Below, in pieces: positions 1 to 64,000 of a stretch of 64,000 nucleotides of DNA. Source of the stretch: Pseudomonadota bacterium (GTDB taxonomy: Bacteria > Desulfobacterota > Syntrophorhabdia > Syntrophorhabdales > Syntrophorhabdaceae). The stretch is taken from NCBI GenBank assembly GCA_026388315.1, contig JAPLKA010000084.1, positions 1 through 64,000 of the forward strand. The letters run 5' to 3'. The notes beneath the pieces were generated by a model. It did no database searches, was not told the DNA's origin, and saw only the letters and a program-made list of their open reading frames with translations. Numbering within the stretch: the stretch's first letter is position 1; each line of letters opens with the position of its first letter. The translations under genes and the position numbers were made by a program.

Positions 1-1
1 C

Positions 2-1288
2 AGAGGCGACATCGAGGATAACAGCACAATAAACTTTGATGCTGCCATGGATGTTTCAGGTGTTGAAAGAATCGCTCCTCTCTTTTTTTTTGACAGCAAA
101 ACCACTAAAGGTGAACTCGAACTCAATGTGGTAGTGAGAAGCTTAAAGTTCCCCGTAAAAAAGCTACCATACATAAACGGATATGCAAAGATACGCAACG
201 GCATTTTAAAACTGCCGCAGATGCATAAACCATTCGAAGATATCAACCTCACATCAACCTTTCAAGGTGATAACTTTAATATTGATGTGAATAATTTAAA
301 GTTTGACAAGAACATTCTCAACACCGGAACACTCCATGTCGAAGGGTTTGAATTCCCCCGTTTTTCCCTCTTTATCAACATGGATAATTTTGAATACGAT
401 GATTTACAACCTGCCGGAGACTTTGAAATTCCCGTGGTTTATAAGAACAGTATAATGTCGAATGCAAGCGGCGACATATTCTTGCGGACAAAAAAGATAA
501 AAATAGGCATTGTAACGGGCGAAAACCTCAACATCAAAGGAGCATTCAACAATAGAATACTGAATGTTTCTGAATTGAAGATGGATTCTCTTGAAGGTAA
601 TGTGGATTCCCATGGTTCAATAGATTTTTCAGCCCCGCTCCCGCATATGTATGCAAATGGAAAATTGAACAACATTGCGAGTGGGGTTTTTCTAGAATCA
701 TTTGGTGGAAAGTCACAGGTAATAGAAGGCAAAACAACTATATACGGGCATATAGACTCATCAGGAAAAACTATGAAAGAACTGTCCGGCAATATAAGCG
801 GTGATCTTGCCATATACAGTCAAAATGGGTTAATAAAGCGCTGGAATCTGCTCTCGAAGATTTTCGGACTCCTCAACGTATATGACGTCTTCCGGGGAAA
901 ATCCGACCTGGCAAAGGAGGGTCTTCCGTATACAAGGATGGGTGCAACTTTTTCAATAAAGAATGGTATATTCAGCACAAAAAACTTCCTTATAGACAGC
1001 CCCTCCATGCTGATTAACGGTGACGGTAAACTGAACATGAAAAAGAATGAAATAGACGGTACCATTACTGTATCACCCCTTGTGACGGTGGACAGAACAA
1101 TAGACAGGATACCCATCCTGAGGAACATCCTGAAAGAAAAGGAAAAGGGGTTTCTCTATGTAGTGTATAATGTAAAAGGCCAGTTAGACAACCCTGATAT
1201 TAATGTCAGCTTTACGAACAGTGTGGGGCATAAAACCATTGAAATTTTGAAGAACATATTAGTGCTGCCGAAAGGAATGTTTGAATGA
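2..1288 (+). CDS. AsmA-like C-terminal domain protein (5' end cut off)
   Basis: The frame is open from base 2 with no start or stop before the first internal ATG at 47, so the gene begins outside the window. The visible 429 codons are beta-rich and low in cysteine. The end resembles the AsmA/YhdP C-terminal region: a repeat-like segment around TFSIKNGIFSTKNFLIDSPS, then a conserved tail with VTVDRTIDRIPILRNIL. Family members span the periplasm or are anchored in the inner membrane and are linked to lipid transport or outer-membrane assembly. The function here is inferred from that resemblance only. The stop overlaps the next gene's ATG (ATGA), which suggests co-transcription. Confidence 0.7.
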   Translation, partial: RGDIEDNSTINFDAAMDVSGVERIAPLFFFDSKTTKGELELNVVVRSLKFPVKKLPYINGYAKIRNGILKLPQMHKPFEDINLTSTFQGDNFNIDVNNLKFDKNILNTGTLHVEGFEFPRFSLFINMDNFEYDDLQPAGDFEIPVVYKNSIMSNASGDIFLRTKKIKIGIVTGENLNIKGAFNNRILNVSELKMDSLEGNVDSHGSIDFSAPLPHMYANGKLNNIASGVFLESFGGKSQVIEGKTTIYGHIDSSGKTMKELSGNISGDLAIYSQNGLIKRWNLLSKIFGLLNVYDVFRGKSDLAKEGLPYTRMGATFSIKNGIFSTKNFLIDSPSMLINGDGKLNMKKNEIDGTITVSPLVTVDRTIDRIPILRNILKEKEKGFLYVVYNVKGQLDNPDINVSFTNSVGHKTIEILKNILVLPKGMFE

Positions 1289-2172
1289 GAAACTGGGGTC
1301 TAAATGATTCAATGAAAATAGGCATAATAGGCGCGGGCAAAGTGGGTACATCCGTCGGGCATGTGATGAAAGACAAAGGGCTTCATGTGGTGGCGGTATC
1401 TGATAAATTTGAAGCTCAGCTCAATGTTGCAAGGAACTATATGGGCAATGGGTTACTCTATACCCATGACAACATGGAAATCATCCAATCTTCAGATGTA
1501 ATTGCCATTACCACCCAGGATAGGGCAATTACAGAGGTGGCAGGCGAAATATACGAGAAATCGGAGAGGCTTGACGGTAAACTCTTTTTCCATACAAGTG
1601 GCGCACATCCGGCTTCTATTCTTTCACCACTTGATATGAAAGGGGCTCTTTTAGGCTCCCTTCACCCTTTACAGACCTTTCCTGATATTGAGAGTGCAAT
1701 CCGTGTTATCCCTGATACATATATATTTATTGACGGTCATGAAGAGGCAATTCCTGTTTTAACCCTTATAGGCAAGACAATCGGCTTTGATGTTGTGAGG
1801 ATAGAAGGGAAAAACAAGGTTCTCTACCATTTATCAGCGGTCTATGTATGCAATCTTTTGTGCGCCCTCCTCTATGCAGGACAGGACATTATGAATAAAG
1901 CCGGTGTGGAGCTTCAACCGTTTTTCCCTATCATAAAGGCCACATTGAAAAATATTGAAACCAAAGGTCCTCTCATGTCACTCACCGGTCCGGTCATCAG
2001 GGGTGATGCAGAGACCGTTTTCTCCCACCTCCAGGCGATGGAAGGCCTTGAACTCTATACAAAGGTCTACAAAGCCCTCTCTTCGGTAGCGCTTGATATG
2101 GTCAGGAAGAGAGGTGTGCTTGATGATGAGATACTTGAGAAGTTGCGGGAAATACTGGATAGTGAAAGGTAA
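1285..2172 (+). CDS. Rossmann-fold / DUF2520 oxidoreductase
   Basis: A 295-aa protein with an N-terminal dinucleotide-binding motif IGIIGAGKVGTS (about residues 12-23). It is followed by a ProC/F420-type Rossmann domain with SLHPLQTFPD near residue 125, typical of the Rossmann-like plus DUF2520 family. The C-terminal half is helical, as in 6-phosphogluconate dehydrogenase-like folds, and includes the conserved LYHLSAVYVCN segment. The family probably reduces or oxidises a small metabolite with NAD(P); the substrate is unknown. The ATG at 1285 overlaps the upstream stop and has AAGGA eight bases before it. A second ATG at 1312 (MKIGIIG) is also possible and matches the usual family start better. 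Confidence 0.8.
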   Translation: MRNWGLNDSMKIGIIGAGKVGTSVGHVMKDKGLHVVAVSDKFEAQLNVARNYMGNGLLYTHDNMEIIQSSDVIAITTQDRAITEVAGEIYEKSERLDGKLFFHTSGAHPASILSPLDMKGALLGSLHPLQTFPDIESAIRVIPDTYIFIDGHEEAIPVLTLIGKTIGFDVVRIEGKNKVLYHLSAVYVCNLLCALLYAGQDIMNKAGVELQPFFPIIKATLKNIETKGPLMSLTGPVIRGDAETVFSHLQAMEGLELYTKVYKALSSVALDMVRKRGVLDDEILEKLREILDSER

Positions 2173-2183
2173 AAGGTGCAAGC

Positions 2184-2210
2184 CTTAATCCTGCCGAAGG
2201 CAGGACAAGG
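2184..2210. repeat. Short palindromic repeat, copy 1
   Basis: CCTGCCGAAGGCAGG is a 15-base interrupted palindrome with flanks TTAAT and ACAAGG. Nearly the same sequence, inverted, lies at 30383-30410 after another gene, sharing about 21 bases with one mismatch. It resembles a dispersed REP-like hairpin and may serve as a terminator for the gene ending at 2172. Confidence 0.5.
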
Positions 2211-2321
2211 TGAAAGGAGCGGGCTGAAGGAGAAAGACCGACTTGAAGTGTCTATGAATTAATACAAAAGCGTTACCCATCAACCCGGAATAATCTGATA
2301 CCTATATGCATGTTCGGTCAA

Positions 2322-2600
2322 TCAAGCCTTCAAATACTGCTTTAAATCCCGATAATAGTTTTCATGAGGACCGATCATAACAAGTTCCAAGTCTTCACCA
2401 ATTTTTCGATATGCAAGCAGGTGCTGCATACTCTTAAGTTTAAACTTATGCACAAAAACTCCTCGCAGGTCACCTTTCTTTTCATCCCCGATGCTCGGGT
2501 CTTCCACAATTTTATTTATTTCTTGATCCAACGAATCCTTCTCCGGTTTAGACATCTTCTTTACTTTTTTCTCAAATGATCTGGACTGATATACTTTCAT
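2322..2600 (-). CDS. RelE/ParE-family toxin
   Basis: A 92-aa basic protein starting MKVYQSRSFEKKVKKMSK with FKLKSMQHLLAYRKI and LVMIGPHENYYRDLK. This is the pattern of short RelE/ParE-fold toxins: an N-terminal basic helix, a beta-hairpin carrying the LLAYR-type strand, and a C-terminal H-x-N-Y segment. RelE members cut mRNA on the ribosome and ParE members poison gyrase; which applies cannot be told here. It lies six bases downstream of the ParD-like antitoxin on the minus strand, so the pair forms one operon and the last (distal) recognised cassette of the integron array. Confidence 0.8.
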   Translation of the reverse strand: MKVYQSRSFEKKVKKMSKPEKDSLDQEINKIVEDPSIGDEKKGDLRGVFVHKFKLKSMQHLLAYRKIGEDLELVMIGPHENYYRDLKQYLKA

Positions 2601-2606
2601 TAAGGT

Positions 2607-2825
2607 CTATCCAAAAATGTATTCGGTCTTCTCTCCCTGATCCAGTTCGTCCAATCCAATTAACATTTCTTTGATAAGAGAATATGGCAGGTCAGGATTT
2701 TCTTCGACACATTTGCCCATTTGTGCCCAGTGCTCAATCTGCCCGGCTAAAGATCTATGGTCAATTCGTCCAAATCTCTTTGCTTCACCTACAAGTCTTT
2801 CTGATATTCTTACTGCTGTAGCCAT
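2607..2825 (-). CDS. ParD-like antitoxin
   Basis: A 72-aa protein beginning MATAVRISERLVGEAKRFG followed by RSLAGQIEHWAQMGK. This is the signature of the ParD-like antitoxin family, with a short ribbon-helix-helix N-terminus and a toxin-binding C-terminal tail. It should neutralise the RelE/ParE toxin encoded directly downstream and repress their shared promoter in the 2826-2916 gap. The pair sits inside an integron cassette bounded upstream by the attC at 2917-2981; toxin-antitoxin pairs are common stabilising cargo in large cassette arrays. Confidence 0.8.
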   Translation of the reverse strand: MATAVRISERLVGEAKRFGRIDHRSLAGQIEHWAQMGKCVEENPDLPYSLIKEMLIGLDELDQGEKTEYIFG

Positions 2826-2916
2826 AATCGTTCCTCCGAATATCTTTATTGCAATATGCTATCATTATATGTCTATAGACTGCATAATACAACAAAAGAT
2901 TGCACATTCGTTCTGA

Positions 2917-2981
2917 GGGTAACACCAGGCATCAGCCAGAGGCCGGCTTTATGGCCGATTCGCTGCATCCATTCGTTATGT
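2917..2981 (-). other. attC site A
   Basis: Left box GGGTAAC (weak) and right box GTTATGT flank a hairpin core TCAGCCAGAGGCCGG / GGCCGATTCGCTG. It lies between the stop of the membrane-protein gene (3071) and the ParD-like start (2825). It belongs to the same sequence family as sites B, E, H and I. Confidence 0.7.
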
Positions 2982-3070
2982 GCGTCTACTATTTACCTTT
3001 TCTTTCATCTTGGCATCAAACTTTTCTTTGATGATAATGACCCGCTCGTGTTTCGGTACAGTCCGGTCAC

Positions 3071-3688
3071 TCAGTTTCTCTCCTCTGCCTTTTCGTGTTC
3101 ATGCTGCAGCCGCTTCTGCCTCTTGAAGAGCATGGTGAACGTGAGGCCCGTTAGAATTATGCAGAGAGTAGCATCGAAGTACACCCACCCCGGTAAGTTG
3201 ATCATGGAGCTTCGCCGAAGAACAGACAGCCCGGCCGACAGGGACATAAGGCACGCCCAAACCAGGGTGATGAGGCGACACCCTTGGATAAACTTTGGGT
3301 CGTTCCATCGTTCTTTGGGCACGTCTCTTCGGGCATACTGCAAAGCAAATGGCTTCCCCACCAATATGGTTAGCCACATGGTGCCGGCAAGTGCGGTGTT
3401 GGCCAATAAGTCCATGTTGTCTGCCACCCAGACCACCTTGAAGAGATTCACGAGAACAACGCAAAAGCAGAAAAAAAACAACGTTCCCCACTGAAGAATA
3501 TAGCCCCGTCTCAGTTCACCAAACCCGAACACGAGGGACGCAAAAAGACTTACAATTATGGCGCGTTCCAGGCTCATCAAGGTGTGACCAGCAAAAAAGA
3601 GAAAGAGCATCCAGGGAACAAAACCAAGTAGCAAAACACCGAGTTCTTTTAAGTCGCGCATATACCCTCCAAGAGATTTTGTAGTCAT
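3071..3688 (-). CDS. Unknown integral membrane protein, cassette-borne
   Basis: A 205-aa protein that I do not recognise. It contains about five or six hydrophobic segments, for example LGVLLLGFVPWMLFLFFAGH near the N-terminus, AIIVSLFASLVFGFG, a long run around GTLFFFCFCVVLVNLF, and a C-terminal FDATLCIILTGLTFTMLF. A basic, charged tail (KRQKRLQHEHEKAEE) follows. The arrangement of short helices resembles septation-protein-A or small inner-membrane proteins, but no diagnostic motif is seen. An alternative start is M10. It fills one cassette between attC sites B and A. Confidence 0.6.
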   Translation of the reverse strand: MTTKSLGGYMRDLKELGVLLLGFVPWMLFLFFAGHTLMSLERAIIVSLFASLVFGFGELRRGYILQWGTLFFFCFCVVLVNLFKVVWVADNMDLLANTALAGTMWLTILVGKPFALQYARRDVPKERWNDPKFIQGCRLITLVWACLMSLSAGLSVLRRSSMINLPGWVYFDATLCIILTGLTFTMLFKRQKRLQHEHEKAEERN

Positions 3689-3700
3689 GTTCTAAGGCCA

Positions 3701-3763
3701 GCCCAACACAAGCGTCAGCCAGAGCCCGCTTTCCGGGCGATTGGCTGTATGCCTTTGTTATGC
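3701..3763 (-). other. attC site B
   Basis: A perfect left box GCCCAAC and right box GTTATGC are 63 bases apart end to end. The core CAGCCA-GA-GCCCG / CGGGC-GAT-TGGCTG folds into two stems separated by an unpaired spacer and an extra T, as expected for an attC bottom strand. The upstream antitoxin gene stops inside it. Confidence 0.9.
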
Positions 3764-4041
3764 CATTCTTGAACGGATACTTTCCCTTCGTTGTATTTAT
3801 GAATAAGCATCGAGATGAGGGATTGATAGGGGAGACCTTCTTCAATCGCCTTTGCCTGGATTTTCTTTAGGTCTCGCTCGGTCATTCGGATGTTGATCCT
3901 TTTCTGTTTGGTCAAGCTATTGCGGGCATATTCCTCATACTGCTTCTTTTCTTTCTTGGTGAGATCGGAAACCCACTCTTCGGTTTCAAGCGACCTTGAT
4001 AGTTCCATTTCATCTTTATCAATATATTCTGCTTTTTTCAT
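3715..4041 (-). CDS. CopG-like antitoxin, pair 1
   Basis: A 108-aa protein with an acidic N-terminal half, a basic KRINIRMTERDLKKIQ segment (about residues 49-64), EEGLPYQSLIS and IHKY. This is the ribbon-helix-helix pattern of CopG-type antitoxins paired with BrnT-like toxins. It follows the toxin gene with a four-base overlap (toxin first, antitoxin second, as in brnTA). The last ten or so codons (after HNKGI) run into attC site B, so its C-terminus is written by the recombination site. It is a clear paralogue of the protein at 4444-4728. Confidence 0.75.
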   Translation of the reverse strand: MKKAEYIDKDEMELSRSLETEEWVSDLTKKEKKQYEEYARNSLTKQKRINIRMTERDLKKIQAKAIEEGLPYQSLISMLIHKYNEGKVSVQEWHNKGIQPIARKAGSG

Positions 4042-4316
4042 CTTTTTCCTCCTAAGCGCTTCTTCGTTGCCTTGCTGTTGGGTATTATTGTTTTTAAGAA
4101 TATTTTCTCACCATCCTCAACATACGGCACCGAATAGATATAGTCCTCGATCTTCACCAAGAATATTCTCTGATTCGGGTATTTCTCCGGGTTCGGATGC
4201 CTTATGCGGTCAACCAGATCTCCCGAGACAATAGCCAGTACAACTTGTTCAAACGACACTCCGCGCAGTTTTTTGAGCAACTCATTTTTGTCATCATTCC
4301 AGTCATAATATTTCAT
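4038..4316 (-). CDS. BrnT-like toxin, pair 1
   Basis: A 92-aa protein starting MKYYDWNDDKNELLKKLRGV, with SFEQVVLAIVSGDLVD, HPNPEKYPNQRIFLV and EKIFLKTIIPNSKATKK. The D-x-x-K-N start, the G-V-S-F-E block and the late strand resemble BrnT, a RelE-fold ribonuclease toxin. The usual family length is about 90 residues. It overlaps the antitoxin start by four bases. The region upstream to attC C (4317-4384) would hold the promoter. A DUF4258-type annotation is an alternative label for the same fold. Confidence 0.7.
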   Translation of the reverse strand: MKYYDWNDDKNELLKKLRGVSFEQVVLAIVSGDLVDRIRHPNPEKYPNQRIFLVKIEDYIYSVPYVEDGEKIFLKTIIPNSKATKKRLGGKR

Positions 4317-4384
4317 AAAAGTGTGCCTATTGTATTCTTCTTATAGAGTAGCCGAGTTTGATGCTTCTGTCAATCATTTTGAAG

Positions 4385-4446
4385 GCATAACGGGAAGCTA
4401 AGCCGGAGCGGCCCAAGGGGCCACGATTGGCTCCAGCGGCTTATTA
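4385..4446 (-). other. attC site C
   Basis: The left box GCATAAC is followed by the core AAGCCGGAGCGGCCC / GGGCCACGATTGGCTCC. The right box is degenerate (CTTATTA instead of GTTRRRY). It sits between the antitoxin stop at 4444 and the next toxin start at 4316, exactly where a cassette junction is expected. Confidence 0.75.
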
Positions 4447-4728
4447 AGCCTTTTTTCTCTCGATAAGATATCCGGAAACATACTTATGAATGATACTGGA
4501 TACCAACGTCTGGTAAGGTATGCCCTCTTGTACCGCGATAACCTGTACTTGATCCAAGTCTTTTGAAGACATGCGAATGTTTATCCGCTTGTCTTTTTGC
4601 AGTGTATTTTTTGCATACTGCTGGAGCTTCTTGATTTCCTTCTTCGCATTCTTAACTGGTACCCATTCTCCACGTTCATATGATTCAAGGATATCTTTTT
4701 CCTCATCATCCAGGATTATCTTTTTCAT
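4444..4728 (-). CDS. CopG-like antitoxin, pair 2
   Basis: A 94-aa paralogue of the antitoxin at 3715-4041: KRINIRMSSKDLDQVQ, QEGIPYQTLVSS and IIHKY align directly. The N-terminal part is acidic (LDDEEKDILESYERGEW). It overlaps the toxin gene by four bases and ends in attC site C. It probably binds the toxin through the N-terminal or C-terminal extension and DNA through the ribbon-helix-helix, repressing the operon. Divergence from pair 1 is large enough that cross-neutralisation is uncertain. Confidence 0.75.
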   Translation of the reverse strand: MKKIILDDEEKDILESYERGEWVPVKNAKKEIKKLQQYAKNTLQKDKRINIRMSSKDLDQVQVIAVQEGIPYQTLVSSIIHKYVSGYLIERKKA

Positions 4729-5003
4729 TTCTTTTCCCTCACATACTTGTTTGTAGCTTTTCTGCTAGGTATAATTGTTTTAAGAAATATCTCTTCATTG
4801 TGTTCAACATAAGGAACAAGATATGCGTATGCATCAATCATTAACACAGCAATTTTCTGTCCTGGATACCTTTCTTGATTTGGATGTTCAATGGTATCGA
4901 GAACTTCACCTCTTTCCATTAGCAGGACAACTTGCTCAAAGCAAACGCCCCTATTGTTCTTTAACAATTCATTCTTTTCATTGTCCCATCTGAATATATT
5001 CAT
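4725..5003 (-). CDS. BrnT-like toxin, pair 2
   Basis: A 92-aa paralogue of the toxin at 4038-4316, with the same length and frame of conserved blocks: RWDNEKNELLKNNRGVCFEQ, HPNQERYPGQK and EIFLKTIIPSRKATNK. It is the first gene of a two-gene cassette whose upstream boundary is attC D. Two adjacent cassettes with homologous pairs suggest either cassette duplication followed by divergence or independent capture of related cassettes. Confidence 0.7.
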   Translation of the reverse strand: MNIFRWDNEKNELLKNNRGVCFEQVVLLMERGEVLDTIEHPNQERYPGQKIAVLMIDAYAYLVPYVEHNEEIFLKTIIPSRKATNKYVREKK

Positions 5004-5059
5004 ATGCTTATATTACGACAACGTGTGCCTTATGTCAATATATTTTTGTGGCTTTTTTG

Positions 5060-5112
5060 GCATAATCGCCATCACCCAGAGCGTAGCGATTGGGTGTATG
5101 GGGTGGTTATGT
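5060..5112 (-). other. attC site D
   Basis: The left box GCATAAT and right box GTTATGT enclose TCACCCAGAGCGTAGCGATTGGGTG, a shortened relative of the common core of this array. The 53-base site lies between the amidohydrolase stop (5163) and the BrnT-like start (5003). Confidence 0.75.
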
Positions 5113-5162
5113 GGAGTTTTTTGTTGTTTTTTCCGTGTCAATAATGCCTCTGTTTTCACAGG

Positions 5163-6251
5163 TTACTTACTTTTTAAAAACGCCCCCTTGGTCTCTACTG
5201 CTTTCCGAAATTCAAATGGCTTGGACTGCTTGAACTGCCCCGTGACATCGCCTACCCGATCAAGCTCGTTCACCAGATCGAGCTTCAAAACCGGGCTGCC
5301 CTCTTTTAACTGCAGCTTATCGAGATAGACCCAGATGATGTTCGGACTTATTGTAGACTCGAAGTAATAGGCCCGCTTGGTAAGATCGGCCACCGTCCGC
5401 CAACGAGTGGAAGAAATGTTGGGCCTTAGCGGGTCGGAAACCCCAAAGGGCGCTGACACGTTTCGCATCACACTCAGCAGGTACGCAATCGTTTCGCGCT
5501 TGTTTTCCGGCTTGGGCAGGCTTTCCAGATATCGCGCAGCACGGACGAAGCGGTCAGGGGACTGCTCTGAACCGGGCAAATCCTTAGCACCACCGAACGG
5601 CTTGTATTGCTTGAGGTTGGCAAGCTGTTCATCGAAGGGCGGCGAATTTGTCATGACCGTGTACTTGCGATCGTGATAGATTTTGGGCCTGCCATCGATG
5701 TACTCGATCACGGCCGAGTCTCCCGTCGCATCAGCCAGTGCTAAATGCCCGGCTGCTACTCTGTTCGTCGAGCCCATAGGGCCTGTGACTATCTGGAACG
5801 GTTTTGTTTCAATGAATCTGACCGCATCTGCCACAGTCTCGAAGCTATCCAGGAAGTATTGGGTTGCCAGGGTGAAGGATATGCCGGGGATGGACTCATC
5901 TCTCTTACCGTAATCCGACTCCGCCAGCCATAGCGGGTTGACGGCCAAACCTTTCTCGTTCATACCGTCAACAGTCATGATATTGTAGCCCGAAGCTATC
6001 AGGCTCCCGTACTTCGACGTCCACTTGAGCGAATTCTTGCCGACTCCGCCATCTCTCTGGATTCCCCGTGGAAAAACCCAGAGGTCGGTCTTCATGTCTT
6101 CGAACCAGTCCATATTGCGGCCGACTACGATTGCTTGTCCATTGTTGTTCCACAATACCCTGGAACAAGGATATACGGGGCAAACAAACAAGGCCAATAA
6201 AATCAGGGCCATTAAACATGCACTCCATAATTGTTTTTTTAGATTGCTCAT
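5163..6251 (-). CDS. Exported linear-amide C-N hydrolase (Ntn, PVA/CGH-like)
   Basis: A 362-aa protein of the choloylglycine hydrolase / penicillin V acylase superfamily. The start at 6251 has GGAGG five bases upstream; the longer frame to 6440 would read through attC E. A hydrophobic signal segment (about residues 10-24) ends before PCSR. Cys29 would become the N-terminal nucleophile after cleavage. VVGRNMDW follows near residue 43, as in the family, where Cys, Asp, Asn and Arg form the active site. Substrates in the family include penicillin V, bile-salt amides and acyl-homoserine lactones; none can be assigned. As integron cargo it could detoxify an amide antibiotic or quench signals (inference). 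Confidence 0.8.
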   Translation of the reverse strand: MSNLKKQLWSACLMALILLALFVCPVYPCSRVLWNNNGQAIVVGRNMDWFEDMKTDLWVFPRGIQRDGGVGKNSLKWTSKYGSLIASGYNIMTVDGMNEKGLAVNPLWLAESDYGKRDESIPGISFTLATQYFLDSFETVADAVRFIETKPFQIVTGPMGSTNRVAAGHLALADATGDSAVIEYIDGRPKIYHDRKYTVMTNSPPFDEQLANLKQYKPFGGAKDLPGSEQSPDRFVRAARYLESLPKPENKRETIAYLLSVMRNVSAPFGVSDPLRPNISSTRWRTVADLTKRAYYFESTISPNIIWVYLDKLQLKEGSPVLKLDLVNELDRVGDVTGQFKQSKPFEFRKAVETKGAFLKSK

Positions 6252-6283
6252 GTCATCCTCCTTCTTCATATGGTTATCTTTCT

Positions 6284-6352
6284 GCCTAAAACACAAAGCT
6301 GAGCCAGAGGCAACGCTCTTTGTTGCCGATTGGCTCCAGAGATTTGTTGGAA
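6284..6352 (-). other. attC site E
   Basis: The core CTGAGCCAGAGGCAACG / CGTTGCCGATTGGCTCCAG forms a long hairpin. The left box is GCCTAAAAC-like and the right box GTTGGAA. It lies 33 bases upstream of the amidohydrolase start and downstream of the gene-less cassette. Confidence 0.75.
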
Positions 6353-6525
6353 CTTTTTTGCCTCTATCTGCTTCTCCATGTTTTTGTTTTATTATATCTT
6401 CTATTCCGTTTTTTGTCTTTATTCTTATCTCAACTTTCAATAAGATGAAAACCTGCCATTTTCAAGAACCTTCCTTTTTACCTTCCTGTACTCAAATAAA
6501 GACATTTTTCAAAAGGTTTCCAAGA

Positions 6526-6546
6526 TTATATTCACAGTGAATATAA
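6526..6546. repeat. Perfect 21-base palindrome
   Basis: Arms TTATATTCAC and GTGAATATAA flank one central A. It is the first of three such palindromes inside a gene-less cassette; the core CACAGTG recurs at 6634-6640. Confidence 0.75.
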
Positions 6547-6604
6547 ATAATATATGATTGTTCAAGCCCAAGCCTGTATTGACTTTACAGAGATTTCCTG
6601 TTTT

Positions 6605-6621
6605 ACACCAACAGTTGGTGT
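6605..6621. repeat. Perfect 17-base palindrome
   Basis: ACACCAACAGTTGGTGT has eight-base arms about a central A. It is followed directly by TAGCGCTA and then by the palindrome at 6628-6646. Confidence 0.75.
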
Positions 6622-6627
6622 TAGCGC

Positions 6628-6646
6628 TACAGACACAGTGTCTGTA
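6628..6646. repeat. Perfect 19-base palindrome
   Basis: TACAGACACAGTGTCTGTA has nine-base arms about a central A. Together with its neighbours it could form a protein-binding array or a cruciform. Confidence 0.75.
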
Positions 6647-6680
6647 ATCGCCAAAAATAATCTGAAATCGAATTTCTTTT

Positions 6681-6736
6681 CCATAACGCAGAGTTGAGCC
6701 GGAGCGTTAGCGATCGGCTCCAACGACTGGTTGGCC
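6681..6736 (-). other. attC site F
   Basis: The left box CCATAAC and right box GTTGGCC enclose GTTGAGCCGGAGCG / CGATCGGCTCCAAC, 56 bases in all. The VapC gene stops inside it at 6707. Confidence 0.85.
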
Positions 6737-7147
6737 AATATATTCAACATGAAGACCTGAATTCTTTGCAGCCATAAATTGCCTTATGTCAGACGTTATA
6801 AACAAGTCAGCCCCCCATTCAAGGGCACATGCGACATGAAGAGAGTCCATAGCGCGTAACGCATTGTTCTCCAAGAGTTTTACCGAGCGCGAGACTACTG
6901 AAGGTGTTATATGCAAAACCGTTATATCGCTGACATCATTCAACAGTTGTTTTTTTACGGCACGATAATCAACAAGAGTTAAAATATTTTCTCTCAGTCG
7001 CCTATTGAGGCCAGAAATAATTTCGGGCACCAAAACAACAGAGAAAGCTAACTCCGAAGCATCTTCCAAGAAACATTCCAGTTTTTCGCTGCCGATCTCT
7101 TGCACATATCTTTTGGCAAACGATGATGAATCAACTGCAAGCTTCAT
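6707..7147 (-). CDS. VapC-like PIN-domain toxin
   Basis: A 146-aa PIN-domain protein with MKLAVDSSSFAKRYVQE (Asp6 as first acidic residue), NALRAMDSLHVACALEWGA and LFITSDIRQ. These give the expected three or four Mg-binding acidic positions of a PIN ribonuclease. It starts four bases before the antitoxin stop and stops within attC F, so its last ten residues are encoded by the recombination site. VapC toxins cleave tRNA or rRNA; the target is not predictable here. Confidence 0.85.
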   Translation of the reverse strand: MKLAVDSSSFAKRYVQEIGSEKLECFLEDASELAFSVVLVPEIISGLNRRLRENILTLVDYRAVKKQLLNDVSDITVLHITPSVVSRSVKLLENNALRAMDSLHVACALEWGADLFITSDIRQFMAAKNSGLHVEYIGQPVVGADR

Positions 7148-7377
7148 GGGGTCATCTCACGCTCTTCTAAGATAGCCGAAGATAAATCGCTTCCCTGAAT
7201 GCGCAGACGGATTCCTGGTTGCTTCCATGCCGGGGATCTGTGTACTTTATCAGAAAACGGGACTACTTCCGCTACGGGCTTTCCGCGCCTGAGAAGAATA
7301 ATTGTCTCTCCATGTTCTACCTCAGTTATTAAATCTGAAGCCTTTTTACGGAAATCTGTGAATGCAACACTTTTCAT
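7144..7377 (-). CDS. Phd/YefM-type antitoxin
   Basis: A 77-aa protein: VAFTDFRKKASDLITEVEHG, ETIILLRRGKPVAEVVPF. This is the classic Phd/YefM fold start that binds DNA as a dimer and autoregulates. A well-placed AGGAGG-like site precedes the ATG at 7377. It overlaps the PIN-toxin gene by four bases, and the toxin-binding tail is the C-terminal third. The pairing of a Phd-type antitoxin with a PIN toxin is common. Confidence 0.85.
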   Translation of the reverse strand: MKSVAFTDFRKKASDLITEVEHGETIILLRRGKPVAEVVPFSDKVHRSPAWKQPGIRLRIQGSDLSSAILEEREMTP

Positions 7378-7447
7378 TTACGCACCTCCTAATGTGTACA
7401 TTCAACTGTACATTACAGGTGGTATTTTGTCAAGATTAGATTTTTAT

Positions 7448-7538
7448 GGCCAACGGGGAGCTGAGCGGTGGCACGACCCTGCTCACACCAAAGGTGTGAC
7501 TGCAGAGGGAGTGACAACGTTCCAGCGTTTTGTTAGGC
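7448..7538 (-). other. attC site G (long)
   Basis: The left box GGCCAAC and perfect right box GTTAGGC are 91 bases apart end to end. Internal pairing includes TCACACC / GGTGTGA and GGGAGCTGAGC opposite a complementary tail. It is longer and less related to the common core than other sites here. Confidence 0.6.
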
Positions 7539-7767
7539 GGACCGCTGGTAGCGGTACGCCGTGCCCGTAAGGGCAACAAATCGATGAGAGCGTAGCTCAG
7601 CTCCACGTAAGGCGGACGAGGAACCGAGCGGATCAGCGAACGCAGTGAGCAGCGAGGTGACGAGAGCGTGGAGGAGCGCCCATTGCTTTTAATTGCTTTT
7701 AATTGCCTTTATTATGCCTTTATCATTCATAATATTATCCGGGCGCGACTCAAGCGGTCCGCCTTAC
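7532..7767. repeat. Gene-less cassette with 15-base inverted ends
   Basis: GTTAGGCGGACCGCT (7532-7546) and AGCGGTCCGCCTTAC (7753-7767) are inverted repeats with one mismatch; they include the right box of attC G and the left box of attC H. A third partial copy (GTAAGGCGGAC) lies near 7608. The interior is GC-rich to about 7680, then AT-rich, with no plausible gene. It could be a non-coding cassette or a small insertion that mimics one. Confidence 0.5.
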
Positions 7768-7823
7768 ACGGGGATCAGCCAGAGCCTGATTTTTAGGCGA
7801 TTGGCTGAATCCATTGGTTATGC
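7761..7823 (-). other. attC site H
   Basis: The left box GCCTTAC and right box GTTATGC enclose ATCAGCCAGAGCCTGA / TAGGCGATTGGCTGAAT, nearly the same core as site B. It lies about 100 bases beyond the stop of the gene ending at 7927; 7824-7926 shows no feature. Confidence 0.85.
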
Positions 7824-7926
7824 TGTCTTTCCATTTCATGTCCTTTGTCACCGACTGATGTCTGTCTTTCTCCAAATGTCCAAATTTACCCACGCCCCTT
7901 TGGCCCCCTGTAGCCTGTTGTATTAT

Positions 7927-8469
7927 TCATACTACAATGAACTTAACATTATAGTTTTTCCACAAAGAATTTATCAGAGCTTGTTCTTTGTCAGCACTTA
8001 CAGAGCTTTTAATATCCTGTGCTGGCGTTGTGTCCACCAATAGATAGATTATGAAATTGAATTGTGTCGAATAAACAAGTGCTTGACCGATACCAGAGCG
8101 TAAGGATTGGCCAGAATCTCCTTTTTTTAACTCCATGGCAATTCTAAGCTTCTCGTTTATTTCCAGTACAGAATCGGGATGATGATTTGTCGCGAAGAAA
8201 TTAAAACTTGGAACTGGGGTAGCAATTTTTTGTTCCCATTTAAAGCCTTCCTTTACAATTCTTGTTGATTTTTTTTCCGAAAACCCAAAATGACTCGACA
8301 GAATGGATGGCAATTCTCTTTCCAACTGAAGGAACAGCATCATTTGAATTTGCCTTTCGGAATTGTGTTTTAGACTTACAATCTTTGCAAAGATTTCATT
8401 CTTTTCCAACGATGATATTATTGCATTCACCAAAGAAGATTTTTTTCGTGTTTGAGCGGTTTTTTTCAT
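7927..8469 (-). CDS. Unknown protein with PD-(D/E)XK-like motif
   Basis: A 180-aa protein that I do not recognise by family. The segment NHHPDSVLEINEKLRIAMEL followed by KKG gives P-D, a spacing of about 13 residues, and E-L-K. QSLRSGIGQALVYSTQF then forms a helix and strand. This is the layout of the PD-(D/E)XK nuclease core. The N-terminus is basic (KKTAQTRKKSS). If the motif is real it could be a nuclease or restriction-related cargo protein; function is inferred from the motif alone. It lies between attC sites I and H. Confidence 0.65.
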   Translation of the reverse strand: MKKTAQTRKKSSLVNAIISSLEKNEIFAKIVSLKHNSERQIQMMLFLQLERELPSILSSHFGFSEKKSTRIVKEGFKWEQKIATPVPSFNFFATNHHPDSVLEINEKLRIAMELKKGDSGQSLRSGIGQALVYSTQFNFIIYLLVDTTPAQDIKSSVSADKEQALINSLWKNYNVKFIVV

Positions 8470-8570
8470 ATGCCTTCCTTTTTCAACGTGGGATATTGCG
8501 TAACTATCCTGTCCCTATATTTGTTGTCTAACTCAATTGGCCCCTTCGATACATCTCCTCTATTGCTGTG

Positions 8571-8634
8571 GCATAACAAAGAGCTGAGCCAGAGGCAGGT
8601 TTTATTGCCGATTGGCTCCAGCGTCTGGTTCGAC
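8571..8634 (-). other. attC site I
   Basis: The left box GCATAAC and right box GTTCGAC enclose GAGCTGAGCCAGAGGCA / TGCCGATTGGCTCCAGC. The site sits between the GIY-YIG stop (8640) and the next start (8469). Confidence 0.85.
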
Positions 8635-8639
8635 GGTCC

Positions 8640-9374
8640 TCAAAAGATGCGACGCCAACGTTTGAAGGCACGCACATCATCGGCTGTCAGTGCGAACCAC
8701 TCGTTCTTCATACGCTTATCCGTAAACCTACGATGCCAATAGACTTCAACCCCTGCGGGATCATCTGTCTCGATGACATGAATCGGCTCGATCTTCTCCG
8801 GAAGCTCAATGCCTATCTCACCTTCCCGTCGTAGTTGGTTATTTGTGCGACCGATTTTATACTCCCGACGAGAGCCATGTTTCAGAAGATAGACATAGCC
8901 AACAACAATTTTACCGCTCGACGCAACATCATCATTGTCCACCGGCAAATGCGCACGGAGGTAATCCTCACAATGCTCAACCACGTCGTCGAAGCCTTGT
9001 AGTAAACGGCAATGCTCAATGAGTTTCTTGGCCAAATCTGTTTTGGTTCCTAATCGGCCAAAGGTTCTCGAGCTTGGGAATTCGGGATCGCTCCGGCGCT
9101 TCAGGCGAAGCTCGCCTTCAGTTGGTAGCTGCCCCAATTCTCGGGTATATTCCGCATATTTTTCAAGAAGCAATTTGATATCGAAAGCTGTGTTGAATTC
9201 ATTCGCGATAAACCCTGCCTCCCGAACTGCATCACCCCATTTTGCCCAATGGACGCCGAACCAGTCTGTTCGTTTGATTCCAGTTTCTGCCTCGAAACGT
9301 GCCTCGCCCAACGGGGCACCGCCGTTGGCAGCTGCCGTGCGGGTAATCTCGTTAAGAATATGTAGCTTCTTCAC
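8640..9374 (-). CDS. GIY-YIG nuclease-family protein
   Basis: A 244-aa protein. The C-terminal half shows VGYVYLLKHG (about 160-169), EYKIGRTNN and VEVYWHRRF, ending EWFALTADD. This is the pattern of the GIY-YIG subfamily called T5orf172/Mug113, with Tyr, Lys/Arg and a late Glu as active-site candidates. The N-terminal half has helix-rich repeats (RTDWFGVHWAKWGDAVREAG; LLLEKYAEYTRELGQLPTEG) like DNA-binding modules found with homing endonucleases. Such proteins occur in defence islands and as selfish nucleases. It is cassette cargo between attC J and I. Confidence 0.8.
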   Translation of the reverse strand: MKKLHILNEITRTAAANGGAPLGEARFEAETGIKRTDWFGVHWAKWGDAVREAGFIANEFNTAFDIKLLLEKYAEYTRELGQLPTEGELRLKRRSDPEFPSSRTFGRLGTKTDLAKKLIEHCRLLQGFDDVVEHCEDYLRAHLPVDNDDVASSGKIVVGYVYLLKHGSRREYKIGRTNNQLRREGEIGIELPEKIEPIHVIETDDPAGVEVYWHRRFTDKRMKNEWFALTADDVRAFKRWRRIF

Positions 9375-9392
9375 GTTTTACCTCTGTCGTCG

Positions 9393-9496
9393 AATCGGGG
9401 CAGTTAAGCCGTGCCCCGAAGGGGCATCGGTCTTCAACTCCTTGTTCTCCCGAAGCGGAGCGACGGGAAGGAGTTGACGGCTTAACTGCCCCGATT
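9393..9496. repeat. Nested inverted repeat
   Basis: The outer arms 9393-9412 and 9477-9496 are perfectly complementary over 20 bases and contain GTTAAGC and GCTTAAC. Inside are a GCCCCGAAGGGGC hairpin (9413-9425) and a second pair TCAACTCCTT / AAGGAGTTGA (9433-9442, 9468-9477). No gene fits inside. The boxes look like cassette ends in the wrong order for a single attC. Confidence 0.75.
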
Positions 9497-9518
9497 CTCC
9501 CGGCGCGAAGCGCCGGGA

Positions 9519-9572
9519 GAACAACGAAATCAGCCGCGAGTGTAACGAGTCGGCTGCATTGCTTCGTTGGAC
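9519..9572 (-). other. attC site J
   Basis: The left box GAACAAC and right box GTTGGAC enclose ATCAGCCGCGAG / CGAGTCGGCTGCAT. It touches the stop of the DUF2971 gene at 9573. The core differs from the main attC family of the array. Confidence 0.75.
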
Positions 9573-10232
9573 CTATGTTTTCCACAAATGTACAGTTTCG
9601 AAATCTTTCTTTCGCACGATATTGAAAGAGCGAAACGCTAACCTTGCCTTTATGACAGCCAACTTTGAGGTTTTAGGCAAGGAATCTTCTATTTTCTGAA
9701 TTGGAATATCACAAAGAGGACCTAAGACAATGCCCTTTAAGCTTATGTCTTTTCCAAGTTCATAGAAGTACATATCCCCTTCCTTATGGCACTCAGATTT
9801 CCTCAATATTACACGGACCTCTTTCTCGTATTCCCATTCAACGTATTTTGTAAGCCATAAGCCTTCAATGTCTTCCCTATCTAAGCCCGTCGTGAGCTTT
9901 TCATAATTTAAGGAATACCGGTTTATTCTATACGCGATGGGATGAGCAACACTGTCCGAGACGTAGAACTCAAGGGCAACCCCTTTATGTCGATTAGCAT
10001 AGTGGCTCCACAATAATGGACTTTCCCAATTCTTGCTAAAGCAGAGTATTCCATAGTCTCTCGCCATAGCACTTTTAAATTCTCTGATCTTTTTCCTAAA
10101 TTGTCTGTCTGGCAACTCCACTGCGTTAAGCTCAAAAGGATCATTTAAGTCGTCAAGCAATGAGACTTTGAGCCTCTGAGCAGCTACCACATCTAACGCA
10201 TGTTCTTCAGGTATGAAATGAAACAATCTCAC
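9573..10232 (-). CDS. DUF2971 protein
   Basis: A 219-aa protein with LLDDLNDPFELNA near residue 26, GILCFSKNWESPLLWSHYAN near 60-79 followed by RHKGVALEFYV, and EWEYEKEVRVIL near 133. This is the conserved pattern of DUF2971. The biochemical role of the family is unknown, though it is frequent in accessory and mobile regions. It is flanked by attC K upstream and attC J directly at its stop, so it is one cassette. Confidence 0.8.
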   Translation of the reverse strand: MRLFHFIPEEHALDVVAAQRLKVSLLDDLNDPFELNAVELPDRQFRKKIREFKSAMARDYGILCFSKNWESPLLWSHYANRHKGVALEFYVSDSVAHPIAYRINRYSLNYEKLTTGLDREDIEGLWLTKYVEWEYEKEVRVILRKSECHKEGDMYFYELGKDISLKGIVLGPLCDIPIQKIEDSLPKTSKLAVIKARLAFRSFNIVRKKDFETVHLWKT

Positions 10233-10261
10233 ATGGTCTCCAGATGATTATGACTTCACTA

Positions 10262-10322
10262 GTCTAACGACCACATAACCCGCAGGGGCTTTATCCCTGT
10301 CGGGTTGATGTGTTTGTTATGG
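10262..10322 (-). other. attC site K
   Basis: A perfect left box GTCTAAC and right box GTTATGG enclose CACATAACCCGCAGGGG / CCCTGTCGGGTTGATGTG, which fold back well. It lies between the stop at 10397 and the DUF2971 start at 10232. Confidence 0.85.
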
Positions 10323-10396
10323 GATCTTTTATGAAATATTATAATGAAGACCTCCTGCTTTTAAAAATGCGAGCATATATATTAGAACAGTGTTTT

Positions 10397-10855
10397 TTAA
10401 GAATGGCCACCATTGTAGATTATGATAAATATAAAAATTGGATTGAGAAGAGTCATGACAATAACAACCTTATCAAGAACAAAAAGCAGCCGACTATATC
10501 GCTTTATTGTCTTCGGTTTTTTGCTGTCATCAGGTTTATCGGGCACAGTATTGAACAGTTCGGAAAACGCCTCATTAAGTTCTCTTGTCTTTTGCCCGGT
10601 GGTGTCAATAAAGGATTGCCTCATTTGGTAAATGAGAACCACAATACCAACAACCGGAGTAAACGAAAGCACAAAATAAGGAATGATAAACGGAGAGTAA
10701 AGAGAAGGCTTAATGGCAACCATGATTGAAAATGCCGTAATCAATATGCCGTTGAATGTCAGCAGGGAATTATATAAGAGATGATGCAAACTCTCCGCAC
10801 TATCAGCATTGTATTTGAGCGATTCAAGTATGTTGTTAATTTTATCTATACCCAT
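10397..10855 (-). CDS. Small membrane protein of unknown function
   Basis: A 152-aa protein that I do not recognise. A helical N-terminus (KINNILESLKYNADSAESLH) is followed by two adjacent hydrophobic helices (about residues 32-48 and 55-76), a charged central loop with KTRELNEAFSELFNTVPDKP, and a third helix at the C-terminus (VVIVMTLLNPIFIFIIIY). The ATG lies inside an attI-like GTTATG box (10853-10858), so expression may depend on sequences brought by recombination. The architecture is reminiscent of membrane effectors with paired N-terminal helices, but this is only a resemblance. Confidence 0.55.
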   Translation of the reverse strand: MGIDKINNILESLKYNADSAESLHHLLYNSLLTFNGILITAFSIMVAIKPSLYSPFIIPYFVLSFTPVVGIVVLIYQMRQSFIDTTGQKTRELNEAFSELFNTVPDKPDDSKKPKTIKRYSRLLFVLDKVVIVMTLLNPIFIFIIIYNGGHS

Positions 10856-10867
10856 AACAAGTTATTA
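10853..10867 (-). other. Second attI-like core site
   Basis: CATAACAAGTTATT here is identical over 14 bases to the site at 12143-12156. Two inverted boxes (AATAAC and GTTATG on the minus strand) are separated by TT, the layout of an attI simple site. The start codon of the downstream gene is part of the box. It may be a duplicated attI left by tandem duplication or irregular cassette insertion. Confidence 0.5.
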
Positions 10868-10871
10868 TGAG

Positions 10872-11543
10872 TCATACCTTTGTCCTTGCCATGAATTCGG
10901 TAACAGCCATGCACATCATTTTTACCTGCTCTGCATTGTATTGTTCGTAGGCACCGTGCGCAGCTTTGTTGCGCAAATCTAACCAGGCCGTGACGTTCTT
11001 CTGATCCAGCTTGCCATATACGCCCTTTTTCGCCAGCTCAGTGTTTAGGAAATCTGCCTTCAGGGGAAGTGCCTTTCCGGTCTTATCGTCACGAGTGGTA
11101 TCTATTGCATTTCTGACGGATAGCTCTCTTAGGTGCTGCTCCAGAACACCACCAGCCATTACGGCAGAAGCGTCCTTGTACCCCTCGGTAAGAAGATACT
11201 CCGCCATTTCCAGAAAACCGGAAAACACTTCTGAAGCAACAATTCCTTTGAGAGAGGAAAGCCAGCCAGACTCAATTTCGTTCTTTGCAGCTTTGATTAT
11301 TCCGATACCCCATTTTGCCAAGGATTTGAGGGACGACGTGACCTTCTCGTTGAATTCGCGGTAATATGGGTGGTCCTCTCCAAATACCTTACGTAGATAG
11401 GAAATACTTGACGACCTGAATTCACCAAATAGCTCGGGGGATACCCAGACAGTATGGTGTGCATCGACCATTTCCGTTGCCAGCACATCGTTGCCCAAAT
11501 CAATCAAACGTTCAGCTTCTTTGATGAGGTTGTCAGTCTTCAT
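10872..11543 (-). CDS. Unknown HEPN-like protein
   Basis: A 223-aa mostly helical protein. The C-terminal part has AGGVLEQHLRELSVRNAID and WLDLRNKAAHGAYEQYN. The R-N-K-A-A-H segment matches the R-x4-H ribonuclease motif of HEPN domains. The N-terminal half (about 1-110) has no motif that I can name. HEPN proteins act in toxin-antitoxin and anti-phage systems as RNases, or as non-catalytic partners. No adjacent MNT nucleotidyltransferase is visible. It ends 16 bases before the gene at 10855, separated by the attI-like core. Confidence 0.6.
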   Translation of the reverse strand: MKTDNLIKEAERLIDLGNDVLATEMVDAHHTVWVSPELFGEFRSSSISYLRKVFGEDHPYYREFNEKVTSSLKSLAKWGIGIIKAAKNEIESGWLSSLKGIVASEVFSGFLEMAEYLLTEGYKDASAVMAGGVLEQHLRELSVRNAIDTTRDDKTGKALPLKADFLNTELAKKGVYGKLDQKNVTAWLDLRNKAAHGAYEQYNAEQVKMMCMAVTEFMARTKV

Positions 11544-11558
11544 GTCGTTTCTTCAAGC

Positions 11559-11633
11559 TCATAACCCGTGGCTTACCGTCAAGGGCCGCCTTCTGGTCTG
11601 AGTCCGCTGTAAACCCGTGCCATGAGGTTCTAT
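11559..11633 (-). other. Possible degenerate attC site L
   Basis: TCATAAC at the left and GTTCTAT at the right flank 75 bases with weak self-complementarity and a direct repeat AACCCGTG. It is positioned correctly between the stop at 11630 and the start at 11543, but the fold is poor. Confidence 0.35.
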
Positions 11634-12145
11634 TCATGATCATTTCTATGATAAAGAATACATGATAGAACGCCAGCCAGAATTTTCCGGTGGCCTTCTT
11701 CCATGTCGTCAAAATGTAATTGGCCTCTTACTATTGCGGCCCTTATTCTTCCGGCCGCAGCTAATACCAAGTTTTTTTGTTGAATGTCACTAAGACTTCC
11801 TTGTTCAAGAATGGCCTCATAATCTTCGCCAACCCAACGACCACTAATCTTCCTCACGTTCCATCCAAGATCCGAAATAACATGCTCTGCGAGCCGATCT
11901 TCATGGTCATGATATTTCGATGGTGGATTGACGTTAGCCAACTCTGCAATAAGAACGTTTAATAGGTTTGAGCAGCTTTCTTCTTCTACGAGATATTCTT
12001 TTTTCTCATAATCCCAAATCAATTCCCAATTCGGTCTAATATGTGACAGAGGTCTTGTAACAAGATAGCCCAGATATTCACATCGATGGAAAAATGACAC
12101 TATGTCCTCACTCGGTACTTGCAATGCATCCATTTTCTTTCTCAT
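11630..12145 (-). CDS. Unknown cassette protein, first in array
   Basis: A 171-aa protein that I do not recognise. It reads as soluble and helical, with FFHRCEYLGYLVTRPLSHIR near residue 18, an acidic middle (KKEYLVEEESCSNLLNVLIA), SDLGWNVRKISGRWVGEDYE and a helical tail rich in Ala and Arg. The ATG at 12145 is inside the attI-like box, with no ribosome site; ATG at 12133 (MDALQ), preceded by a weak GAGAAAG, may be the true start. It would be the newest cassette and the closest to the array promoter. Confidence 0.6.
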   Translation of the reverse strand: MRKKMDALQVPSEDIVSFFHRCEYLGYLVTRPLSHIRPNWELIWDYEKKEYLVEEESCSNLLNVLIAELANVNPPSKYHDHEDRLAEHVISDLGWNVRKISGRWVGEDYEAILEQGSLSDIQQKNLVLAAAGRIRAAIVRGQLHFDDMEEGHRKILAGVLSCILYHRNDHE

Positions 12146-12160
12146 AACAAGTTATTCTAT
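12143..12160 (-). other. attI-like site at the head of the array
   Basis: Read on the minus strand the sequence is GAATAAC-TT-GTTATGA: two inverted seven-base boxes with a two-base spacer, as in the simple site of attI. It lies between the first cassette gene and the integrase remnant, where attI is expected. Confidence 0.65.
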
Positions 12161-12235
12161 AGTTTCTGCCTATTTCCACAAATCAATTATTCTTTCGCGA
12201 TTCTATCCAATAACAATGCTCTGATGTCCATACAA

Positions 12236-12265
12236 ATTATGGTCTTACCAACCTCTCAGTGACAA
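12236..12265 (-). promoter_or_regulatory. Candidate array promoter (Pc-like)
   Basis: On the minus strand TTGTCA (12265-12260) and CATAAT (12241-12236) are 18 bases apart and point into the cassettes, about 90 bases before the first gene. This is only a pattern match in an AT-rich leader. Confidence 0.35.
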
Positions 12266-12382
12266 CTTAAATCGTTGATATAATAATGTATAATCTCTTG
12301 ATAAACTATTTGCAATAATATTATTTTATCTTTCCGTATATCATGTCAATTTTAAGATTATATAGAAATCGGAGGATTCCGG

Positions 12383-12448
12383 ATGTTTGCTATCCCTTCT
12401 GCTTTACAGGCCAAATTTGAAGAACATTTACGGAACAAGACCGGATAA
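12383..12448 (+). pseudogene. intI: Integron integrase remnant (first 21 codons)
   Basis: A strong ribosome site (GGAGG, seven bases) precedes an ATG whose 21 codons read FAIPSALQAKFEEHLRNKT plus a last Gly before TAA. The pattern hydrophobic-P-x-x-L-x-x-x-F-x-x-x-L-x-x-K matches the usual start of integron integrases. The position and divergent orientation relative to the cassettes are exactly those of intI. After this point the sequence loses similarity; no core-binding or tyrosine recombinase catalytic region follows. I infer deletion of the rest of the gene. The piece is too short for certainty. Confidence 0.6.
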
Positions 12449-12795
12449 GAATCAGGATCGGACCAACCCCTAAAAATACTGGATTATGGAGTAGGGATTA
12501 TGGATTATCAGCCTGTTGCCCAAACATATATGCAACCAATATAATATTGAAATATGAGCCGGAAGAACTTTTTGCGAATCGCGACTTCAAGCTTCCTTGG
12601 GACCCTGCCGGTAAGCAGAAATGTGCTCGCGGCCAGTGCCGCGCCTGGGCCGGCCTGATTTGTTCGAAGCCCAGTGGCAAGTTAGAAGGCCGAATGGATG
12701 CGAACCGTTGCATGGGTAAGAAAGCGCAGGGAGCAGAGAGCAAAACAGTGTTCCGGCGAAAACCATTTTGGACAACAGGCTGTTAACACTGTCTC
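12449..12795. other. Debris region between array and cysM
   Basis: No intact gene is seen. The segment holds a short tandem (ATTATGGA-type, 12482-12510), a Tat-leader fragment (12554-12658) and an inverted pair ACAGTGTT / AACACTGT near 12746 and 12785 that may terminate cysM transcription. It is probably the scar of deletions that removed the integrase. Confidence 0.5.
12554..12658 (+). pseudogene. Tat signal-peptide fragment
   Basis: An ATG opens 34 codons starting MSRKNFLRIATSSFLGTLPV and ending AASAAPGPA, then TGA. The S-R-K-x-F-L motif, hydrophobic run and A-x-A end form a typical twin-arginine-like leader (one Arg replaced by Lys). A mature protein would have to continue in another frame, which stays open to 12786 but is not recognisable. 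It is probably the remnant of an exported redox protein. Confidence 0.4.
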
Positions 12796-13704
12796 TTACG
12801 GCGGGCATTTCGCACAGATCGACCTGAACTGCATGGTGCTGAGGTAGCGGTCACCACGGTCGGGTAGTATTACCACGATTATGCCCTGGTCTATTTTTCT
12901 CGCTATCTGGAGGGCCACTGCCGCTGCGGCGCCGCTGGATGTTCCCACGAAAATCCCCTCTCTCAGCGCAAGGAGTCTTGTAACTTCAAAGGCTTCACCA
13001 TCTTCAACCATCACTTTCTCATCCAGCATCTCCGGCTTATAAATCCTTGGAACCATCGATTCTGTCATATTCTTCAGTCCCTGTATCGTATGCCCCTGGA
13101 CAGGCTCTACACCGACAATTTTTACAGAGGGTTTCTTCTCCTTTAAATACTTTGCAGTCCCCATGAGCGTGCCGGTGGTTCCCATTCCTGCCACAAAATA
13201 ATCAACCCCGCCATTTGTCTGCGCTAAAATCTCCGGCCCTGTTGTTTCGTAGTGAGCAAGTACATTATCACCGTTATCGTACTGATTGGGCATAAAGTAT
13301 TTGCCGGGGTTCTGTTCAAGAAGTTCGTGTGCCTTTTTTATTGCACCATCAATATTCGATTTTGCCGGTGTGAGAAAAACCTGAGACCCAAGCCCTTCAA
13401 GGATTAAACGCCTCTCCATACTCACGCACTCAGGCATGCAAAGGTCAACCTTGTAGCCTTTTGCTGCTCCTATCATTGCAATTGCAATCCCTGTATTGCC
13501 TGATGTGGGCTCAAGGATGGTCTTGCCCTTTGTAAGTTCGCCGCGCTCTTCAGCCTTCTCTATCATATAAAGGGCCGGGCGGTCTTTTATTGACCCTCCG
13601 GGGTTACATCCTTCGAGTTTGCAAAGGACTTTTACACCAGGCTTGCTGACAATGTTCATGAGTTCAACGAGTGGTGTATTCCCTATTGCAGATAATATGT
13701 TCAT
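12796..13704 (-). CDS. cysM: Cysteine synthase (CysM/CysK type)
   Basis: A 302-aa PLP enzyme of the O-acetylserine sulfhydrylase family, which replaces the acetyl group of O-acetylserine (or the phosphate of O-phosphoserine in some members) with sulfide to make cysteine. PLP lysine K40 lies in GGSIKDRP, the substrate loop PTSGNTG spans 66-72, the phosphate-binding GTTGT sits near 174, and a late PDRGDRYLST is present. The start at 13704 has AGGAGG upstream. It is monocistronic on the minus strand and divergent from the alcohol dehydrogenase. The MNILSAIGNTPL start and length fit CysM better than CysK, though the two cannot be separated by eye with certainty. Confidence 0.9.
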   Translation of the reverse strand: MNILSAIGNTPLVELMNIVSKPGVKVLCKLEGCNPGGSIKDRPALYMIEKAEERGELTKGKTILEPTSGNTGIAIAMIGAAKGYKVDLCMPECVSMERRLILEGLGSQVFLTPAKSNIDGAIKKAHELLEQNPGKYFMPNQYDNGDNVLAHYETTGPEILAQTNGGVDYFVAGMGTTGTLMGTAKYLKEKKPSVKIVGVEPVQGHTIQGLKNMTESMVPRIYKPEMLDEKVMVEDGEAFEVTRLLALREGIFVGTSSGAAAAVALQIARKIDQGIIVVILPDRGDRYLSTMQFRSICAKCPP

Positions 13705-13872
13705 ACAGATATACCTCCTGATTTGTTCAATTCATAAAACAGTGGAAAAGATTATCAAAATAACATCATTTTAACAAGCAAAAGAAAGGCAACTCAATTA
13801 CTTATTTACTTGTCCCTCTCATTCCTATTATACTTTTCAAAATTTCTGGCAATACTTGCTATAGGTGCTTAA

Positions 13873-14838
13873 ATGAAAGCAATACTTTTCGACGGAGAGC
13901 TAACATATACCAACAAATATCCTGCGCCGGAACCGCAGGAAGGTGAAGCGCTCATAAAGGTAAATATGGCCGGGATATGCAATACTGACCTCGAAATTAT
14001 CAAAGGATATCTGGGCTTTAAGGGTGTTCTGGGGCATGAATTTGTTGGAATGGTTGAAAAGGTGAACGGTGTCAGCCATGATTTATCGGGGAAACGGGTA
14101 GTGGGGGAGATAAACTGTGCCTGCGGCGTATGTGATTATTGTTTAAAAGGGTTAAAAACCCATTGCCCTGACAGAAAAACACTGGGTATCACCAATAAAG
14201 ACGGGGCCTTCGCCGAATATACAACCCTCCCGGTGGATAACCTGTTTGTACTACCGGATAATATAACCGATGAAGAGGCAGTCTTTACCGAGCCATTGGC
14301 CGCAGCTTTTGAGATATTGGAACAGATCCACGTACATCCCGTTGATAAAATTCTCATCATGGGAGACGGCAAACTGGGCATCCTCATCGCCCTTGTACTG
14401 AAACTCACTCAGGCCGATGTAACGCTCGCCGGAAAACATGATAACAAGCTCATGGCAGCAAGCAATCAGGGTGTCAAAACCATAAAAATTACCCCCTTAT
14501 TTCCCCTCACCAAATCCTATGACATTGTTGTGGAGGCTACCGGCACGCCTGAAGGCTTTGAACTTGCCCTTCAACTGGTAAAGCCGCGTGGGAAAGTTGT
14601 TTTGAAAAGTACCGTCGCCAAAGGGAAAGAGATAAACCTTGCACCCGTGGTCATCGATGAAATACAGGTCATCGGCTCACGGTGCGGCCCTTTCGAACCG
14701 GCGCTGAGAGCGCTTTCCCGGAAGCTCATCGATGTCAAGCCCCTTATCACGGAAGTTTACAGACCCGAACAGGCAAAAGAGGCCTTCGAAAAGGCGAAAG
14801 GGAAAGATTCGCTGAAGGTGCTTATCGATTTCCGGTAA
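13873..14838 (+). CDS. Zinc-dependent alcohol dehydrogenase (MDR)
   Basis: A 321-aa medium-chain dehydrogenase. The catalytic zinc ligands are Cys36 (GICNTDLE) and His55/Glu56 (LGHEFVG). The structural zinc cysteines are C84, C87, C90 and C98. The nucleotide-binding glycine motif is GDGKLG near 166-171. The family oxidises alcohols or polyols with NAD(P). The protein is about 20 residues shorter than typical sorbitol/threonine dehydrogenases, mainly in the cofactor domain. It stands alone between divergent cysM and the convergent helicase gene. Confidence 0.85.
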   Translation: MKAILFDGELTYTNKYPAPEPQEGEALIKVNMAGICNTDLEIIKGYLGFKGVLGHEFVGMVEKVNGVSHDLSGKRVVGEINCACGVCDYCLKGLKTHCPDRKTLGITNKDGAFAEYTTLPVDNLFVLPDNITDEEAVFTEPLAAAFEILEQIHVHPVDKILIMGDGKLGILIALVLKLTQADVTLAGKHDNKLMAASNQGVKTIKITPLFPLTKSYDIVVEATGTPEGFELALQLVKPRGKVVLKSTVAKGKEINLAPVVIDEIQVIGSRCGPFEPALRALSRKLIDVKPLITEVYRPEQAKEAFEKAKGKDSLKVLIDFR

Positions 14839-14873
14839 AAAAAGCCAGGGAAACAGGGCACGAGGAAAACTGT

Positions 14874-16169
14874 TTAGTCACGCCCTGCACTGCTGACCAT
14901 CTTTAAAAGGGAAGCTGCAATATCCAGAGAAGTAAAATCGTCCTTCAGAAGCGGTTCGATCATCTGAATATATCGTTCGAGTTTGCCCTCCTCAACGGTT
15001 TCCTTTATTTTATCAAGAAGCGCCGTTGTTCTCGCTTCTTCCACATCGGCAAAAGAGGGGGTGGGGTGACGGTCAATTTTTATATTGGCGTAATTCTGAA
15101 TCTCTCTCAATTTGTATATTTCCCTTCCAACAACAAAGGTAAAGGCGCGCCCTTTTTTTCCTGCACGGGCTGTTCTCCCGATACGGTGAACATAATACTC
15201 TTCATCCTGAGGAAGGTCATAGTTAAAGACCGCCCCGATATCCTCAACATCAATGCCTCTTGCCGCTACATCGGTTGCCACAAGTATTTCAGTCATGTTT
15301 TTCCTGAACTTACCCATTGCCCTGTCCCTTTGCTGCTGTGTCAGATCACCGTGGAGGCTGTCAGCCACGTACCCTCTTGCCTGGAGATGCATCACCACTT
15401 CATCCACCCGTCTTTTCGTGTTACAGAAGACAAGGGAGGATTTCAGGTTATGCATATCGATGAGGCGGCTGAGCACCTCAAGTTTCATACTCTCCTTCAA
15501 TTCAAAATATACCTGTTTAACACGGGGGACGGTAAGCTGTTTGTGGACTACCTTTATAAACTCCGGGTCTCTCTGGTATCTTCTGGTAAGGTCAAGGATG
15601 GGCTTGGGCATGGTAGCCGAAAAGAGGAGTGTCTGCCTTTCTTCCGGGACTTTTCTGAGGATAGTCTCCACATCGTCAATAAAACCCATGTTGAGCATCT
15701 CATCCGCCTCATCCAGAACAACCGTTTTCACATTGTTCAGCTTTAATGTGCCGCGGTTGATATGGTCAATGGTACGCCCAGGAGTGCCGATAACGATATG
15801 GACGCCGCTTTTTAAAGCCCTGATCTGACGGTCTATGGGCTGCCCGCCATAAACGGGCAGTATATTGATATCTTTCCTGTACTTCAGGAGTCTTTTCAAT
15901 TCCTCTGCTACCTGTATGGCCAGTTCCCGTGTAGGGCACAAAATGATGGCCTGTACGGTTTTTGACCTTGCATGAAGCTTTTCTATTATAGGAATGCCAA
16001 ATGCGATTGTTTTTCCGGTGCCCGTCTGCGACTGGCCGATTATATCCTTCCCTTCAAGTACAGTAGGAATGGTTTGTGCCTGGATAGGTGTTGTTTCTTC
16101 GAAACCCATATCCGCAACTGCTTTGCCTATTTCCCTTGACAGGGAAAGGTCTTCAAATTTTTCTGTCAA
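14874..16169 (-). CDS. DEAD-box ATP-dependent RNA helicase
   Basis: A 431-aa helicase with all motifs in order: Q motif TPIQAQTIP, Walker A SQTGTGKT, PTRELAIQ, GTPGR, DEAD in VLDEADEMLNMGF, SAT, VFCNTKRRVDE, ATDVAARGIDV and HRIGRTARAGKKG. It is a core DEAD-box protein of the DeaD/CshA/RhlE kind, with only a short tail (about 50 residues) after motif VI and no DbpA RNA-binding domain. It should unwind RNA during ribosome assembly or mRNA decay, often under cold stress. It converges on the alcohol dehydrogenase gene. Confidence 0.93.
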   Translation of the reverse strand: MTEKFEDLSLSREIGKAVADMGFEETTPIQAQTIPTVLEGKDIIGQSQTGTGKTIAFGIPIIEKLHARSKTVQAIILCPTRELAIQVAEELKRLLKYRKDINILPVYGGQPIDRQIRALKSGVHIVIGTPGRTIDHINRGTLKLNNVKTVVLDEADEMLNMGFIDDVETILRKVPEERQTLLFSATMPKPILDLTRRYQRDPEFIKVVHKQLTVPRVKQVYFELKESMKLEVLSRLIDMHNLKSSLVFCNTKRRVDEVVMHLQARGYVADSLHGDLTQQQRDRAMGKFRKNMTEILVATDVAARGIDVEDIGAVFNYDLPQDEEYYVHRIGRTARAGKKGRAFTFVVGREIYKLREIQNYANIKIDRHPTPSFADVEEARTTALLDKIKETVEEGKLERYIQMIEPLLKDDFTSLDIAASLLKMVSSAGRD

Positions 16170-16353
16170 AATGCATCTCCTTTATTGTTCTTTTGTAGCC
16201 GTGGACCAGTCAATCCTTATTTCATTTCGTTGTTCTGTGATTAAGAAGAGGGATGGGTTGAGAACACGACAGCACACTATACCATTATTCGCCAAATACT
16301 GCAAACTAAAAGGAAAAATCTTACTTCTTGATATATGCGATGAATGATCTGCT

Positions 16354-17553
16354 TTAATATTTGAACATGCCGTTTTCGTAAATTACCATTTTTTTTCCCG
16401 ACGTGAGGTGGGCCGTAACTGTCTTATCCTCTGTATTGACAAGGTCCCAGTGAAGGGCTGAATCGTTAAAACCCATCTTCTTTTTGAATTCCTTCGTGAT
16501 GTCTGCGGGATCGCCGGCATAGGTATCCACATAGGATGCCCCGAGGGCAACATGGGAATTGCCGTAATCTCCACCGAAGTTCTCATCAAAGAGGGTGTCA
16601 GCCATGAACCTGTCAATCCTGGAGAACCGCCTGTCGGTGAGAGAAAACTCGCCCACTTTTGATGCTCCGGGGTCCATGGAAATCTGTTTTTTCGTGAACT
16701 CTTCCCCTGTCTTAGCCTCCGCCTTTATAACCGAACCTTTCCGGAAAGTAAGACGCACTTCTTCAACATAATTTCCGCTCCTGAAGGATGGGAGGTTCGC
16801 ATAGTATGTCCCTTCTGTACCACGCCAGTCCGGGGAGAAAAAGACCTCAAAGCTCGGTATGTTGTGCCCTGAAACGCCACTCCATTTTCGTCTCTCACCA
16901 GGGGTAATCTTCAGGTCAACATTCTGCGACTCCATGTGGAAATATTTCACTTTAAGACCGTTTAACCATTTCTTGATGGAGGTAACGTTTTTCAGGATGG
17001 CGCTCCACTCTTTAACCGGGTTGTCTTTGTCGAGGTAACACGCCTTTATAATCTGCGCCTTGTATTCATCCATGGTGGTCTTTGCCTGCTCTGCAAGCTC
17101 AACAGTAGGAAAGGTGCACAGTGTCCACCCGTAAAGTCCCTTCTGCTCGCGATTTTCAAGAATTTCGCGCAGGGGTTTTCTGGAAACGAGAAACTTTCCA
17201 ATCTTTGCAGGGTCTACATCTTTGAGGTGTGTAAGAGATTCCGGCGCCCGGAGAAAGATCCTTCCGCTCAGATTTTCCATTAACTCTTTATCGCCCGGCG
17301 CCTGAAAAACAAGCTGCCTGTTATTCGATAATGCATAAAAATTGTGCTCCATGCCATAGGTTGCGATCATACGCTGAACAGGATTCATACCCCAGCGAAG
17401 GAGCTTTTCATAGAGTATCCCGGCAAGCCCTATGGCAGGAAGGTCATATTGCAGGAGTATAATATCATTCTTTTTAAATCTCTCTTTCCGGGCTGTTTTT
17501 AATCCCCAGATCAGCACATCGGCATATTTGTTCAGCTCAGTTTTGGTAAACAT
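16354..17553 (-). CDS. Aminopeptidase, M29 family
   Basis: A 399-aa metallopeptidase of the thermophilic aminopeptidase family (AmpS/AmpT). Metal-ligand regions are visible: SFEVFFSPDW near 258, VGEFSLTDRR, NFGGDYGNSHVALG (His ligand) and SALHWDLVN (His and Asp) near 365. The enzyme removes N-terminal residues from peptides in the cytoplasm with two Co/Zn/Mn ions. I chose the ATG at 17553 (MFTKTELNKYADVLI), which has GGGAGG ten bases before it; the longer frame to 17694 overlaps the upstream CPBP gene and does not look like the family. Confidence 0.88.
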   Translation of the reverse strand: MFTKTELNKYADVLIWGLKTARKERFKKNDIILLQYDLPAIGLAGILYEKLLRWGMNPVQRMIATYGMEHNFYALSNNRQLVFQAPGDKELMENLSGRIFLRAPESLTHLKDVDPAKIGKFLVSRKPLREILENREQKGLYGWTLCTFPTVELAEQAKTTMDEYKAQIIKACYLDKDNPVKEWSAILKNVTSIKKWLNGLKVKYFHMESQNVDLKITPGERRKWSGVSGHNIPSFEVFFSPDWRGTEGTYYANLPSFRSGNYVEEVRLTFRKGSVIKAEAKTGEEFTKKQISMDPGASKVGEFSLTDRRFSRIDRFMADTLFDENFGGDYGNSHVALGASYVDTYAGDPADITKEFKKKMGFNDSALHWDLVNTEDKTVTAHLTSGKKMVIYENGMFKY

Positions 17554-17582
17554 CGTGTCATTGCCTCCCGTTTTTAATTGCC

Positions 17583-18302
17583 TCACCTTATCGGAAACAT
17601 GATGAAAATAAAGGGGTCCCATACCATGTGGGAAATGAGGACCGGTATCAAACTCCCCGTGCAAACATACAGACCTCCCCAGAATACACCGCACACAAGG
17701 GCTGCAAGGATCATGACCGGATTAGCCGTCGGCACATGTACGCCTGTATAAAGGACTACTGTAACAAGAAAGGCGGTCCGCTTCCCCCACCTGCCCTGGA
17801 AATACCTCTGAACAAAACCACGCCAGTATACTTCTTCACCAAACCCTATCGGGAAGAAAAGGAGCAACCCGACTAACGATGGAGAAACATTCTCCTTATT
17901 TGCATAGATAGCATTCAGGTTTTCGGCCCGCTGCGGCAGCAGGCCGGTATATTCATTAATCAAAACAAGGATGTGGTGCCCGAACCAGAAAATTCCATAG
18001 AGAACTGCGGCGGCGGCAAACCCTGTGATCACATGATTTAGAGTACATTCCCCCCATCGGAAAGAAGGCCCGCCGAAGCAAAATGATATTGCACTGAGAA
18101 GTATTGTGCTTATTGTCATCATGAGCCAGAAGTTAAAAGGCCTTATATTGAACATGACAAACCAGAGAATGAAGGCAATAGCTACCGAAATAACAATACT
18201 TTTTCGCAAGGCAGGGGCATTAATGGATGACAAAATGCTGTACCAGGAGGGATATGAGAAACAGTATGCTGAAAACTGAATGCAGTTGCGCTGTCGCTGC
18301 AT
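17583..18302 (-). CDS. CPBP intramembrane metalloprotease (CAAX-like)
   Basis: A protein of up to 239 aa with about six membrane helices and the CPBP/Abi signature: GFGEEVYWRGF (E-E-x-x-x-R, near 155), LYTGVHV (His) and VLISHMVWDP (His and Asp). Bacterial members cleave proteins within the membrane or modify peptides; no substrate is evident. The longest frame overlaps menA by 83 bases, and a TTG start at 18233, about 216 residues, is more likely, since residues before LSSINAPALRK look like a shadow of menA. It probably shares a transcript with the upstream menA-like gene. Confidence 0.8.
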   Translation of the reverse strand: MQRQRNCIQFSAYCFSYPSWYSILSSINAPALRKSIVISVAIAFILWFVMFNIRPFNFWLMMTISTILLSAISFCFGGPSFRWGECTLNHVITGFAAAAVLYGIFWFGHHILVLINEYTGLLPQRAENLNAIYANKENVSPSLVGLLLFFPIGFGEEVYWRGFVQRYFQGRWGKRTAFLVTVVLYTGVHVPTANPVMILAALVCGVFWGGLYVCTGSLIPVLISHMVWDPFIFIMFPIR

Positions 18303-19137
18303 CGATCATGACAAACTGCTGTTCCGGGACTTTATTCTTCAGGTTTACGCGCTTGATAAGTTTCAGGGCAAGAGGCAACGAAAGAAGTGTAATGAGGGAT
18401 ATTGCAGGCAACCCGTTTGCTATAATAAGAACTACTACTGAAACATAGGCGCTGAGGACAAGCCCGTAATACATGAATTTCGAATTTCTTTCGCCGATCA
18501 CGATAGCAACGGTCTTTATGTTAACCATTGAATCATTTTTTATGTCACGTAAATTATTGCTATGCAAAACGGCATCAACAAGGAACGCTACAGGGATTGC
18601 ATAGAGTACCGGCGCCCATGAAAAATGGTGAGCCTGAACAAAATAAGCCCCTAACGTCATGGCAGGACCGAATGAGATAAAAACCGCAAGATCACCAAGG
18701 GCATGATACTTAAAAGAGAAGGGCTCTGCCGTATAAAATAAACCTAAAGCAGCGCCTATGAGGATAATCCAGATCAGAACTCCGCCATGGGGGGTAGTTG
18801 CGACAAGATATATCCCTATGCTTGTGGCGACAATATAAGCAATAATTGAGCCAATGAACAGTTTTGCCGGGTCGATCAGGTTGTCCACCAAAACCCCGCT
18901 TGAACCGAATGTGCCTTCCCGGTCCACCCGTTTCTTAAAATCAAAATAATCTGCAATCATATTTGCGCCGGCATGGGCAATCACGCAACCAACCAGCGCA
19001 AGCACAAAATGCAGCCAGTTAAGTTTTAGGCCGGGATTCTCGAGCTTTGCGATAATTCCGCCAAGTATAGGCGGAAGGATACTTACAGTAAGCGAAAAGG
19101 GCCTTGCCGCTTGCCACCATATTGATACTTTTGACAT
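18220..19137 (-). CDS. menA: UbiA-family prenyltransferase, MenA-like
   Basis: A 305-aa integral membrane protein with about nine helices. The first Asp-rich motif is ANMIADYFDFKKRVD near residue 59 and the second is HSNNLRDIKND near 193. Both match 1,4-dihydroxy-2-naphthoate polyprenyltransferases, which attach the isoprenoid tail in menaquinone synthesis. The lysine/arginine-rich RVDREGTFGSSGVL loop is also typical. No other men genes are nearby. A UbiA-type for another aromatic acceptor cannot be excluded. Confidence 0.8.
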   Translation of the reverse strand: MSKVSIWWQAARPFSLTVSILPPILGGIIAKLENPGLKLNWLHFVLALVGCVIAHAGANMIADYFDFKKRVDREGTFGSSGVLVDNLIDPAKLFIGSIIAYIVATSIGIYLVATTPHGGVLIWIILIGAALGLFYTAEPFSFKYHALGDLAVFISFGPAMTLGAYFVQAHHFSWAPVLYAIPVAFLVDAVLHSNNLRDIKNDSMVNIKTVAIVIGERNSKFMYYGLVLSAYVSVVVLIIANGLPAISLITLLSLPLALKLIKRVNLKNKVPEQQFVMIDAATAQLHSVFSILFLISLLVQHFVIH

Positions 19138-19212
19138 TTCTAAGCCTCCTCCACAAAAATGCTTATCCGAATAAGTATAAACAGCCTCAATATCAAGAAG
19201 ACGATAGCCGCT

Positions 19213-19824
19213 TCACTTCCTCATTATAACCCACAAACCGCCTTCTGACATAAGGTCAATAGTGCCCGGTATTTTACCTGTCTGAATCTCCTGTCTTAGC
19301 ATGTCTTCAGAAATTTCAATCTTGCCGGCCCGAAGGTTAAACTCACGAGACCTCTTCCCGATACCATCAATAACAGGCGAAGGGGTGTATTTTCCAAAAC
19401 CTCCTCCGATAAGGGCAATCCCCCCAGTCCTTAACGCCCGGTAAACTGCTTTGAAATCCAGGCTGAAGAGCGATGGAAAAAACAAAGCACCGCGGAATAG
19501 TATCAGGTCATACGTATTATCACGTACCCCCTTCAGCGCGGCATCTGAGTCTATTACCTCAATTACGTCAGTCGTATTATGTCTTTCTGCTTCTTCGCGA
19601 TAGAATTCTGTCAAACCTGACGGGAACGTTACAAGGGAAAAAGAGCTTCCAGCTTTAATCTTCTGTAAGGCAAATATGACGCCGCAGAAAGGACCTATTT
19701 CAGCAACACTGCCGTCATTCCGGTTATAGCATTCCCTGATATGTTCAGCCAGGAATGGATAGACAGGCTGCCAGAGATAGTATAGTTCTTTGACCGGCTC
19801 AAGGCTCTTGATTAATAGTGTCAC
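19213..19824 (-). CDS. SAM-dependent methyltransferase-like protein
   Basis: A 203-aa protein with a Rossmann-type methyltransferase layout: VAEIGPFCGVIFAL as glycine motif I near 40, VIEVIDSDA as the post-I acidic strand, DLILFRGALFF as motif II, and YRALRTGGIALIGGG as motif III. The start is GTG at 19824 and shares bases with the TGA of a hisF remnant (GTGA), so it was translationally coupled to hisF. The substrate is unknown; its closeness to menA is suggestive but not proof of a quinone role. Confidence 0.65.
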   Translation of the reverse strand: MTLLIKSLEPVKELYYLWQPVYPFLAEHIRECYNRNDGSVAEIGPFCGVIFALQKIKAGSSFSLVTFPSGLTEFYREEAERHNTTDVIEVIDSDAALKGVRDNTYDLILFRGALFFPSLFSLDFKAVYRALRTGGIALIGGGFGKYTPSPVIDGIGKRSREFNLRAGKIEISEDMLRQEIQTGKIPGTIDLMSEGGLWVIMRK

Positions 19825-19950
19825 AGGATAACCTTCAAACCCCTCTCTTTAAGATAAGTTTTTACTTGTTTTATAGAGAAAGTACAGTCCCTTTACAACA
19901 CGCCCATCCTTCATATCCAGACAGGGCATAATTTTAATTACTGTTTCCAT
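19821..19950 (-). pseudogene. hisF: hisF remnant with a large internal deletion
   Basis: From ATG 19950 (ribosome site AAAGGAG) the reading METVIKIMPCLDMKDGRVVK is the hallmark start of HisF, the cyclase subunit of imidazole glycerol phosphate synthase. After about 24 codons the frame runs into LYKTSKNLS and a stop. In a neighbouring frame the DNA encodes VKTYLKERGLKVIL then TGA, the typical HisF end. About 200 central codons are therefore missing and the ends are fused out of frame. The intact product would be a 250-residue barrel. Confidence 0.8.
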
Positions 19951-20033
19951 GCAGACTCCTTTCTTCCTGTGTATTAGGCGCTATTGAACGATATTTATAA
20001 TGATTTCGCTCATATAAGTCAAGAAAAGATAAC

Positions 20034-20663
20034 CTATTCCCTGAGGAGTTGCTTCAGCCTCTCCATGTCTTCCCAAACCTCCTTGACCCGATTCTGGTTG
20101 CGGAGGAGGAATGCAGGATGGTATGTGGGAAGAAGCTTTATGCCCTCATATGAGGTAAGCACACCTCTGATTCTGGTTATCTTCTCATCAACGCCAAACA
20201 GTGTATTATAGGCGTGTTTGCCCAATGTACAGATTATCTTCGGGCTGATAAGTTCTAACTGGGAAAGGAGATAATTCTTGCATGCCTCCACCTCCACCGG
20301 TTCGGGGTCTCTGTTGTTGGGAGGCCTGCACTTAAGAACGTTACAGATAAATACTTCTTCACGCCTAAGTCCGATCCTCTCTATCATCTGGTCCAGAAAC
20401 TTACCGGCCCTCCCCACAAATGGCCTTCCCTGAAGATCTTCTTCTTCGCCGGGGGCTTCTCCGATAAACAATAATTGCGCCCTGTCGCTTCCCTCTCCGA
20501 ATACTGCATTCGTTCTTGTGGCAGCAAGAGAACATTTTTTGCATTCACTCACCTGCTTCCGCAAAAGGGGAAGCGTCACAACGTTTTCCCTTTGAGAAAC
20601 GTATGAGTCAATACCCATATTTTTAAGGGAAATAAGAAATCTGCGCGGGTCTATCTCGTTCAT
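20034..20663 (-). CDS. Uracil-DNA glycosylase, family 4 (Fe-S)
   Basis: A 209-aa family-4 uracil-DNA glycosylase that removes uracil from DNA after cytosine deamination. The four 4Fe-4S cysteines are C41, C44, C128 and C145; C-x16-C between the last two is the expected spacing. The catalytic motif I is GEAPGEEEDLQGRPFVGRAG and motif II is HPAFLLRN. The start ATG at 20663 gives MNEIDPRRF. It follows gatA on the minus strand after a 120-base gap with repeats. Confidence 0.92.
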   Translation of the reverse strand: MNEIDPRRFLISLKNMGIDSYVSQRENVVTLPLLRKQVSECKKCSLAATRTNAVFGEGSDRAQLLFIGEAPGEEEDLQGRPFVGRAGKFLDQMIERIGLRREEVFICNVLKCRPPNNRDPEPVEVEACKNYLLSQLELISPKIICTLGKHAYNTLFGVDEKITRIRGVLTSYEGIKLLPTYHPAFLLRNQNRVKEVWEDMERLKQLLRE

Positions 20664-20721
20664 TGTTTTGAATAATCACCGTTCCTTATTTCCGTTTATG
20701 GGTTGCGGGTTTAATGCAACT

Positions 20722-20743
20722 CAGGCTGAAGCCTGCGGCTACC
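20722..20743. repeat. Dispersed hairpin repeat, copy 1
   Basis: CAGGCTGAAGCCTGCGGCTACC has an internal stem CAGGCT / AGCCTG. A near copy is at 22673-22694. Such units are scattered between genes and probably transcribed as hairpins. A tandem GCCGATAC repeat follows at about 20763-20781. Confidence 0.6.
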
Positions 20744-20784
20744 AGTACTGCTTCTCTCATTCGCCGATACGCCGATACGCCGGT

Positions 20785-22251
20785 TCATGAATTTTTGAAC
20801 CGTTCCGGTATTTTCTTCACATTGTTCTCCGTCTCGAATACATATGCTGCCTGGAGCATTCTTGCCTCGTCGAGGGGTTGTCCGATAATCTGCAAACCAA
20901 TCGGCAGACCGGCACTGTCAAACCCGCACGGAAGCGACATACCGGGCAGTCCGGCAAGGTTTACGGGGATTGTAAATATATCGGAGAGGTACATGGTCAA
21001 CGGATCTTCTGTCTTCTCACCTGCCTTAAAGGCCGTTGTAGGAGAAACAGGGGTCATGATAATATCGCACTTCTTGAATGCCTCTTCAAAATCCCGTCTG
21101 ATAAGCGTTCGTACCTGTCCCGCCTTTCTGTAATATGCATCATAATAACCGGAGGACAGAACATAGGTGCCGAGGATTATCCTCCTCTTCACCTCTTTTC
21201 CGAACCCTTTCAGCCTTGTTTTTTTGTACATATCGATAATATCTTTTCCGTCCACCCTTAACCCGTATTTTACCCCGTCATACCGTGCAAGGTTGGAAGA
21301 GGCTTCTGCTGTACAAATGATATAGTACACTGCAACTGCATATTCCGTATGGGGGAGCGAAATCTCCACTGTTGATGCCCCGTTTTTTACATAAAATGAT
21401 ATGGCGTCTTCGACAGTCTTTTTTACATCCGGCCCCATACCCTCAATGAGGTATTCTTTCGGTATGCCTATCTTCATGCCTTTTATATCTCTTCCGAGAT
21501 ATTCCAAATAATCCGGTACGGGCTGGGCAAGAGAGGTGGAGTCCATGGGGTCATATCCGGCAATAGCACTCATTAACATGGCACAGTCAGTCACATTCCG
21601 CGTGATGGGGCCTATCTGGTCAAGGGAAGATGCAAAGGCAATGAGACCATAGCGCGATACCCTTCCATAGGTAGGTTTCATGCCTACAGTGCCGCAAAGG
21701 CTTGCCGGTTGTCTTATCGAACCGCCTGTATCGGTCCCAAGAGAGGCCACACATAATCCGGCCGCTGTAGCCGAAGCAGGACCCCCGCTTGAGCCACCGG
21801 GAATACGCTCCAGATCCCATGGATTTTTTGTAACCTGGAAAGAGGAGTTTTCCGTGGATGAACCCATAGCAAATTCATCCATATTTAACCGCCCGAGGTG
21901 GACAAATCCCTCTTCTTTCAATCTTTTGATAACCGTTGCATCATAGGGGGGGATAAAACCTTTCAATATTTGAGATGCGCAGGTAGTCTCTATCCCTTTA
22001 GTACAATAGATATCCTTTATGCCGAGCGGGACACCGAGCAGCTTACCATCTTCACCTTTGGCAATCCTTGCGTCTGCCTCTTTTGCCATATCCATGGCCA
22101 CGTCTTCTGTAAGTTTTATATATGTCAGCAGTTCACCATCGTATCTATTTATCCTGTCAAGATAGAACCTGGTAAGCTCTACAGAGGTGATTTCCTTCTT
22201 TTTCAAAAGCTCTCTTAACTGTGTAATATTCAAATCAAGTAACGTTTCCAC
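20785..22251 (-). CDS. gatA: Aspartyl/glutamyl-tRNA amidotransferase subunit A
   Basis: A 488-aa amidase-signature protein. The catalytic Lys79 is in [11 protein letters not shown], Ser154 in GGSSGGPAS and Ser178 in [13 protein letters not shown]. GatA releases ammonia from glutamine and feeds it to GatB for conversion of Glu-tRNA(Gln) or Asp-tRNA(Asn). gatC lies about 107 bases upstream on the same strand, separated by a repeat array; gatB is not in the window. Length and motifs are normal. Confidence 0.96.
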
Positions 22252-22270
22252 TTTAACTCCTTTAAAATAG

Positions 22271-22356
22271 TCGATAGTGAATAGTATTTAGTGAATAGCA
22301 AAAACACTCCTCATTCACCATCCGCTATTCACTATTCACTGTTCACTATTCACTGT
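22271..22356. repeat. ATTCACT short-repeat block 1
   Basis: Repeats of ATTCACT and GTTCACT on one arm and AGTGAATA on the other form an imperfect long palindrome between gatC and gatA. Related blocks are at 27345, 40666 and 60963. Confidence 0.75.
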
Positions 22357-22358
22357 AC

Positions 22359-22652
22359 TTAATCTATTTCAATAATCGGTGGAACTTTGAAAAATGAGCC
22401 TTTTTTCTCCGGGGCATTTTGAGTAGATGCATCTACACTGAACGAATCTTTTGCAACGTCATCCCTCAAGACACATACAACAGGCATAGGGTGGCTCATG
22501 GGCTCAATTCCTTTTGTATCAAGCGAATTAAGCTGATCCATATACTCCAGAATGCTGTCTACCTGCACTGTATAAAGCTCAATTTCATCAGGATCAAGCT
22601 CCAACCTTCCCAGATGTGCCACATGTTCCACCACATCTTTTGTAATCTTCAT
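22359..22652 (-). CDS. gatC: Aspartyl/glutamyl-tRNA amidotransferase subunit C
   Basis: A 97-aa GatC: MKITKDVVEHVAHLGRLELD, then YTVQVDSILEYMDQLNSLDT, KGIEPMSHPMPV and a tail with EKKGSFFKVPPIIEID. The small subunit wraps around GatA and GatB and stabilises the amidotransferase. It precedes gatA in the usual C-A order. A good ribosome site (GGAGG) lies before ATG 22652. Confidence 0.95.
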   Translation of the reverse strand: MKITKDVVEHVAHLGRLELDPDEIELYTVQVDSILEYMDQLNSLDTKGIEPMSHPMPVVCVLRDDVAKDSFSVDASTQNAPEKKGSFFKVPPIIEID

Positions 22653-22672
22653 TTTCCCTCCAAAAAACCACG

Positions 22673-22694
22673 CAGGTTAAAACCTGCGGCTACC
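22673..22694. repeat. Dispersed hairpin repeat, copy 2
   Basis: CAGGTTAAAACCTGCGGCTACC has the stem CAGGTT / AACCTG and shares the GCGGCTACC tail with 20722-20743. It is followed by a tandem GAGCTAT (22730-22746) that touches the CBS gene's stop. Confidence 0.6.
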
Positions 22695-22746
22695 TTGTTG
22701 GCTCATAGCAAGGGCATTAAAACCATGAGCTATGAGCTATGAGCTA

Positions 22747-23124
22747 TTATCCGCACTCTGCCACTGCCTTGATAATATCTCCTCTCGTTACTATCCCTAC
22801 AATGGCATCGTTTTCTACAATCGGTATCCTGTTAATCTTTTTTTCAATCATCATTCTTGCCACATGAAATACAGACTCTGTAGGCGGAACAGTAATAACG
22901 TCTCCAACCATAACATCCTTTACCGTCAATTCCTGAAGCGTTCTCTTTTCTCCCTTCAGTTTTCGCAGAATATCGCTCTGGCATACTATCCCTGCAAGCC
23001 TGCCCTTTTCAACAACAGGCATACCTGCGATATTGAAAAGCTCGAATTTGTTGACAATAACGGTAAGTGTTTCCGAAGGGTGGCAGGTTACCACGTCTTT
23101 GTTCATTAGCTCCACGACTTTCAT
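22747..23124 (-). CDS. Stand-alone CBS-domain-pair protein
   Basis: A 125-aa protein made of two CBS motifs: VVELMNKDVVTCHPSETL with NIAGMPVVEKGRLAGIVCQS, and VKDVMVGDVITVPPTESV with NRIPIVENDAIVGIVTRGD. Such a Bateman module binds adenine nucleotides. I chose ATG 23124 with GGAGGG just before it. It lies directly downstream of the DUF294 nucleotidyltransferase-like gene. In many bacteria the CBS pair is fused to that protein, so the two probably act together as a sensor. Confidence 0.88.
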   Translation of the reverse strand: MKVVELMNKDVVTCHPSETLTVIVNKFELFNIAGMPVVEKGRLAGIVCQSDILRKLKGEKRTLQELTVKDVMVGDVITVPPTESVFHVARMMIEKKINRIPIVENDAIVGIVTRGDIIKAVAECG

Positions 23125-23178
23125 AATTCCCTCCACAAAATAGTGCTTTTGCGCAAAGCGCTACAATTTTCCTTCCAT

Positions 23179-24417
23179 TTACTGCCCGAACATCAGAACT
23201 TCCTGTATGTACTTCTGCAATGCCTCCACAGACTTCATGGCCTTACGTATCTTTTCCTGTTCATCAGGCCTCAGTGTACCGGGGTTAATATGATTGGCGT
23301 CGGCTCCCGGATTGTTGCTGCCATCCGTCCTGTTGTTGATCTGATTCATGATTCTGAACCGGACAAAGGTTAAGTATGCATCAATTAAATCATTCTCCAT
23401 TTCCTTCTTGATAACATTCATTTCGCGTAATAATTTTATACGTTTCAGGGTGTTTACCTCAAAAATACCGTTATTGATGGCCAGCATTCTTACCGATAAG
23501 ATCAGCGGCGCCCAGCCCGTCAATTTGATATTGAAGGTATCCTTGTATTCACCATCCTTTTCCACCTTAAAATTGCCAAAAAAGGATAAAGCGGTGGGCA
23601 TTAATACGGCAGTTTCGATAAAATCCTTCATAACATGTTTATTATCACGTAAAAATTCAAAAAAATAAGCTAACAGCTCATCTAATAATTGTTTTCTGCC
23701 GTATATATGTCTCGCATCGGTGAGGATAATAACATCCAGCGATTCAAAGATACCTTTTTCATAGGTAATCCTGTCCTCTAAACGCTTTTTCCAGCTTTTA
23801 AGGGAACCTCGCCACTTTTCGCTGGATGGCATAACCCCGCCTTTACACTTCTCGAACCCCGCATCGTGCAGCCTTTCAACAGCCCTGTTTGAAAATTCGA
23901 CGAAATAATGATCTACGGTTTCCATTGTCACATCGCCACCGTTCACCTCTCCATAGATAACCATATTATCCTGATCCGTCAGCATAGTCTGCTCGTCACG
24001 GCCTTCACTGCCGAGCCCGATCCAGATATATTCCACCGGAGGATCGCCCAGACCATCCCTCTTCATATCCTCTTCTACGAGCTTCAAAACCCTCACCGTG
24101 ATTGCATCCCTCACAATGCGAAAGAGGTCGTGGACATCGGTAACCGTATCTTCTTCAAGGAAAAAGTTTTCTATACCCACAACAGCCCTTGCGTGGCATT
24201 CATTCAGTTCTTCGTAAACAATAGCTTTTTCTATTCTGTGGATTACAAGAGAAGCCAGCTCCGATTCAAATTCTTCGTAGTCTTTAATGGAAGATTGGAG
24301 TTGATCTCTTAAAATGGCAAGTATCCGGTGCCTCTCCTGACGGAGAAGCCCCTTATCTTTCATGATCTCACGGTAATCTGATACAAAATTCTCAACAATG
24401 GAGAATGTAAGGGGCAT
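23179..24417 (-). CDS. DUF294 nucleotidyltransferase-like signalling protein
   Basis: A 412-aa protein with a helical N-terminal part, then the GlnD-type nucleotidyltransferase motif GLGSEGRDEQTMLTDQDN at about 134-151 and a C-terminal substrate-binding (DUF294_C) region with LFDE-like acidic helices. The glycine-serine and D-x-D residues are retained, so it may be catalytic. Homologues usually carry N-terminal cyclic-nucleotide and CBS domains; here the CBS pair is encoded separately 54 bases downstream. It abuts valS. The effector and target are unknown. Confidence 0.82.
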   Translation of the reverse strand: MPLTFSIVENFVSDYREIMKDKGLLRQERHRILAILRDQLQSSIKDYEEFESELASLVIHRIEKAIVYEELNECHARAVVGIENFFLEEDTVTDVHDLFRIVRDAITVRVLKLVEEDMKRDGLGDPPVEYIWIGLGSEGRDEQTMLTDQDNMVIYGEVNGGDVTMETVDHYFVEFSNRAVERLHDAGFEKCKGGVMPSSEKWRGSLKSWKKRLEDRITYEKGIFESLDVIILTDARHIYGRKQLLDELLAYFFEFLRDNKHVMKDFIETAVLMPTALSFFGNFKVEKDGEYKDTFNIKLTGWAPLILSVRMLAINNGIFEVNTLKRIKLLREMNVIKKEMENDLIDAYLTFVRFRIMNQINNRTDGSNNPGADANHINPGTLRPDEQEKIRKAMKSVEALQKYIQEVLMFGQ

Positions 24418-27114
24418 TTAGTCTCCCGAAAGGGTTTTTAAAACCTTCCTGCTTGCCGTAAGCTTTTCTCTCTTTTCCTGGAACGTTTTGTAATTTATCT
24501 CATTCTTTTCTATCACTTCCGAAGGCGCTTTTTCCCGGAAGGAGGCGTTGTTGAGCTTATTGAATAGCCTTTCAAGCTCCTCGTCTATCTTTGAGAGCTC
24601 CTTTTCTATCCGTGCAAGCTCCCTTGGAACGTCTATGAGGTCTTTTATGGGAACAAATATCTCTACGTCTTTGTATATTCCTATTGCCGCCTTTTCAGGG
24701 GCAGGATCCGTTGTAAATGAGAGGCGCTCAACCTTCGCCAGTTGTTTAATATAAAATTCATATTCCTCCAGCAAAGCTGTGTGGCCGTTTGCACGCAGAA
24801 TAGCTTCGATCTTCACGTTCGGGGCAATACCCGTTTCGCCCCTTATATTTCTTATGACATCGATAATACCCATAATGAGATCCATCTCCGATTCACTCTC
24901 TTCATCTACCTCGTCTTCGTCAAAGACAGGAAAAGGTGATATCATGATGCTTTCAAATCCCCCCTCACCCCCCTTTCCCCCGCTTCGCGAGGACAGGCCT
25001 AAAGGGGGAAACTGGGGGGGATTGTCCGGTAACTTCTGATAAATCTCCTCTGTTATAAAGGGCATAACAGGATGCATAAGTTTCAATATATCAAGCAACG
25101 TCCTGTAAAGCTCTCTCCTTGTTATGGTATCATCAAAAACCCTTACTTTTCCATAAAGATTGGGCTTAATAAGCTCAAGATACCAGTCACAGAATTCGTG
25201 CCATATAAAGTTGTACAGGATTGTTGCAGCCTCGTTGAATTTGTAGGTATCAATACTTTCAGTTACCTCCCGGATAACCTTCTGCGCCCTTGAGCGTATC
25301 CACCGGTCTGGAAGAAACGTAGACATGCCTTCAGAAGGAACGTCTGAAACATTCTCCAACAGGAAAAGGGTAAGCCTTGATGCATTCCAGATTTTATTCA
25401 CAAAATTCCTCACGCCTTCAATCCTCTCCTCTGAGAGCAGAATGTCCCTCCCCTGTGCTGCCATCATGGTAAGGGAAAACCTGAACGCATCTGTACCATA
25501 TTGATCTATCATTGTTAAGGGATCTATAACATTGCCCTTTGATTTGCTCATCTTTTTCCCTTCAGCATCTCTCACAAGCGCATGGATATAAACCTCCCTG
25601 AAAGGGACATCGCCCATGAACCGCAGTCCCATCATGATCATCCGTGCCACCCAGAAAAAGAGAATATCAAAGCCCGTTACGAGAAGCGACGTGGGGTAAT
25701 AGGCTTTGAGGTCTTCCGTGTGTTCCGGCCACCCCAATGTGGTAAATGGCCAAAGACCGGATGAAAACCACGTGTCGAGCACATCGGATTCCTGTCTCAA
25801 CTCCCCTTTGCAAACCTCGCAGGTGTTCAGGTCCTCTACTGAGACATACGTTGAATTGCATGCATCACAGTACCAGACAGGTATCCTGTGGCCCCACCAG
25901 ATCTGTCTCGATATACACCAGTCCCGTATATTTTCCATCCATTCAAAATATACCTTTTCCCACATTTCGGGAATTATTCTCACTTTATGGTTCCTTACGG
26001 CCTCAATTGCAGGTTCTGCAAGGGGTTTCATCTTCAAAAACCACTGCAATGACAGGGAAGGTTCTACGACCGTCTTGCATCTGTAGCATTTCCCGACACC
26101 CAGCGCATAAGGCTCTAACTTTTCAAGCAACCCTTTCTGCTTCAACTCCTCAACGGTTTTATCTCTGCATTCGAACCTGTCCATCCCGTCATAATGAACT
26201 GCATGCTTATTCATCCGACCGTCATCGTCCATAACCTTTACCACTTCAAGGTCATGCCTCTTTCCTATCTCAAAGTCATTCAGGTCATGGGCCGGCGTAA
26301 CTTTCAGCACACCGGTACCGAAGGAGGTATCAACATAACTGTCCCCAATAATCGGGATTTTCTTTTCTGCTATGGGGAGGATCACGTACTTCCCTATAAA
26401 TTTTTTGTACCGTTCATCATCTGGATTCACCGCTACGGCAGTATCGCCGAACATCGTTTCGGGCCTTGTTGTGGCAACAGTCAGATAACCATCAGCGTCC
26501 GCCAAGGGATAACGTATATGGTAAAGAAAGCCCCCCGTCTCCTCGTGTTCCGCTTCGAGGTCTGAAAGTGCAGTTTTACAGCGCGGACACCAGTTGATAA
26601 TGTAATTGTCCCTGTATATCAAGCCTTCGTTATACAACCTCACAAAAACTTCCCGTACCGCCCTGGACAATCCTTCATCCATGGTAAAGCGCTCTCTTGA
26701 CCAGTCGCAGGAAGAACCGAGTCTTTTGAGTTGCTCAATGATAGCGCCCCCTGACTGTTCCTTCCACTCCCAGACCCTCTCAACAAACTTTTCCCTACCG
26801 AGCATCTCACGGTTTAAATCCTCTTTTGCAATCTCCCTCTCAACCACATTCTGTGTAGCAATGCCTGCATGGTCCATTCCCGGTACCCAAAGGGTATTAA
26901 AACCTGCCATCCTTTTAAACCTCGTTACAATGTCCTGTAACGTATTATTCAATGCATGTCCCATGTGCAAAGAACCCGTCACGTTAGGCGGCGGTATTAC
27001 CATTGAAAAATGCGGGTTCTCCGATGCGTTGTCTGCAACAAAATAGCCTTTCTCAATCCACAATGTGTACCATCTGGCCTCTATATCGTGCGGATTATAA
27101 ACCTTGTCCATCAT
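24418..27114 (-). CDS. valS: Valyl-tRNA synthetase
   Basis: An 898-aa class I synthetase that charges tRNA-Val. HIGH-type motif PPPNVTGSLHMGHALN near 40-55, the editing domain with TVATTRPETMFGDTAVAV, KMSKS in GKKMSKSKGNVIDP, and the C-terminal coiled coil (ELARIEKELSKIDEELERLF) are all present. ATG 27114 has GGGAG seven bases before it. Between LPD and ESIM is a 23-residue Pro/Gly-rich peptide (PPQFPPLGLSSRSGGKGG and neighbours) encoded by a palindromic repeat (24956-25023). It lies in the anticodon-binding region and leaves the frame intact. Confidence 0.96.
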   Translation of the reverse strand: MMDKVYNPHDIEARWYTLWIEKGYFVADNASENPHFSMVIPPPNVTGSLHMGHALNNTLQDIVTRFKRMAGFNTLWVPGMDHAGIATQNVVEREIAKEDLNREMLGREKFVERVWEWKEQSGGAIIEQLKRLGSSCDWSRERFTMDEGLSRAVREVFVRLYNEGLIYRDNYIINWCPRCKTALSDLEAEHEETGGFLYHIRYPLADADGYLTVATTRPETMFGDTAVAVNPDDERYKKFIGKYVILPIAEKKIPIIGDSYVDTSFGTGVLKVTPAHDLNDFEIGKRHDLEVVKVMDDDGRMNKHAVHYDGMDRFECRDKTVEELKQKGLLEKLEPYALGVGKCYRCKTVVEPSLSLQWFLKMKPLAEPAIEAVRNHKVRIIPEMWEKVYFEWMENIRDWCISRQIWWGHRIPVWYCDACNSTYVSVEDLNTCEVCKGELRQESDVLDTWFSSGLWPFTTLGWPEHTEDLKAYYPTSLLVTGFDILFFWVARMIMMGLRFMGDVPFREVYIHALVRDAEGKKMSKSKGNVIDPLTMIDQYGTDAFRFSLTMMAAQGRDILLSEERIEGVRNFVNKIWNASRLTLFLLENVSDVPSEGMSTFLPDRWIRSRAQKVIREVTESIDTYKFNEAATILYNFIWHEFCDWYLELIKPNLYGKVRVFDDTITRRELYRTLLDILKLMHPVMPFITEEIYQKLPDNPPQFPPLGLSSRSGGKGGEGGFESIMISPFPVFDEDEVDEESESEMDLIMGIIDVIRNIRGETGIAPNVKIEAILRANGHTALLEEYEFYIKQLAKVERLSFTTDPAPEKAAIGIYKDVEIFVPIKDLIDVPRELARIEKELSKIDEELERLFNKLNNASFREKAPSEVIEKNEINYKTFQEKREKLTASRKVLKTLSGD
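24956..25023. repeat. Palindromic repeat inside valS
   Basis: The segment runs from AATCCCCCC to GGGGGGATT with C-rich and G-rich halves and a central CGCTTCGCGAGG. It is about 69 bases, a multiple of three. C-rich/G-rich repeats of this kind are usually intergenic; here one is read in frame. Confidence 0.7.
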
Positions 27115-27120
27115 AATCAA

Positions 27121-27509
27121 ACTCCCTTCGTTCGTTAAATGAAGAATGAAGAATTAATAATTAATAATGATAAACACTTAAAAAGTATTGAATTCTCTTT
27201 GCCTGCCATCCCTGCGGAAGCGGGTATCTTTTCATGCGAAAACAACATCCGGTAATTTCAAAATGTCCTGGACTCCCTTTTTCAAGGGAGTAACGGTTTT
27301 TTGAATTTTTACGTATCCATCAATCCTTGCTTCTTCATTTTTTTTCATTCTTAACTCTTCACTCTTAATTCTTAATTCTTCACTCTTAATTCTTAATTCT
27401 TCACTATTCACTATTCACTGTTCACTGTTCACTGTTTTTAAACCGGTTTCTTTGTTTATTATCAAGGCTTCTCAACTATTCACTATTCACTGTTCACTAT
27501 TCACTGTTT
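27121..27509. repeat. Intergenic repeat region with ATTCACT block 2
   Basis: This 390-base gap holds no gene. It contains AATTCTT and ATTCACT repeat runs and two related 45-base units (27402-27450 and 27475-27524), each ending in CTGTTTTTA-ACCGGT. The second unit contains the last codons and stop of dgt. The stretch near 27180-27300 shows nothing recognisable. Confidence 0.7.
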
Positions 27510-28553
27510 TTACACCGGTATCTTCCACGGTAAGGGAAGGAAAATCTTTTCAAAAAGAGTAAAGGCATATCTGTCGCTCATGCTGGAGACAAAATCACAT
27601 ACACAGACAGCCGGCTTATCATAATAGTAGTTGTTTCCCGTCTCCGCAAAAAGTGCATCAGGGGATTTCAGAAAATATGCATACAAATCTTCAATGATAC
27701 GGGAGCATTTTATAAAATCGCCATGGACTACTCCACTATCATAAACCCTTTCATAGAGGAAATCTCTCAATTTTACAATATGGTATTCAAGCTCTTCACC
27801 GAATGTTATCGGTAAATCATCATGCCTGGTGGTTTCGTGAATAACACCGCGAACCATGCTGTCAATCCTTTTAGATGTGGTATGGCCCAGAAACTTTCTC
27901 GAATCCTCCGGTAAATCGCTCTCTGCTATGACATTTCCTCTTGTTGCATCGTCAATATCGTGGTTAATATAGGCAATAATATCGGCAACTCTCACCACTT
28001 CGGCCTCTTTTGTGAGAGGTTTGTCTCTTTCGTCTTTTAAAACGATCTCCCCTTTACCCTTGGAGTGTCTCAAGATGCCGTCCCTGACTTCCATGGTAAG
28101 GTTTAACCCCTGTCCATCCTTTTCAAGGATATCAACAACCCTCAAACTCTGCTCATAATGTCTGAAACCACCTTCGTGAATCCTGTTTAATACATCCTCA
28201 CCGGCATGACCAAAGGGCGTATGGCCAAGGTCATGGCCAAGGGCAATAGCCTCCACGAGGTCTTCATTGAGTGAAATAGACCTTGCAATAGTCCGTGCAA
28301 TCTGCGACACCTCCAGTGTATGGGTAAGTCTTGTCCTGTAGTGGTCGCCTGCAGGAGATAGGAAAACCTGTGTTTTATGCTTGAGGCGTCTGAAAGACTT
28401 ACAGTGTGTTACCCTGTCCCTGTCATGCTGGAATGCAGGCCGGATATCGCATTCCGTCTCTTCCCTGAGTCTCCCCCTTGTTTTGCTGCTCTTCTGCGCA
28501 AGTGGAGATAATATTAATTCTTCCCTTTCCTCTAAAATTTTTCTTATATTCAC
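27510..28553 (-). CDS. dgt: Deoxyguanosinetriphosphate triphosphohydrolase-like HD protein
   Basis: A 347-aa HD-domain dNTPase that hydrolyses dGTP to deoxyguanosine and triphosphate, or another dNTP. Key blocks are HDRDRVTHCKSFRRLKHKTQ, RTRLTHTLEVSQIARTIARS (metal His), EAIALGHDLGHTPFGHAGED (HD) and VADIIAYINHDIDDATR (distal Asp). It starts with GTG at 28553. The final residues KIPV lie in an intergenic repeat unit, hinting that the 3' end was reshaped by repeat expansion. Confidence 0.92.
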   Translation of the reverse strand: MNIRKILEEREELILSPLAQKSSKTRGRLREETECDIRPAFQHDRDRVTHCKSFRRLKHKTQVFLSPAGDHYRTRLTHTLEVSQIARTIARSISLNEDLVEAIALGHDLGHTPFGHAGEDVLNRIHEGGFRHYEQSLRVVDILEKDGQGLNLTMEVRDGILRHSKGKGEIVLKDERDKPLTKEAEVVRVADIIAYINHDIDDATRGNVIAESDLPEDSRKFLGHTTSKRIDSMVRGVIHETTRHDDLPITFGEELEYHIVKLRDFLYERVYDSGVVHGDFIKCSRIIEDLYAYFLKSPDALFAETGNNYYYDKPAVCVCDFVSSMSDRYAFTLFEKIFLPLPWKIPV

Positions 28554-28706
28554 TTCACAATCCGCAGTTAGAAATCGGTCTCAATAATTCAGATTCGTAA
28601 TGTATCACAATAACTTGCGTAATTCAACAAGAGGTTGAAGCCCGGATTAAGGTTAAGGTTGATTGGGACAATGCAAAAAGGTATGATGTGCCGTAAAAGG
28701 TTATTT

Positions 28707-29945
28707 ATGAATAAAAATATTTTTTCCTGGTGCTTATTCGATTTTGCGAATTCAAGTTATTCGGCTGTCATAGCGGCCACTATCTTTCCCGTATACTATG
28801 CAAATTTTATTGTGGGGAACGAGTCAGGCGCAGGAGATGTCTGGTGGGGGCGGGCTATAGCTACGAGTATGGCAATCGTGGCCATTTCTTCCCCTTTTCT
28901 CGGCGGGATTGCCGATTATTCAAAGACACGTAAAAGGATGCTTCTCTTTTTTACACTCCTCTGTGTTGTCGCTGTGGCATCCTTTTCATTCCTTCAGAAG
29001 GGCATGGTCATTGAAGGCTTTGCGCTGATAGTGCTCGCAAATATCGGCATGGAAAGCGGCATTATCTTCTATAATTCATTTCTGCCCGTCATTTCTGAGC
29101 CGACCCACCACGGAAGGGTATCCGCATGGGGATTCGGAATCGGGTATGCAGGTTCTATCTGTTCACTTATCTTTGCCCTTCTCCTTATCAAAGCAGGTAT
29201 GATAGGCGCTGCCTGGCTTATGGTAGCGATTTTCTTCGTCATATTCTCCGTGCCGGCTTTTCTTTTCCTCCCGGGAGACAACAAAAGCAAATCCTTCAAT
29301 ACCACTTCTATGAATGAGCACATGATTTTTTCTGCCGCTCAAGGCTTTAAAAAAACAGTGCAGCATCTCAGGAAAATGTGGTCACAGAAGGACCAACGGC
29401 GATTCCTGCTGGCATATTTAATTTATGAGGACGGGGTAAATACGGTAATTGTTTTCTCAAGTATATTCGCTGCCACCACACTGGGATTTAAGCCTGAAGA
29501 ACTCATCTATATGTACCTTATCGTACAGATAACAGCACTAATAGGCGTTTTTGGAATGGCACGCTCAATAGATTACCGGGGGCCGAAAAAGGTAGTTTCT
29601 CTTTCACTTGCACTATGGATCGCAATCACGGTAGCCACTTATTTCATTAATGGAAAAATTCAGTTTATGATAATCGCCTCCGTTGCTGGACTCGGCCTCG
29701 GCACAATCCAGGCAGCCACACGGGCATTCTACACACAATTCATCCCCCCAGGAAAAGAATCTGAATACTTCGGTGTTTATAATCTTGTAGGAAAATCTTC
29801 AGCCATCATGGGTCCTATTCTTTTCGGAACCCTATCCTCCACATTTGGAAGTCAGAGGCCTGCAGTTCTCTCTGTTTCTCTGTTTTTTATTATCGGATAT
29901 CTCATCTTGAGAAATGTACAGGGCGGCAAGCCAAATGTGACTTGA
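28707..29945 (+). CDS. MFS transporter, UMF1/Atg22-like
   Basis: A 412-aa carrier with twelve predicted helices. FSWCLFDFANSSYSAVIAAT at the N-terminus and SDYSKTRKRML-like loop 2-3 (GGIADYSKTRKRM) are typical of the UMF1 (vacuole effluxer Atg22-like) branch, often thought to export amino acids. GTIQAATRAFYTQFIPPGKE is the conserved C-terminal half signature. ATG 28707 has AAAGG upstream; a longer frame to 28635 lacks family features. It is divergent from dgt. Confidence 0.85.
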   Translation: MNKNIFSWCLFDFANSSYSAVIAATIFPVYYANFIVGNESGAGDVWWGRAIATSMAIVAISSPFLGGIADYSKTRKRMLLFFTLLCVVAVASFSFLQKGMVIEGFALIVLANIGMESGIIFYNSFLPVISEPTHHGRVSAWGFGIGYAGSICSLIFALLLIKAGMIGAAWLMVAIFFVIFSVPAFLFLPGDNKSKSFNTTSMNEHMIFSAAQGFKKTVQHLRKMWSQKDQRRFLLAYLIYEDGVNTVIVFSSIFAATTLGFKPEELIYMYLIVQITALIGVFGMARSIDYRGPKKVVSLSLALWIAITVATYFINGKIQFMIIASVAGLGLGTIQAATRAFYTQFIPPGKESEYFGVYNLVGKSSAIMGPILFGTLSSTFGSQRPAVLSVSLFFIIGYLILRNVQGGKPNVT

Positions 29946-30037
29946 AAATTTCCTATACTTTCCGTATATTAATAGCGTGGAGCATATAGGGATTAAAACT
30001 AAACGCTATCCACTATCCGCTAAAAAAGGGGGAACAC

Positions 30038-30382
30038 ATGGCGATAATCGATGAACTGAAGAAAAAAACAGAGGAAGGCTTAAAGACTCTCAAGGAAACC
30101 GCACAGGATTTAGCCTTCAATGTAGAAAAACAGGCGAAGATCGGAAAGAGAAAGTATGTTGACATATCGAAACTTCAGCGGAGTATCCATAATGTATATG
30201 CAGAGATAGGTGAATACGTCCATGACCAGTTCACTTCGGGGAGAGCCCCTACCATGGATAGCCCCTTTCTCAAGGAAAGGGTAAGCTCCATAACCCGGAT
30301 GAAGTTGGAAATCAGGGACATCGAAGAAGAGATTGACGACATACAAAAGACCCAACCGCCAAAACACGATGAAGAACCGTAA
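30038..30382 (+). CDS. Small coiled-coil protein of unknown function
   Basis: A 114-aa, highly charged protein that I do not recognise. It has two long helices: MAIIDELKKKTEEGLKTLKE extended to about residue 60 with KYVDISKLQRSIHNVYAEIG, and a second from about 80 (ERVSSITRMKLEIRDIEEEI). No cysteines, signal peptide or membrane segment is seen. A strong GGGGG ribosome site precedes the ATG. It resembles small deltaproteobacterial coiled-coil proteins placed downstream of transporters. It is followed by the palindromic repeat at 30383. Confidence 0.7.
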   Translation: MAIIDELKKKTEEGLKTLKETAQDLAFNVEKQAKIGKRKYVDISKLQRSIHNVYAEIGEYVHDQFTSGRAPTMDSPFLKERVSSITRMKLEIRDIEEEIDDIQKTQPPKHDEEP

Positions 30383-30410
30383 TGTCCCGCCTTCGGCAGG
30401 ATTAGGACTT
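30383..30410. repeat. Short palindromic repeat, copy 2
   Basis: GTCCCGCCTTCGGCAGGATT is the inverted near copy of 2184-2210. It sits right after a stop codon, so it may act as a transcription-terminating hairpin. Confidence 0.5.
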
Positions 30411-30480
30411 ACGCGATTCGTAATCAGGTAAAGGGACATGGGCGTTTGGGTAACAGGCCGAAAACATCTTTCATCAAAAT

Positions 30481-32293
30481 CTATTCACGCTGCTTTTTCG
30501 CTGGCATGTTTTGTGGTTGCTGTACTGTTCCGGATTGGTTCACGGATTCCGGTCCTTGAGGTTGCACAGGACCTGCCGTTGAACCCTCAAGCAGCCCGAG
30601 CCGGTCTTCAAGCTCTACCATCTTGGTTTTTACCGCCCCTATGTTGGGAGCGTTCGGTGCGAGTTTCATAAATGTTTTGAGCGATCGCAGGGCATTCTGG
30701 TAGTCGCCGGAAAAATCATAAACCAGTCCGAGATTATAGTAAGCGTCGACAAGCCACGGCGCTTCGGAAAGGGCTGCCTCAAACTCCTGTATCGCTTCAT
30801 TGTATCTTTTCTGCTGCGCCCTGAGTATGCCGATACGGTACTTCCTATCGGCGCTTTCCGGAACCGGGATATTTGAACGCTGCGCAATGGTGATGACCTT
30901 CGTGGATACTTCCTCTTCATCGCTTAAAAGGAGGAAGCCTTTCATTGCGGCGAGATAGTGGACGAGAGCATCCTTCGGTCTGCCGGTCTGTTCAAGTATC
31001 AGGGCGGCGTTATAATCTGCCTTTGGTATGAGGTTTGGTGTTGTCTTTACTGCCTCCTCAAATTTAGCAAGGGCATTGGGCCGCTGCTGTGCCTTGACAA
31101 GAGCAATCCCTTCCCTGTTCAGTCTCTGTGCATTGCATGCCTGCGCATATGTTTCTCTCTTCTGATCCAGCAGAGAACCGACGGTAATGGTCTTCTCCAT
31201 CGTTTCCTGCCCGCGCTGAATCTTGACGCCGATGGTTTTGCCTGGTTCAGTTTGCTTGAGCAGGTTTACTGTTTGTGTTATATTGTTGACCGGTGTTCCG
31301 GCAACTTCAACGATTGTATCATTCTCCTGGAGCCCTGCCTTTTGGGCGGCTCCATTGGCAAATAAAGAATTAACATTTACCTTTCCCTCTTTGATCTCCA
31401 GTATGATGCCGACAAAACCTACACCGCCGAGATACTCGCGTGCTTTGGCTGTATCGCCTTTTTCGTTATATGCGAAGCCGATAACGTCCCTTAATCCACT
31501 GTATTCAGGATTTTCCTTTAAACTTTTTTCTGCAACGCGGATCGCGCCATCGGGATCACAGAGAAATAAGAGGAAATCCGATGCCTGTCTGTATGATCCC
31601 GGATAGCCCGGGTTACTGCGGATAGCGCTCCTCAAGGCACTCAAAGCTGCTGCATAATTGCCTGCCTTCTGAGCGGCAGATGTTTGGTCCAGGTACTGGA
31701 TGGTGGTTTTCGAGGCCTTTTTCGCAACAGCAGTTGCCCTCAGTTTGCCTTGATTGTAATCGGCGAGAAGCTTTGATCTCATATCCGCCAGAAGACCCTT
31801 CAGGCTTTCCTTCAGGTTGGATGAAAAACTCATCATCGATGTACCAAGTCCTGATTCTCCGGAATAGGTTGTCAGCGTCTCGTTTCTCCTGGGATCAATA
31901 GTCTGCATGGTTACCTTCAACGTGTGTTCGAAAGTTTTAGACTCTATAGAATCTATCTTGATGAGAAAATCATAATCAGTAGCTTCATTACTCGCGATCC
32001 TCGCGAATAGTCCTGATTTTGCCATATCTTCGGTTTCGAGCTCTGCGATAGCCTTTTGCCAGTTGGCAATTGTCTCATCTGTATTCATCCAATTCTTCCA
32101 GATGGTGGCAACCTCGGGGGCGAGCGTATGAGTTGCCTGTATACGTGCTGTTGCGTCTATGCTGCTCTGGAGACCGTATCGTATCAAATCTCATTGAACC
32201 TTTGTACTGTTCTGACGAAACCGTGATACAGCCCCACAGGGTTGCTATCAGGATGAAAAGGAAAAAACCTTTCATTAAATTTTTCGTTATCAC
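30481..32293 (-). pseudogene. Lipoprotein with TPR and PDZ domains, frameshifted
   Basis: Two overlapping frames make one gene. Frame one starts at GTG 32293 (GGAGG five bases before) or ATG 32275 and encodes a lipoprotein signal, MKGFFLFILIATLWGC, then SSEQYKGSMRFDT. Frame two opens near 32187 with IRYGLQSSIDATARIQ and continues for 568 residues. It has TPR-like helices (170-260), a PDZ domain (about 255-330; GFVGIILEIKEGKVNV, AAQKAGLQENDTIVEVAG) and further TPRs to the end. A one- or two-base slip near 32185-32200 separates them. It could be a real mutation or a sequence error. The intact product would scaffold proteins at a membrane. Confidence 0.75.
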
Positions 32294-32309
32294 AACATCC
32301 TCCTGTCGG

Positions 32310-33197
32310 TCATTCCTTGAATTCTCCCGATGATCCTCCTGGCATGCCATCCTTCTCACCTGTGATCGTCAGTTTTTCAAGACCTGTTATTTTTACCAGC
32401 CTTCCTGCTTTAGGGTCAAGGATAAAAAGGGCGTTACCGGAATACCGCAGATACCCTTCGATACCCTTCACGATCGATATTGCAGTCCCTGCCCGTGCAG
32501 CATAAACAGTGGTCCCTGAAGAAAAATAGATAATGCCGGCATGAGTGTCGATAGCGAGAGAGCGCACCTGTTTTTCACCGGATGCGATAAAAAAAAGTCC
32601 AGGTTTTTCATCTTTTGCAACAGTATATATACTATTGTCAACAGCGTAAAAGATACGTTTTCCAATGGCTGCAAAGGCTGTGATGCTCCCTTTCGAGATT
32701 TCAATAATGGGTATCTCTTTTCCATCTTCAAGGAGATAGATGATGCTTCCCGTGCCTTTATCTCCGTAAACATAGATACGTTGCCTTGGACCTGAGGCGA
32801 CCTTCATTCCTGCATGGGGAAGCCTGATACGTTCTTTTACCCCTGAATCTTCATACCAGCCAAGCATATCATTGCATATTACCACACACAAACCCGAGTT
32901 CATTGTAAACGAGGTAATAGAGAGCGGTTTGGTATGCGGATAATAGGTATTCTTCTGCAGGTCATAGAGGCTCCCTTCGCCGGTCAACAGTATGGGAAAG
33001 GTCCCATCGATGATCTCAAAGTGAGGTGTCAGTTTTATACGGAGGGCCTTTGTACGATCCGGTGTCAGGAGATGTATTAAGGCAGCTTCCTTCCAGACAA
33101 AAATCTGGGATGCAGGACCCTTCTGCTGTCCATAGAGGGTTGTTGTAAACATGAGAATAATAAGAAGCGGGACAAGAATCCAGCCTGTACGGGTCAT
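32310..33197 (-). CDS. Secreted beta-propeller-like protein
   Basis: A 295-aa protein with a signal peptide (MTRTGWILVPLLIILMFTTT, cleavage after LYG). The mature part is built of short beta repeats, each ending in patterns such as GKRIFYAVDNSIYTVAKDE, AGIIYFSSGTTVYAARAG and GNALFILDPKAGRLVKI. This suggests a propeller of about five or six blades. No catalytic motif is visible. It is the middle gene of three: four-base overlap with the upstream gene, 16-base gap to the TPR/PDZ lipoprotein. They probably act together in the envelope. Confidence 0.6.
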   Translation of the reverse strand: MTRTGWILVPLLIILMFTTTLYGQQKGPASQIFVWKEAALIHLLTPDRTKALRIKLTPHFEIIDGTFPILLTGEGSLYDLQKNTYYPHTKPLSITSFTMNSGLCVVICNDMLGWYEDSGVKERIRLPHAGMKVASGPRQRIYVYGDKGTGSIIYLLEDGKEIPIIEISKGSITAFAAIGKRIFYAVDNSIYTVAKDEKPGLFFIASGEKQVRSLAIDTHAGIIYFSSGTTVYAARAGTAISIVKGIEGYLRYSGNALFILDPKAGRLVKITGLEKLTITGEKDGMPGGSSGEFKE

Positions 33198-34513
33198 AAT
33201 TTCATAAGCCAGTGATCCATTTTTTCAAGGTATTTTTTAGCGGTATCTTCTGCTTTCTCTTTAATTTTATCGGTGACGGTCTCCTTGAGCTCGTCAAGGA
33301 TGACTTTGTTCGATTCCTGAAATGCTTCATCGGGTCTTCCTGTAAGGGATGAGAGAATGACCTTGCCATAAGGTGATGCTGATTCAAGCATCGAATCTCT
33401 CGTGAATTTGGCAAGTTCTTCGGGGTCGCTTTTCCTGATAGCCTCTTCAGGATTATAGATGGCATCTGTCAGTATCTCGAAGGTGTTGGCTATTAGATTG
33501 TTCATAAAGCCTTTGTATGTCTCGATATTCCGTGACGCGATCTCGCCCTGGATACCAGGAAGCGCCTGTGAGCCAAAATCCAGGTAGGTGGTAACGAGCA
33601 TGTCGGCCTGTGTGCGAGGGTCGGCTATCTGTTCCGCGTAGTCCATTATTGTTCTCCGTGCCGTTGCAATGATCGAATCTTTGTATGGGATCCACTGGGA
33701 TTTCACTGTCGGGGCGGCATTGAGGGGCACGTTTGTTGTCATGTTGGCAGAGGGAGGAGGCACAGAAATGGTGTCGAGCCTCATTACGGGTGCCTTTCCG
33801 GAAGGGAACGAGCAGAGTTGCCCTCCCATGCTGCTGATACATTTTAGCGAATCCATACTGTCTTTTGAATAATCGAGAATTTTATCGCTCATCCGGAGAG
33901 GCTGAGTACCTGTTGCCTGGCCCGCGGATGATGTTGAAAACCATGCATCATGCATCGAAGACCATTGAGAATCTGGAAGCAGCGATGTGCCGTCAAACGC
34001 CATTCCCGCCCTTGCCGATGCATTTTCAAGGATGGTGAGGTCTGACGATGAATCCTTGAACTGGTTTGCCGATACATCGAGCATGTTCGACAAAAGCTGT
34101 TTTTCTCTTTCTTCCTGGAACCTTCTCTGCTGTTCAACGGCCCTTTGGAGGGCGCTGGCCTGCGTTGAAAGGTTCTGACCGGGGATATTCCCTGATGCAG
34201 CAGCTCCGGCTGAGGCAGTCGCCGATGAGGTTACAGCGTCAACAAGAAGATCGGTGATAAGGGAGGCTGCTATAGATCCGAGCATCCCCCCGAACATATT
34301 CCCTCCGCCCATCCCGGGCCGGAGTCCTCCTGTGGGAGGCCGCATACCTTGCGGCTTGAATGCCTTGATTCACCCTGTTCCATAACCGGCTGCACCGCAG
34401 AGTTGATTTAAGGCAGTACCTGCATAAGCAATTCCATTACCCCACAACATGAAACCGACAATTGCTATAATAAATATTTTTATAAAGGTATGCCGGAATA
34501 TGCCTATGATCAT
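33194..34513 (-). pseudogene. Secreted helical protein interrupted by in-frame TGA
   Basis: From ATG 34513 (or GTG 34525) the reading IFRHTFIKIFIIAIVGFMLW then GNGIAYAG is a signal peptide, followed by TALNQLCGAAGYGTG and a TGA at 34370-34372. The same frame continues IKAFKPQG, then ATG 34345 and 383 more residues to 33194. Those contain a Gly/Met-rich stretch, a hydrophobic patch (GGMLGSIAASLITDLLVDAV), a Gln/Glu-rich coiled coil and a helical C-terminus. No family is recognised. The TGA separates the signal from the body, so the body started at 34345 could not be exported normally. It is the first gene of the operon. Confidence 0.65.
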
Positions 34514-34525
34514 TCTATTTCTCAC

Positions 34526-35153
34526 GAATTCGATTTAACAGATAGACCATGCTTTGTCAACACAATATCCCATGGCAATTTGTGCCGTCTTTCCTTTCAT
34601 GAATTGCCTTGTGCAACCCTGCTGATAGGAATTTGCTTTTCAGCATGCGATAAGAATAACAAAAGAAAAACAGATTAACAATACAAACGTGCCAATATCA
34701 TCGGTTAAAAACCGATAATGTCTACCAAAAAATCAATATCTACTTGGGTGTTGATTGCCAATATAGTGTTGTATATCTGGCGTAGATTCTAAAAACTCAC
34801 TTACAGCAATGAACGGGAGTCGGATCGAATAATTTCTACCACAAAAAACAAGCACTTTCTGAGACTCCAAGAAGTACACCTTATAACTGGTAATAAATAA
34901 ATCCGAACAAGTGCAAAATGTGTAGATAGGTATTTGAAAGTGAGCATACTTCCTGTTTGATCAAAACCTATTGCAGGAAGGAAGTGAAGCTCCCCGCCTA
35001 CAAGGCGGGGCATCTTGCGTGGCTTCGTGAACGGTTGCGGATGTCACCTACACCCATTTCGGAATATATAGATTTCGGATTGCGGATTTCGGATTGCGAA
35101 AAGCTGCTCAAAGTTCAAAGTTCAATGTTTTTACTTCTCACGAATGACGGCCT
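34526..35153. other. Gene-less region with hairpins
   Basis: About 630 bases with no credible gene on either strand. It contains the hairpin ATCGGTT-AAA-AACCGAT (34700-34716), a GC-rich hairpin at 34992-35010 and a tandem ATTTCGGATTGCG at about 35076-35100 before the asd stop. Confidence 0.6.
34992..35010. repeat. GC-rich hairpin, IS200/IS605-end-like
   Basis: Arms CCCCGCCT and AGGCGGGG surround ACA, flanked by GAAGCT and CATCTT. Such foldback hairpins occur at the ends of IS200/IS605 elements and as derived REP sequences. No transposase is present. Confidence 0.4.
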
Positions 35154-36170
35154 TTACAGGTACTTCTTAATCAGCGCTTCCGCTATCTGTACCGCATTCA
35201 ATGCGGCGCCTTTTCGTATATTGTCAGCCACAATCCACATGTTCAGCCCATGTGCAACAGATTCGTCACGCCTGATCCTCCCCACAAATGTATGGTCCTT
35301 ACCGGCTGCATTGATTGCAAGGGGATAGAGGTTTTTTGAAGGATTATCGACGACCTTCACGCCGGGCGCTTTCTTTAGAATTTTCCTTGCTGCTTCGGGG
35401 GTCAAATCCTTTTCAAATTCAATATTAACAGACTCAGAATGACCACAGAAGACGGGGACCCTTACCGTTGTGGCGGTAACCTGGATGTTCTGGTCTTCCA
35501 TGATCTTCTTTGTCTCATCCACCATCTTCATCTCTTCCTTCGTATAACCGTTCTCAAGGAAAGAATCGATATGGGGGAGGCAGTTAAAGGCTATCTGGTG
35601 TGGATATACCTTTTTCACAATCGGCTTTTGACCATATATGGCAAGAATCTGCTGTTCAAGTTCATAGATGGCCTTTTTGCCGGTTCCTGACACGGCCTGA
35701 TATGTGGAAACCACTACCCTTTTGATCTTTGCCGCATCGTGAAGCGGTTTCAATACAACGACCATCTGAATGGTAGAACAGTTCGGATTTGCAATAATCC
35801 CTTTTTTCTTGTAGTCCGCAATGGCATGTTCGTTTACTTCGGGCACCACAAGAGGCACATCAGGGTCCATCCTGAAAGCGCTTGTATTATCAATAACCAC
35901 ACACCCGCTGGCCGCTGCGATAGGGGCAAATTTGAGACTTACCGAGCCACCCGGCGAAAACAGTCCGATGTCCACCCCTTTGAAGGAATCTTCTTTCAAT
36001 TCTTCAATTTTTACTTCCTTACCCTTAAACGTAATGGTCTTGCCAACGCTTCTTGACGAGGCAAGAAGCTTCAGATTCTTTACAGGAAACTTTCTCTGTT
36101 CAAGTGTTGCCACCATCTCGTTTCCGACGGCGCCTGTTGCCCCTGCAACTGCTACATTGTACTCTTTCAT
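35154..36170 (-). CDS. asd: Aspartate-semialdehyde dehydrogenase
   Basis: A 338-aa enzyme that reduces aspartyl phosphate to aspartate semialdehyde, the branch point to Lys/diaminopimelate, Thr and Met. The N-terminal NADP motif is VAGATGAVGNEM, the catalytic Cys131 is in NPNCSTIQMV, and QAVSGTGKKA plus the late His region VPVFCGHSESVNIEF are present. It is the last gene of the leuA-leuC-leuD-asd group, one base after leuD. This order is common in deltaproteobacteria. Confidence 0.96.
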   Translation of the reverse strand: MKEYNVAVAGATGAVGNEMVATLEQRKFPVKNLKLLASSRSVGKTITFKGKEVKIEELKEDSFKGVDIGLFSPGGSVSLKFAPIAAASGCVVIDNTSAFRMDPDVPLVVPEVNEHAIADYKKKGIIANPNCSTIQMVVVLKPLHDAAKIKRVVVSTYQAVSGTGKKAIYELEQQILAIYGQKPIVKKVYPHQIAFNCLPHIDSFLENGYTKEEMKMVDETKKIMEDQNIQVTATTVRVPVFCGHSESVNIEFEKDLTPEAARKILKKAPGVKVVDNPSKNLYPLAINAAGKDHTFVGRIRRDESVAHGLNMWIVADNIRKGAALNAVQIAEALIKKYL

Positions 36171-36171
36171 A

Positions 36172-36657
36172 TTACTCCTCCAGTTTCTTTTTGAGATATT
36201 TCACAAGTCCGCCATGGTTTATAAGCTCTACCATAAAGGGCGGAATGGGCTTTGCCTGAACTATTGTTTTTTTACACGTTATCATCCCCGAGGATATATC
36301 AACCTCGATCTCTTCGCCTTCCTCAACCACATCGTCTATATCCGCCTCCAGAAGGGCAAGCCCTTTGTTGAAAGCATTTCTATAGAATATCCTCGCAAAT
36401 GTCTTTGCTATGACAAGGGGGATGCCGATGGCGGATATGGCGATAGGGGCATGTTCCCTCGATGAGCCGCAGCCGAAATTGAGTCCCCCAACGATAATGT
36501 CGCCCTGCCTTACCTTCTTATGAAACCCCGGATGCAAAGGCTCCATACAATGTTCACCGAGCACCTTCGGATCAGTGTGTGCAAGATATTGTGCAGGGAT
36601 TATAATATCCGTATCAATATTGTGACCGAATTTCCAGACTCTTCCTTTTAATTTCAT
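36172..36657 (-). CDS. leuD: 3-isopropylmalate dehydratase small subunit
   Basis: A 161-aa aconitase-swivel protein: GRVWKFGHNIDTDIIIPAQY, FGCGSSREHAPIAISAIGIP and FARIFYRNAFNKGL. With LeuC it isomerises 2-isopropylmalate to 3-isopropylmalate. ATG 36657 has AGGAG five bases upstream; a longer frame starts within leuC. The short, archaeal-type LeuD length (about 160) matches the 420-residue LeuC. Confidence 0.94.
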   Translation of the reverse strand: MKLKGRVWKFGHNIDTDIIIPAQYLAHTDPKVLGEHCMEPLHPGFHKKVRQGDIIVGGLNFGCGSSREHAPIAISAIGIPLVIAKTFARIFYRNAFNKGLALLEADIDDVVEEGEEIEVDISSGMITCKKTIVQAKPIPPFMVELINHGGLVKYLKKKLEE

Positions 36658-36674
36658 ATCAACTCCTTCTAAAA

Positions 36675-37937
36675 TCACATTACTTCTTCCGGATGGGCTA
36701 TCCTGCCCTTTATGGCGCTTGCCGCTGCCACTGCTACCCCTGAAAGATAAACCTCGCTCTCAGGATGCCCCATCCGTCCGATAAAATTCCTGTTTGTTGT
36801 AGCAATAGCCCGTTCACCCTTTGCAAGCACACCCATATGCCCGCCAAGACATGGTCCACAGGTGGGAGGTGATATTATGCACCCTGCTTCGAGAAAAATC
36901 CCGAAAAATCCGCGCTTCAATGCCTCACCGTATATCGTTGGTGTAGCCGGAATAATAATGCACCGGACATGCTTAGCCACCTTTTTGCCTTTCAAAATCT
37001 CTGCAGCAATCTCTAAATCCTCAATCCTTCCATTTGTACATGAGCCTATCACTGCCTGGTCAACCTCAACATCACCTAATTCACCCACATCCTTCACATT
37101 CGACGGGAGTGACGGACAGGCAACCTTCAATCCAATCTTACCGGCATCGATTTCATACACTTTCCTGTAACTGGCATCTTTATCGCTCTCGTAAACCGTG
37201 TAGGGCCTCTTTCCTCTCCCCTTCACATACGCTAAGGTCTTTTCGTCCACTTTAAATATCCCGTTTTTCCCCCCTGCCTCTATAGCCATATTGGCAATGG
37301 AGAAACGGGAGTCCATGGAAAGCGCCGAGATTGCCTCGCCCTCAAATTCCATGGCAGCGTAAAGTGCGCCATCCACCCCGATCATCCCGATAATATGGAG
37401 GATCAGGTCTTTTCCGGTAACCCATTTCTGCCATTTTCCCGAGCAGCTGAATTTTATACTTTCAGGCACCTTAAGCCATATACGCCCCGTCACCATCCCG
37501 TACGTCACATCAGTGCTCCCCATGCCGGTTGAAAAGGCTCCCAGGGCACCGTATGTACAGGTGTGGCTATCCGCCCCTATCACTAAGTCACCAGGCACTA
37601 CGAGTCCCTGCTCGGGGAGCAGCGCATGTTCAATCCCGCATTCACCGCCTTCAAAACAATATCTGATACCGTGTTTTTTTGAAAACTCGCGTATCTTTTT
37701 ACAGTTCTCGGCGGAGAGGATATCCTTGTTCGGGGTAAAGTGGTCCAGGACAAAAACCACCTTTTCCGGGTCAAAGACCTTTTTTGCGCCAACTTTATCA
37801 AATTCCTCGAGGGAAAGCGGGGCAGTAATATCGTTTGCAAGGGCAAGGTCGATCCTTGCATCGATGATCTCTCCCGGTTCCACGAAGTCTTTTCCTGCAT
37901 GAATTGCAAGTATCTTCTCTGTAATCGTCATACCCAT
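36675..37937 (-). CDS. leuC: 3-isopropylmalate dehydratase large subunit
   Basis: A 420-aa aconitase-family subunit. The 4Fe-4S ligands lie in VIGSCTNGR and [34 protein letters not shown] is the substrate-binding block. It is the shorter HacA/LeuC type used together with the short LeuD. It is immediately downstream of leuA and ends four bases inside the longest possible leuD frame. Confidence 0.95.
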
Positions 37938-39467
37938 CTATTTCACCTCAACCCTTTTACTTTTAACATATTCAAGCCTGTTAAGCGCGTTGATATATGC
38001 CTTCGCACTCGCCACAATAATATCCGTATCCGCGCCTTTTCCAATGGCAATAAGCCCTTTCTCCTCAACTTTCACAAAAACCTCGCCCTGTGCGTCCATA
38101 TCCTTCGTAATGGAATTAACAGAAAATTTTACAAGCTTGCTGTTTGTCTTTGCAATTTTCTTGATGATCTTAAAAGTGGCATCAACGGGCCCATCGCCGG
38201 TTCCAACCTCCTGGTAAACATTCCCGTCAGCCTCAAGTTTTACCGTAGCAGTGGGAATTGTTATATTGCCACAGCTCACATTGAGATATACGAGTTTGTA
38301 TTTTTCGGGTATCTTGTATATTTCATCCATGATGATCATCTCGATATCTTCATCATAGACATATTTTTTCATGTCCGAGAGTGTTTTAAATCTCTTGAAG
38401 GTAAGGTTGAGCTCCTTATCATCCAAGGTGTACCCAAGACCTTCAATCCTCTCCCTGAATGCATGCCTTCCGGAGTGCTTTCCGAGGACGAGTGAGCTTT
38501 TCGATATGCCCACGGACTCGGGTGTCATAATCTCATAGGTAAGTTTCGCCTTCAAGAGACCATCCTGGTGAATACCCGATTCATGGGCAAAGGCATTGGC
38601 GCCCACTATGGCCTTGTTCGGTTGAACAGAGACACCGGTAATAGCAGTAATCAGCCTACTCGCAGGATAAATCTTCTCGCTCACAATCCTTGTATCAGCG
38701 GGGAATATGTCCTTGCGTGTGCGAAGAATCATGGCAATCTCTTCGAGGGAAGCATTCCCTGCCCTTTCACCGATGCCGTTTATAGTGCATTCCACCTGAC
38801 GGGCGCCATTCTGAATAGCGGCAATGGAGTTTGCGACAGCAAGTCCCAGATCGTTATGGCAGTGCACGCTGATGATAGCCTGAGAGATGTTGGGAACATT
38901 ATCTTTAATATAGCGGATGAGTCTGCCGAATTCCTCAGGGACTGTGTAGCCAACCGTATCAGGGACATTAATGGTAACCGCCCCTGCAGCAATAACCTCG
39001 GCAAAAACCTTGCACAGATAGTCCCAGTCGCTTCTGGTGGCATCCATTGCAGAGAATTCTACGTTGGATGTATACTTTTTTGCCCTTTTCACGGCATTGA
39101 CGGCAATCTTTAATATTTCATCCTTGTTTTTCCGGAACTGATGTTTCAGGTGGATGTCAGATGTTGAAATAAAGGTGTGGATTCGCGGCTTCTGAGCACC
39201 CTTTATTGCCCCCCATGCACGGTCGATATCGTCATCGTTCGCCCTTGCAAGGCCTGCAATTTCGCTGTTTTTAATGGTGTCTGCAATCTGTCTGACTGCA
39301 TCGAAATCACCATCCGAAGCTATAGGAAAACCGGCTTCGATAATGTCAACACCGAGGAGTTCAAGTTGCCTGGCCACACGGAGTTTTTCCTGGGTGTTCA
39401 TGGTATTTCCCGGAGACTGCTCTCCATCCCTTAATGTTGTGTCAAAAATAAAAACTCGTTCAGACAT
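37938..39467 (-). CDS. leuA: 2-isopropylmalate synthase
   Basis: A 509-aa enzyme condensing acetyl-CoA with 2-ketoisovalerate, the first step to leucine. DTTLRDGEQSPGNTMN is at the N-terminus with metal ligand Asp; HCHNDLGLAVANS carries the metal His pair, and NAFAHESGIHQDG begins the linker. The C-terminal LeuA dimer domain (about 390-509) is present and suggests leucine feedback control. It leads the leu-asd operon. Citramalate synthase is a close alternative. Confidence 0.93.
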   Translation of the reverse strand: MSERVFIFDTTLRDGEQSPGNTMNTQEKLRVARQLELLGVDIIEAGFPIASDGDFDAVRQIADTIKNSEIAGLARANDDDIDRAWGAIKGAQKPRIHTFISTSDIHLKHQFRKNKDEILKIAVNAVKRAKKYTSNVEFSAMDATRSDWDYLCKVFAEVIAAGAVTINVPDTVGYTVPEEFGRLIRYIKDNVPNISQAIISVHCHNDLGLAVANSIAAIQNGARQVECTINGIGERAGNASLEEIAMILRTRKDIFPADTRIVSEKIYPASRLITAITGVSVQPNKAIVGANAFAHESGIHQDGLLKAKLTYEIMTPESVGISKSSLVLGKHSGRHAFRERIEGLGYTLDDKELNLTFKRFKTLSDMKKYVYDEDIEMIIMDEIYKIPEKYKLVYLNVSCGNITIPTATVKLEADGNVYQEVGTGDGPVDATFKIIKKIAKTNSKLVKFSVNSITKDMDAQGEVFVKVEEKGLIAIGKGADTDIIVASAKAYINALNRLEYVKSKRVEVK

Positions 39468-39501
39468 GTTTACCTCTTTATACGGGCATTTAGCTATTTA
39501 G

Positions 39502-40581
39502 CTATTTTTTGTTATCCTTTTTTGCTAAAAGCTTAGAGCGAGCGGCTGATAGCTTCTTTTGGATCAACAACATCATTTCTTCTTCCCTTTCTATCTTCGC
39601 TTCTACTGTAAGATAATACAGGTTCTCAGGCGCAGCTTCCGGGTCAATCTTTACCGCATCCTTTTCAGTGGTCACAACGATCTCTGCGTCCTGATAGCGT
39701 GAAAATCTTTCCATATCTTTTCTTCCATAAAAGTAATGATCCGGATATGGCATTTCACAGACAACGTTTGCACCTAATTCCTTTAAAAAATCGAAAAACG
39801 CATTATTGTCACCCAGCCCTGAAAATGCAAGGATGTCTTTTCCCTTTAAAAAATTATAATGGCCCGTAAGGTTATATTTAAGATTACACAGATAGACAGG
39901 CTTGTATTGAAACCTGAAAACCGGTATGCCTTCTGTGTAATGCTTAAGATTGCCGTTGAGTTCGCCTTTGCTTACCAGAATCATGTCCGCATCCTTTATC
40001 CTTTCAGATGGTTCTCTATAAGGTCCAAGAGGAAAAATATTCCTGTTCGTCTTTCCTTTGCCGCCGCTAACCAGGAGAATCTCTACGTCTTTCTTGAGGT
40101 TCTTCAACTGAAAACCATCATCCAGTAAAGCAACATCTATCCGAAACGATTTCATACCCATTGTGATCGCATCAGCCCTGTTCGTTCCCACGACAACAGG
40201 CATCCCGGTCTTCCTTGACAGCATGAACACTTCATCCCCGACATCTTCAGCAAGATACTTGTCCCCATATACAATAAAAGTACCTTTCCTGTTCCTCTTG
40301 TAACCCCTCGTCGCGATTGCCGGATGAAAACCTTCTTCAGCCAACCTTCTTGCTATCTTCTCAACAACGGGTGTTTTCCCTGTTCCGCCCAGGGTTATAT
40401 TCCCTACGCTAATCACAGGAACAGGCACCTCGCTTACTTTTATAAAACCAGTGCTGTACATGTAGTCTCTCGCACGGAGACAAATTCTATATATACAGGA
40501 AAGAGGAAGAAGCAGAGGGCACAAAAACCATTGCAGAAATTTTGACTCATCTCTCCATACCTTTAAAATTGCATTCCTCAT
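39502..40581 (-). CDS. lpxK: Tetraacyldisaccharide 4'-kinase
   Basis: A 359-aa inner-membrane lipid A kinase, which phosphorylates the 4' position of the disaccharide precursor. The P-loop is VGNITLGGTGKTPVVEK; ATRGYKRN, GDEVFMLSRK and VALLDDGFQLKNLKKD (walker B-like) follow. A hydrophobic N-terminal helix (WFLCPLLLPLSCIYRICLRA) anchors it. ATG 40581 (MRNAILKVW) is preferred over the longer frame to 40635. Its presence indicates a lipid A outer membrane. Confidence 0.92.
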   Translation of the reverse strand: MRNAILKVWRDESKFLQWFLCPLLLPLSCIYRICLRARDYMYSTGFIKVSEVPVPVISVGNITLGGTGKTPVVEKIARRLAEEGFHPAIATRGYKRNRKGTFIVYGDKYLAEDVGDEVFMLSRKTGMPVVVGTNRADAITMGMKSFRIDVALLDDGFQLKNLKKDVEILLVSGGKGKTNRNIFPLGPYREPSERIKDADMILVSKGELNGNLKHYTEGIPVFRFQYKPVYLCNLKYNLTGHYNFLKGKDILAFSGLGDNNAFFDFLKELGANVVCEMPYPDHYFYGRKDMERFSRYQDAEIVVTTEKDAVKIDPEAAPENLYYLTVEAKIEREEEMMLLIQKKLSAARSKLLAKKDNKK

Positions 40582-40665
40582 TATATATTGGCAAGTTATA
40601 CCAGATAAACAGTAAAAAATCAATAATGAGACCAACGACGCAGCAATTTTCTATGATACCGAGAT

Positions 40666-40730
40666 TCGTGAATCGTGAACAGTGAACAGGTTTTTAACTG
40701 ACTACTATTCACTAACGACTATTCACTGAA
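40666..40730. repeat. ATTCACT short-repeat block 3
   Basis: GTGAACAGTGAACAGG faces ACTATTCACTAACGACTATT over 65 bases between lpxK and the regulator gene, again an imperfect foldback. Confidence 0.6.
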
Positions 40731-40808
40731 GCAGTGGAGCCCGCAGCCTATTAAACCCTTGTCATTTTGTTTCCTTTTAGATATTATAAAAGTTACGGGG
40801 TATGATAC

Positions 40809-41792
40809 ATGCGATTAGACGTACTTATTATTGATGATGAAGAAGGGATCAGAAGGTCACTTACAAGAATACTGCGGGAAGACGGCTATTCCGTTCAGAC
40901 GGCATCAAGCGGTGAAGATGCACTGACGATTCTTTCGAATAATGGTACCAACCTCGACATTGTAATCTGTGACCTTATTATGCCGGGGATAGATGGTATA
41001 AGAACAATAAAAGAGATAAACAGAACACATCAGGGCATTACGAAAATCATCCTCACGGGGTATGGCACCCTGGAATCTTCAATAAAAGCGATAGAGGCCG
41101 GCATTGATGGATTCATTACAAAACCATTTCAAAATAAAGAATTAAAATGGAAAATCAAGGAGTATTATGTCAAGAGAAGGATGAGACAGTTTGTTGCGCC
41201 GGATATTTTCGATAAACTCCTTGATGAACCGGCATACCTTGAGCCAAGAATATCGCCTGTTACAATATTGTTTACCGACATCAGGGGCTTTACACGGTTA
41301 ACCTCCACTATGCCTCCCGAAGAGCTTGCTTCCTTCCTTAACAAATATTATTTTCAGCCTATGAGCGACATTGTCTCAAAACACAAGGGGATAGTAGACA
41401 AATATATCGGCGATAGTGTCATGGCGCTCTTTGGCGCCCCTATCCATTATGATAAAGACGAAGAAAATGCAGTGGAATGTGGCATTGAGATGATAGAAAA
41501 TATGGAAGGTTCAAAAAAGGCTTTTCAAATGGGTATCGGTATAAGCACAGGATATGTTGTTACGGGCATCTTCGGCTCAATAAGCAAAAAAGAATATACC
41601 GCTCTGGGCATGCCGGTAAACATTGCAGCCCGTCTTCAAAAATTCGCCGCACACGGTGAAATTGTTATTTCAGAGGAAACACTGAGAAAACTGAATGGTT
41701 CCGCCACTTTCAAAAAGGTGGGTTCATTCAGCCCTTTCCCGTCGTCCCCGCCTGTCGTATATTATAAATGGATCAGAAATGGTAAGATTTAA
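40809..41792 (+). CDS. Response regulator fused to a class III nucleotide cyclase
   Basis: A 327-aa protein. The receiver domain spans residues 1-120 (IIDDEEG acidic pair, phosphoacceptor Asp55 in VICDLIMPG, Lys in ITKPF). An adenylate/guanylate cyclase catalytic domain follows from about 150 (ILFTDIRGFTRLTS first metal Asp, GDSVMALFGAP second, YTALGMPVNIAARLQ). It should make cAMP or cGMP in response to phosphorylation by an unknown histidine kinase. Its last 14 bases overlap the rel/spoT start, so two nucleotide second-messenger genes are co-transcribed. Confidence 0.88.
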   Translation: MRLDVLIIDDEEGIRRSLTRILREDGYSVQTASSGEDALTILSNNGTNLDIVICDLIMPGIDGIRTIKEINRTHQGITKIILTGYGTLESSIKAIEAGIDGFITKPFQNKELKWKIKEYYVKRRMRQFVAPDIFDKLLDEPAYLEPRISPVTILFTDIRGFTRLTSTMPPEELASFLNKYYFQPMSDIVSKHKGIVDKYIGDSVMALFGAPIHYDKDEENAVECGIEMIENMEGSKKAFQMGIGISTGYVVTGIFGSISKKEYTALGMPVNIAARLQKFAAHGEIVISEETLRKLNGSATFKKVGSFSPFPSSPPVVYYKWIRNGKI

Positions 41793-43914
41793 TGACATTG
41801 TCGATGAAATATTAAAATATAATCCACAGGCCGATGTGCCGACTTTAGAAAGGGCCTATATCTTCTCTGCCCAGGCGCACAAAGGACAGATAAGACTCTC
41901 CGGAGAGCCCTACCTCGTTCATCCCCTTGAAGTAGCATACACATTAACCAAAATGAACCTCGATATTCCGAGTGTCGTATCCGGCCTTCTCCATGACACC
42001 ATAGAAGATTCGTATGTGAACAAAAAGGAGATAGAAGAATATTTCGGGAAGGAGGTTGCAGAACTTGTCGATGGGGTGACAAAGATCGGTCAGATTCCCT
42101 TAAAAACCTCGGAAGACTCAAGGGTTGAGAATTTCAGAAAGATGATACTCGCCATGAGTAAGGACATAAGGGTAATACTCATTAAACTGGCTGACAGGTA
42201 TCACAACATGCAAACCCTCAATTTCCTTAACTCTGACAGACAGGTTGACATTGCCAGAGAAACCCTCGAGATATATGCGCCCCTTGCTCACCGGCTGGGT
42301 ATCGAATGGATAAAGGGAGAGTTGGAAGATGAGGCCTTCAAATATCTCCACTCTCTGGAATATAAAACCATAAACACAAAAATTGCAAAAAAGAAGAAGG
42401 AAAGAGATGCCTACATCCATGAAGTCATAGAACTCTTAAAGAGCAAATTTGAACAGTATAAACTACATGCTGAAGTATCTGGAAGGGCCAAAAGGCTATA
42501 CAGCATTTACCGTAAAATGATGCTGGAAAAGGTAGAATTAGATGATATTTACGATATAACTGCCTTCCGGGTAAAGGTTGACAGTGTCAAAGAGTGTTAT
42601 CTGGCCCTTGGTCTGATACACTCCTTTTTCAGACCCATACCAGGAAAGTTCAGCGATTTTATTGCATTGCCTAAACCCAACATGTATCAGTCCCTTCATA
42701 CCAAAGTAGTTGGGCCTTACGGTGAAAAGATTGAGATCCAGATAAGGACACACGAGATGCATAAGATTGCCGAAGAGGGGATTGCTGCACATTGGAAATA
42801 CAAGGAAGGAAGGGCCTTTGATCCTAAAGAAGATAAAATATTCGGATGGCTTAGAAGGGTAATTGAATCACAACAGGAATTAAAAGATAACAAGGAATTT
42901 ATGGAGGTCTTTAAAATAGATCTCTTCCCTGATGAAATCTATGTCTTTACACCAAAAGGTGATGTGAAAGAGCTCCCCAAGGGGGCGACAGCTGTTGATT
43001 TTGCCTATGCCATACATTCGCAACTCGGTCATAAGTGTGTCGGGGCAAAGGTGAACGGGAAACTTGTTCCTTTGCGGCATGAACTAAAAAGCGGTGATAT
43101 TATTGATATTCAAACTAATCCGGCCCATAAACCAAGCAAAGACTGGTTGGGTTTTGTCAAAACATCGAGGGCAAAAACAAGGATCAGGCAATGGATCAAG
43201 GCAGAACAACGGGAGAGAAGCGTTGAACTCGGAAAAACACTTATCGAAAAGGAATTATCAAAGCACGATATGAGTTTTTCCAAAATGCTCAAGTCGGGAG
43301 AGCTTCTCAATATCGGCAAAGAATTTAGCTTCGAAACAGTGGAGGACTTGTTTGCCAGCGTAGGGTATGGTTTGTACACACCCTTGCAGGTACTCGGTAA
43401 GGTCATTCCGGAAAACGAAAAACCCGGAAAACTCAAGCAGATAATCAGCAGTATCAAGAGGAGTAAAGACAGCGCAATAAAGATTCAGGGTGTTGACGGG
43501 ATGGTTGTAAGATTTGCGCAATGTTGTAATCCCATACCCGGCGATACAATTTTCGGTTTTATTACAAGGGGAAGGGGGTTGACAATACATACGGCAGACT
43601 GTCCAAACATTCATACGTATGACGAACAGCGCAGGATTGAAGTCTCGTGGGAATTAAATAAGAACTTCACCTATCCGGTAAAGCTGAAAGTATTGGGGGA
43701 CGACAGAAAGGGCCTTCTCTCGGATATCAGTTCGACTATGGCCTCAAATAAGGTCAATATCATCGGTGCCCAGGCAATGACCAATTCCGATAGAACTGCA
43801 GCCGGTATCTACGAAATAGAAATCGGGCACATGTCACAACTCCAGAAAGTCATCAAATCGATACAAAAAATTAAGGGTGTACGGTCGGTAGAAAGAATCC
43901 TGGGAACGGTTTAG
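41779..43914 (+). CDS. spoT: Bifunctional (p)ppGpp synthetase/hydrolase
   Basis: A 711-aa Rel/SpoT enzyme that makes and degrades ppGpp in the stringent response. The HD hydrolase keeps HDTIEDSYV (H-D-x-x-E-D, so hydrolysis is likely). The synthetase has [28 protein letters not shown] and [22 protein letters not shown] domain (about 380-445; [16 protein letters not shown]) and a C-terminal ACT domain are present. ATG 41779 ([11 protein letters not shown]) is chosen; it overlaps the cyclase gene by 14 bases. It is the only Rel-type gene in the window. Confidence 0.95.
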
Positions 43915-44102
43915 GCTGCCTTTTGAAAACTACCTTTTTTAATGCACTTCGTGCAGAGTCTTGCTTTTTGCGTTGTACCATCTTTCACGATTTTTACAGT
44001 CTGTAAATTGGGGAACCATTCTTTCTTTGATTTGTTGTTCGCGTGACTTACATTATAGCCAATCTGCTTACCTTTGCCGCATATCTCACAAACCCTTGCC
44101 AT
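43911..44102 (-). CDS. rpmB: 50S ribosomal protein L28
   Basis: A 63-aa L28: [38 protein letters not shown] and [13 protein letters not shown]. Both CxxC pairs are kept, so it is the zinc-binding form. It is convergent with spoT and overlaps its last four bases, including both stop codons. Confidence 0.97.
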
Positions 44103-44253
44103 CTATTCCTCCGTTCATATTGCCTAAGGTTTAAGGTTAAGGATTTTACTAATTTAGACCTTATATGTCAATACAAATTAAAGCATTCATCTTTTCCAAT
44201 TGACAACAAATTTTCCAATTGACAACAAATGAGTTTTTAAATATCTTAACTCC

Positions 44254-44838
44254 ATGTCCCTTTACATCTTGTGGATTGTCATTGCATACCTCATCGGCTC
44301 TATACCCGTGGGCATAATCCTTGCGAAGATAAAAGGCGCTGACCCGAGGAAAGTAGGGAGCGGAAACATTGGTGCTACCAATGTCATGAGGGCGGCGGGT
44401 AAAACCCTTGGCATTCTGACTTTGATCGGGGATATTCTTAAAGGACTGATCCCAACAACCTTTGCGCTCTATTCTAAACAACCGGCTTTTGTGATCACCG
44501 CAATAGGGTTCGCGGCCTTCATTGGCCATCTGTTTCCTTTGTTTTTGAAATTTAAGGGAGGTAAAGGCGTTGCAACTGCAGTAGGGGTTTATCTTGCAGT
44601 CAGCCCTCCCGCTATATTGATAAATGTTGTAATTTTCATCCTTGTACTTCTCAAGTGGCGTTATGTGTCCCTCGGCTCCCTCGTCGGGACAGGCCTTATG
44701 CCGCTTGCCCTGCTTGTGTTAAAAAAACCCCATGAATATATCTACCTCTCTTTGGTTGTCGGGATTCTTATCTTCATAAAACACAAGGACAACATCAGAA
44801 GATTGTTTGATGGGAAAGAGAGTAAAATTCGCTCATAG
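44254..44838 (+). CDS. plsY: Glycerol-3-phosphate acyltransferase PlsY
   Basis: A 194-aa membrane enzyme that transfers acyl groups from acyl phosphate to glycerol-3-phosphate, the first step of phospholipid synthesis. Motif 1 is GSIPVGIILAKIKG with GSGNIGATNVMRAAGK, motif 2 is FPLFLKFKGGKGVATAVG, and motif 3 is HKDNIRRLFDGKESKI. Five helices are visible. The ATG lacks a strong ribosome site. A block of CCTTTCACC repeats follows it (44845-44905). Confidence 0.95.
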   Translation: MSLYILWIVIAYLIGSIPVGIILAKIKGADPRKVGSGNIGATNVMRAAGKTLGILTLIGDILKGLIPTTFALYSKQPAFVITAIGFAAFIGHLFPLFLKFKGGKGVATAVGVYLAVSPPAILINVVIFILVLLKWRYVSLGSLVGTGLMPLALLVLKKPHEYIYLSLVVGILIFIKHKDNIRRLFDGKESKIRS

Positions 44839-44908
44839 CTTCTTGCCTTTCACCTTCAGCCTTCCCGCCTTCAGCCTGCCTTTTACCTTTCACCTTTCAC
44901 CTTCTTCC

Positions 44909-46651
44909 CTAAACGAAGAGTGACACCAACTTTTTATTCTTAATATCCGCCAGCCCTTTGTCCGTTATCCTTAAAAAAGGCAGCCCCGTGAAGGGAATTG
45001 TCTGGATTGTCAGAAAAGGCCTTTCGAGAAATGAACCGATTTCCTTCATCTTTTTTTCAAGTTCCTTCGTTTTATCTTTTATTTCTTCCAGTCTGGCGAC
45101 GGGCATGATACCAAATACCGGCATGGAAAACTCATATATTACATTTCCGTTGTGCACAATCACCGTACCGCCTTTTATATCGATGAGTCTGTTTACGGCG
45201 GCAGCCATATCCTTTTCGTCACTTCCTATGGTAAGTATATTTCCCGTATCCCATATGAGCGTTGTGGCAACAGCACCATGTTTAATACCGGTACCTTTGA
45301 TAAATCCTTTACTGATTTTTCTCCCACCTCTCCTGTTAATGATGGCAACGGGTATTATATCCTCGTTAAGATCCTTTTCTAAAAAACCGTCCCTTGTTTT
45401 AGCTTCATAGTGGATTTCCTTCGTTATTGTCTGATTTACTACTTCGATCACCCTTATAATGATTTTATGCGACTTAGACCTGACTCTGAGTTCCTCTTCC
45501 GTAAGCTTTTTAGCAGTGACAGTGTCCTGAACCGAATCGGGATAAATATGAGGCTCAATAGTTTTCAATAATTTCTTATCTGACCATACGATTTCACCGT
45601 TTGCCATTACCTTCTCTATCGACACTTCCATGATATCCTTCAGAAAAAGGATATCAGCTTGCCTCAATGGCGCAATTGCACCAAGATACCTTAATCCATA
45701 ATAGTCGGCAGGGTTGATGGTCATCATCTTTATAGCCTCTATCGGCGAGAATCCGTACTGTATGGCCTTCCTTGCAATGGAATCCAGATACCCGTCTTCA
45801 TAAAGCATTACCGCATCGAATACGTCCGAAACCAGCATGATCCGGCGCTTATCTACATCCAAATCTTTTATTTTCGAAAGTTCGGGGAGCTCCATCCTTA
45901 CCCACCCTTCCCTGATCATAATATACATGCCAAATCTAAGTTTTTCCAATACCTCATCAATGCTTATTGACTCATGGCACGATGTTATTCCTGTAAGAAC
46001 ATACTGTATAAGGTTTTTCCCCCTTGCCCCCGCTGAATGGCCATCGAGCGCCTTATGCAGGGTCTGTGCATATGCCGCCTGCGCAAGAATCCTCTCGTCG
46101 CCCTCTACAATCCTTGTCCAGTAAGCCTCACCGATACCCAGAAATTCCTCCCTTCTCAGGATTGCCTTCATTTCTTTCAAACTTAACCCATCTGAACCTT
46201 CCATCTTTGGAAAAGGTGGAGTGAGGGGGGGTGCAAGAAAAAAACACCGTATCGGATATCCCTTTGTGCTGTCAACAAGGGCATTCACCCCTTCTATTCC
46301 ACACGCACATGCCGCTGCACTTGTTTCCGTAACAACTGTCGTTGCACCTCCCCTGAGGGCATAGGGGACAAATTCGCAAAAGGGAATCATGCTGTCAAGG
46401 TGGGTATGGGCATCGATAAAACCCGGACATAGATATAAACCACCGGCATCCATAACCTTTGTATTTTTGTATACAGTCTTGCTGTCATCCTTCTCCACGG
46501 AAACAATCCATCCATTCTTGATAACAAGAGTAAAATTTTCATCTATGCTGTTGGTAAAAACATTTACAATATTTCCGTTTTTTATAATCAAATCAGGCGG
46601 CGTTAACCCTTTGGCAACATTTAACAATGTCTTTAATGTCTCTTTCTGCAT
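44909..46651 (-). CDS. ade: Adenine deaminase
   Basis: A 580-aa amidohydrolase that converts adenine to hypoxanthine and ammonia. Metal-binding HxH is in GFIDAHTHLDSMIPF, then VVTETSA, KALDGHSAGARGKNL and GITSCHESIS; the C-terminal adenine-deaminase domain has GTGIKHGAVATTLIWDTGN. Where the family usually has a VPAT-type loop, this protein has PPLTPPFPKMEG (about residues 143-154), encoded by a G-rich stretch at 46195-46236. It looks like repeat-derived DNA in frame. The enzyme core is otherwise intact. Confidence 0.92.
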   Translation of the reverse strand: MQKETLKTLLNVAKGLTPPDLIIKNGNIVNVFTNSIDENFTLVIKNGWIVSVEKDDSKTVYKNTKVMDAGGLYLCPGFIDAHTHLDSMIPFCEFVPYALRGGATTVVTETSAAACACGIEGVNALVDSTKGYPIRCFFLAPPLTPPFPKMEGSDGLSLKEMKAILRREEFLGIGEAYWTRIVEGDERILAQAAYAQTLHKALDGHSAGARGKNLIQYVLTGITSCHESISIDEVLEKLRFGMYIMIREGWVRMELPELSKIKDLDVDKRRIMLVSDVFDAVMLYEDGYLDSIARKAIQYGFSPIEAIKMMTINPADYYGLRYLGAIAPLRQADILFLKDIMEVSIEKVMANGEIVWSDKKLLKTIEPHIYPDSVQDTVTAKKLTEEELRVRSKSHKIIIRVIEVVNQTITKEIHYEAKTRDGFLEKDLNEDIIPVAIINRRGGRKISKGFIKGTGIKHGAVATTLIWDTGNILTIGSDEKDMAAAVNRLIDIKGGTVIVHNGNVIYEFSMPVFGIMPVARLEEIKDKTKELEKKMKEIGSFLERPFLTIQTIPFTGLPFLRITDKGLADIKNKKLVSLFV

Positions 46652-46683
46652 GATATTTTAACCTTTCCCTTGTTTTATTACTG

Positions 46684-46808
46684 ATACCGAGCTGCCTTCA
46701 TTTGCTCATCTTTGTTATCTCTTCCTCACGCTACTCGACGTACTTCTATGTACGCCTGCGTCGGTTCGTCATCGCTGCCTCGATGCGCTTTTGAATGCAA
46801 CTTGGTAT
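46684..46808. repeat. MITE-like element with 17-base inverted ends
   Basis: ATACCGAGCTGCCTTCA and TGAATGCAACTTGGTAT are inverted with 14 of 17 matches. The interior carries CGACGTAC / GTACG and GCGTCGG pairs. It is non-coding and lies between ade and the MFS gene. The rest of 46652-46936 is AT-rich leader. Confidence 0.55.
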
Positions 46809-46936
46809 GAATCCGAATTGGTACTATTCTACACAAAAATCTCCGGCTTGTAAAACCGATAAATCCTCAGTTTTATCTTGTCTGTTCACCCTATCTGATT
46901 TATAAGAATTAGCTGAGGGCTAAAAACCAAATTCGC

Positions 46937-48211
46937 ATGCATGAAGGATTAAAAAAGGCGTTACGCTACAGATGGTTCATCTTCTGGATCCTGTCGATCC
47001 AGTACCTGCTCGTTTACTTTCACCGTGTTGCACCGGCAATTACAGCTCCTGAACTGATTAATGCTTTTGAAATATCCGGTACAGCCCTTGGGGTTCTCGC
47101 TTCAGCATATTTTTATTCCTACGGGATAATGCAGATACCTGTTGGTATTCTCTCTGACAGGTGGGGACCGCGAAAAGTCATTATACTTTCAAGCTTCATA
47201 GCTTCATTGGGCGCTATTTCCTTTGGTTTATCACCAAGTTTTTCAGTTGCCATCATTTCAAGAGTTTTTATCGGGATCGGTGTTTCTGCTTTGTTTGTTG
47301 CAGCCATGAGGATTCTGGCTAACTGGTTTAAGGGGGTGGAACTTGCCAGGGTTTCCGGCGTACTCATGGCAACGGGCGGATTGGGGTGGCTTATGGCAAC
47401 AACGCCTCTTGCTTTAATGTCACAAGCGTTTGGCTGGAGAGAGTCATTTATTGCAGTCGGTGTATTCTCTCTTATACCGGCGGCTTGTTCATGGTTTATT
47501 CTGGCCGATACCCCTGCAAAAAAAGGATTTCCAAATATAACTGAGATACCGGGTTCTTCAGAAAACACAAACATGAACATCATAAAAGATTTAAAAATGA
47601 TCCTCAGGGAAAAACACTTCTGGGCAATTGCAATCTGGTTCATTTTCAGAGGTGGTGCACTCTTCGGCTTCTTTGGCCTCTGGGCAGGCCCATATCTTAT
47701 TGAAACCTACCACCTCTCGCAGTATTCTGCGGGTAACATCCTGTCCATGATTGCCTTTGCCATGATCTTATTAAGTCCGGTTCTCGGCCACATGTCCGAC
47801 AAAACCCTTTCAAGCAGAAAAAAGGTTCTCGTATGGACTTCAGTTCTCAACTCTCTATGCTGGTTTGCCATGTTAACCTTTTTTGAGCAACTTTCAACCG
47901 TATGGCTCTATGTAATTTTCTTCATAATGGGTATCACAATCAGTTCTGTGGGAACAATCGCTATTGTGGCAACAAAAGAACTTTTCCCTCCAGGTATAGC
48001 CGGTACCTCGATGGGCACGATGAACGTATTTCCTTTTATCGGAGGCATTATATTTCAGCCGTTAATCGGGTACATTCTCGATAGGACAGGAAAAATTCAG
48101 GGGGTATATCCACCTTCGGCTTACAAATCGATGATCTGGCTACTTTTTGTTATAAGTCTTCTCGCTTTGATAAGTATTATGTTCTCGAAGGAAACAATAA
48201 AAAAGATGTAG
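46937..48211 (+). CDS. MFS transporter next to the aromatic cluster
   Basis: A 424-aa major facilitator with twelve helices. The loop 2-3 signature is GILSDRWGPRKVI and the loop 8-9 equivalent is GHMSDKTLSSRKK. The FHRVAPAITAPEL start and KELFPPGIAGTSMGTMNVFP late motif are typical of a deltaproteobacterial MFS group related to sugar-phosphate/aromatic acid carriers. It converges on ubiX with a four-base gap. Uptake of the aromatic substrate is a guess from position. Confidence 0.8.
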   Translation: MHEGLKKALRYRWFIFWILSIQYLLVYFHRVAPAITAPELINAFEISGTALGVLASAYFYSYGIMQIPVGILSDRWGPRKVIILSSFIASLGAISFGLSPSFSVAIISRVFIGIGVSALFVAAMRILANWFKGVELARVSGVLMATGGLGWLMATTPLALMSQAFGWRESFIAVGVFSLIPAACSWFILADTPAKKGFPNITEIPGSSENTNMNIIKDLKMILREKHFWAIAIWFIFRGGALFGFFGLWAGPYLIETYHLSQYSAGNILSMIAFAMILLSPVLGHMSDKTLSSRKKVLVWTSVLNSLCWFAMLTFFEQLSTVWLYVIFFIMGITISSVGTIAIVATKELFPPGIAGTSMGTMNVFPFIGGIIFQPLIGYILDRTGKIQGVYPPSAYKSMIWLLFVISLLALISIMFSKETIKKM

Positions 48212-48215
48212 TGCT

Positions 48216-48815
48216 TCATTTATGCATTATTTTGAGTTTCTCCTTATCCACAGGGATTCCCTCCCACCTCTTAAAGAGCGAATGATCAATATCCATAAGG
48301 TCTAAAATCTTGCCAACCGTATGATCAATCAAATCTTCGATATTACGGGGGGCATGGTAAAAGGCAGGTACAGGCGGTAATATGATCCCTCCCAGATCAG
48401 CTACCTTGCTCATTAATTCAAGGTGGCCCTTATGGAGAGGCGTCTCTCTTACCACGAGGATCAGCCTCCTCCTTTCTTTAAGCATAACATCGGCCGCCCT
48501 CACCATAAGATTATCATTATATGAATTCGCCACACCGGATAATGTTTTCATTGTACAGGGTACTATCACCATTCCATATGTCCTGAAGGATCCGCTTGAA
48601 ACAGGAGCTGCCAGATCCTTCACGTCATAAACCTTGTACGCAAGATCTTCAACGTGCCGTACAGAAAGATCCGTTTCTATTGATATGTTCTGTTTTGCAG
48701 CATCAGAAAATATAAGGTGTGCCTCTATGCTTAAATCCTTTAATACTTCAAGCAACCTTACACCATATATAACACCCGTTGCGCCTGTTATACCCACCAC
48801 AATCCGTTTCACCAT
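48216..48815 (-). CDS. ubiX: UbiX-family flavin prenyltransferase
   Basis: A 199-aa flavoprotein that prenylates FMN to make the cofactor required by UbiD decarboxylases. Motifs are VVGITGATGVIYGVRLLEVL, PCTMKTLSGVANSYNDNLMV, RADVMLKERRRLILVVRETP and LPPVPAFYHAPRNIEDLIDH. ATG 48815 has GGAGG seven bases before it; it overlaps the upstream LpdD-like gene by seven bases. It is the last gene of the aromatic cluster and presumably supplies prenyl-FMN to the UbiD at 61044. Confidence 0.94.
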   Translation of the reverse strand: MVKRIVVGITGATGVIYGVRLLEVLKDLSIEAHLIFSDAAKQNISIETDLSVRHVEDLAYKVYDVKDLAAPVSSGSFRTYGMVIVPCTMKTLSGVANSYNDNLMVRAADVMLKERRRLILVVRETPLHKGHLELMSKVADLGGIILPPVPAFYHAPRNIEDLIDHTVGKILDLMDIDHSLFKRWEGIPVDKEKLKIMHK

Positions 48816-49192
48816 TTTTGTACCTCCGTAATTACTTTTTCTGTTATCGTCCTGCAAGCCTCCATAATAATTTCTATTTCTTCCATTGATAGTTCATCCC
48901 AGTGTATCCCGGCAACAACAACAACCTTTTTGTTCAGCCTCTTTGCGATTTCCTCCGACATTGTTTTTACCACTGCATCTTCTTTATGGCCGATATATGT
49001 ATAGGTTGAACTGGTAGCACTGGCTTTTTCGGGATCCCTCAGGCTGGCCCGCGGCTGAGCCATACCAATAGCCCCTATGTGTGCTGCACCGCCATAGACA
49101 ATGACAAGAAGGTCCTTGCCTAACTGTTTTATTTCGGCGAATATTTCAAACCGGCCATTCTTCTCTTCTATAACAAGATAATCCATATTCAA
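48809..49192 (-). CDS. LpdD-like prenyl-FMN chaperone domain protein
   Basis: A 127-aa protein with VIVYGGAAHIGAIGMAQPRA, TSSTYTYIGHKEDAVVKTMS and VVVAGIHWDELSMEEIEII. This G-G-x-x-H-I-G-A pattern matches the small LpdD subunit family found with gallate-type UbiD decarboxylases and thought to help prenyl-FMN loading. The overlap with ubiX supports a joint role. Family assignment is from memory of the pattern. Confidence 0.72.
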   Translation of the reverse strand: MNMDYLVIEEKNGRFEIFAEIKQLGKDLLVIVYGGAAHIGAIGMAQPRASLRDPEKASATSSTYTYIGHKEDAVVKTMSEEIAKRLNKKVVVVAGIHWDELSMEEIEIIMEACRTITEKVITEVQKW

Positions 49193-49237
49193 GGACCTGT
49201 CCGGATAGCGTTATATTCGCGAGATGCAGTATGCATG

Positions 49238-50455
49238 TTATGCCTTTTTAGCTCTTATCATTTCATCGAGTATTTCTACTGCTCTTTCAGCGAAAGCAGG
49301 GTCACTGATATGAACATCCATTTCTTCAACAGGTATAGTTGGTTTGAGTGATCTTTTTAATTCATCCGCAAAGACCTGGTCTATTTCCGGATCAAACAGC
49401 TCCATTCCGGATTTATCGGCTTCAGACCAGCCTTTTCTGGGTATCAATATGTGTGTGGGGTCCTGTGATTTATTCAGTTTTTCTCCTATGATCCGTGCGA
49501 ACAGCTTCATCTCTTCCTGTTCCATGCGTACACAAAACCTGGTATCATGCATATGGGTTCTTCGACCTTGCAAGCTGTCAGGCATAGGATAGAACGGGCT
49601 GAAGACCGCGTTATCGAGGCCACCGGGGGCAAAAACAAGCGGCACCCCGGCTTTCCCTGCCATTTCAAATCGTTTCTGTCCTATACCCCTGCAATATCCA
49701 CCATACATCTCGTCTGCCAATTCATGGGAAGTAAAATCGAGTACACCAACAAGCAGACCCTCCTCAATCATCTCTTCCATTGCCATTCCACCAACCCCAT
49801 TAGCGTGGAAGGCAATCATCTCGTACCCCCTCTTCTCAAGGAGGGGTTCAGCGTAAAGCGCACAGGCAGAATTGATGCCATATGCAGTAACGCCCACCAT
49901 CGGCTTCCCTTTTTTAATAGTATCACCCATCTGCATCATTCCGCATACGGCATGGACTGCCTGCCTGAGGATATGACACATGAATTCGTTCAGGCCGAGA
50001 ATGTCGGCTACAGAATGAAACATGACGATGTCTTTCGTGCCTATGTATTCCCTGATATCACGGGATGCAACAGTAGAAACAACCACCTTTGGAAGACCAA
50101 AGGGCAATGATCGCATAATGGATGTGACTATGGACGTACCGGTCCCGCCGCCCATGCCGAAGACACCGCCCATTCTTCCCTCATGGAGCAGTTGATTCGC
50201 CAATACCCTGCCCCCTTCCTGCATTGACTGTACCGAGGCTGAACGATCTCCCGTCCTTTTCAATCCTTCAGGGTCATACCCTGCTGCCCGGACAATCTCC
50301 GCACTGGAAATATCAGGGGCTGATAAGGGGTCGCCCAGTGTTCCCACATCCATCAATACGGTGCCGATCCCGAGGCTTTCAGCACACCCCTTTACAAATT
50401 CTGCCTCACGGCCTTTTGTATCAAGGGTAGCGATGATAAGAAGTTTTTTATCCAA
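49238..50455 (-). CDS. Tm-1-like ATP-binding protein (UPF0261), copy 1
   Basis: A 405-aa protein of the UPF0261/Tm-1-like family. IIATLDTKGREAEFVKGCAE starts the N-terminal ATP-binding domain; GGVFGMGGGTGTSIVTSIMR is the glycine-rich loop. FHANGVGGMAMEEMIEEGLL and LVFAPGGLDNAVFSPF lie in the C-terminal TIM-barrel-like half, and ILIPRKGWSEADKSG near the end. Plant Tm-1 blocks tobamovirus replication; bacterial roles are unknown, though the fold resembles PEP mutase-like enzymes. A clear paralogue of the same length is encoded at 58079 in the same cluster. Confidence 0.85.
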   Translation of the reverse strand: MDKKLLIIATLDTKGREAEFVKGCAESLGIGTVLMDVGTLGDPLSAPDISSAEIVRAAGYDPEGLKRTGDRSASVQSMQEGGRVLANQLLHEGRMGGVFGMGGGTGTSIVTSIMRSLPFGLPKVVVSTVASRDIREYIGTKDIVMFHSVADILGLNEFMCHILRQAVHAVCGMMQMGDTIKKGKPMVGVTAYGINSACALYAEPLLEKRGYEMIAFHANGVGGMAMEEMIEEGLLVGVLDFTSHELADEMYGGYCRGIGQKRFEMAGKAGVPLVFAPGGLDNAVFSPFYPMPDSLQGRRTHMHDTRFCVRMEQEEMKLFARIIGEKLNKSQDPTHILIPRKGWSEADKSGMELFDPEIDQVFADELKRSLKPTIPVEEMDVHISDPAFAERAVEILDEMIRAKKA

Positions 50456-50608
50456 TACTTTACTTTCTCCTCAACGAATAGCGCTCAACCTGGAGCGTTT
50501 AGTTTTAAATCCTATACGCCTGTTCCTGTCCTCACGCAGTGGGGGCTCACGCAGCGGGGGCTATGCGCTCTACGCTATAGATTACTTCACGCTATACGCT
50601 CTAAGTTG

Positions 50609-51673
50609 TTATTTCAGCTTCACCCCGGTCAACAGTTGGCTTAATATACGTTCCATGGGGTCCTTTTTTTTCTCAGTTCGGGCTGTAACTTCTTTTTTGT
50701 TCCATATAGACTCCGGTCTCACCTGAAGAATAATGACACTTTCAGGAAACACGAGATCTGCATCGATGCCGAATTCAATGTCATAGTGTTTGCCATAATA
50801 ATCTTCTATCACTTTTCCAAGACGGCAGAGTTCTTTCACCTCATCAAGTGAAACGCATAGTTTCTCCCTCTGTTCCTTCGGAACATCAGCCTGGACGATA
50901 TCGCTCCCCCCCTCCCTGTACACACATTGAGTCTCCTTGCTCCCTATGGTTGTTTTGACTGTATCAAGGGTTACTTTGTCCACGAGGAAGCTGTCAGGTG
51001 TAACAAGACCGCTCACCACCGCCTCACCAAGGCCGTAACTTACATCCAAGGATATCTTGGACGGATCGCCATTCAAGGTGTTCAGGGTAAAAATGATGCC
51101 GGAAACCCTCGAATTGACCATTTTTGGAATTCCAACACCGATATTGAAGAGGAACCCTACCCCTTTATTTGCCCTGTACATGATGGCTTCCACGTTATAG
51201 GCGCTGGCCCAGCACTTCTTTACATATTCTATAAGATCCTTATCCCCCCGGATATTAAGGTACGTTTCCATCTGGCCCGGCATGGAGATGGCGCCGCTGC
51301 TTCTCACCGCTACAGGAACATTGTTTGTACGGGAAAACTCACAGAGTTTTCTGTAATTTGCCAGGATATCATCTTCAATTTCGGCAGGCAATGCTGCCGA
51401 TTCAATCAAAGAGATTGCATAGGCGCTCGCCTTCTTTGTTGTCTCATATGTGGCTTCACCAAGCCCTTCCAGATACTTACCGAGCTTTTCCTTAATGCCT
51501 GTATCAATGATAAATTTCTCATTTGCAGCAATTGTGACGGAGAAACCTGGGCTGGTCCTGATTCCCGCCTTTATCATCTCGCCAAGGTTCGCATTTTTCT
51601 TGCCCACGAGAGGGAAATCCTTGCCATCCGTCTCTTCGTACCATAACGTAAATCTTTCCGTCTTGTCTGCCAT
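50609..51673 (-). CDS. ppsB: PEP-synthase N-domain protein, phenylphosphate synthase protein 2-like
   Basis: A 354-aa (about 39 kDa) stand-alone ATP-grasp domain of the PEP/pyruvate-binding type: FPLVGKKNANLGEMIKAGI, VAVRSSGAISMPGQMETYLN, DVSYGLGEAVVSGLVTPDSF and VIILQVRPESIW. It corresponds to the N-terminal third of PEP synthase without swivelling or PEP domains. In Thauera aromatica a 40-kDa protein of this kind, with a 70-kDa partner, converts phenol and ATP to phenylphosphate, AMP and phosphate. The partner here is directly upstream at 51764. The assignment is by size, domain and neighbour. Confidence 0.8.
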   Translation of the reverse strand: MADKTERFTLWYEETDGKDFPLVGKKNANLGEMIKAGIRTSPGFSVTIAANEKFIIDTGIKEKLGKYLEGLGEATYETTKKASAYAISLIESAALPAEIEDDILANYRKLCEFSRTNNVPVAVRSSGAISMPGQMETYLNIRGDKDLIEYVKKCWASAYNVEAIMYRANKGVGFLFNIGVGIPKMVNSRVSGIIFTLNTLNGDPSKISLDVSYGLGEAVVSGLVTPDSFLVDKVTLDTVKTTIGSKETQCVYREGGSDIVQADVPKEQREKLCVSLDEVKELCRLGKVIEDYYGKHYDIEFGIDADLVFPESVIILQVRPESIWNKKEVTARTEKKKDPMERILSQLLTGVKLK

Positions 51674-51763
51674 TCATCCCTCCCTTACAGTGATCCCGTG
51701 CAAGGGCGGCAACAGGCACCCCCGGCCCGTTGCTGCCCTTGCTACAGGAAAAGGAGCCAGAGA

Positions 51764-53611
51764 TTATTTATTTACCCTTTCGAGTATCTCTACTATCCCG
51801 GAATCCCCGTCTATCCTGATCAGATCCCCAGTTTTAATGAGGCGTGTGCCTTTGCCTGTTCCCACTACCGTGGGAAGCCCATACTCTCTGCATACTATAG
51901 CGGCGTGACACATCGGTCCTCCTACATCGGTTATAGCGCCTGCGATCTTCACAAAGGCAGGTGCCCAACTCGGGGATGTTGTAGTGGCGACAAGGATTTC
52001 ACCCTCCAGAAGATCCGCAAGTTCTTCCACATTCTTCAAAACCCTTGCCCTGCCTTCCACTTTGCCCGAGGAGCCGGGTGAACCCTTCAGTATATTCTGA
52101 TCACCCTCTGCACCCTCCCCTTTGAGCCATTCAGACAGCACGTCAGTCGTCACACCCCAAAGCACTATGGTAAAAGGCTCTGTGACTACATCAGGCGGGA
52201 CGCCCAGGGCAGGAGGAGGTGTCCATTCTTTAAATTTCTCATATATACCCTTTCTCTTTGCAATTTCCTTCGGCCAGTATGACGGCCCCCTCGGCTTTAC
52301 CCCCGTTGCCCATGCAGTGGTGTAATCCCATAGGGCCTGTTTGATCTCGTCCCTTTTCAGGAACCAGATATCTTCGTTCGCATTTTCAATGAAGCCTGCA
52401 TTCTGGAGCATCTGACCTACCTGACGGATTTTTCCCCAGAAGATGCTGTGAAACCAATGCTCTATATAGAAAAGGTGGTCTTCCACGTAAGGGAATACTG
52501 TCCTTGCTACTCCGAGGACCTGGTCAAAGGCCTCCCGATCATCATCAGTCTTGATCAGCTTCCTGTATTCATCAACGATTCTGTCCCGTTCTTTTATGAT
52601 TTTTTCAGTGGGGCGTTCAACCTCTTTACCTTCTTTGATGCTGTTTATGCGCATCCTTATCGCATCAAAGGGTATGTCGAGGTTGTCATTCCAGCTTATG
52701 TGATGATGATACCAGCCTGTACCCGTTGATATATGGAACCATGGGTAACGGGATTTTTCCAACTCTGCAAGCCATTCCTTGCCTGCCGGTACCCTTGCCA
52801 GTTCATTCATAAGGTCCCCTGATTTTAAGGGTTTGAGGACCAGTTCATCGAGACCTGTATCAAGCGCGAGTTTAGCAAGCCTGATAAGTTCGGCATCAGG
52901 TCTGTACATGACCACATCAATACCCGCCACCATCTTTGTAAGGGTGGATATGGGTACCCCGGGGAATATCTGATTGCACGTATTGATGAAGGTCACATAT
53001 GCAGCGTATCCGAGGTTCAGAAATTCGAAATGGTATTGCCAGTTGAGAAGCCCCATGTTGATGACATCATCATACTTCTTGAGGAGCGTATATCCACTGC
53101 CTACACCTTTGCCCTCGGTTATTACACTTATATCTTCAATCTCGGGAAGATCAGTAAAGTTGACTGCCTCAAGCTCCGCAATAAGGGCCGTTACCTTCTT
53201 TTTCCAGTTTTCATACAATCTGTCCCAGTTCTGATAGTAATATCCGGCCCTCTCCATAAATAACGGTATTCTCTTCCCGATAACCTCAGGATCTGCGATA
53301 CCTACAGGGGTGATATAGACATAACCATTAACAATTCTGTGATCAATGCCCATCGCCGGCGGAATAATAAAGTGGCGCGTGTTATACTGGGAAAGCGCCA
53401 ATGACCAAGCCTCATCCCATATAAGATCAAAAGGAAAATGCGGCTCCGGGTAGTGCAGACCATCATAATACCATATCTGGCTGCTCTCGAAAGCGGCCCG
53501 TTCAGGATCATCTTTTGAAAATTGGTACTGATACGGGTAGAGCTTTTCCCATCCCTCTGTCCCTGGAATGGTGGGAACATCGTGCGGATCCATGAATGTT
53601 TTACCGGCCAT
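51764..53611 (-). CDS. ppsA: PEP-synthase His-domain protein, phenylphosphate synthase protein 1-like
   Basis: A 615-aa (about 70 kDa) protein. The C-terminal PEP-utilising swivel domain (about 520-612) carries the phospho-accepting His569 in DVGGPMCHAAIVCREYGLPT, with LVATTTSPSWAPAF before it. The large N-terminal part has DPHDVPTIPGTEGWEKLYPY and many aromatic residues (TGTGWYHHHISWN), as expected for a phenol-binding region. It matches the 70-kDa protein of phenylphosphate synthase, where the phosphoryl group goes ATP to His to phenol. Whether the acceptor is phenol, cresol or a dihydroxybenzene cannot be told. Confidence 0.82.
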   Translation of the reverse strand: MAGKTFMDPHDVPTIPGTEGWEKLYPYQYQFSKDDPERAAFESSQIWYYDGLHYPEPHFPFDLIWDEAWSLALSQYNTRHFIIPPAMGIDHRIVNGYVYITPVGIADPEVIGKRIPLFMERAGYYYQNWDRLYENWKKKVTALIAELEAVNFTDLPEIEDISVITEGKGVGSGYTLLKKYDDVINMGLLNWQYHFEFLNLGYAAYVTFINTCNQIFPGVPISTLTKMVAGIDVVMYRPDAELIRLAKLALDTGLDELVLKPLKSGDLMNELARVPAGKEWLAELEKSRYPWFHISTGTGWYHHHISWNDNLDIPFDAIRMRINSIKEGKEVERPTEKIIKERDRIVDEYRKLIKTDDDREAFDQVLGVARTVFPYVEDHLFYIEHWFHSIFWGKIRQVGQMLQNAGFIENANEDIWFLKRDEIKQALWDYTTAWATGVKPRGPSYWPKEIAKRKGIYEKFKEWTPPPALGVPPDVVTEPFTIVLWGVTTDVLSEWLKGEGAEGDQNILKGSPGSSGKVEGRARVLKNVEELADLLEGEILVATTTSPSWAPAFVKIAGAITDVGGPMCHAAIVCREYGLPTVVGTGKGTRLIKTGDLIRIDGDSGIVEILERVNK

Positions 53612-53649
53612 AACCTCTCCTCCCCTTTTTCAAGGATTTTATAAATTTT

Positions 53650-54303
53650 TTAAAGCCTGAGCCATTTCGGCTCATCGAAGCGCTCTGTGGAGCGCAATAC
53701 CCTGCTTGCATAATTCCTGACATATTCATTCTTCAATGTCAGGGTGATTCTCCTGAAGTCCTCGTTATTGAAAAGCCGCCCGATATCTACAGGGTCCTTG
53801 AAGGTAAATTCCGCAATAATTTCGCTGAAACCGCCAAAGACAGTATTCCACCCGCCAGTCACCTCCACATAATCAATCTTTTGCATTGCCGGCAAGTGTT
53901 CATTGATGACAAAATCCGCATAGGCCTTTTTCATGCCGGGCATAATGTCATAATACTGGTTAAACTTCCAGACCCCCTTCTGTATCGTGTACTTCTCTCT
54001 TTTCACTGCTCCCGTGGGCTCATATACCGAGCTTTTGTAATTGTAAACAAACGACTTTAATTCAACTGTCAGATCCTTGAATCTCTTACTCGTAACAAAA
54101 GCTGTCAACTCTTCCAGCGCGTTACAGGCATATACCCCAAGCACTTTTGGTCCGAAACCGACTTCTACATAATATCCCCCAACCGGAATAAAACCCATGG
54201 CTGAGGTTTCGGGTATGTAGGTATCGGTCACAAATCGAGCATACTCATCCCCTTTGCCGTGAATAATATCCCAGTTCTGGATAAACAAGATGGACATGGG
54301 CAC
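53650..54303 (-). CDS. Duplicated ferredoxin-fold (dimeric alpha/beta barrel) protein
   Basis: A 217-aa protein with two similar halves. Half one is ILFIQNWDIIHGKGDEYARF, ETSAMGFIPVGGYYVEVGFG, TSKRFKDL; half two is KFNQYYDIMPGMKKAYADFV, IDYVEVTGGWNTVFGGFSEI, NEDFRRI. Each looks like a NIPSNAP/EthD-type ferredoxin-like unit, so the chain may fold as an intramolecular dimer. It is about 25 kDa, as is protein 3 of phenylphosphate synthase, but it has no CBS motifs. It sits between the molybdenum subunit and ppsA genes. Its function is unknown. Confidence 0.65.
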   Translation of the reverse strand: MPMSILFIQNWDIIHGKGDEYARFVTDTYIPETSAMGFIPVGGYYVEVGFGPKVLGVYACNALEELTAFVTSKRFKDLTVELKSFVYNYKSSVYEPTGAVKREKYTIQKGVWKFNQYYDIMPGMKKAYADFVINEHLPAMQKIDYVEVTGGWNTVFGGFSEIIAEFTFKDPVDIGRLFNNEDFRRITLTLKNEYVRNYASRVLRSTERFDEPKWLRL

Positions 54304-54309
54304 CTCCTT

Positions 54310-56661
54310 TCATTTTTTATTTTTTTCTCTTAATGCCATAAGCACACGTTCGGATGTGACGGGAAGCTCCTGTATCCTCACTCCTGTGGCGTCATAAACG
54401 GCATTTAATATAGCAGGGATCGTCGGCATGATTGCACCTTCACCGACTTCCTTTGCGCCAAAAGGACCGTTGGGCTCATTGCTCTCAATAATGATTGTTT
54501 TCACATTGGGCATATCAAGAGAAGTTGCTATCCGGTATTCTCCGAGTGTCGGGTTTGCCACCCTTCCCTTGTCATCAAACTTTATCTCTTCAAACAACGC
54601 TTCACCTAATCCCATAGAGAGAGAACCCTGCATCTGCCCTTCGACATTTGTACGGTTAATGGCAAAACCACAGTCATGGGCATCGGTCATATCGTCTACC
54701 GTAACCTTACCGGTTTCCATATCCACCGTAACTTCCACAATCTGAGCCGAGCACCCATAGGCAGGGGATGTCCCCACTGTGGCGCCCTTGTATTTTCCTC
54801 CCAACTCTCCCGGTTTATATGCACCACCTCCTACGACGACCCCTTTCTCGAGGTACGCAATGCGTGCCGCCTCTTCAAATGTCAGTTCATCCCCACCGGG
54901 CTGCTCAAGCCACCCCCGGTGTTCTTTGATGTAATTTGACCTGAGGGCGGAAAAATCAACTTTTCCTTTCTTGAAGAGAATAACCCCGTTTTTTATATCC
55001 ATATCCTCCACGGGGATTTTCATTTTTTCCGAAAGGACTTCCAGCACCTGCCGCTTAACATCTTCTGCTGCCTCTTTCACTGCATGACCGGACATGAGGG
55101 TCTGCCGCGATGAATAGGCCCCGAGGTCAATACCAAAATCAGTATCACCCGAAGACACCCTTACATCCTCGTACCGCACCCCAAGCGCCTCCGCTGCTAT
55201 CATAGTAAGAACCGTATCGGAGCCCTGCCCGATATCCGCTGCCGGAGTATAAAGATTTACTGTACCTCCGTCCTCTGAAAGCTTTATCATTGCCGTTGAA
55301 TGGAAGGTTTCCGAGCGGTAAATAGGAAATCCTGCACCGGATACGAAGAAACCGCATGCTACACCAATCCCTTTGCCCTTCGGGAGTTTGCCTTTCTTGT
55401 CTTTCCATCCCGAACCATCACGGATTGCCTCCAGACATTCCTTCATTCCCAGACTGCTCATGTTGAAATCATTGCAGGTCACATCACCTCTCTGCATGAT
55501 ATTCTTAAGCCTGAATTCAATAGGGTCCATGCCGAGTTCTTCCGCAATTACATCCAGTTGCTGCTCCCACGCCGCCCTCGCCGCAACGCCGCCGTGTCCG
55601 CGCTGTGCACCGTTGGCAGGTTTATTTGTGTATATTCTGTAACCGTCATATTTCATATTGGGAAGCTTGTAAGGTGCACCGAGAAGGGAACCTGCATAGT
55701 ATACCGTGGCAATGCCAAAGCTTGAATAGGCACCACCGTCGAGATAGCATGTATTCTTTAAGGCAATGAGGGTGCCGTCTTTTTTTACACCCGTTGTCAG
55801 CTCATGGAAAAACTGGTGACGTGCACGGCTATGCCAGAACACCTGCTCTCTGGTGAAACCCATTTTCACGGGTCTTCCCGTGCGCACGGAAAGAAGACAT
55901 GCAGAAAGTTCAAGTGTATTTGCCGACGCCTTCGGTCCAAAACCGCCGCCCACATAAGGCATTGTGACCCTTACTTTTCCTATCGGGATGCCAAGCACCA
56001 TTGAAACAGTCCGCTGAACATAATGAGGTGTCTGGGTAGACGAGTAAAGGGTAAGGTTCCCGGTGTAGTCATAGACGGCAACACAGGCCTGCGGTTCAAG
56101 AAAGGCCCCATCCTGTTTCTTATTTACAAATTTATCCGTTCTTATATAATCGCATCCCTTTAAGGCATCCTCAACGTTCCCGAACTCCTGATGAACCTCA
56201 GCGCCTATATTGTTCGGGTAATCATCGTGGATTGCCGGCGCCCCCTCTTTTATGGCTTCAAAGGGATCAAGAAGAATCGGCAGTTCTTCATACTCTACCT
56301 CTATCAATGAAACAGCCTCGAGGGCAGTCTCTAAATCTACTGCAGCTACAGCAGCGATTTCATCTCCCACATATCTGACTTTATCGAAACTAAACACAGT
56401 CTCATCGTATCTGGCAGGACTTACGCCGAATTTTACAGGACCTGCCTCCTGTGCAGTTACTACGTCCTTAACACCAATTAGCCTTTTTGCCTTTGATGTG
56501 TCGATATGCTTAATCTTTGCGTGTGCAAGGGGGCTCTGAAGAAGCGCCCCGTACAACATATTCGGCATGGAGAGGTCTGCGGCATAGCGCGCATCCCCTG
56601 TGACCTTTACACGGGCATCGACCTTGGGAAGCCTTGAATTTATCACATTAAAGTCCTTCAT
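54310..56661 (-). CDS. Molybdenum hydroxylase large subunit
   Basis: A 783-aa subunit of the xanthine dehydrogenase family that binds molybdopterin cytosine dinucleotide. Seen: an N-terminal hammerhead domain (LPKVDARVKVTGDARYAADL), YVGGGFGPKASANTLELSA, ANGAQRGHGGVAARAAWEQQ, ADIGQGSDTVLTMIAAEALG, SSGDTDFGIDLGAYSSRQTL and GPFGAKEVGEGAIMPTIPAI with the likely active-site Glu. Closest known functional types are 4-hydroxybenzoyl-CoA reductase and related aromatic hydroxylases. It forms a set with the 2Fe-2S and FAD subunits directly upstream. Confidence 0.88.
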   Translation of the reverse strand: MKDFNVINSRLPKVDARVKVTGDARYAADLSMPNMLYGALLQSPLAHAKIKHIDTSKAKRLIGVKDVVTAQEAGPVKFGVSPARYDETVFSFDKVRYVGDEIAAVAAVDLETALEAVSLIEVEYEELPILLDPFEAIKEGAPAIHDDYPNNIGAEVHQEFGNVEDALKGCDYIRTDKFVNKKQDGAFLEPQACVAVYDYTGNLTLYSSTQTPHYVQRTVSMVLGIPIGKVRVTMPYVGGGFGPKASANTLELSACLLSVRTGRPVKMGFTREQVFWHSRARHQFFHELTTGVKKDGTLIALKNTCYLDGGAYSSFGIATVYYAGSLLGAPYKLPNMKYDGYRIYTNKPANGAQRGHGGVAARAAWEQQLDVIAEELGMDPIEFRLKNIMQRGDVTCNDFNMSSLGMKECLEAIRDGSGWKDKKGKLPKGKGIGVACGFFVSGAGFPIYRSETFHSTAMIKLSEDGGTVNLYTPAADIGQGSDTVLTMIAAEALGVRYEDVRVSSGDTDFGIDLGAYSSRQTLMSGHAVKEAAEDVKRQVLEVLSEKMKIPVEDMDIKNGVILFKKGKVDFSALRSNYIKEHRGWLEQPGGDELTFEEAARIAYLEKGVVVGGGAYKPGELGGKYKGATVGTSPAYGCSAQIVEVTVDMETGKVTVDDMTDAHDCGFAINRTNVEGQMQGSLSMGLGEALFEEIKFDDKGRVANPTLGEYRIATSLDMPNVKTIIIESNEPNGPFGAKEVGEGAIMPTIPAILNAVYDATGVRIQELPVTSERVLMALREKNKK

Positions 56662-56680
56662 AATATGCTTTCCTCCTTGA

Positions 56681-57151
56681 TTATTTCTTCATGTTCTCCG
56701 ATGCAGCCTTCACAGCCTCTACGATCTTTTGATACCCTGTGCATCTGCAGAGATTGCCTGATATAGCCTCTCGAATCTCATATTCTGAAGGATCAGGATT
56801 TTTATCCAGAAGGCTTTTTGCCGAAAGAACCATCCCGGGGGTACAAAAACCACACTGAATAGCACCATGGTCTACAAAGGCCTGCTGGAGAGGATGGAGC
56901 GTCTGGCCCTCCGCAACCCCTTCAATTGTCGAAACCTGGCTGCCGTTTGCCTGGACGGCAAGGACCAGACAGGAATTCACGGGTCTTCCGTCAAGGATTA
57001 CCGTGCATGCGCCACAGTCCCCTATCCCGCATCCCTCTTTTGTTCCGAGCAGATTAAGGTCTTCTCTTAATACCTGGGCAAGGGTCTCGTTTGGGGCAAC
57101 AGCAATTTCATATTCTTTATTATTTACAAAAAGCGTTATAAGTTGTTTCAT
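56681..57151 (-). CDS. Molybdenum hydroxylase 2Fe-2S subunit
   Basis: A 156-aa protein with two 2Fe-2S clusters. The plant-type cluster uses cysteines in EGCGIGDCGACTVILDGRPV (about 41, 46, 49) and NSCLV (61). The second uses IQCGFCTPGM (100, 103) and GNLCRCTGYQ (135, 137). It moves electrons between the molybdenum centre and FAD. ATG 57151 has GAGG six bases before it, better than the upstream alternative at 57172. It lies between the FAD and molybdenum subunit genes. Confidence 0.93.
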   Translation of the reverse strand: MKQLITLFVNNKEYEIAVAPNETLAQVLREDLNLLGTKEGCGIGDCGACTVILDGRPVNSCLVLAVQANGSQVSTIEGVAEGQTLHPLQQAFVDHGAIQCGFCTPGMVLSAKSLLDKNPDPSEYEIREAISGNLCRCTGYQKIVEAVKAASENMKK

Positions 57152-57172
57152 CGCACACCTCTTTCTCCTCAA

Positions 57173-58051
57173 TTAGCCTTGGGCTTCTTTTACTGCAGCC
57201 AATAATGTCCTTTTTGTTAATACTTCCACCATTGCGCAACGATATTCAGCGCCGCCTCTGATGTCTGTAATAGGAGTACAGTCGGTTCCCGCAAGCCGGG
57301 CTGCCTTTTCTAAAAGCGCATCGGTGGGTTTTTCACCGATTAAAACCTTTTCTGCCGATACCGCGTGAATGGCTGTTGGTGCAACGGAGCTCAATATAAC
57401 TTTAGCATCTTTTATCACACCATCAGGACTATTCAGGGTAATCCTCGACGCCACTGCCACAATTGCTATCTCGAGGGACTTTCTGTGTCCTAATTTTATA
57501 TAGTCACTTCCTGTGAATGGCGGCATTTCATCGACTACAATCCTGCTTAATATCTCGTCCGGCCTCATTATGGTTGCACCGGGAGCCAGGAAAAAGTCAT
57601 CAAGGGCGACCTCTCTGATACCCTTCACGCTTTCCAGTTTTACCTTTGCACCCATTGCGAGAAGCGGAGGCGGAAGATCGGCTGCAGGCCGTGCAGTAAC
57701 TATATTTCCCCCTATGGTTGCCCTGTTCCTGATAAGGGGTGAGCCCAATGCCCTTGCTGCCTTAGCAAGAGAAGGGAGCCTTTTCCTGATAATTTCAAAC
57801 TCCGCTAACTTTGCCACAATGAGGTGAGCCCCGATAGAGATACTCCCGTTTACCGGCCCTATTTCAGACAGCCCCGAAACCTTTGCAATGCTTACGAGGT
57901 ACCTGGGTGAAAGTAAGCCTTTTTTCATATTTACCAGGATATCTGTCCCGCCTGCGATGATTTTTGCATTGCTATTCAAATCCGACATGATTTTACATGC
58001 TTCAGACATATCCCTCGGCTCGTAATAAACAAATTTTGGTAATATAAGCAT
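57173..58051 (-). CDS. Molybdenum hydroxylase FAD-binding subunit
   Basis: A 292-aa flavoprotein of the CO dehydrogenase CutM/XDHB type: AKIIAGGTDILVNMKKG and RNRATIGGNIVTARPAAD bind FAD; the C-terminal CO_deh_flav_C domain follows from about 180. In 4-hydroxybenzoyl-CoA reductase the equivalent subunit has an extra loop of about 40 residues with four cysteines for a 4Fe-4S cluster, placed just after the second motif. That loop is absent here and only three scattered cysteines occur in the whole protein. It is therefore an ordinary hydroxylase-type flavin subunit. Confidence 0.88.
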   Translation of the reverse strand: MLILPKFVYYEPRDMSEACKIMSDLNSNAKIIAGGTDILVNMKKGLLSPRYLVSIAKVSGLSEIGPVNGSISIGAHLIVAKLAEFEIIRKRLPSLAKAARALGSPLIRNRATIGGNIVTARPAADLPPPLLAMGAKVKLESVKGIREVALDDFFLAPGATIMRPDEILSRIVVDEMPPFTGSDYIKLGHRKSLEIAIVAVASRITLNSPDGVIKDAKVILSSVAPTAIHAVSAEKVLIGEKPTDALLEKAARLAGTDCTPITDIRGGAEYRCAMVEVLTKRTLLAAVKEAQG

Positions 58052-58078
58052 CCAAGCCTCCTTTAAAACTTAAATTAA

Positions 58079-59296
58079 TTATCCAAACAGCTTCAAACCT
58101 GCATCAACTAATGCCTGAGCAAAAAGGGTTTCTTCAATGTTTGCATCAACCTCTATAACTTCAACCTCAGGCTTCAAGCCTTTTTTTAATTCGTCCACAA
58201 ATATCCTGTCTTCTTCAGGATCATATGTTGCGCTCCCCGGTATATCAAAATTGGTCCAGCCCTTTAGCGGAATTACAACCTTTACCGGTCCTTTCGACTT
58301 GTTCAGTTTTTCCGTAAAGGCGGCTGCAGCCCTTCTGAGTTCGTCAGGGGAAGCCCTGAGCCATGTGCGGAACCTGTCAAGATCATACTTCTTGCGCGCT
58401 TTGTGATCGTCAGTGTACCTGGATTTGGGAGGAGTAACATAGTTTATCCCGCCGGTGGAGATAATCTGCGGGATACCAACTTTTCCTGCTGCCTCCATAC
58501 GATTTGGTCCGGCATCCTTCATACCGCCAACAAGATGCTCAATAACACCGCCGGGGGCAAGGTCTATCACCCCGTCAAAAAATCCTTGTTCAATCATGAT
58601 CTCCATAGCCTTATCGCTGATCCCTGCCGCAGAAAAACCTATAACCTGATACCCCTTTTCCTCGAGCATTGCCCTCATAGTGCTCGCACACTTTTCAACA
58701 GGGCTCAGCATCGTAATGGCAATGGCCTTCTTCTTTTCAGCTTCCCCTTTCGTTTGGATTGGAGTGACCTCAGCCATAGCACATACCGCATGAACTCCCC
58801 TGTCTATTACATTTTTGAGAATATCGCTCAACCCTGATATTTCTATCACAGAATGCATAAGGGATATATCGCCAACATCAATATACCTGGTTGACATGCC
58901 CGGCAAGGCAGCCGTTGCGGATATCATAAGCTTGGGGACTCCAAAGGGAAGTGCCCTCATCACGTCCGTTGCCATCAGGGAGCCGGTGGAACCACCAATA
59001 CCAATGATCCCGTCAAGCTTCCCTTCTTTCCGCATACTCAATGCTATAACTTGCGCACCCTTTGTCATGATTGCAGTGTTCTTTGCCCTTTCCCCGGATG
59101 CAAGGATCTCTTCAAAACTGCTTCCTCCTGCTTTCGCTACTTCCTGAGGGGGGATATCGGCCTTCATGTCTTCTGCCAGCCTCATGGACATATCGAGAAT
59201 CACGGGTAATTTACCAAGTTCTTTTATCCTGTCTCTCAAATAAAACGTTTCCACTCCCTTTGTATCGAGGGTAGAGACGATCAGTATCGTTTTCAC
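58079..59296 (-). CDS. Tm-1-like ATP-binding protein (UPF0261), copy 2
   Basis: A 405-aa paralogue of the protein at 49238. LIVSTLDTKGVETFYLRDRI, DGIIGIGGSTGSLMATDVMR, MRALPFGVPKLMISATAALP and RGVHAVCAMAEV align with it throughout. The C-terminal half has GFSAAGISDKAMEIMIEQGF and VIPLKGWTNFDIPG. It starts four bases before the stop of the ligase gene, so the two are coupled. Keeping two different copies in one cluster suggests a heteromer or two related steps. Confidence 0.85.
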   Translation of the reverse strand: MKTILIVSTLDTKGVETFYLRDRIKELGKLPVILDMSMRLAEDMKADIPPQEVAKAGGSSFEEILASGERAKNTAIMTKGAQVIALSMRKEGKLDGIIGIGGSTGSLMATDVMRALPFGVPKLMISATAALPGMSTRYIDVGDISLMHSVIEISGLSDILKNVIDRGVHAVCAMAEVTPIQTKGEAEKKKAIAITMLSPVEKCASTMRAMLEEKGYQVIGFSAAGISDKAMEIMIEQGFFDGVIDLAPGGVIEHLVGGMKDAGPNRMEAAGKVGIPQIISTGGINYVTPPKSRYTDDHKARKKYDLDRFRTWLRASPDELRRAAAAFTEKLNKSKGPVKVVIPLKGWTNFDIPGSATYDPEEDRIFVDELKKGLKPEVEVIEVDANIEETLFAQALVDAGLKLFG

Positions 59297-60945
59297 TGTT
59301 GTCCTCCGGCCACCTTCTTCTCGATGTCACTTTTGAGCACCTTCTTGTCCACTTTGCCGGAGTCTCCCACGGTGGGAAGGGCACTAACAATTTCGAGCCT
59401 CTCGGGAAGTTTGAAGGCGGCAAGTTTTTTCTTTTTCAGGAAGGAAACCATTTCGTCTTTTGAGAGGGTCTGGCCGCCCTTGAGAACCACATAGGCACAG
59501 GCCCGCTCGCCCATCTCCCTGTCGGGGTAACCTACAATCGCAACATTTGCAATCTTCGGATGTTCATTCAGAATGCCTTCGATTTCAGCGGGGTATATGT
59601 TCTGACCGCCCCTGATAATCATATCTTTCGATCTGCCCATTATCCAGAGACAGCCGTCCTCTGCCCTTACAATATCGCCGGTTGTGGTCCATCCAGTCTC
59701 ATCGAATACGGGAGCCGTCGATTCAGGATCGCGGTAATACCCTGCCGGCGCATGTGGTCCCCGGAACCATAATTGACCGGGTTGTCCGTCGGGAACCTCT
59801 TTTCCGTTATCATCGAGGAGTCTTACTTTGTTGCCGGGCAGCATCCTCCCCACAGTCCTGCGCCTTATTTGGCCCGGATCATCGATAGTACAACCGGATA
59901 CAGAACCCACATCCTGAGTGCCCAGATCACTGGTAATGGTGGCCTGAAACCTTTGTTCCGCCTCTTCGGCCACCTGCGGTGGCAGATATCCTCCGGCAGA
60001 GCGGATGAACCGGAGCGAGCTCAGATCATACTTCTTTTCATCCACTTCCAGCATACGCACCAGATGGGTCGGCACCACACCGATGGCCGTTGCCTTTTCT
60101 TTCTCTATCAACTTTAGAGCCCCTTCGGGATCAAACTCCTCCATCATTACGGTCTTTGCGCCTACCAGCGGTGCGGCAAAGTACGTCAGCGTCCCCGCTG
60201 CCCCTCCCGCATGGGGCGCAATCGCCACCGCGATATCATTTTTTGTCAGTTTCCAGATATCGACCCGCGCCTTTGACGTGCATATCCTCGACGCCTCGGG
60301 CCACTCCACCAGCTTCGGCAAACCTGTGGTACCTGTGGTGCTGGTCAGCAGACCGACGTCGGAATAGGGACTGAACTTTCTGTTATCGAGTTCTTTATAT
60401 TTCGATTCGTCAATATCCTGGTTCGCGAGTTTGATCAGAGAGGAGGTCCCTTCAGGTGCATCAGCCGGAACTTCCTCATCAAAGAGAAAGAAGTTTTTCA
60501 GATAGGGAGCGGTCTTTTTCAACTCCCTGTACATTTCAAGATAATTGAATTTTCGGTAAACATGAGGAATAGCAACGGCCACAGCCTCTGTCCGTTCTAC
60601 CATATAGGTCAGTTCCTTTTCCCTCAGATAGGGGTAGACAGTAAGAGAAATCAAACCGGCACGTTCGGCAGCGATACGGGCGATGAACCCGTACACGCTG
60701 TTGGGGGCTTGAATGATAATCCGTGCATCCTTGGGAATGCCCATGCTCACCCATGCATAGGCAAGATTATTAAGGAGTCTCCAGGCCTGTTTCCACGTCA
60801 CCCGATAGGTCGAGTCTACGAGAGCCTCGTTGTCGCCATATTCGAGGGCGTTTCTTCGCCAGAAATCAGAAAAGACTTCGTCAGTCCAATAGCCATCTCT
60901 CTTAAATTCGCTAATCATCTCATCTGTATATCGTATCGGTCTCAT
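59293..60945 (-). CDS. Acyl-adenylate-forming ligase, aryl-CoA ligase-like
   Basis: A 550-aa ANL-superfamily enzyme. The AMP/phosphate loop is TSTTGTTGLPKLVEWPEA (P-loop region about 208-225), then AIAPHAGGAAGTLTYFAAPL, TTGDIVRAEDGCLWIMGRSK with DMIIRGGQNIYPAEIE, and a terminal GKVDKKVLK lysine. The overall pattern is near 2,3-dihydroxybenzoate-AMP and hydroxybenzoate-CoA ligases. In this cluster it probably activates a hydroxylated aromatic acid made by the UbiD enzyme to its CoA thioester, though a purely adenylating role is possible. Confidence 0.85.
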   Translation of the reverse strand: MRPIRYTDEMISEFKRDGYWTDEVFSDFWRRNALEYGDNEALVDSTYRVTWKQAWRLLNNLAYAWVSMGIPKDARIIIQAPNSVYGFIARIAAERAGLISLTVYPYLREKELTYMVERTEAVAVAIPHVYRKFNYLEMYRELKKTAPYLKNFFLFDEEVPADAPEGTSSLIKLANQDIDESKYKELDNRKFSPYSDVGLLTSTTGTTGLPKLVEWPEASRICTSKARVDIWKLTKNDIAVAIAPHAGGAAGTLTYFAAPLVGAKTVMMEEFDPEGALKLIEKEKATAIGVVPTHLVRMLEVDEKKYDLSSLRFIRSAGGYLPPQVAEEAEQRFQATITSDLGTQDVGSVSGCTIDDPGQIRRRTVGRMLPGNKVRLLDDNGKEVPDGQPGQLWFRGPHAPAGYYRDPESTAPVFDETGWTTTGDIVRAEDGCLWIMGRSKDMIIRGGQNIYPAEIEGILNEHPKIANVAIVGYPDREMGERACAYVVLKGGQTLSKDEMVSFLKKKKLAAFKLPERLEIVSALPTVGDSGKVDKKVLKSDIEKKVAGGQQ

Positions 60946-60962
60946 AGCGTTCCCCTTTATTT

Positions 60963-61030
60963 TCGTGAATAGCCGTTAGTGAATAGTGAATAGTTTGAAA
61001 CATTTTTTATGCAGGCGACCACTGTTCACT
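60963..61030. repeat. ATTCACT short-repeat block 4
   Basis: TTAGTGAATAGTGAATAG faces ACTGTTCACTGAAT between the ubiD and ligase genes. It matches the blocks at 22271, 27345 and 40666 and may fold in the operon transcript. Confidence 0.6.
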
Positions 61031-61043
61031 GAATTTGCTATCC

Positions 61044-62450
61044 TTACAACCCCAACTCTGCCCAGCGGGATTGTACTTTTTTTACAATTTCAGGATCGAG
61101 CTCGATTGGTATGGGCTTTTCTTTCCATTCGTACGGGATAGTTGCATCAATGATAAGTCTGCCCGTTATATCTCTCGCATCAATCGGCAGCGATGGATCG
61201 AGCGGTGTTGAACGACCCCTTTTGATTACCTGACAGCGGTTCGGCTGAAACCGGAAACTGAGGGCGTAAAGGACCCGGGGGATGTCCCATGGATCTATAT
61301 CCTCATCCACAATGATTACCGTCTTCAGGCCATAGGCACCCATTTCAGTCGATATAGCGGCAGTACCGACCTGGTCAACATGGCCCGGATACATCTGCTT
61401 CACCGAGATGATAGCCAGAAACCTTCCTGATCCTTCCGGAGGACAGTAGACGGCTTTAATGCCTGGAATCTTCATATCGGTAAGCTGTTGCCAGAGCGTA
61501 GCGCCATAGGTGAGGGCCATCGTCATATGTGTATCCGTTACTGCACGGCCCACTGTTGTACCCCAGAAAATAGGATTATTCCTATATGTAACGCATTTAA
61601 CACTGATGAAATTCCGGTCATCTGTCCCCACACCTGAGTAATATCCTGTATATTCTCCGAAGGGTCCTTCAGCCATAAATTTTTTGGGGTCTACTTCGCC
61701 TTCAACCACGATTTCAGCGTGCGCGGGTATCGGAAGGTCAACTGTTTCACCCTTTACAACCTCTATTGGCTCTCCACGGACAGCGCCGGCAAAGTCATAC
61801 TCTGATGTAAAAGCTGATATACGCGCGGCGCCTACCAAGAAGAGAAGCGGGTCAGACCCAACAATATCGGCTACCGGCATGGGCTTCCCCATAGCTGCAT
61901 ATTTCTTCAGCATGATATCCGCATGTTTACCCTTGATAAACTGAGTGCCTAAATGATTTTTATCAAGAAGCTGCGCTCTGTAAGTTCCGAGATTCACCCA
62001 GCCAGTTTCAGGGTCTTTGGAAATAATAAAATGAGCAGTTCCAAAAAATCTGCCGCCATCTTTTGGGTAAAATTTGGGAACAGGAAATTTGAAAAGGTCA
62101 ATATCATCGCCCTTCATGATATTCTGTTTACAGGGAGCCTGAGATCTGTCCACGAATTTCGGTGGCACCGGGGTTTTACCCTTCTCTACCCAGAACCTCA
62201 TGAGATCCACAAGGCTTGATTTTATAGGTGCACCCATGATCAACGAAAGTCTTTCAGTGGTTGTGCAGACACTGGTGATGACAGGCGAACTGTACCCCTT
62301 CACGTTCTCAAAGAGCAATGCCGGCCCGCTTTTTTCCTCATTGAGCTTTGCAATATGGGACAATTCGAGATTCCAGTCTACTTCAGCCTTGACTTTCTTG
62401 AGTTGTCCCTCCTTTTCCGCTGCTTGAATAAAATCCCTCATGTCTTTCAT
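61044..62450 (-). CDS. UbiD-family (de)carboxylase
   Basis: A 468-aa prenyl-FMN enzyme that adds or removes a carboxyl group on an aromatic or alpha,beta-unsaturated substrate. Key regions: GPALLFENVKGYSSPVITSV at the N-terminus, WVNLGTYRAQLLDKNHLG near 150, AEGPFGEYTGYYSGVG with the catalytic Glu pair region, and VDEDIDPWDIPRVLYALSFR. The start ATG 62450 has GGAGG seven bases upstream. It is the first gene after the LysR-controlled promoter. Relatives include phenylphosphate carboxylase subunits and hydroxyarylate decarboxylases; direction and substrate are inferred from context. Confidence 0.92.
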   Translation of the reverse strand: MKDMRDFIQAAEKEGQLKKVKAEVDWNLELSHIAKLNEEKSGPALLFENVKGYSSPVITSVCTTTERLSLIMGAPIKSSLVDLMRFWVEKGKTPVPPKFVDRSQAPCKQNIMKGDDIDLFKFPVPKFYPKDGGRFFGTAHFIISKDPETGWVNLGTYRAQLLDKNHLGTQFIKGKHADIMLKKYAAMGKPMPVADIVGSDPLLFLVGAARISAFTSEYDFAGAVRGEPIEVVKGETVDLPIPAHAEIVVEGEVDPKKFMAEGPFGEYTGYYSGVGTDDRNFISVKCVTYRNNPIFWGTTVGRAVTDTHMTMALTYGATLWQQLTDMKIPGIKAVYCPPEGSGRFLAIISVKQMYPGHVDQVGTAAISTEMGAYGLKTVIIVDEDIDPWDIPRVLYALSFRFQPNRCQVIKRGRSTPLDPSLPIDARDITGRLIIDATIPYEWKEKPIPIELDPEIVKKVQSRWAELGL

Positions 62451-62485
62451 GAATAGGCCTCCTATTAAATTTTCTGTATGTTAGA

Positions 62486-62531
62486 AGAATCCTAAATACG
62501 CAAGAAATAGTCAAATACATAATAATTATGT
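62486..62531 (-). promoter_or_regulatory. Promoter and LysR operator candidate for the aromatic cluster
   Basis: On the minus strand TTGACT (62514-62509) and GATTCT (62491-62486) are 17 bases apart. Immediately upstream is the perfect 15-base palindrome ACATAATAATTATGT (62517-62531), within which T-N11-A spacing of LysR boxes can be found. This places an activator site just before the -35 box. Confidence 0.5.
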
Positions 62532-62567
62532 TGTGCATAAATAAAAGTTATGGAATAATCCATTACA

Positions 62568-63455
62568 GTGAACCTGAATCACTTAAGAATTTTTTTCGAA
62601 TCCGCTAAACAGTTAAATTTCACAAAGGCAGCAGAACGTCTCTGCATATCGCAACCCGCTGTTTCTGTTCAGATAAAACAACTGGAAAAAGCGTTGCATG
62701 TAAAACTTTTTTATAAAGTTGGTAACAAAATTTATCTATCCGGGGCAGGAAAATCACTTTTGAGCTACGCACAAAAAATATTTGAGCTTGAAGACGAGGC
62801 AGAAAAAACCATTAATGAAATAAAAGAAGTAAAAAAAGGCATGCTCCACATTGGAACAACAAAAACATATGCGCGCTATCTCATGCCAAGCCGTATATCA
62901 CACTTTCATGCACTTTATCCGGGAGTAAGCATTCATTTAAGCGAGGGTAGTTCCTTAGAAATGATGCAAAGTCTATTCAATATGCAAAACGAATTGGCTA
63001 TCGTGGCAAGCACAGAATACCCAAAACCTCTTCAAAGCATCACCTTCGGAAGAGAAGAAATCCTGTTAGTGACCTCTCCTGACCATCTCCTTGCAAAAAA
63101 AGATTCCATTTCCATAAAAGAGCTTGCAAATTTCCCCATTATAATGAGAGAGGAAGGCTCAGCTACCCGTAAAGTAATTATGGATATGTTCAAAAGAATG
63201 CATCTTTCACCTACTGTACTCTACGAAGCAAGCAACCTCGAATTCATAAAAGAACTCCTGGAGAAAGGCGAAGGGGCTTCCTTTATCGTAAGGGCTGCTG
63301 TGGAAAAAGAGCTGTTACATGGCATTTTAAAAGAAGTAATGATATCTGATGTTTCTCTCGTGATGGACACAAATATCGTATATCTCGACGAAGGTGCTTT
63401 GACAAAAATTGCGCACACTTTTATAGATATGTTACTCATGTGGGATGATACGTAA
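62568..63455 (+). CDS. LysR-family transcription regulator
   Basis: A 295-aa regulator. The N-terminal helix-turn-helix is typical: LNHLRIFFESAKQLNFTKAA followed by ERLCISQPAVSVQIKQLEKA. A periplasmic-binding-like effector domain follows from about residue 90 (GMLHIGTTKTYARYLMPSRI). The start is GTG at 62568. It is divergent from ubiD across a 117-base gap with a palindrome, so it is the likely activator of the cluster, sensing an aromatic intermediate. It also resembles CysL/CbbR types by sequence. Confidence 0.92.
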   Translation: MNLNHLRIFFESAKQLNFTKAAERLCISQPAVSVQIKQLEKALHVKLFYKVGNKIYLSGAGKSLLSYAQKIFELEDEAEKTINEIKEVKKGMLHIGTTKTYARYLMPSRISHFHALYPGVSIHLSEGSSLEMMQSLFNMQNELAIVASTEYPKPLQSITFGREEILLVTSPDHLLAKKDSISIKELANFPIIMREEGSATRKVIMDMFKRMHLSPTVLYEASNLEFIKELLEKGEGASFIVRAAVEKELLHGILKEVMISDVSLVMDTNIVYLDEGALTKIAHTFIDMLLMWDDT

Positions 63456-63626
63456 TACGCAATAACTTGCTATTCATTATATCTGCACGTTATAAATTAA
63501 ATTGACTTTAATCAATAAAATTCACTAAAGATAAAAAAAGGGCAAGCATAATATTCGTTGTTACAGGCAATATTCTGTCGTTGAAGAGGATTTGTTTTTT
63601 TAAGAAAGTAATGATAAAACATACGG

Positions 63627-63875
63627 ATGAAAGATACAATCGGTTATATAGCCGCTTTCTTTACGACATTTTCATTGTTGCCGCAAATTCTGCGTATCTG
63701 GAAGCTTAAAGAGGCAAGGGATATCTCCATGTTTATGCCGCTCATGGCATCTGCCGGTGCCATATTATGGCTTGTTTACGGCATCATGATCGAGGAGGTA
63801 CCGGTAATAGCTGCAAATGCCATATCTTTGCTCTTTACGTTAACGACGCTTTTTGTCACTGTAAAATACAGATAG
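63627..63875 (+). CDS. SemiSWEET-type small transporter
   Basis: An 82-aa protein with three helices and the PQ motif: YIAAFFTTFSLLPQILRIWK, then EARDISMFMPLMASAGAILW and NAISLLFTLTTLFVTVKYR. This is the bacterial SemiSWEET/MtN3 half-transporter, which works as a dimer to move sugars or related small molecules. It is separate from the lysR gene by 170 AT-rich bases. Confidence 0.9.
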   Translation: MKDTIGYIAAFFTTFSLLPQILRIWKLKEARDISMFMPLMASAGAILWLVYGIMIEEVPVIAANAISLLFTLTTLFVTVKYR

Positions 63876-63895
63876 TACGAAGGTTGGATAAAAAT

Positions 63896-63980
63896 GGTGC
63901 CGAAGGCGGGACTTGAACCCGCACGAGTCTCCCCGCCACCCCCTCAAGATGGTGTGTCTGCCTATTCCACCACTTCGGCA
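63896..63980 (-). tRNA. tRNA-Leu (anticodon GAG)
   Basis: On the minus strand the acceptor GCCGAAG pairs with CTTCGGC, followed by discriminator A and an encoded CCA. The anticodon stem CCATC / GGTGG holds the loop TTGAGGG, giving GAG. A long variable arm (GCGGGGAGACTCGT) and TTCAAGTCC T-loop fit a class II leucine tRNA of 85 bases. Confidence 0.95.
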
Positions 63981-64000
63981 CTTATTTACTGATTACCCTG

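Follow-up and report, generated by a model that had tools for sequence, protein, structure and literature searches.

We describe here an integron that has almost certainly decayed by loss of its integrase gene, with its attI site and cassette array kept and intI deleted except for the first 18–19 codons. The genome is 3.8 Mb long in 131 contigs, and the window covers the opening 64 kb of one of them, C84. The frame of interest, at 12383–12448 on the plus strand, has 21 codons and translates as MFAIPSALQAKFEEHLRNKTG*, with its ATG at 12383 and a TAA stop at 12446–12448. Judged by sequence, this frame represents the beginning of an integron integrase gene and lies divergently behind attI and the array, because the copy of the same stretch on contig C46 runs on into a 482-aa integron integrase.

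The intI remnant and its attI site

A DNA search of the genome with positions 12100–12800 matched about 292 bp of the window (12146–12437) at three other loci, C128 (95%), C125 (90%) and C46 (86%), one of which (C46) carries full intI, and in a small tblastn the stub peptide aligned with one full IntI N-terminus at 75% over 20 aa; the reading of the frame as an integrase remnant, put forward in an earlier note on this DNA, withstands both comparisons. The IntI homology begins at 12383 and breaks off at about 12437, the true remnant being 18–19 codons; the last two codons (T-G, codons 20–21) and the stop are foreign sequence. A GGAGG ribosome site at 12371–12375 (plus strand), 7 nt upstream of the ATG, is kept in C46, C125 and C128. 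The divergent orientation and the position are as the earlier note had them, with attI now located between frame and array, and the note's statement that the rest of the gene is missing agrees with a tblastn of the C46 protein that found no further intI piece in the 64-kb window. The frame thus stops after 21 codons, short of the catalytic tyrosine-recombinase domain and IntI-specific patch of a functional integrase, and the locus is not a complete integron with intact intI next to attI. Rfam found one tRNA in the window and nothing else.

The attI site and leader occupy 12146–12382 (plus strand), between the array and intI, with putative promoter-like sites on both strands. The attI core, ACAAGTTATTCTATAGTTTCTG at 12147–12168 (plus strand), is the same as that of the intact integron at C46 and recurs in the phylum with no matches to a reversed control, which supports its reading as an integron platform. 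The leaders of the attI loci diverge from each other by up to 16%. The first 60 bp of the C84 site differ from C46 at two positions, and the remainder resembles C128 (Fisher p 0.03 and 0.17), so that a mosaic structure is suggested. A conserved cassette promoter was considered and dropped, the best minus-strand site of C84 not being kept in C128, as judged by eye.

The integrase at C46 (L009:8311–9759) scores 383 bits against TIGR02249 (cut-off 265), matches PF13495 and PF00589, and reads as complete, with R, K, HxxR, H and Y present. Its usual core-binding domain is at residues 171–250, and a second, N-terminal SAM-like core-binding domain, a duplicate, lies within residues 1–163 (PF13495, 27.8 bits, residues 10–83); many relatives can be aligned across residues 1–482. 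Integrases of Deltaproteobacterial clade 15 have been described as about 120 aa longer, by fusion (PMC2426708). The earlier note's match of our frame to an IntI start pattern therefore stands as regards an integron integrase, although the type is not canonical IntI1 but rather the long Deltaproteobacterial one with the extra N-terminal domain.

The cassette array and its chromosomal flanks

The array spans about 9 kb (2918–12145, minus strand), and its main ORFs all lie on the minus strand, reading away from attI. About 11 attC-like sites share this single orientation, several of them with significant folds, as in a cassette array or CALIN. Outward from attI, and all on the minus strand, they include 10264–10326 (z −5.4), 8570–8642 (z −1.5), 7752–7826 (z −2.1), 7446–7544 (a weak fold, z −1.2), 6678–6742 (z −1.7), 6290–6358 (z −2.8), 5058–5118 (z −2.3), 4382–4452 (z −2.1), 3692–3768 (z −2.3) and, last by sequence, 2918–2990, the fold of which is not significant (z −0.3). 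Contig C109 repeats the stretch 7452–7768 with as much as 97% identity, and C96, C75 and C69 repeat parts of it. Most cassettes encode products without a family, the named ones being DUF2971, T5orf172/MUG113, PIN-domain and choloylglycine-hydrolase-like proteins. We also note toxin-antitoxin-like pairs in the cassettes at 2322–2600, 3715–4316, 4444–5003 and 6707–7147, of which the PIN domain alone is confirmed.

At 9392–9524 (minus strand) lies a geneless cassette or composite attC of about 131 bp with a strong hairpin (z −11.2). Near-identical copies are common to the arrays of C84, C46 (three copies), C128, C125 and C54, diverging by 0.7–3% where well aligned, with one gapped copy reaching 5%. 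In C46, C125 and C128 a copy is the cassette nearest to attI. Copies are located at 1955–2088, 4673–4806 and 7934–8067 of L009 (C46) and at 5716–5780 and 6261–6331 of L018; one copy in C128 is interrupted mid-way by about 480 bp. A claim that this cassette must postdate the truncation is weakened by a flank divergence between C125 and C128 that is similar to the cassette divergence.

On the chromosome the array is flanked to the left by a gene for a Rossmann-like protein (1285–2172, plus strand) and to the right by the cysteine synthase gene cysK (12796–13704, minus strand). Two dispersed repeats occupy the gap from the stub to cysK: one at 12455–12509, which stands in place of intI after the break, and a MITE-like repeat at 12508–12785 with inverted ends CAGCCTGTTGCCC..GGACAACAGGCTG. 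The MITE-like family is about 200–280 bp long, with many copies in the genome and inverted ends GGCCTGTTGCCC/GGGCAACAGGCC.

The earlier note had proposed comparison with a close relative that keeps intI at this locus, and none was found. The same-genus genome G002 has a cysK protein 95.7% identical, with homology stopping at window position 12785; past cysK it carries other sequence, with no array, until its contig ends 340 bp further on. In four genomes of other genera (G012, G027, G009 and G018, with ORFs read in the first two) the left-flank gene and cysK are 1.7–3.3 kb apart with no array between them. No stub was found in the two same-genus genomes.

Integrase-less platforms in the genome and the phylum

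The genome has four attI cores in total and one intact intI. The stub at C128 runs for 42 codons before its break and that at C125 for 24–25, and both run into a common stretch of about 270 bp; because this flank is present in full at these two genome sites only, the two platforms derive from one truncated ancestor, C125 having lost a further stretch. Their neighbours, named from translations, are a prolyl-tRNA synthetase-like gene at C128 and an SRP54-like gene at C125, and common ancestry with different neighbours means that a platform already without integrase was duplicated. Beyond the first cassette the two arrays are unlike each other.

Stubs also occur at other loci in two other genera of the family, and the breakpoints vary, at 14 codons in G020, 19 in C84, 24 in C125, 31 in G016 and 42 in C128. 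Additional stubs were found in G260 (14 codons), G414, G134 and G189. A sample of 395 genomes of the phylum was searched with attI-leader DNA and, separately, with the attI core (pattern ACAAGTTATTCTAHAGTTTCTG, one mismatch allowed, the reversed pattern serving as control); the core search gave 32 sites, spread over 21 genomes, and none in the control. Loci were retrieved for 30 of the 32 sites, and C128 was read separately. About five cores adjoin a near full-length intI (C46, G221, G083:C19, G327 and G406, with G327 ending at a contig edge and G406 containing an internal stop), and at about 27 the neighbour is a stub, a decayed piece or nothing. Among the decayed genes, G083:C46 has codons 1–92 joined to the C-terminus, G164 retains 1–38, 225–267 and 346–482, and G062:C5 retains the last 21 codons only. 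Integron decay by loss of intI proves to be common in the phylum. Eight stubs ending within the first 42 of 482 codons would have a chance of about 3e-9 under a uniform model; we do not claim selection for breakpoints near attI, since attI and attI-proximal sequence served as the anchor for sampling, and erosion down to the anchored site would give the same picture.

Some of these loci have features of their own. At G414:C33 (L078, from 1575), 25 intI codons are in frame with the rest of a 124-aa ORF for a small sulfur-carrier-like protein, and a new gene may thereby have taken over the former intI start. At G162:C36 (L144), attI cores at 1501 and 1665, 164 bp apart, flank a composite attC-like element, as though a cassette were carrying a truncated attI. 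A variant of the core, ACAAGTTATTGTATAG, is followed at G099:C12 (L128) and G134:C251 (L151) by about 900 bp that are 85% alike in both and give no intI match.

Intact integron integrases are themselves common in the phylum, with 135 of the 395 genomes above the cut-off. Several genomes with an orphan attI (for example G062, G133, G134, G162, G238, G260 and G309) have no integron integrase at E ≤ 1e-30, and retention of attI therefore needs no integrase in trans; for the same reason we rejected a general rule that an orphan attI requires one.

Loss of the integrase and its alternatives

The loss of intI at C84 was probably an ordinary illegitimate or repeat-associated event, deletion between repeats being a natural guess, and the array would have persisted because the cassettes or a still usable attI were tolerated or useful, an active integrase being costly. 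PMC3510236 deals with the cost of functional integrases. The intact IntI encoded at C46 has a matching attI, so that it could still act on the C84 attI, and cassettes may still be entering or leaving the C84 array in trans. The earlier note went further, in holding that the stub dates the freezing of the array and explains how such arrays form. Neither claim is supported: an IntI of the same attI type is intact in the genome, this array and others share a near-identical cassette, and no relative was found to carry intI at the locus, which is without an array in the four genomes of other genera and, past cysK, in G002. The dating has against it also that two of the stub loci descend from one truncated ancestor.

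There are several other models to consider. It is possible, if rather unlikely, that the C46 integrase alone serves several integrase-less attI arrays in trans, the stubs being worn edges and attI being under selection. The ratio of four attI cores to one intact intI, the near-identical geneless cassette adjoining attI in C46, C125 and C128, and the differing cassettes past the first in C125 and C128 despite their one truncated ancestor are consistent with such service, although the cassettes of C125 and C128 diverge by 3%, not clearly under their flank divergence of 5.6%, so that insertion after truncation is unproven, and orphan attI sites persist also where no IntI is detected. A broader proposition, which we regard as doubtful, is that a single intact integrase serves integrase-less attI platforms scattered over its own chromosome and that copies of such stub platforms are made at new loci, so that arrays multiply without carrying an integrase. 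We also think it improbable that the stub array reached the C84 locus, by copying or transfer, as a finished integrase-less unit after a deletion elsewhere; duplication of stub and flank after truncation in C125 and C128, the empty array site in the four genomes of other genera, and the different genes beside each stub of the family would fit such a move, but the C84 breakpoint is unlike all others and is followed by a dispersed repeat and then cysK, for which a local deletion is simpler.

Two further readings have very little to commend them. The intact ribosome site and ATG might suggest a short regulatory or leader peptide, an idea to which we give scant credence, in that stub lengths and C-terminal ends vary at every locus and the ATG is absent from many orphan attI sites. 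The genome is a fragmented draft, and a chance ORF or assembly artefact might be imagined; it is just as hard to credit, given 292 bp of specific homology with end points differing among six loci and an attI core pattern without a reversed-control match over 395 genomes. Decay of an integron by deletion of its integrase gene thus remains the reading that we prefer for C84.

Loss of intI by deletion is already known from other integrons, and C84 belongs to that kind. In the 2008 survey by Nemergut et al., pseudogenes made up about one third of the intI genes, some of them sharing a genome with a near-identical functional copy (PMC2426708), although that survey required the IntI-specific domain and a 19-codon stub such as that of C84 would have escaped its count. 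In Xanthomonas integrons downstream of ilvD, intI has been lost through frameshift, stop or large deletion, according to PMC12444791, which quotes Gillings and colleagues; as at C84 the arrays were kept, and CALINs are described there at other Xanthomonas loci. The Xanthomonas platform is at one ancestral locus, whereas the genome described here has several stub platforms at different loci and one intact copy. PMC12444791 also states that an attC array with no integrase next to it can be mobilized by a functional IntI acting in trans; C84 differs from such arrays in keeping attI and the intI start, and because these remain we attribute the origin of its array to integrase loss. What is new are the size of the stub, the occurrence of several stub platforms within a single genome, and the count anchored on attI.

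Cassette arrays without an integrase are common, and how they originate is debated; at C84 an intI relic and an unchanged attI directly show that the array arose through integrase loss. The 22-base attI core finds orphan platforms that gene annotation has overlooked. This genome, in which one integrase is intact and three attI platforms lack one, offers a natural test bed for asking whether such arrays keep evolving.
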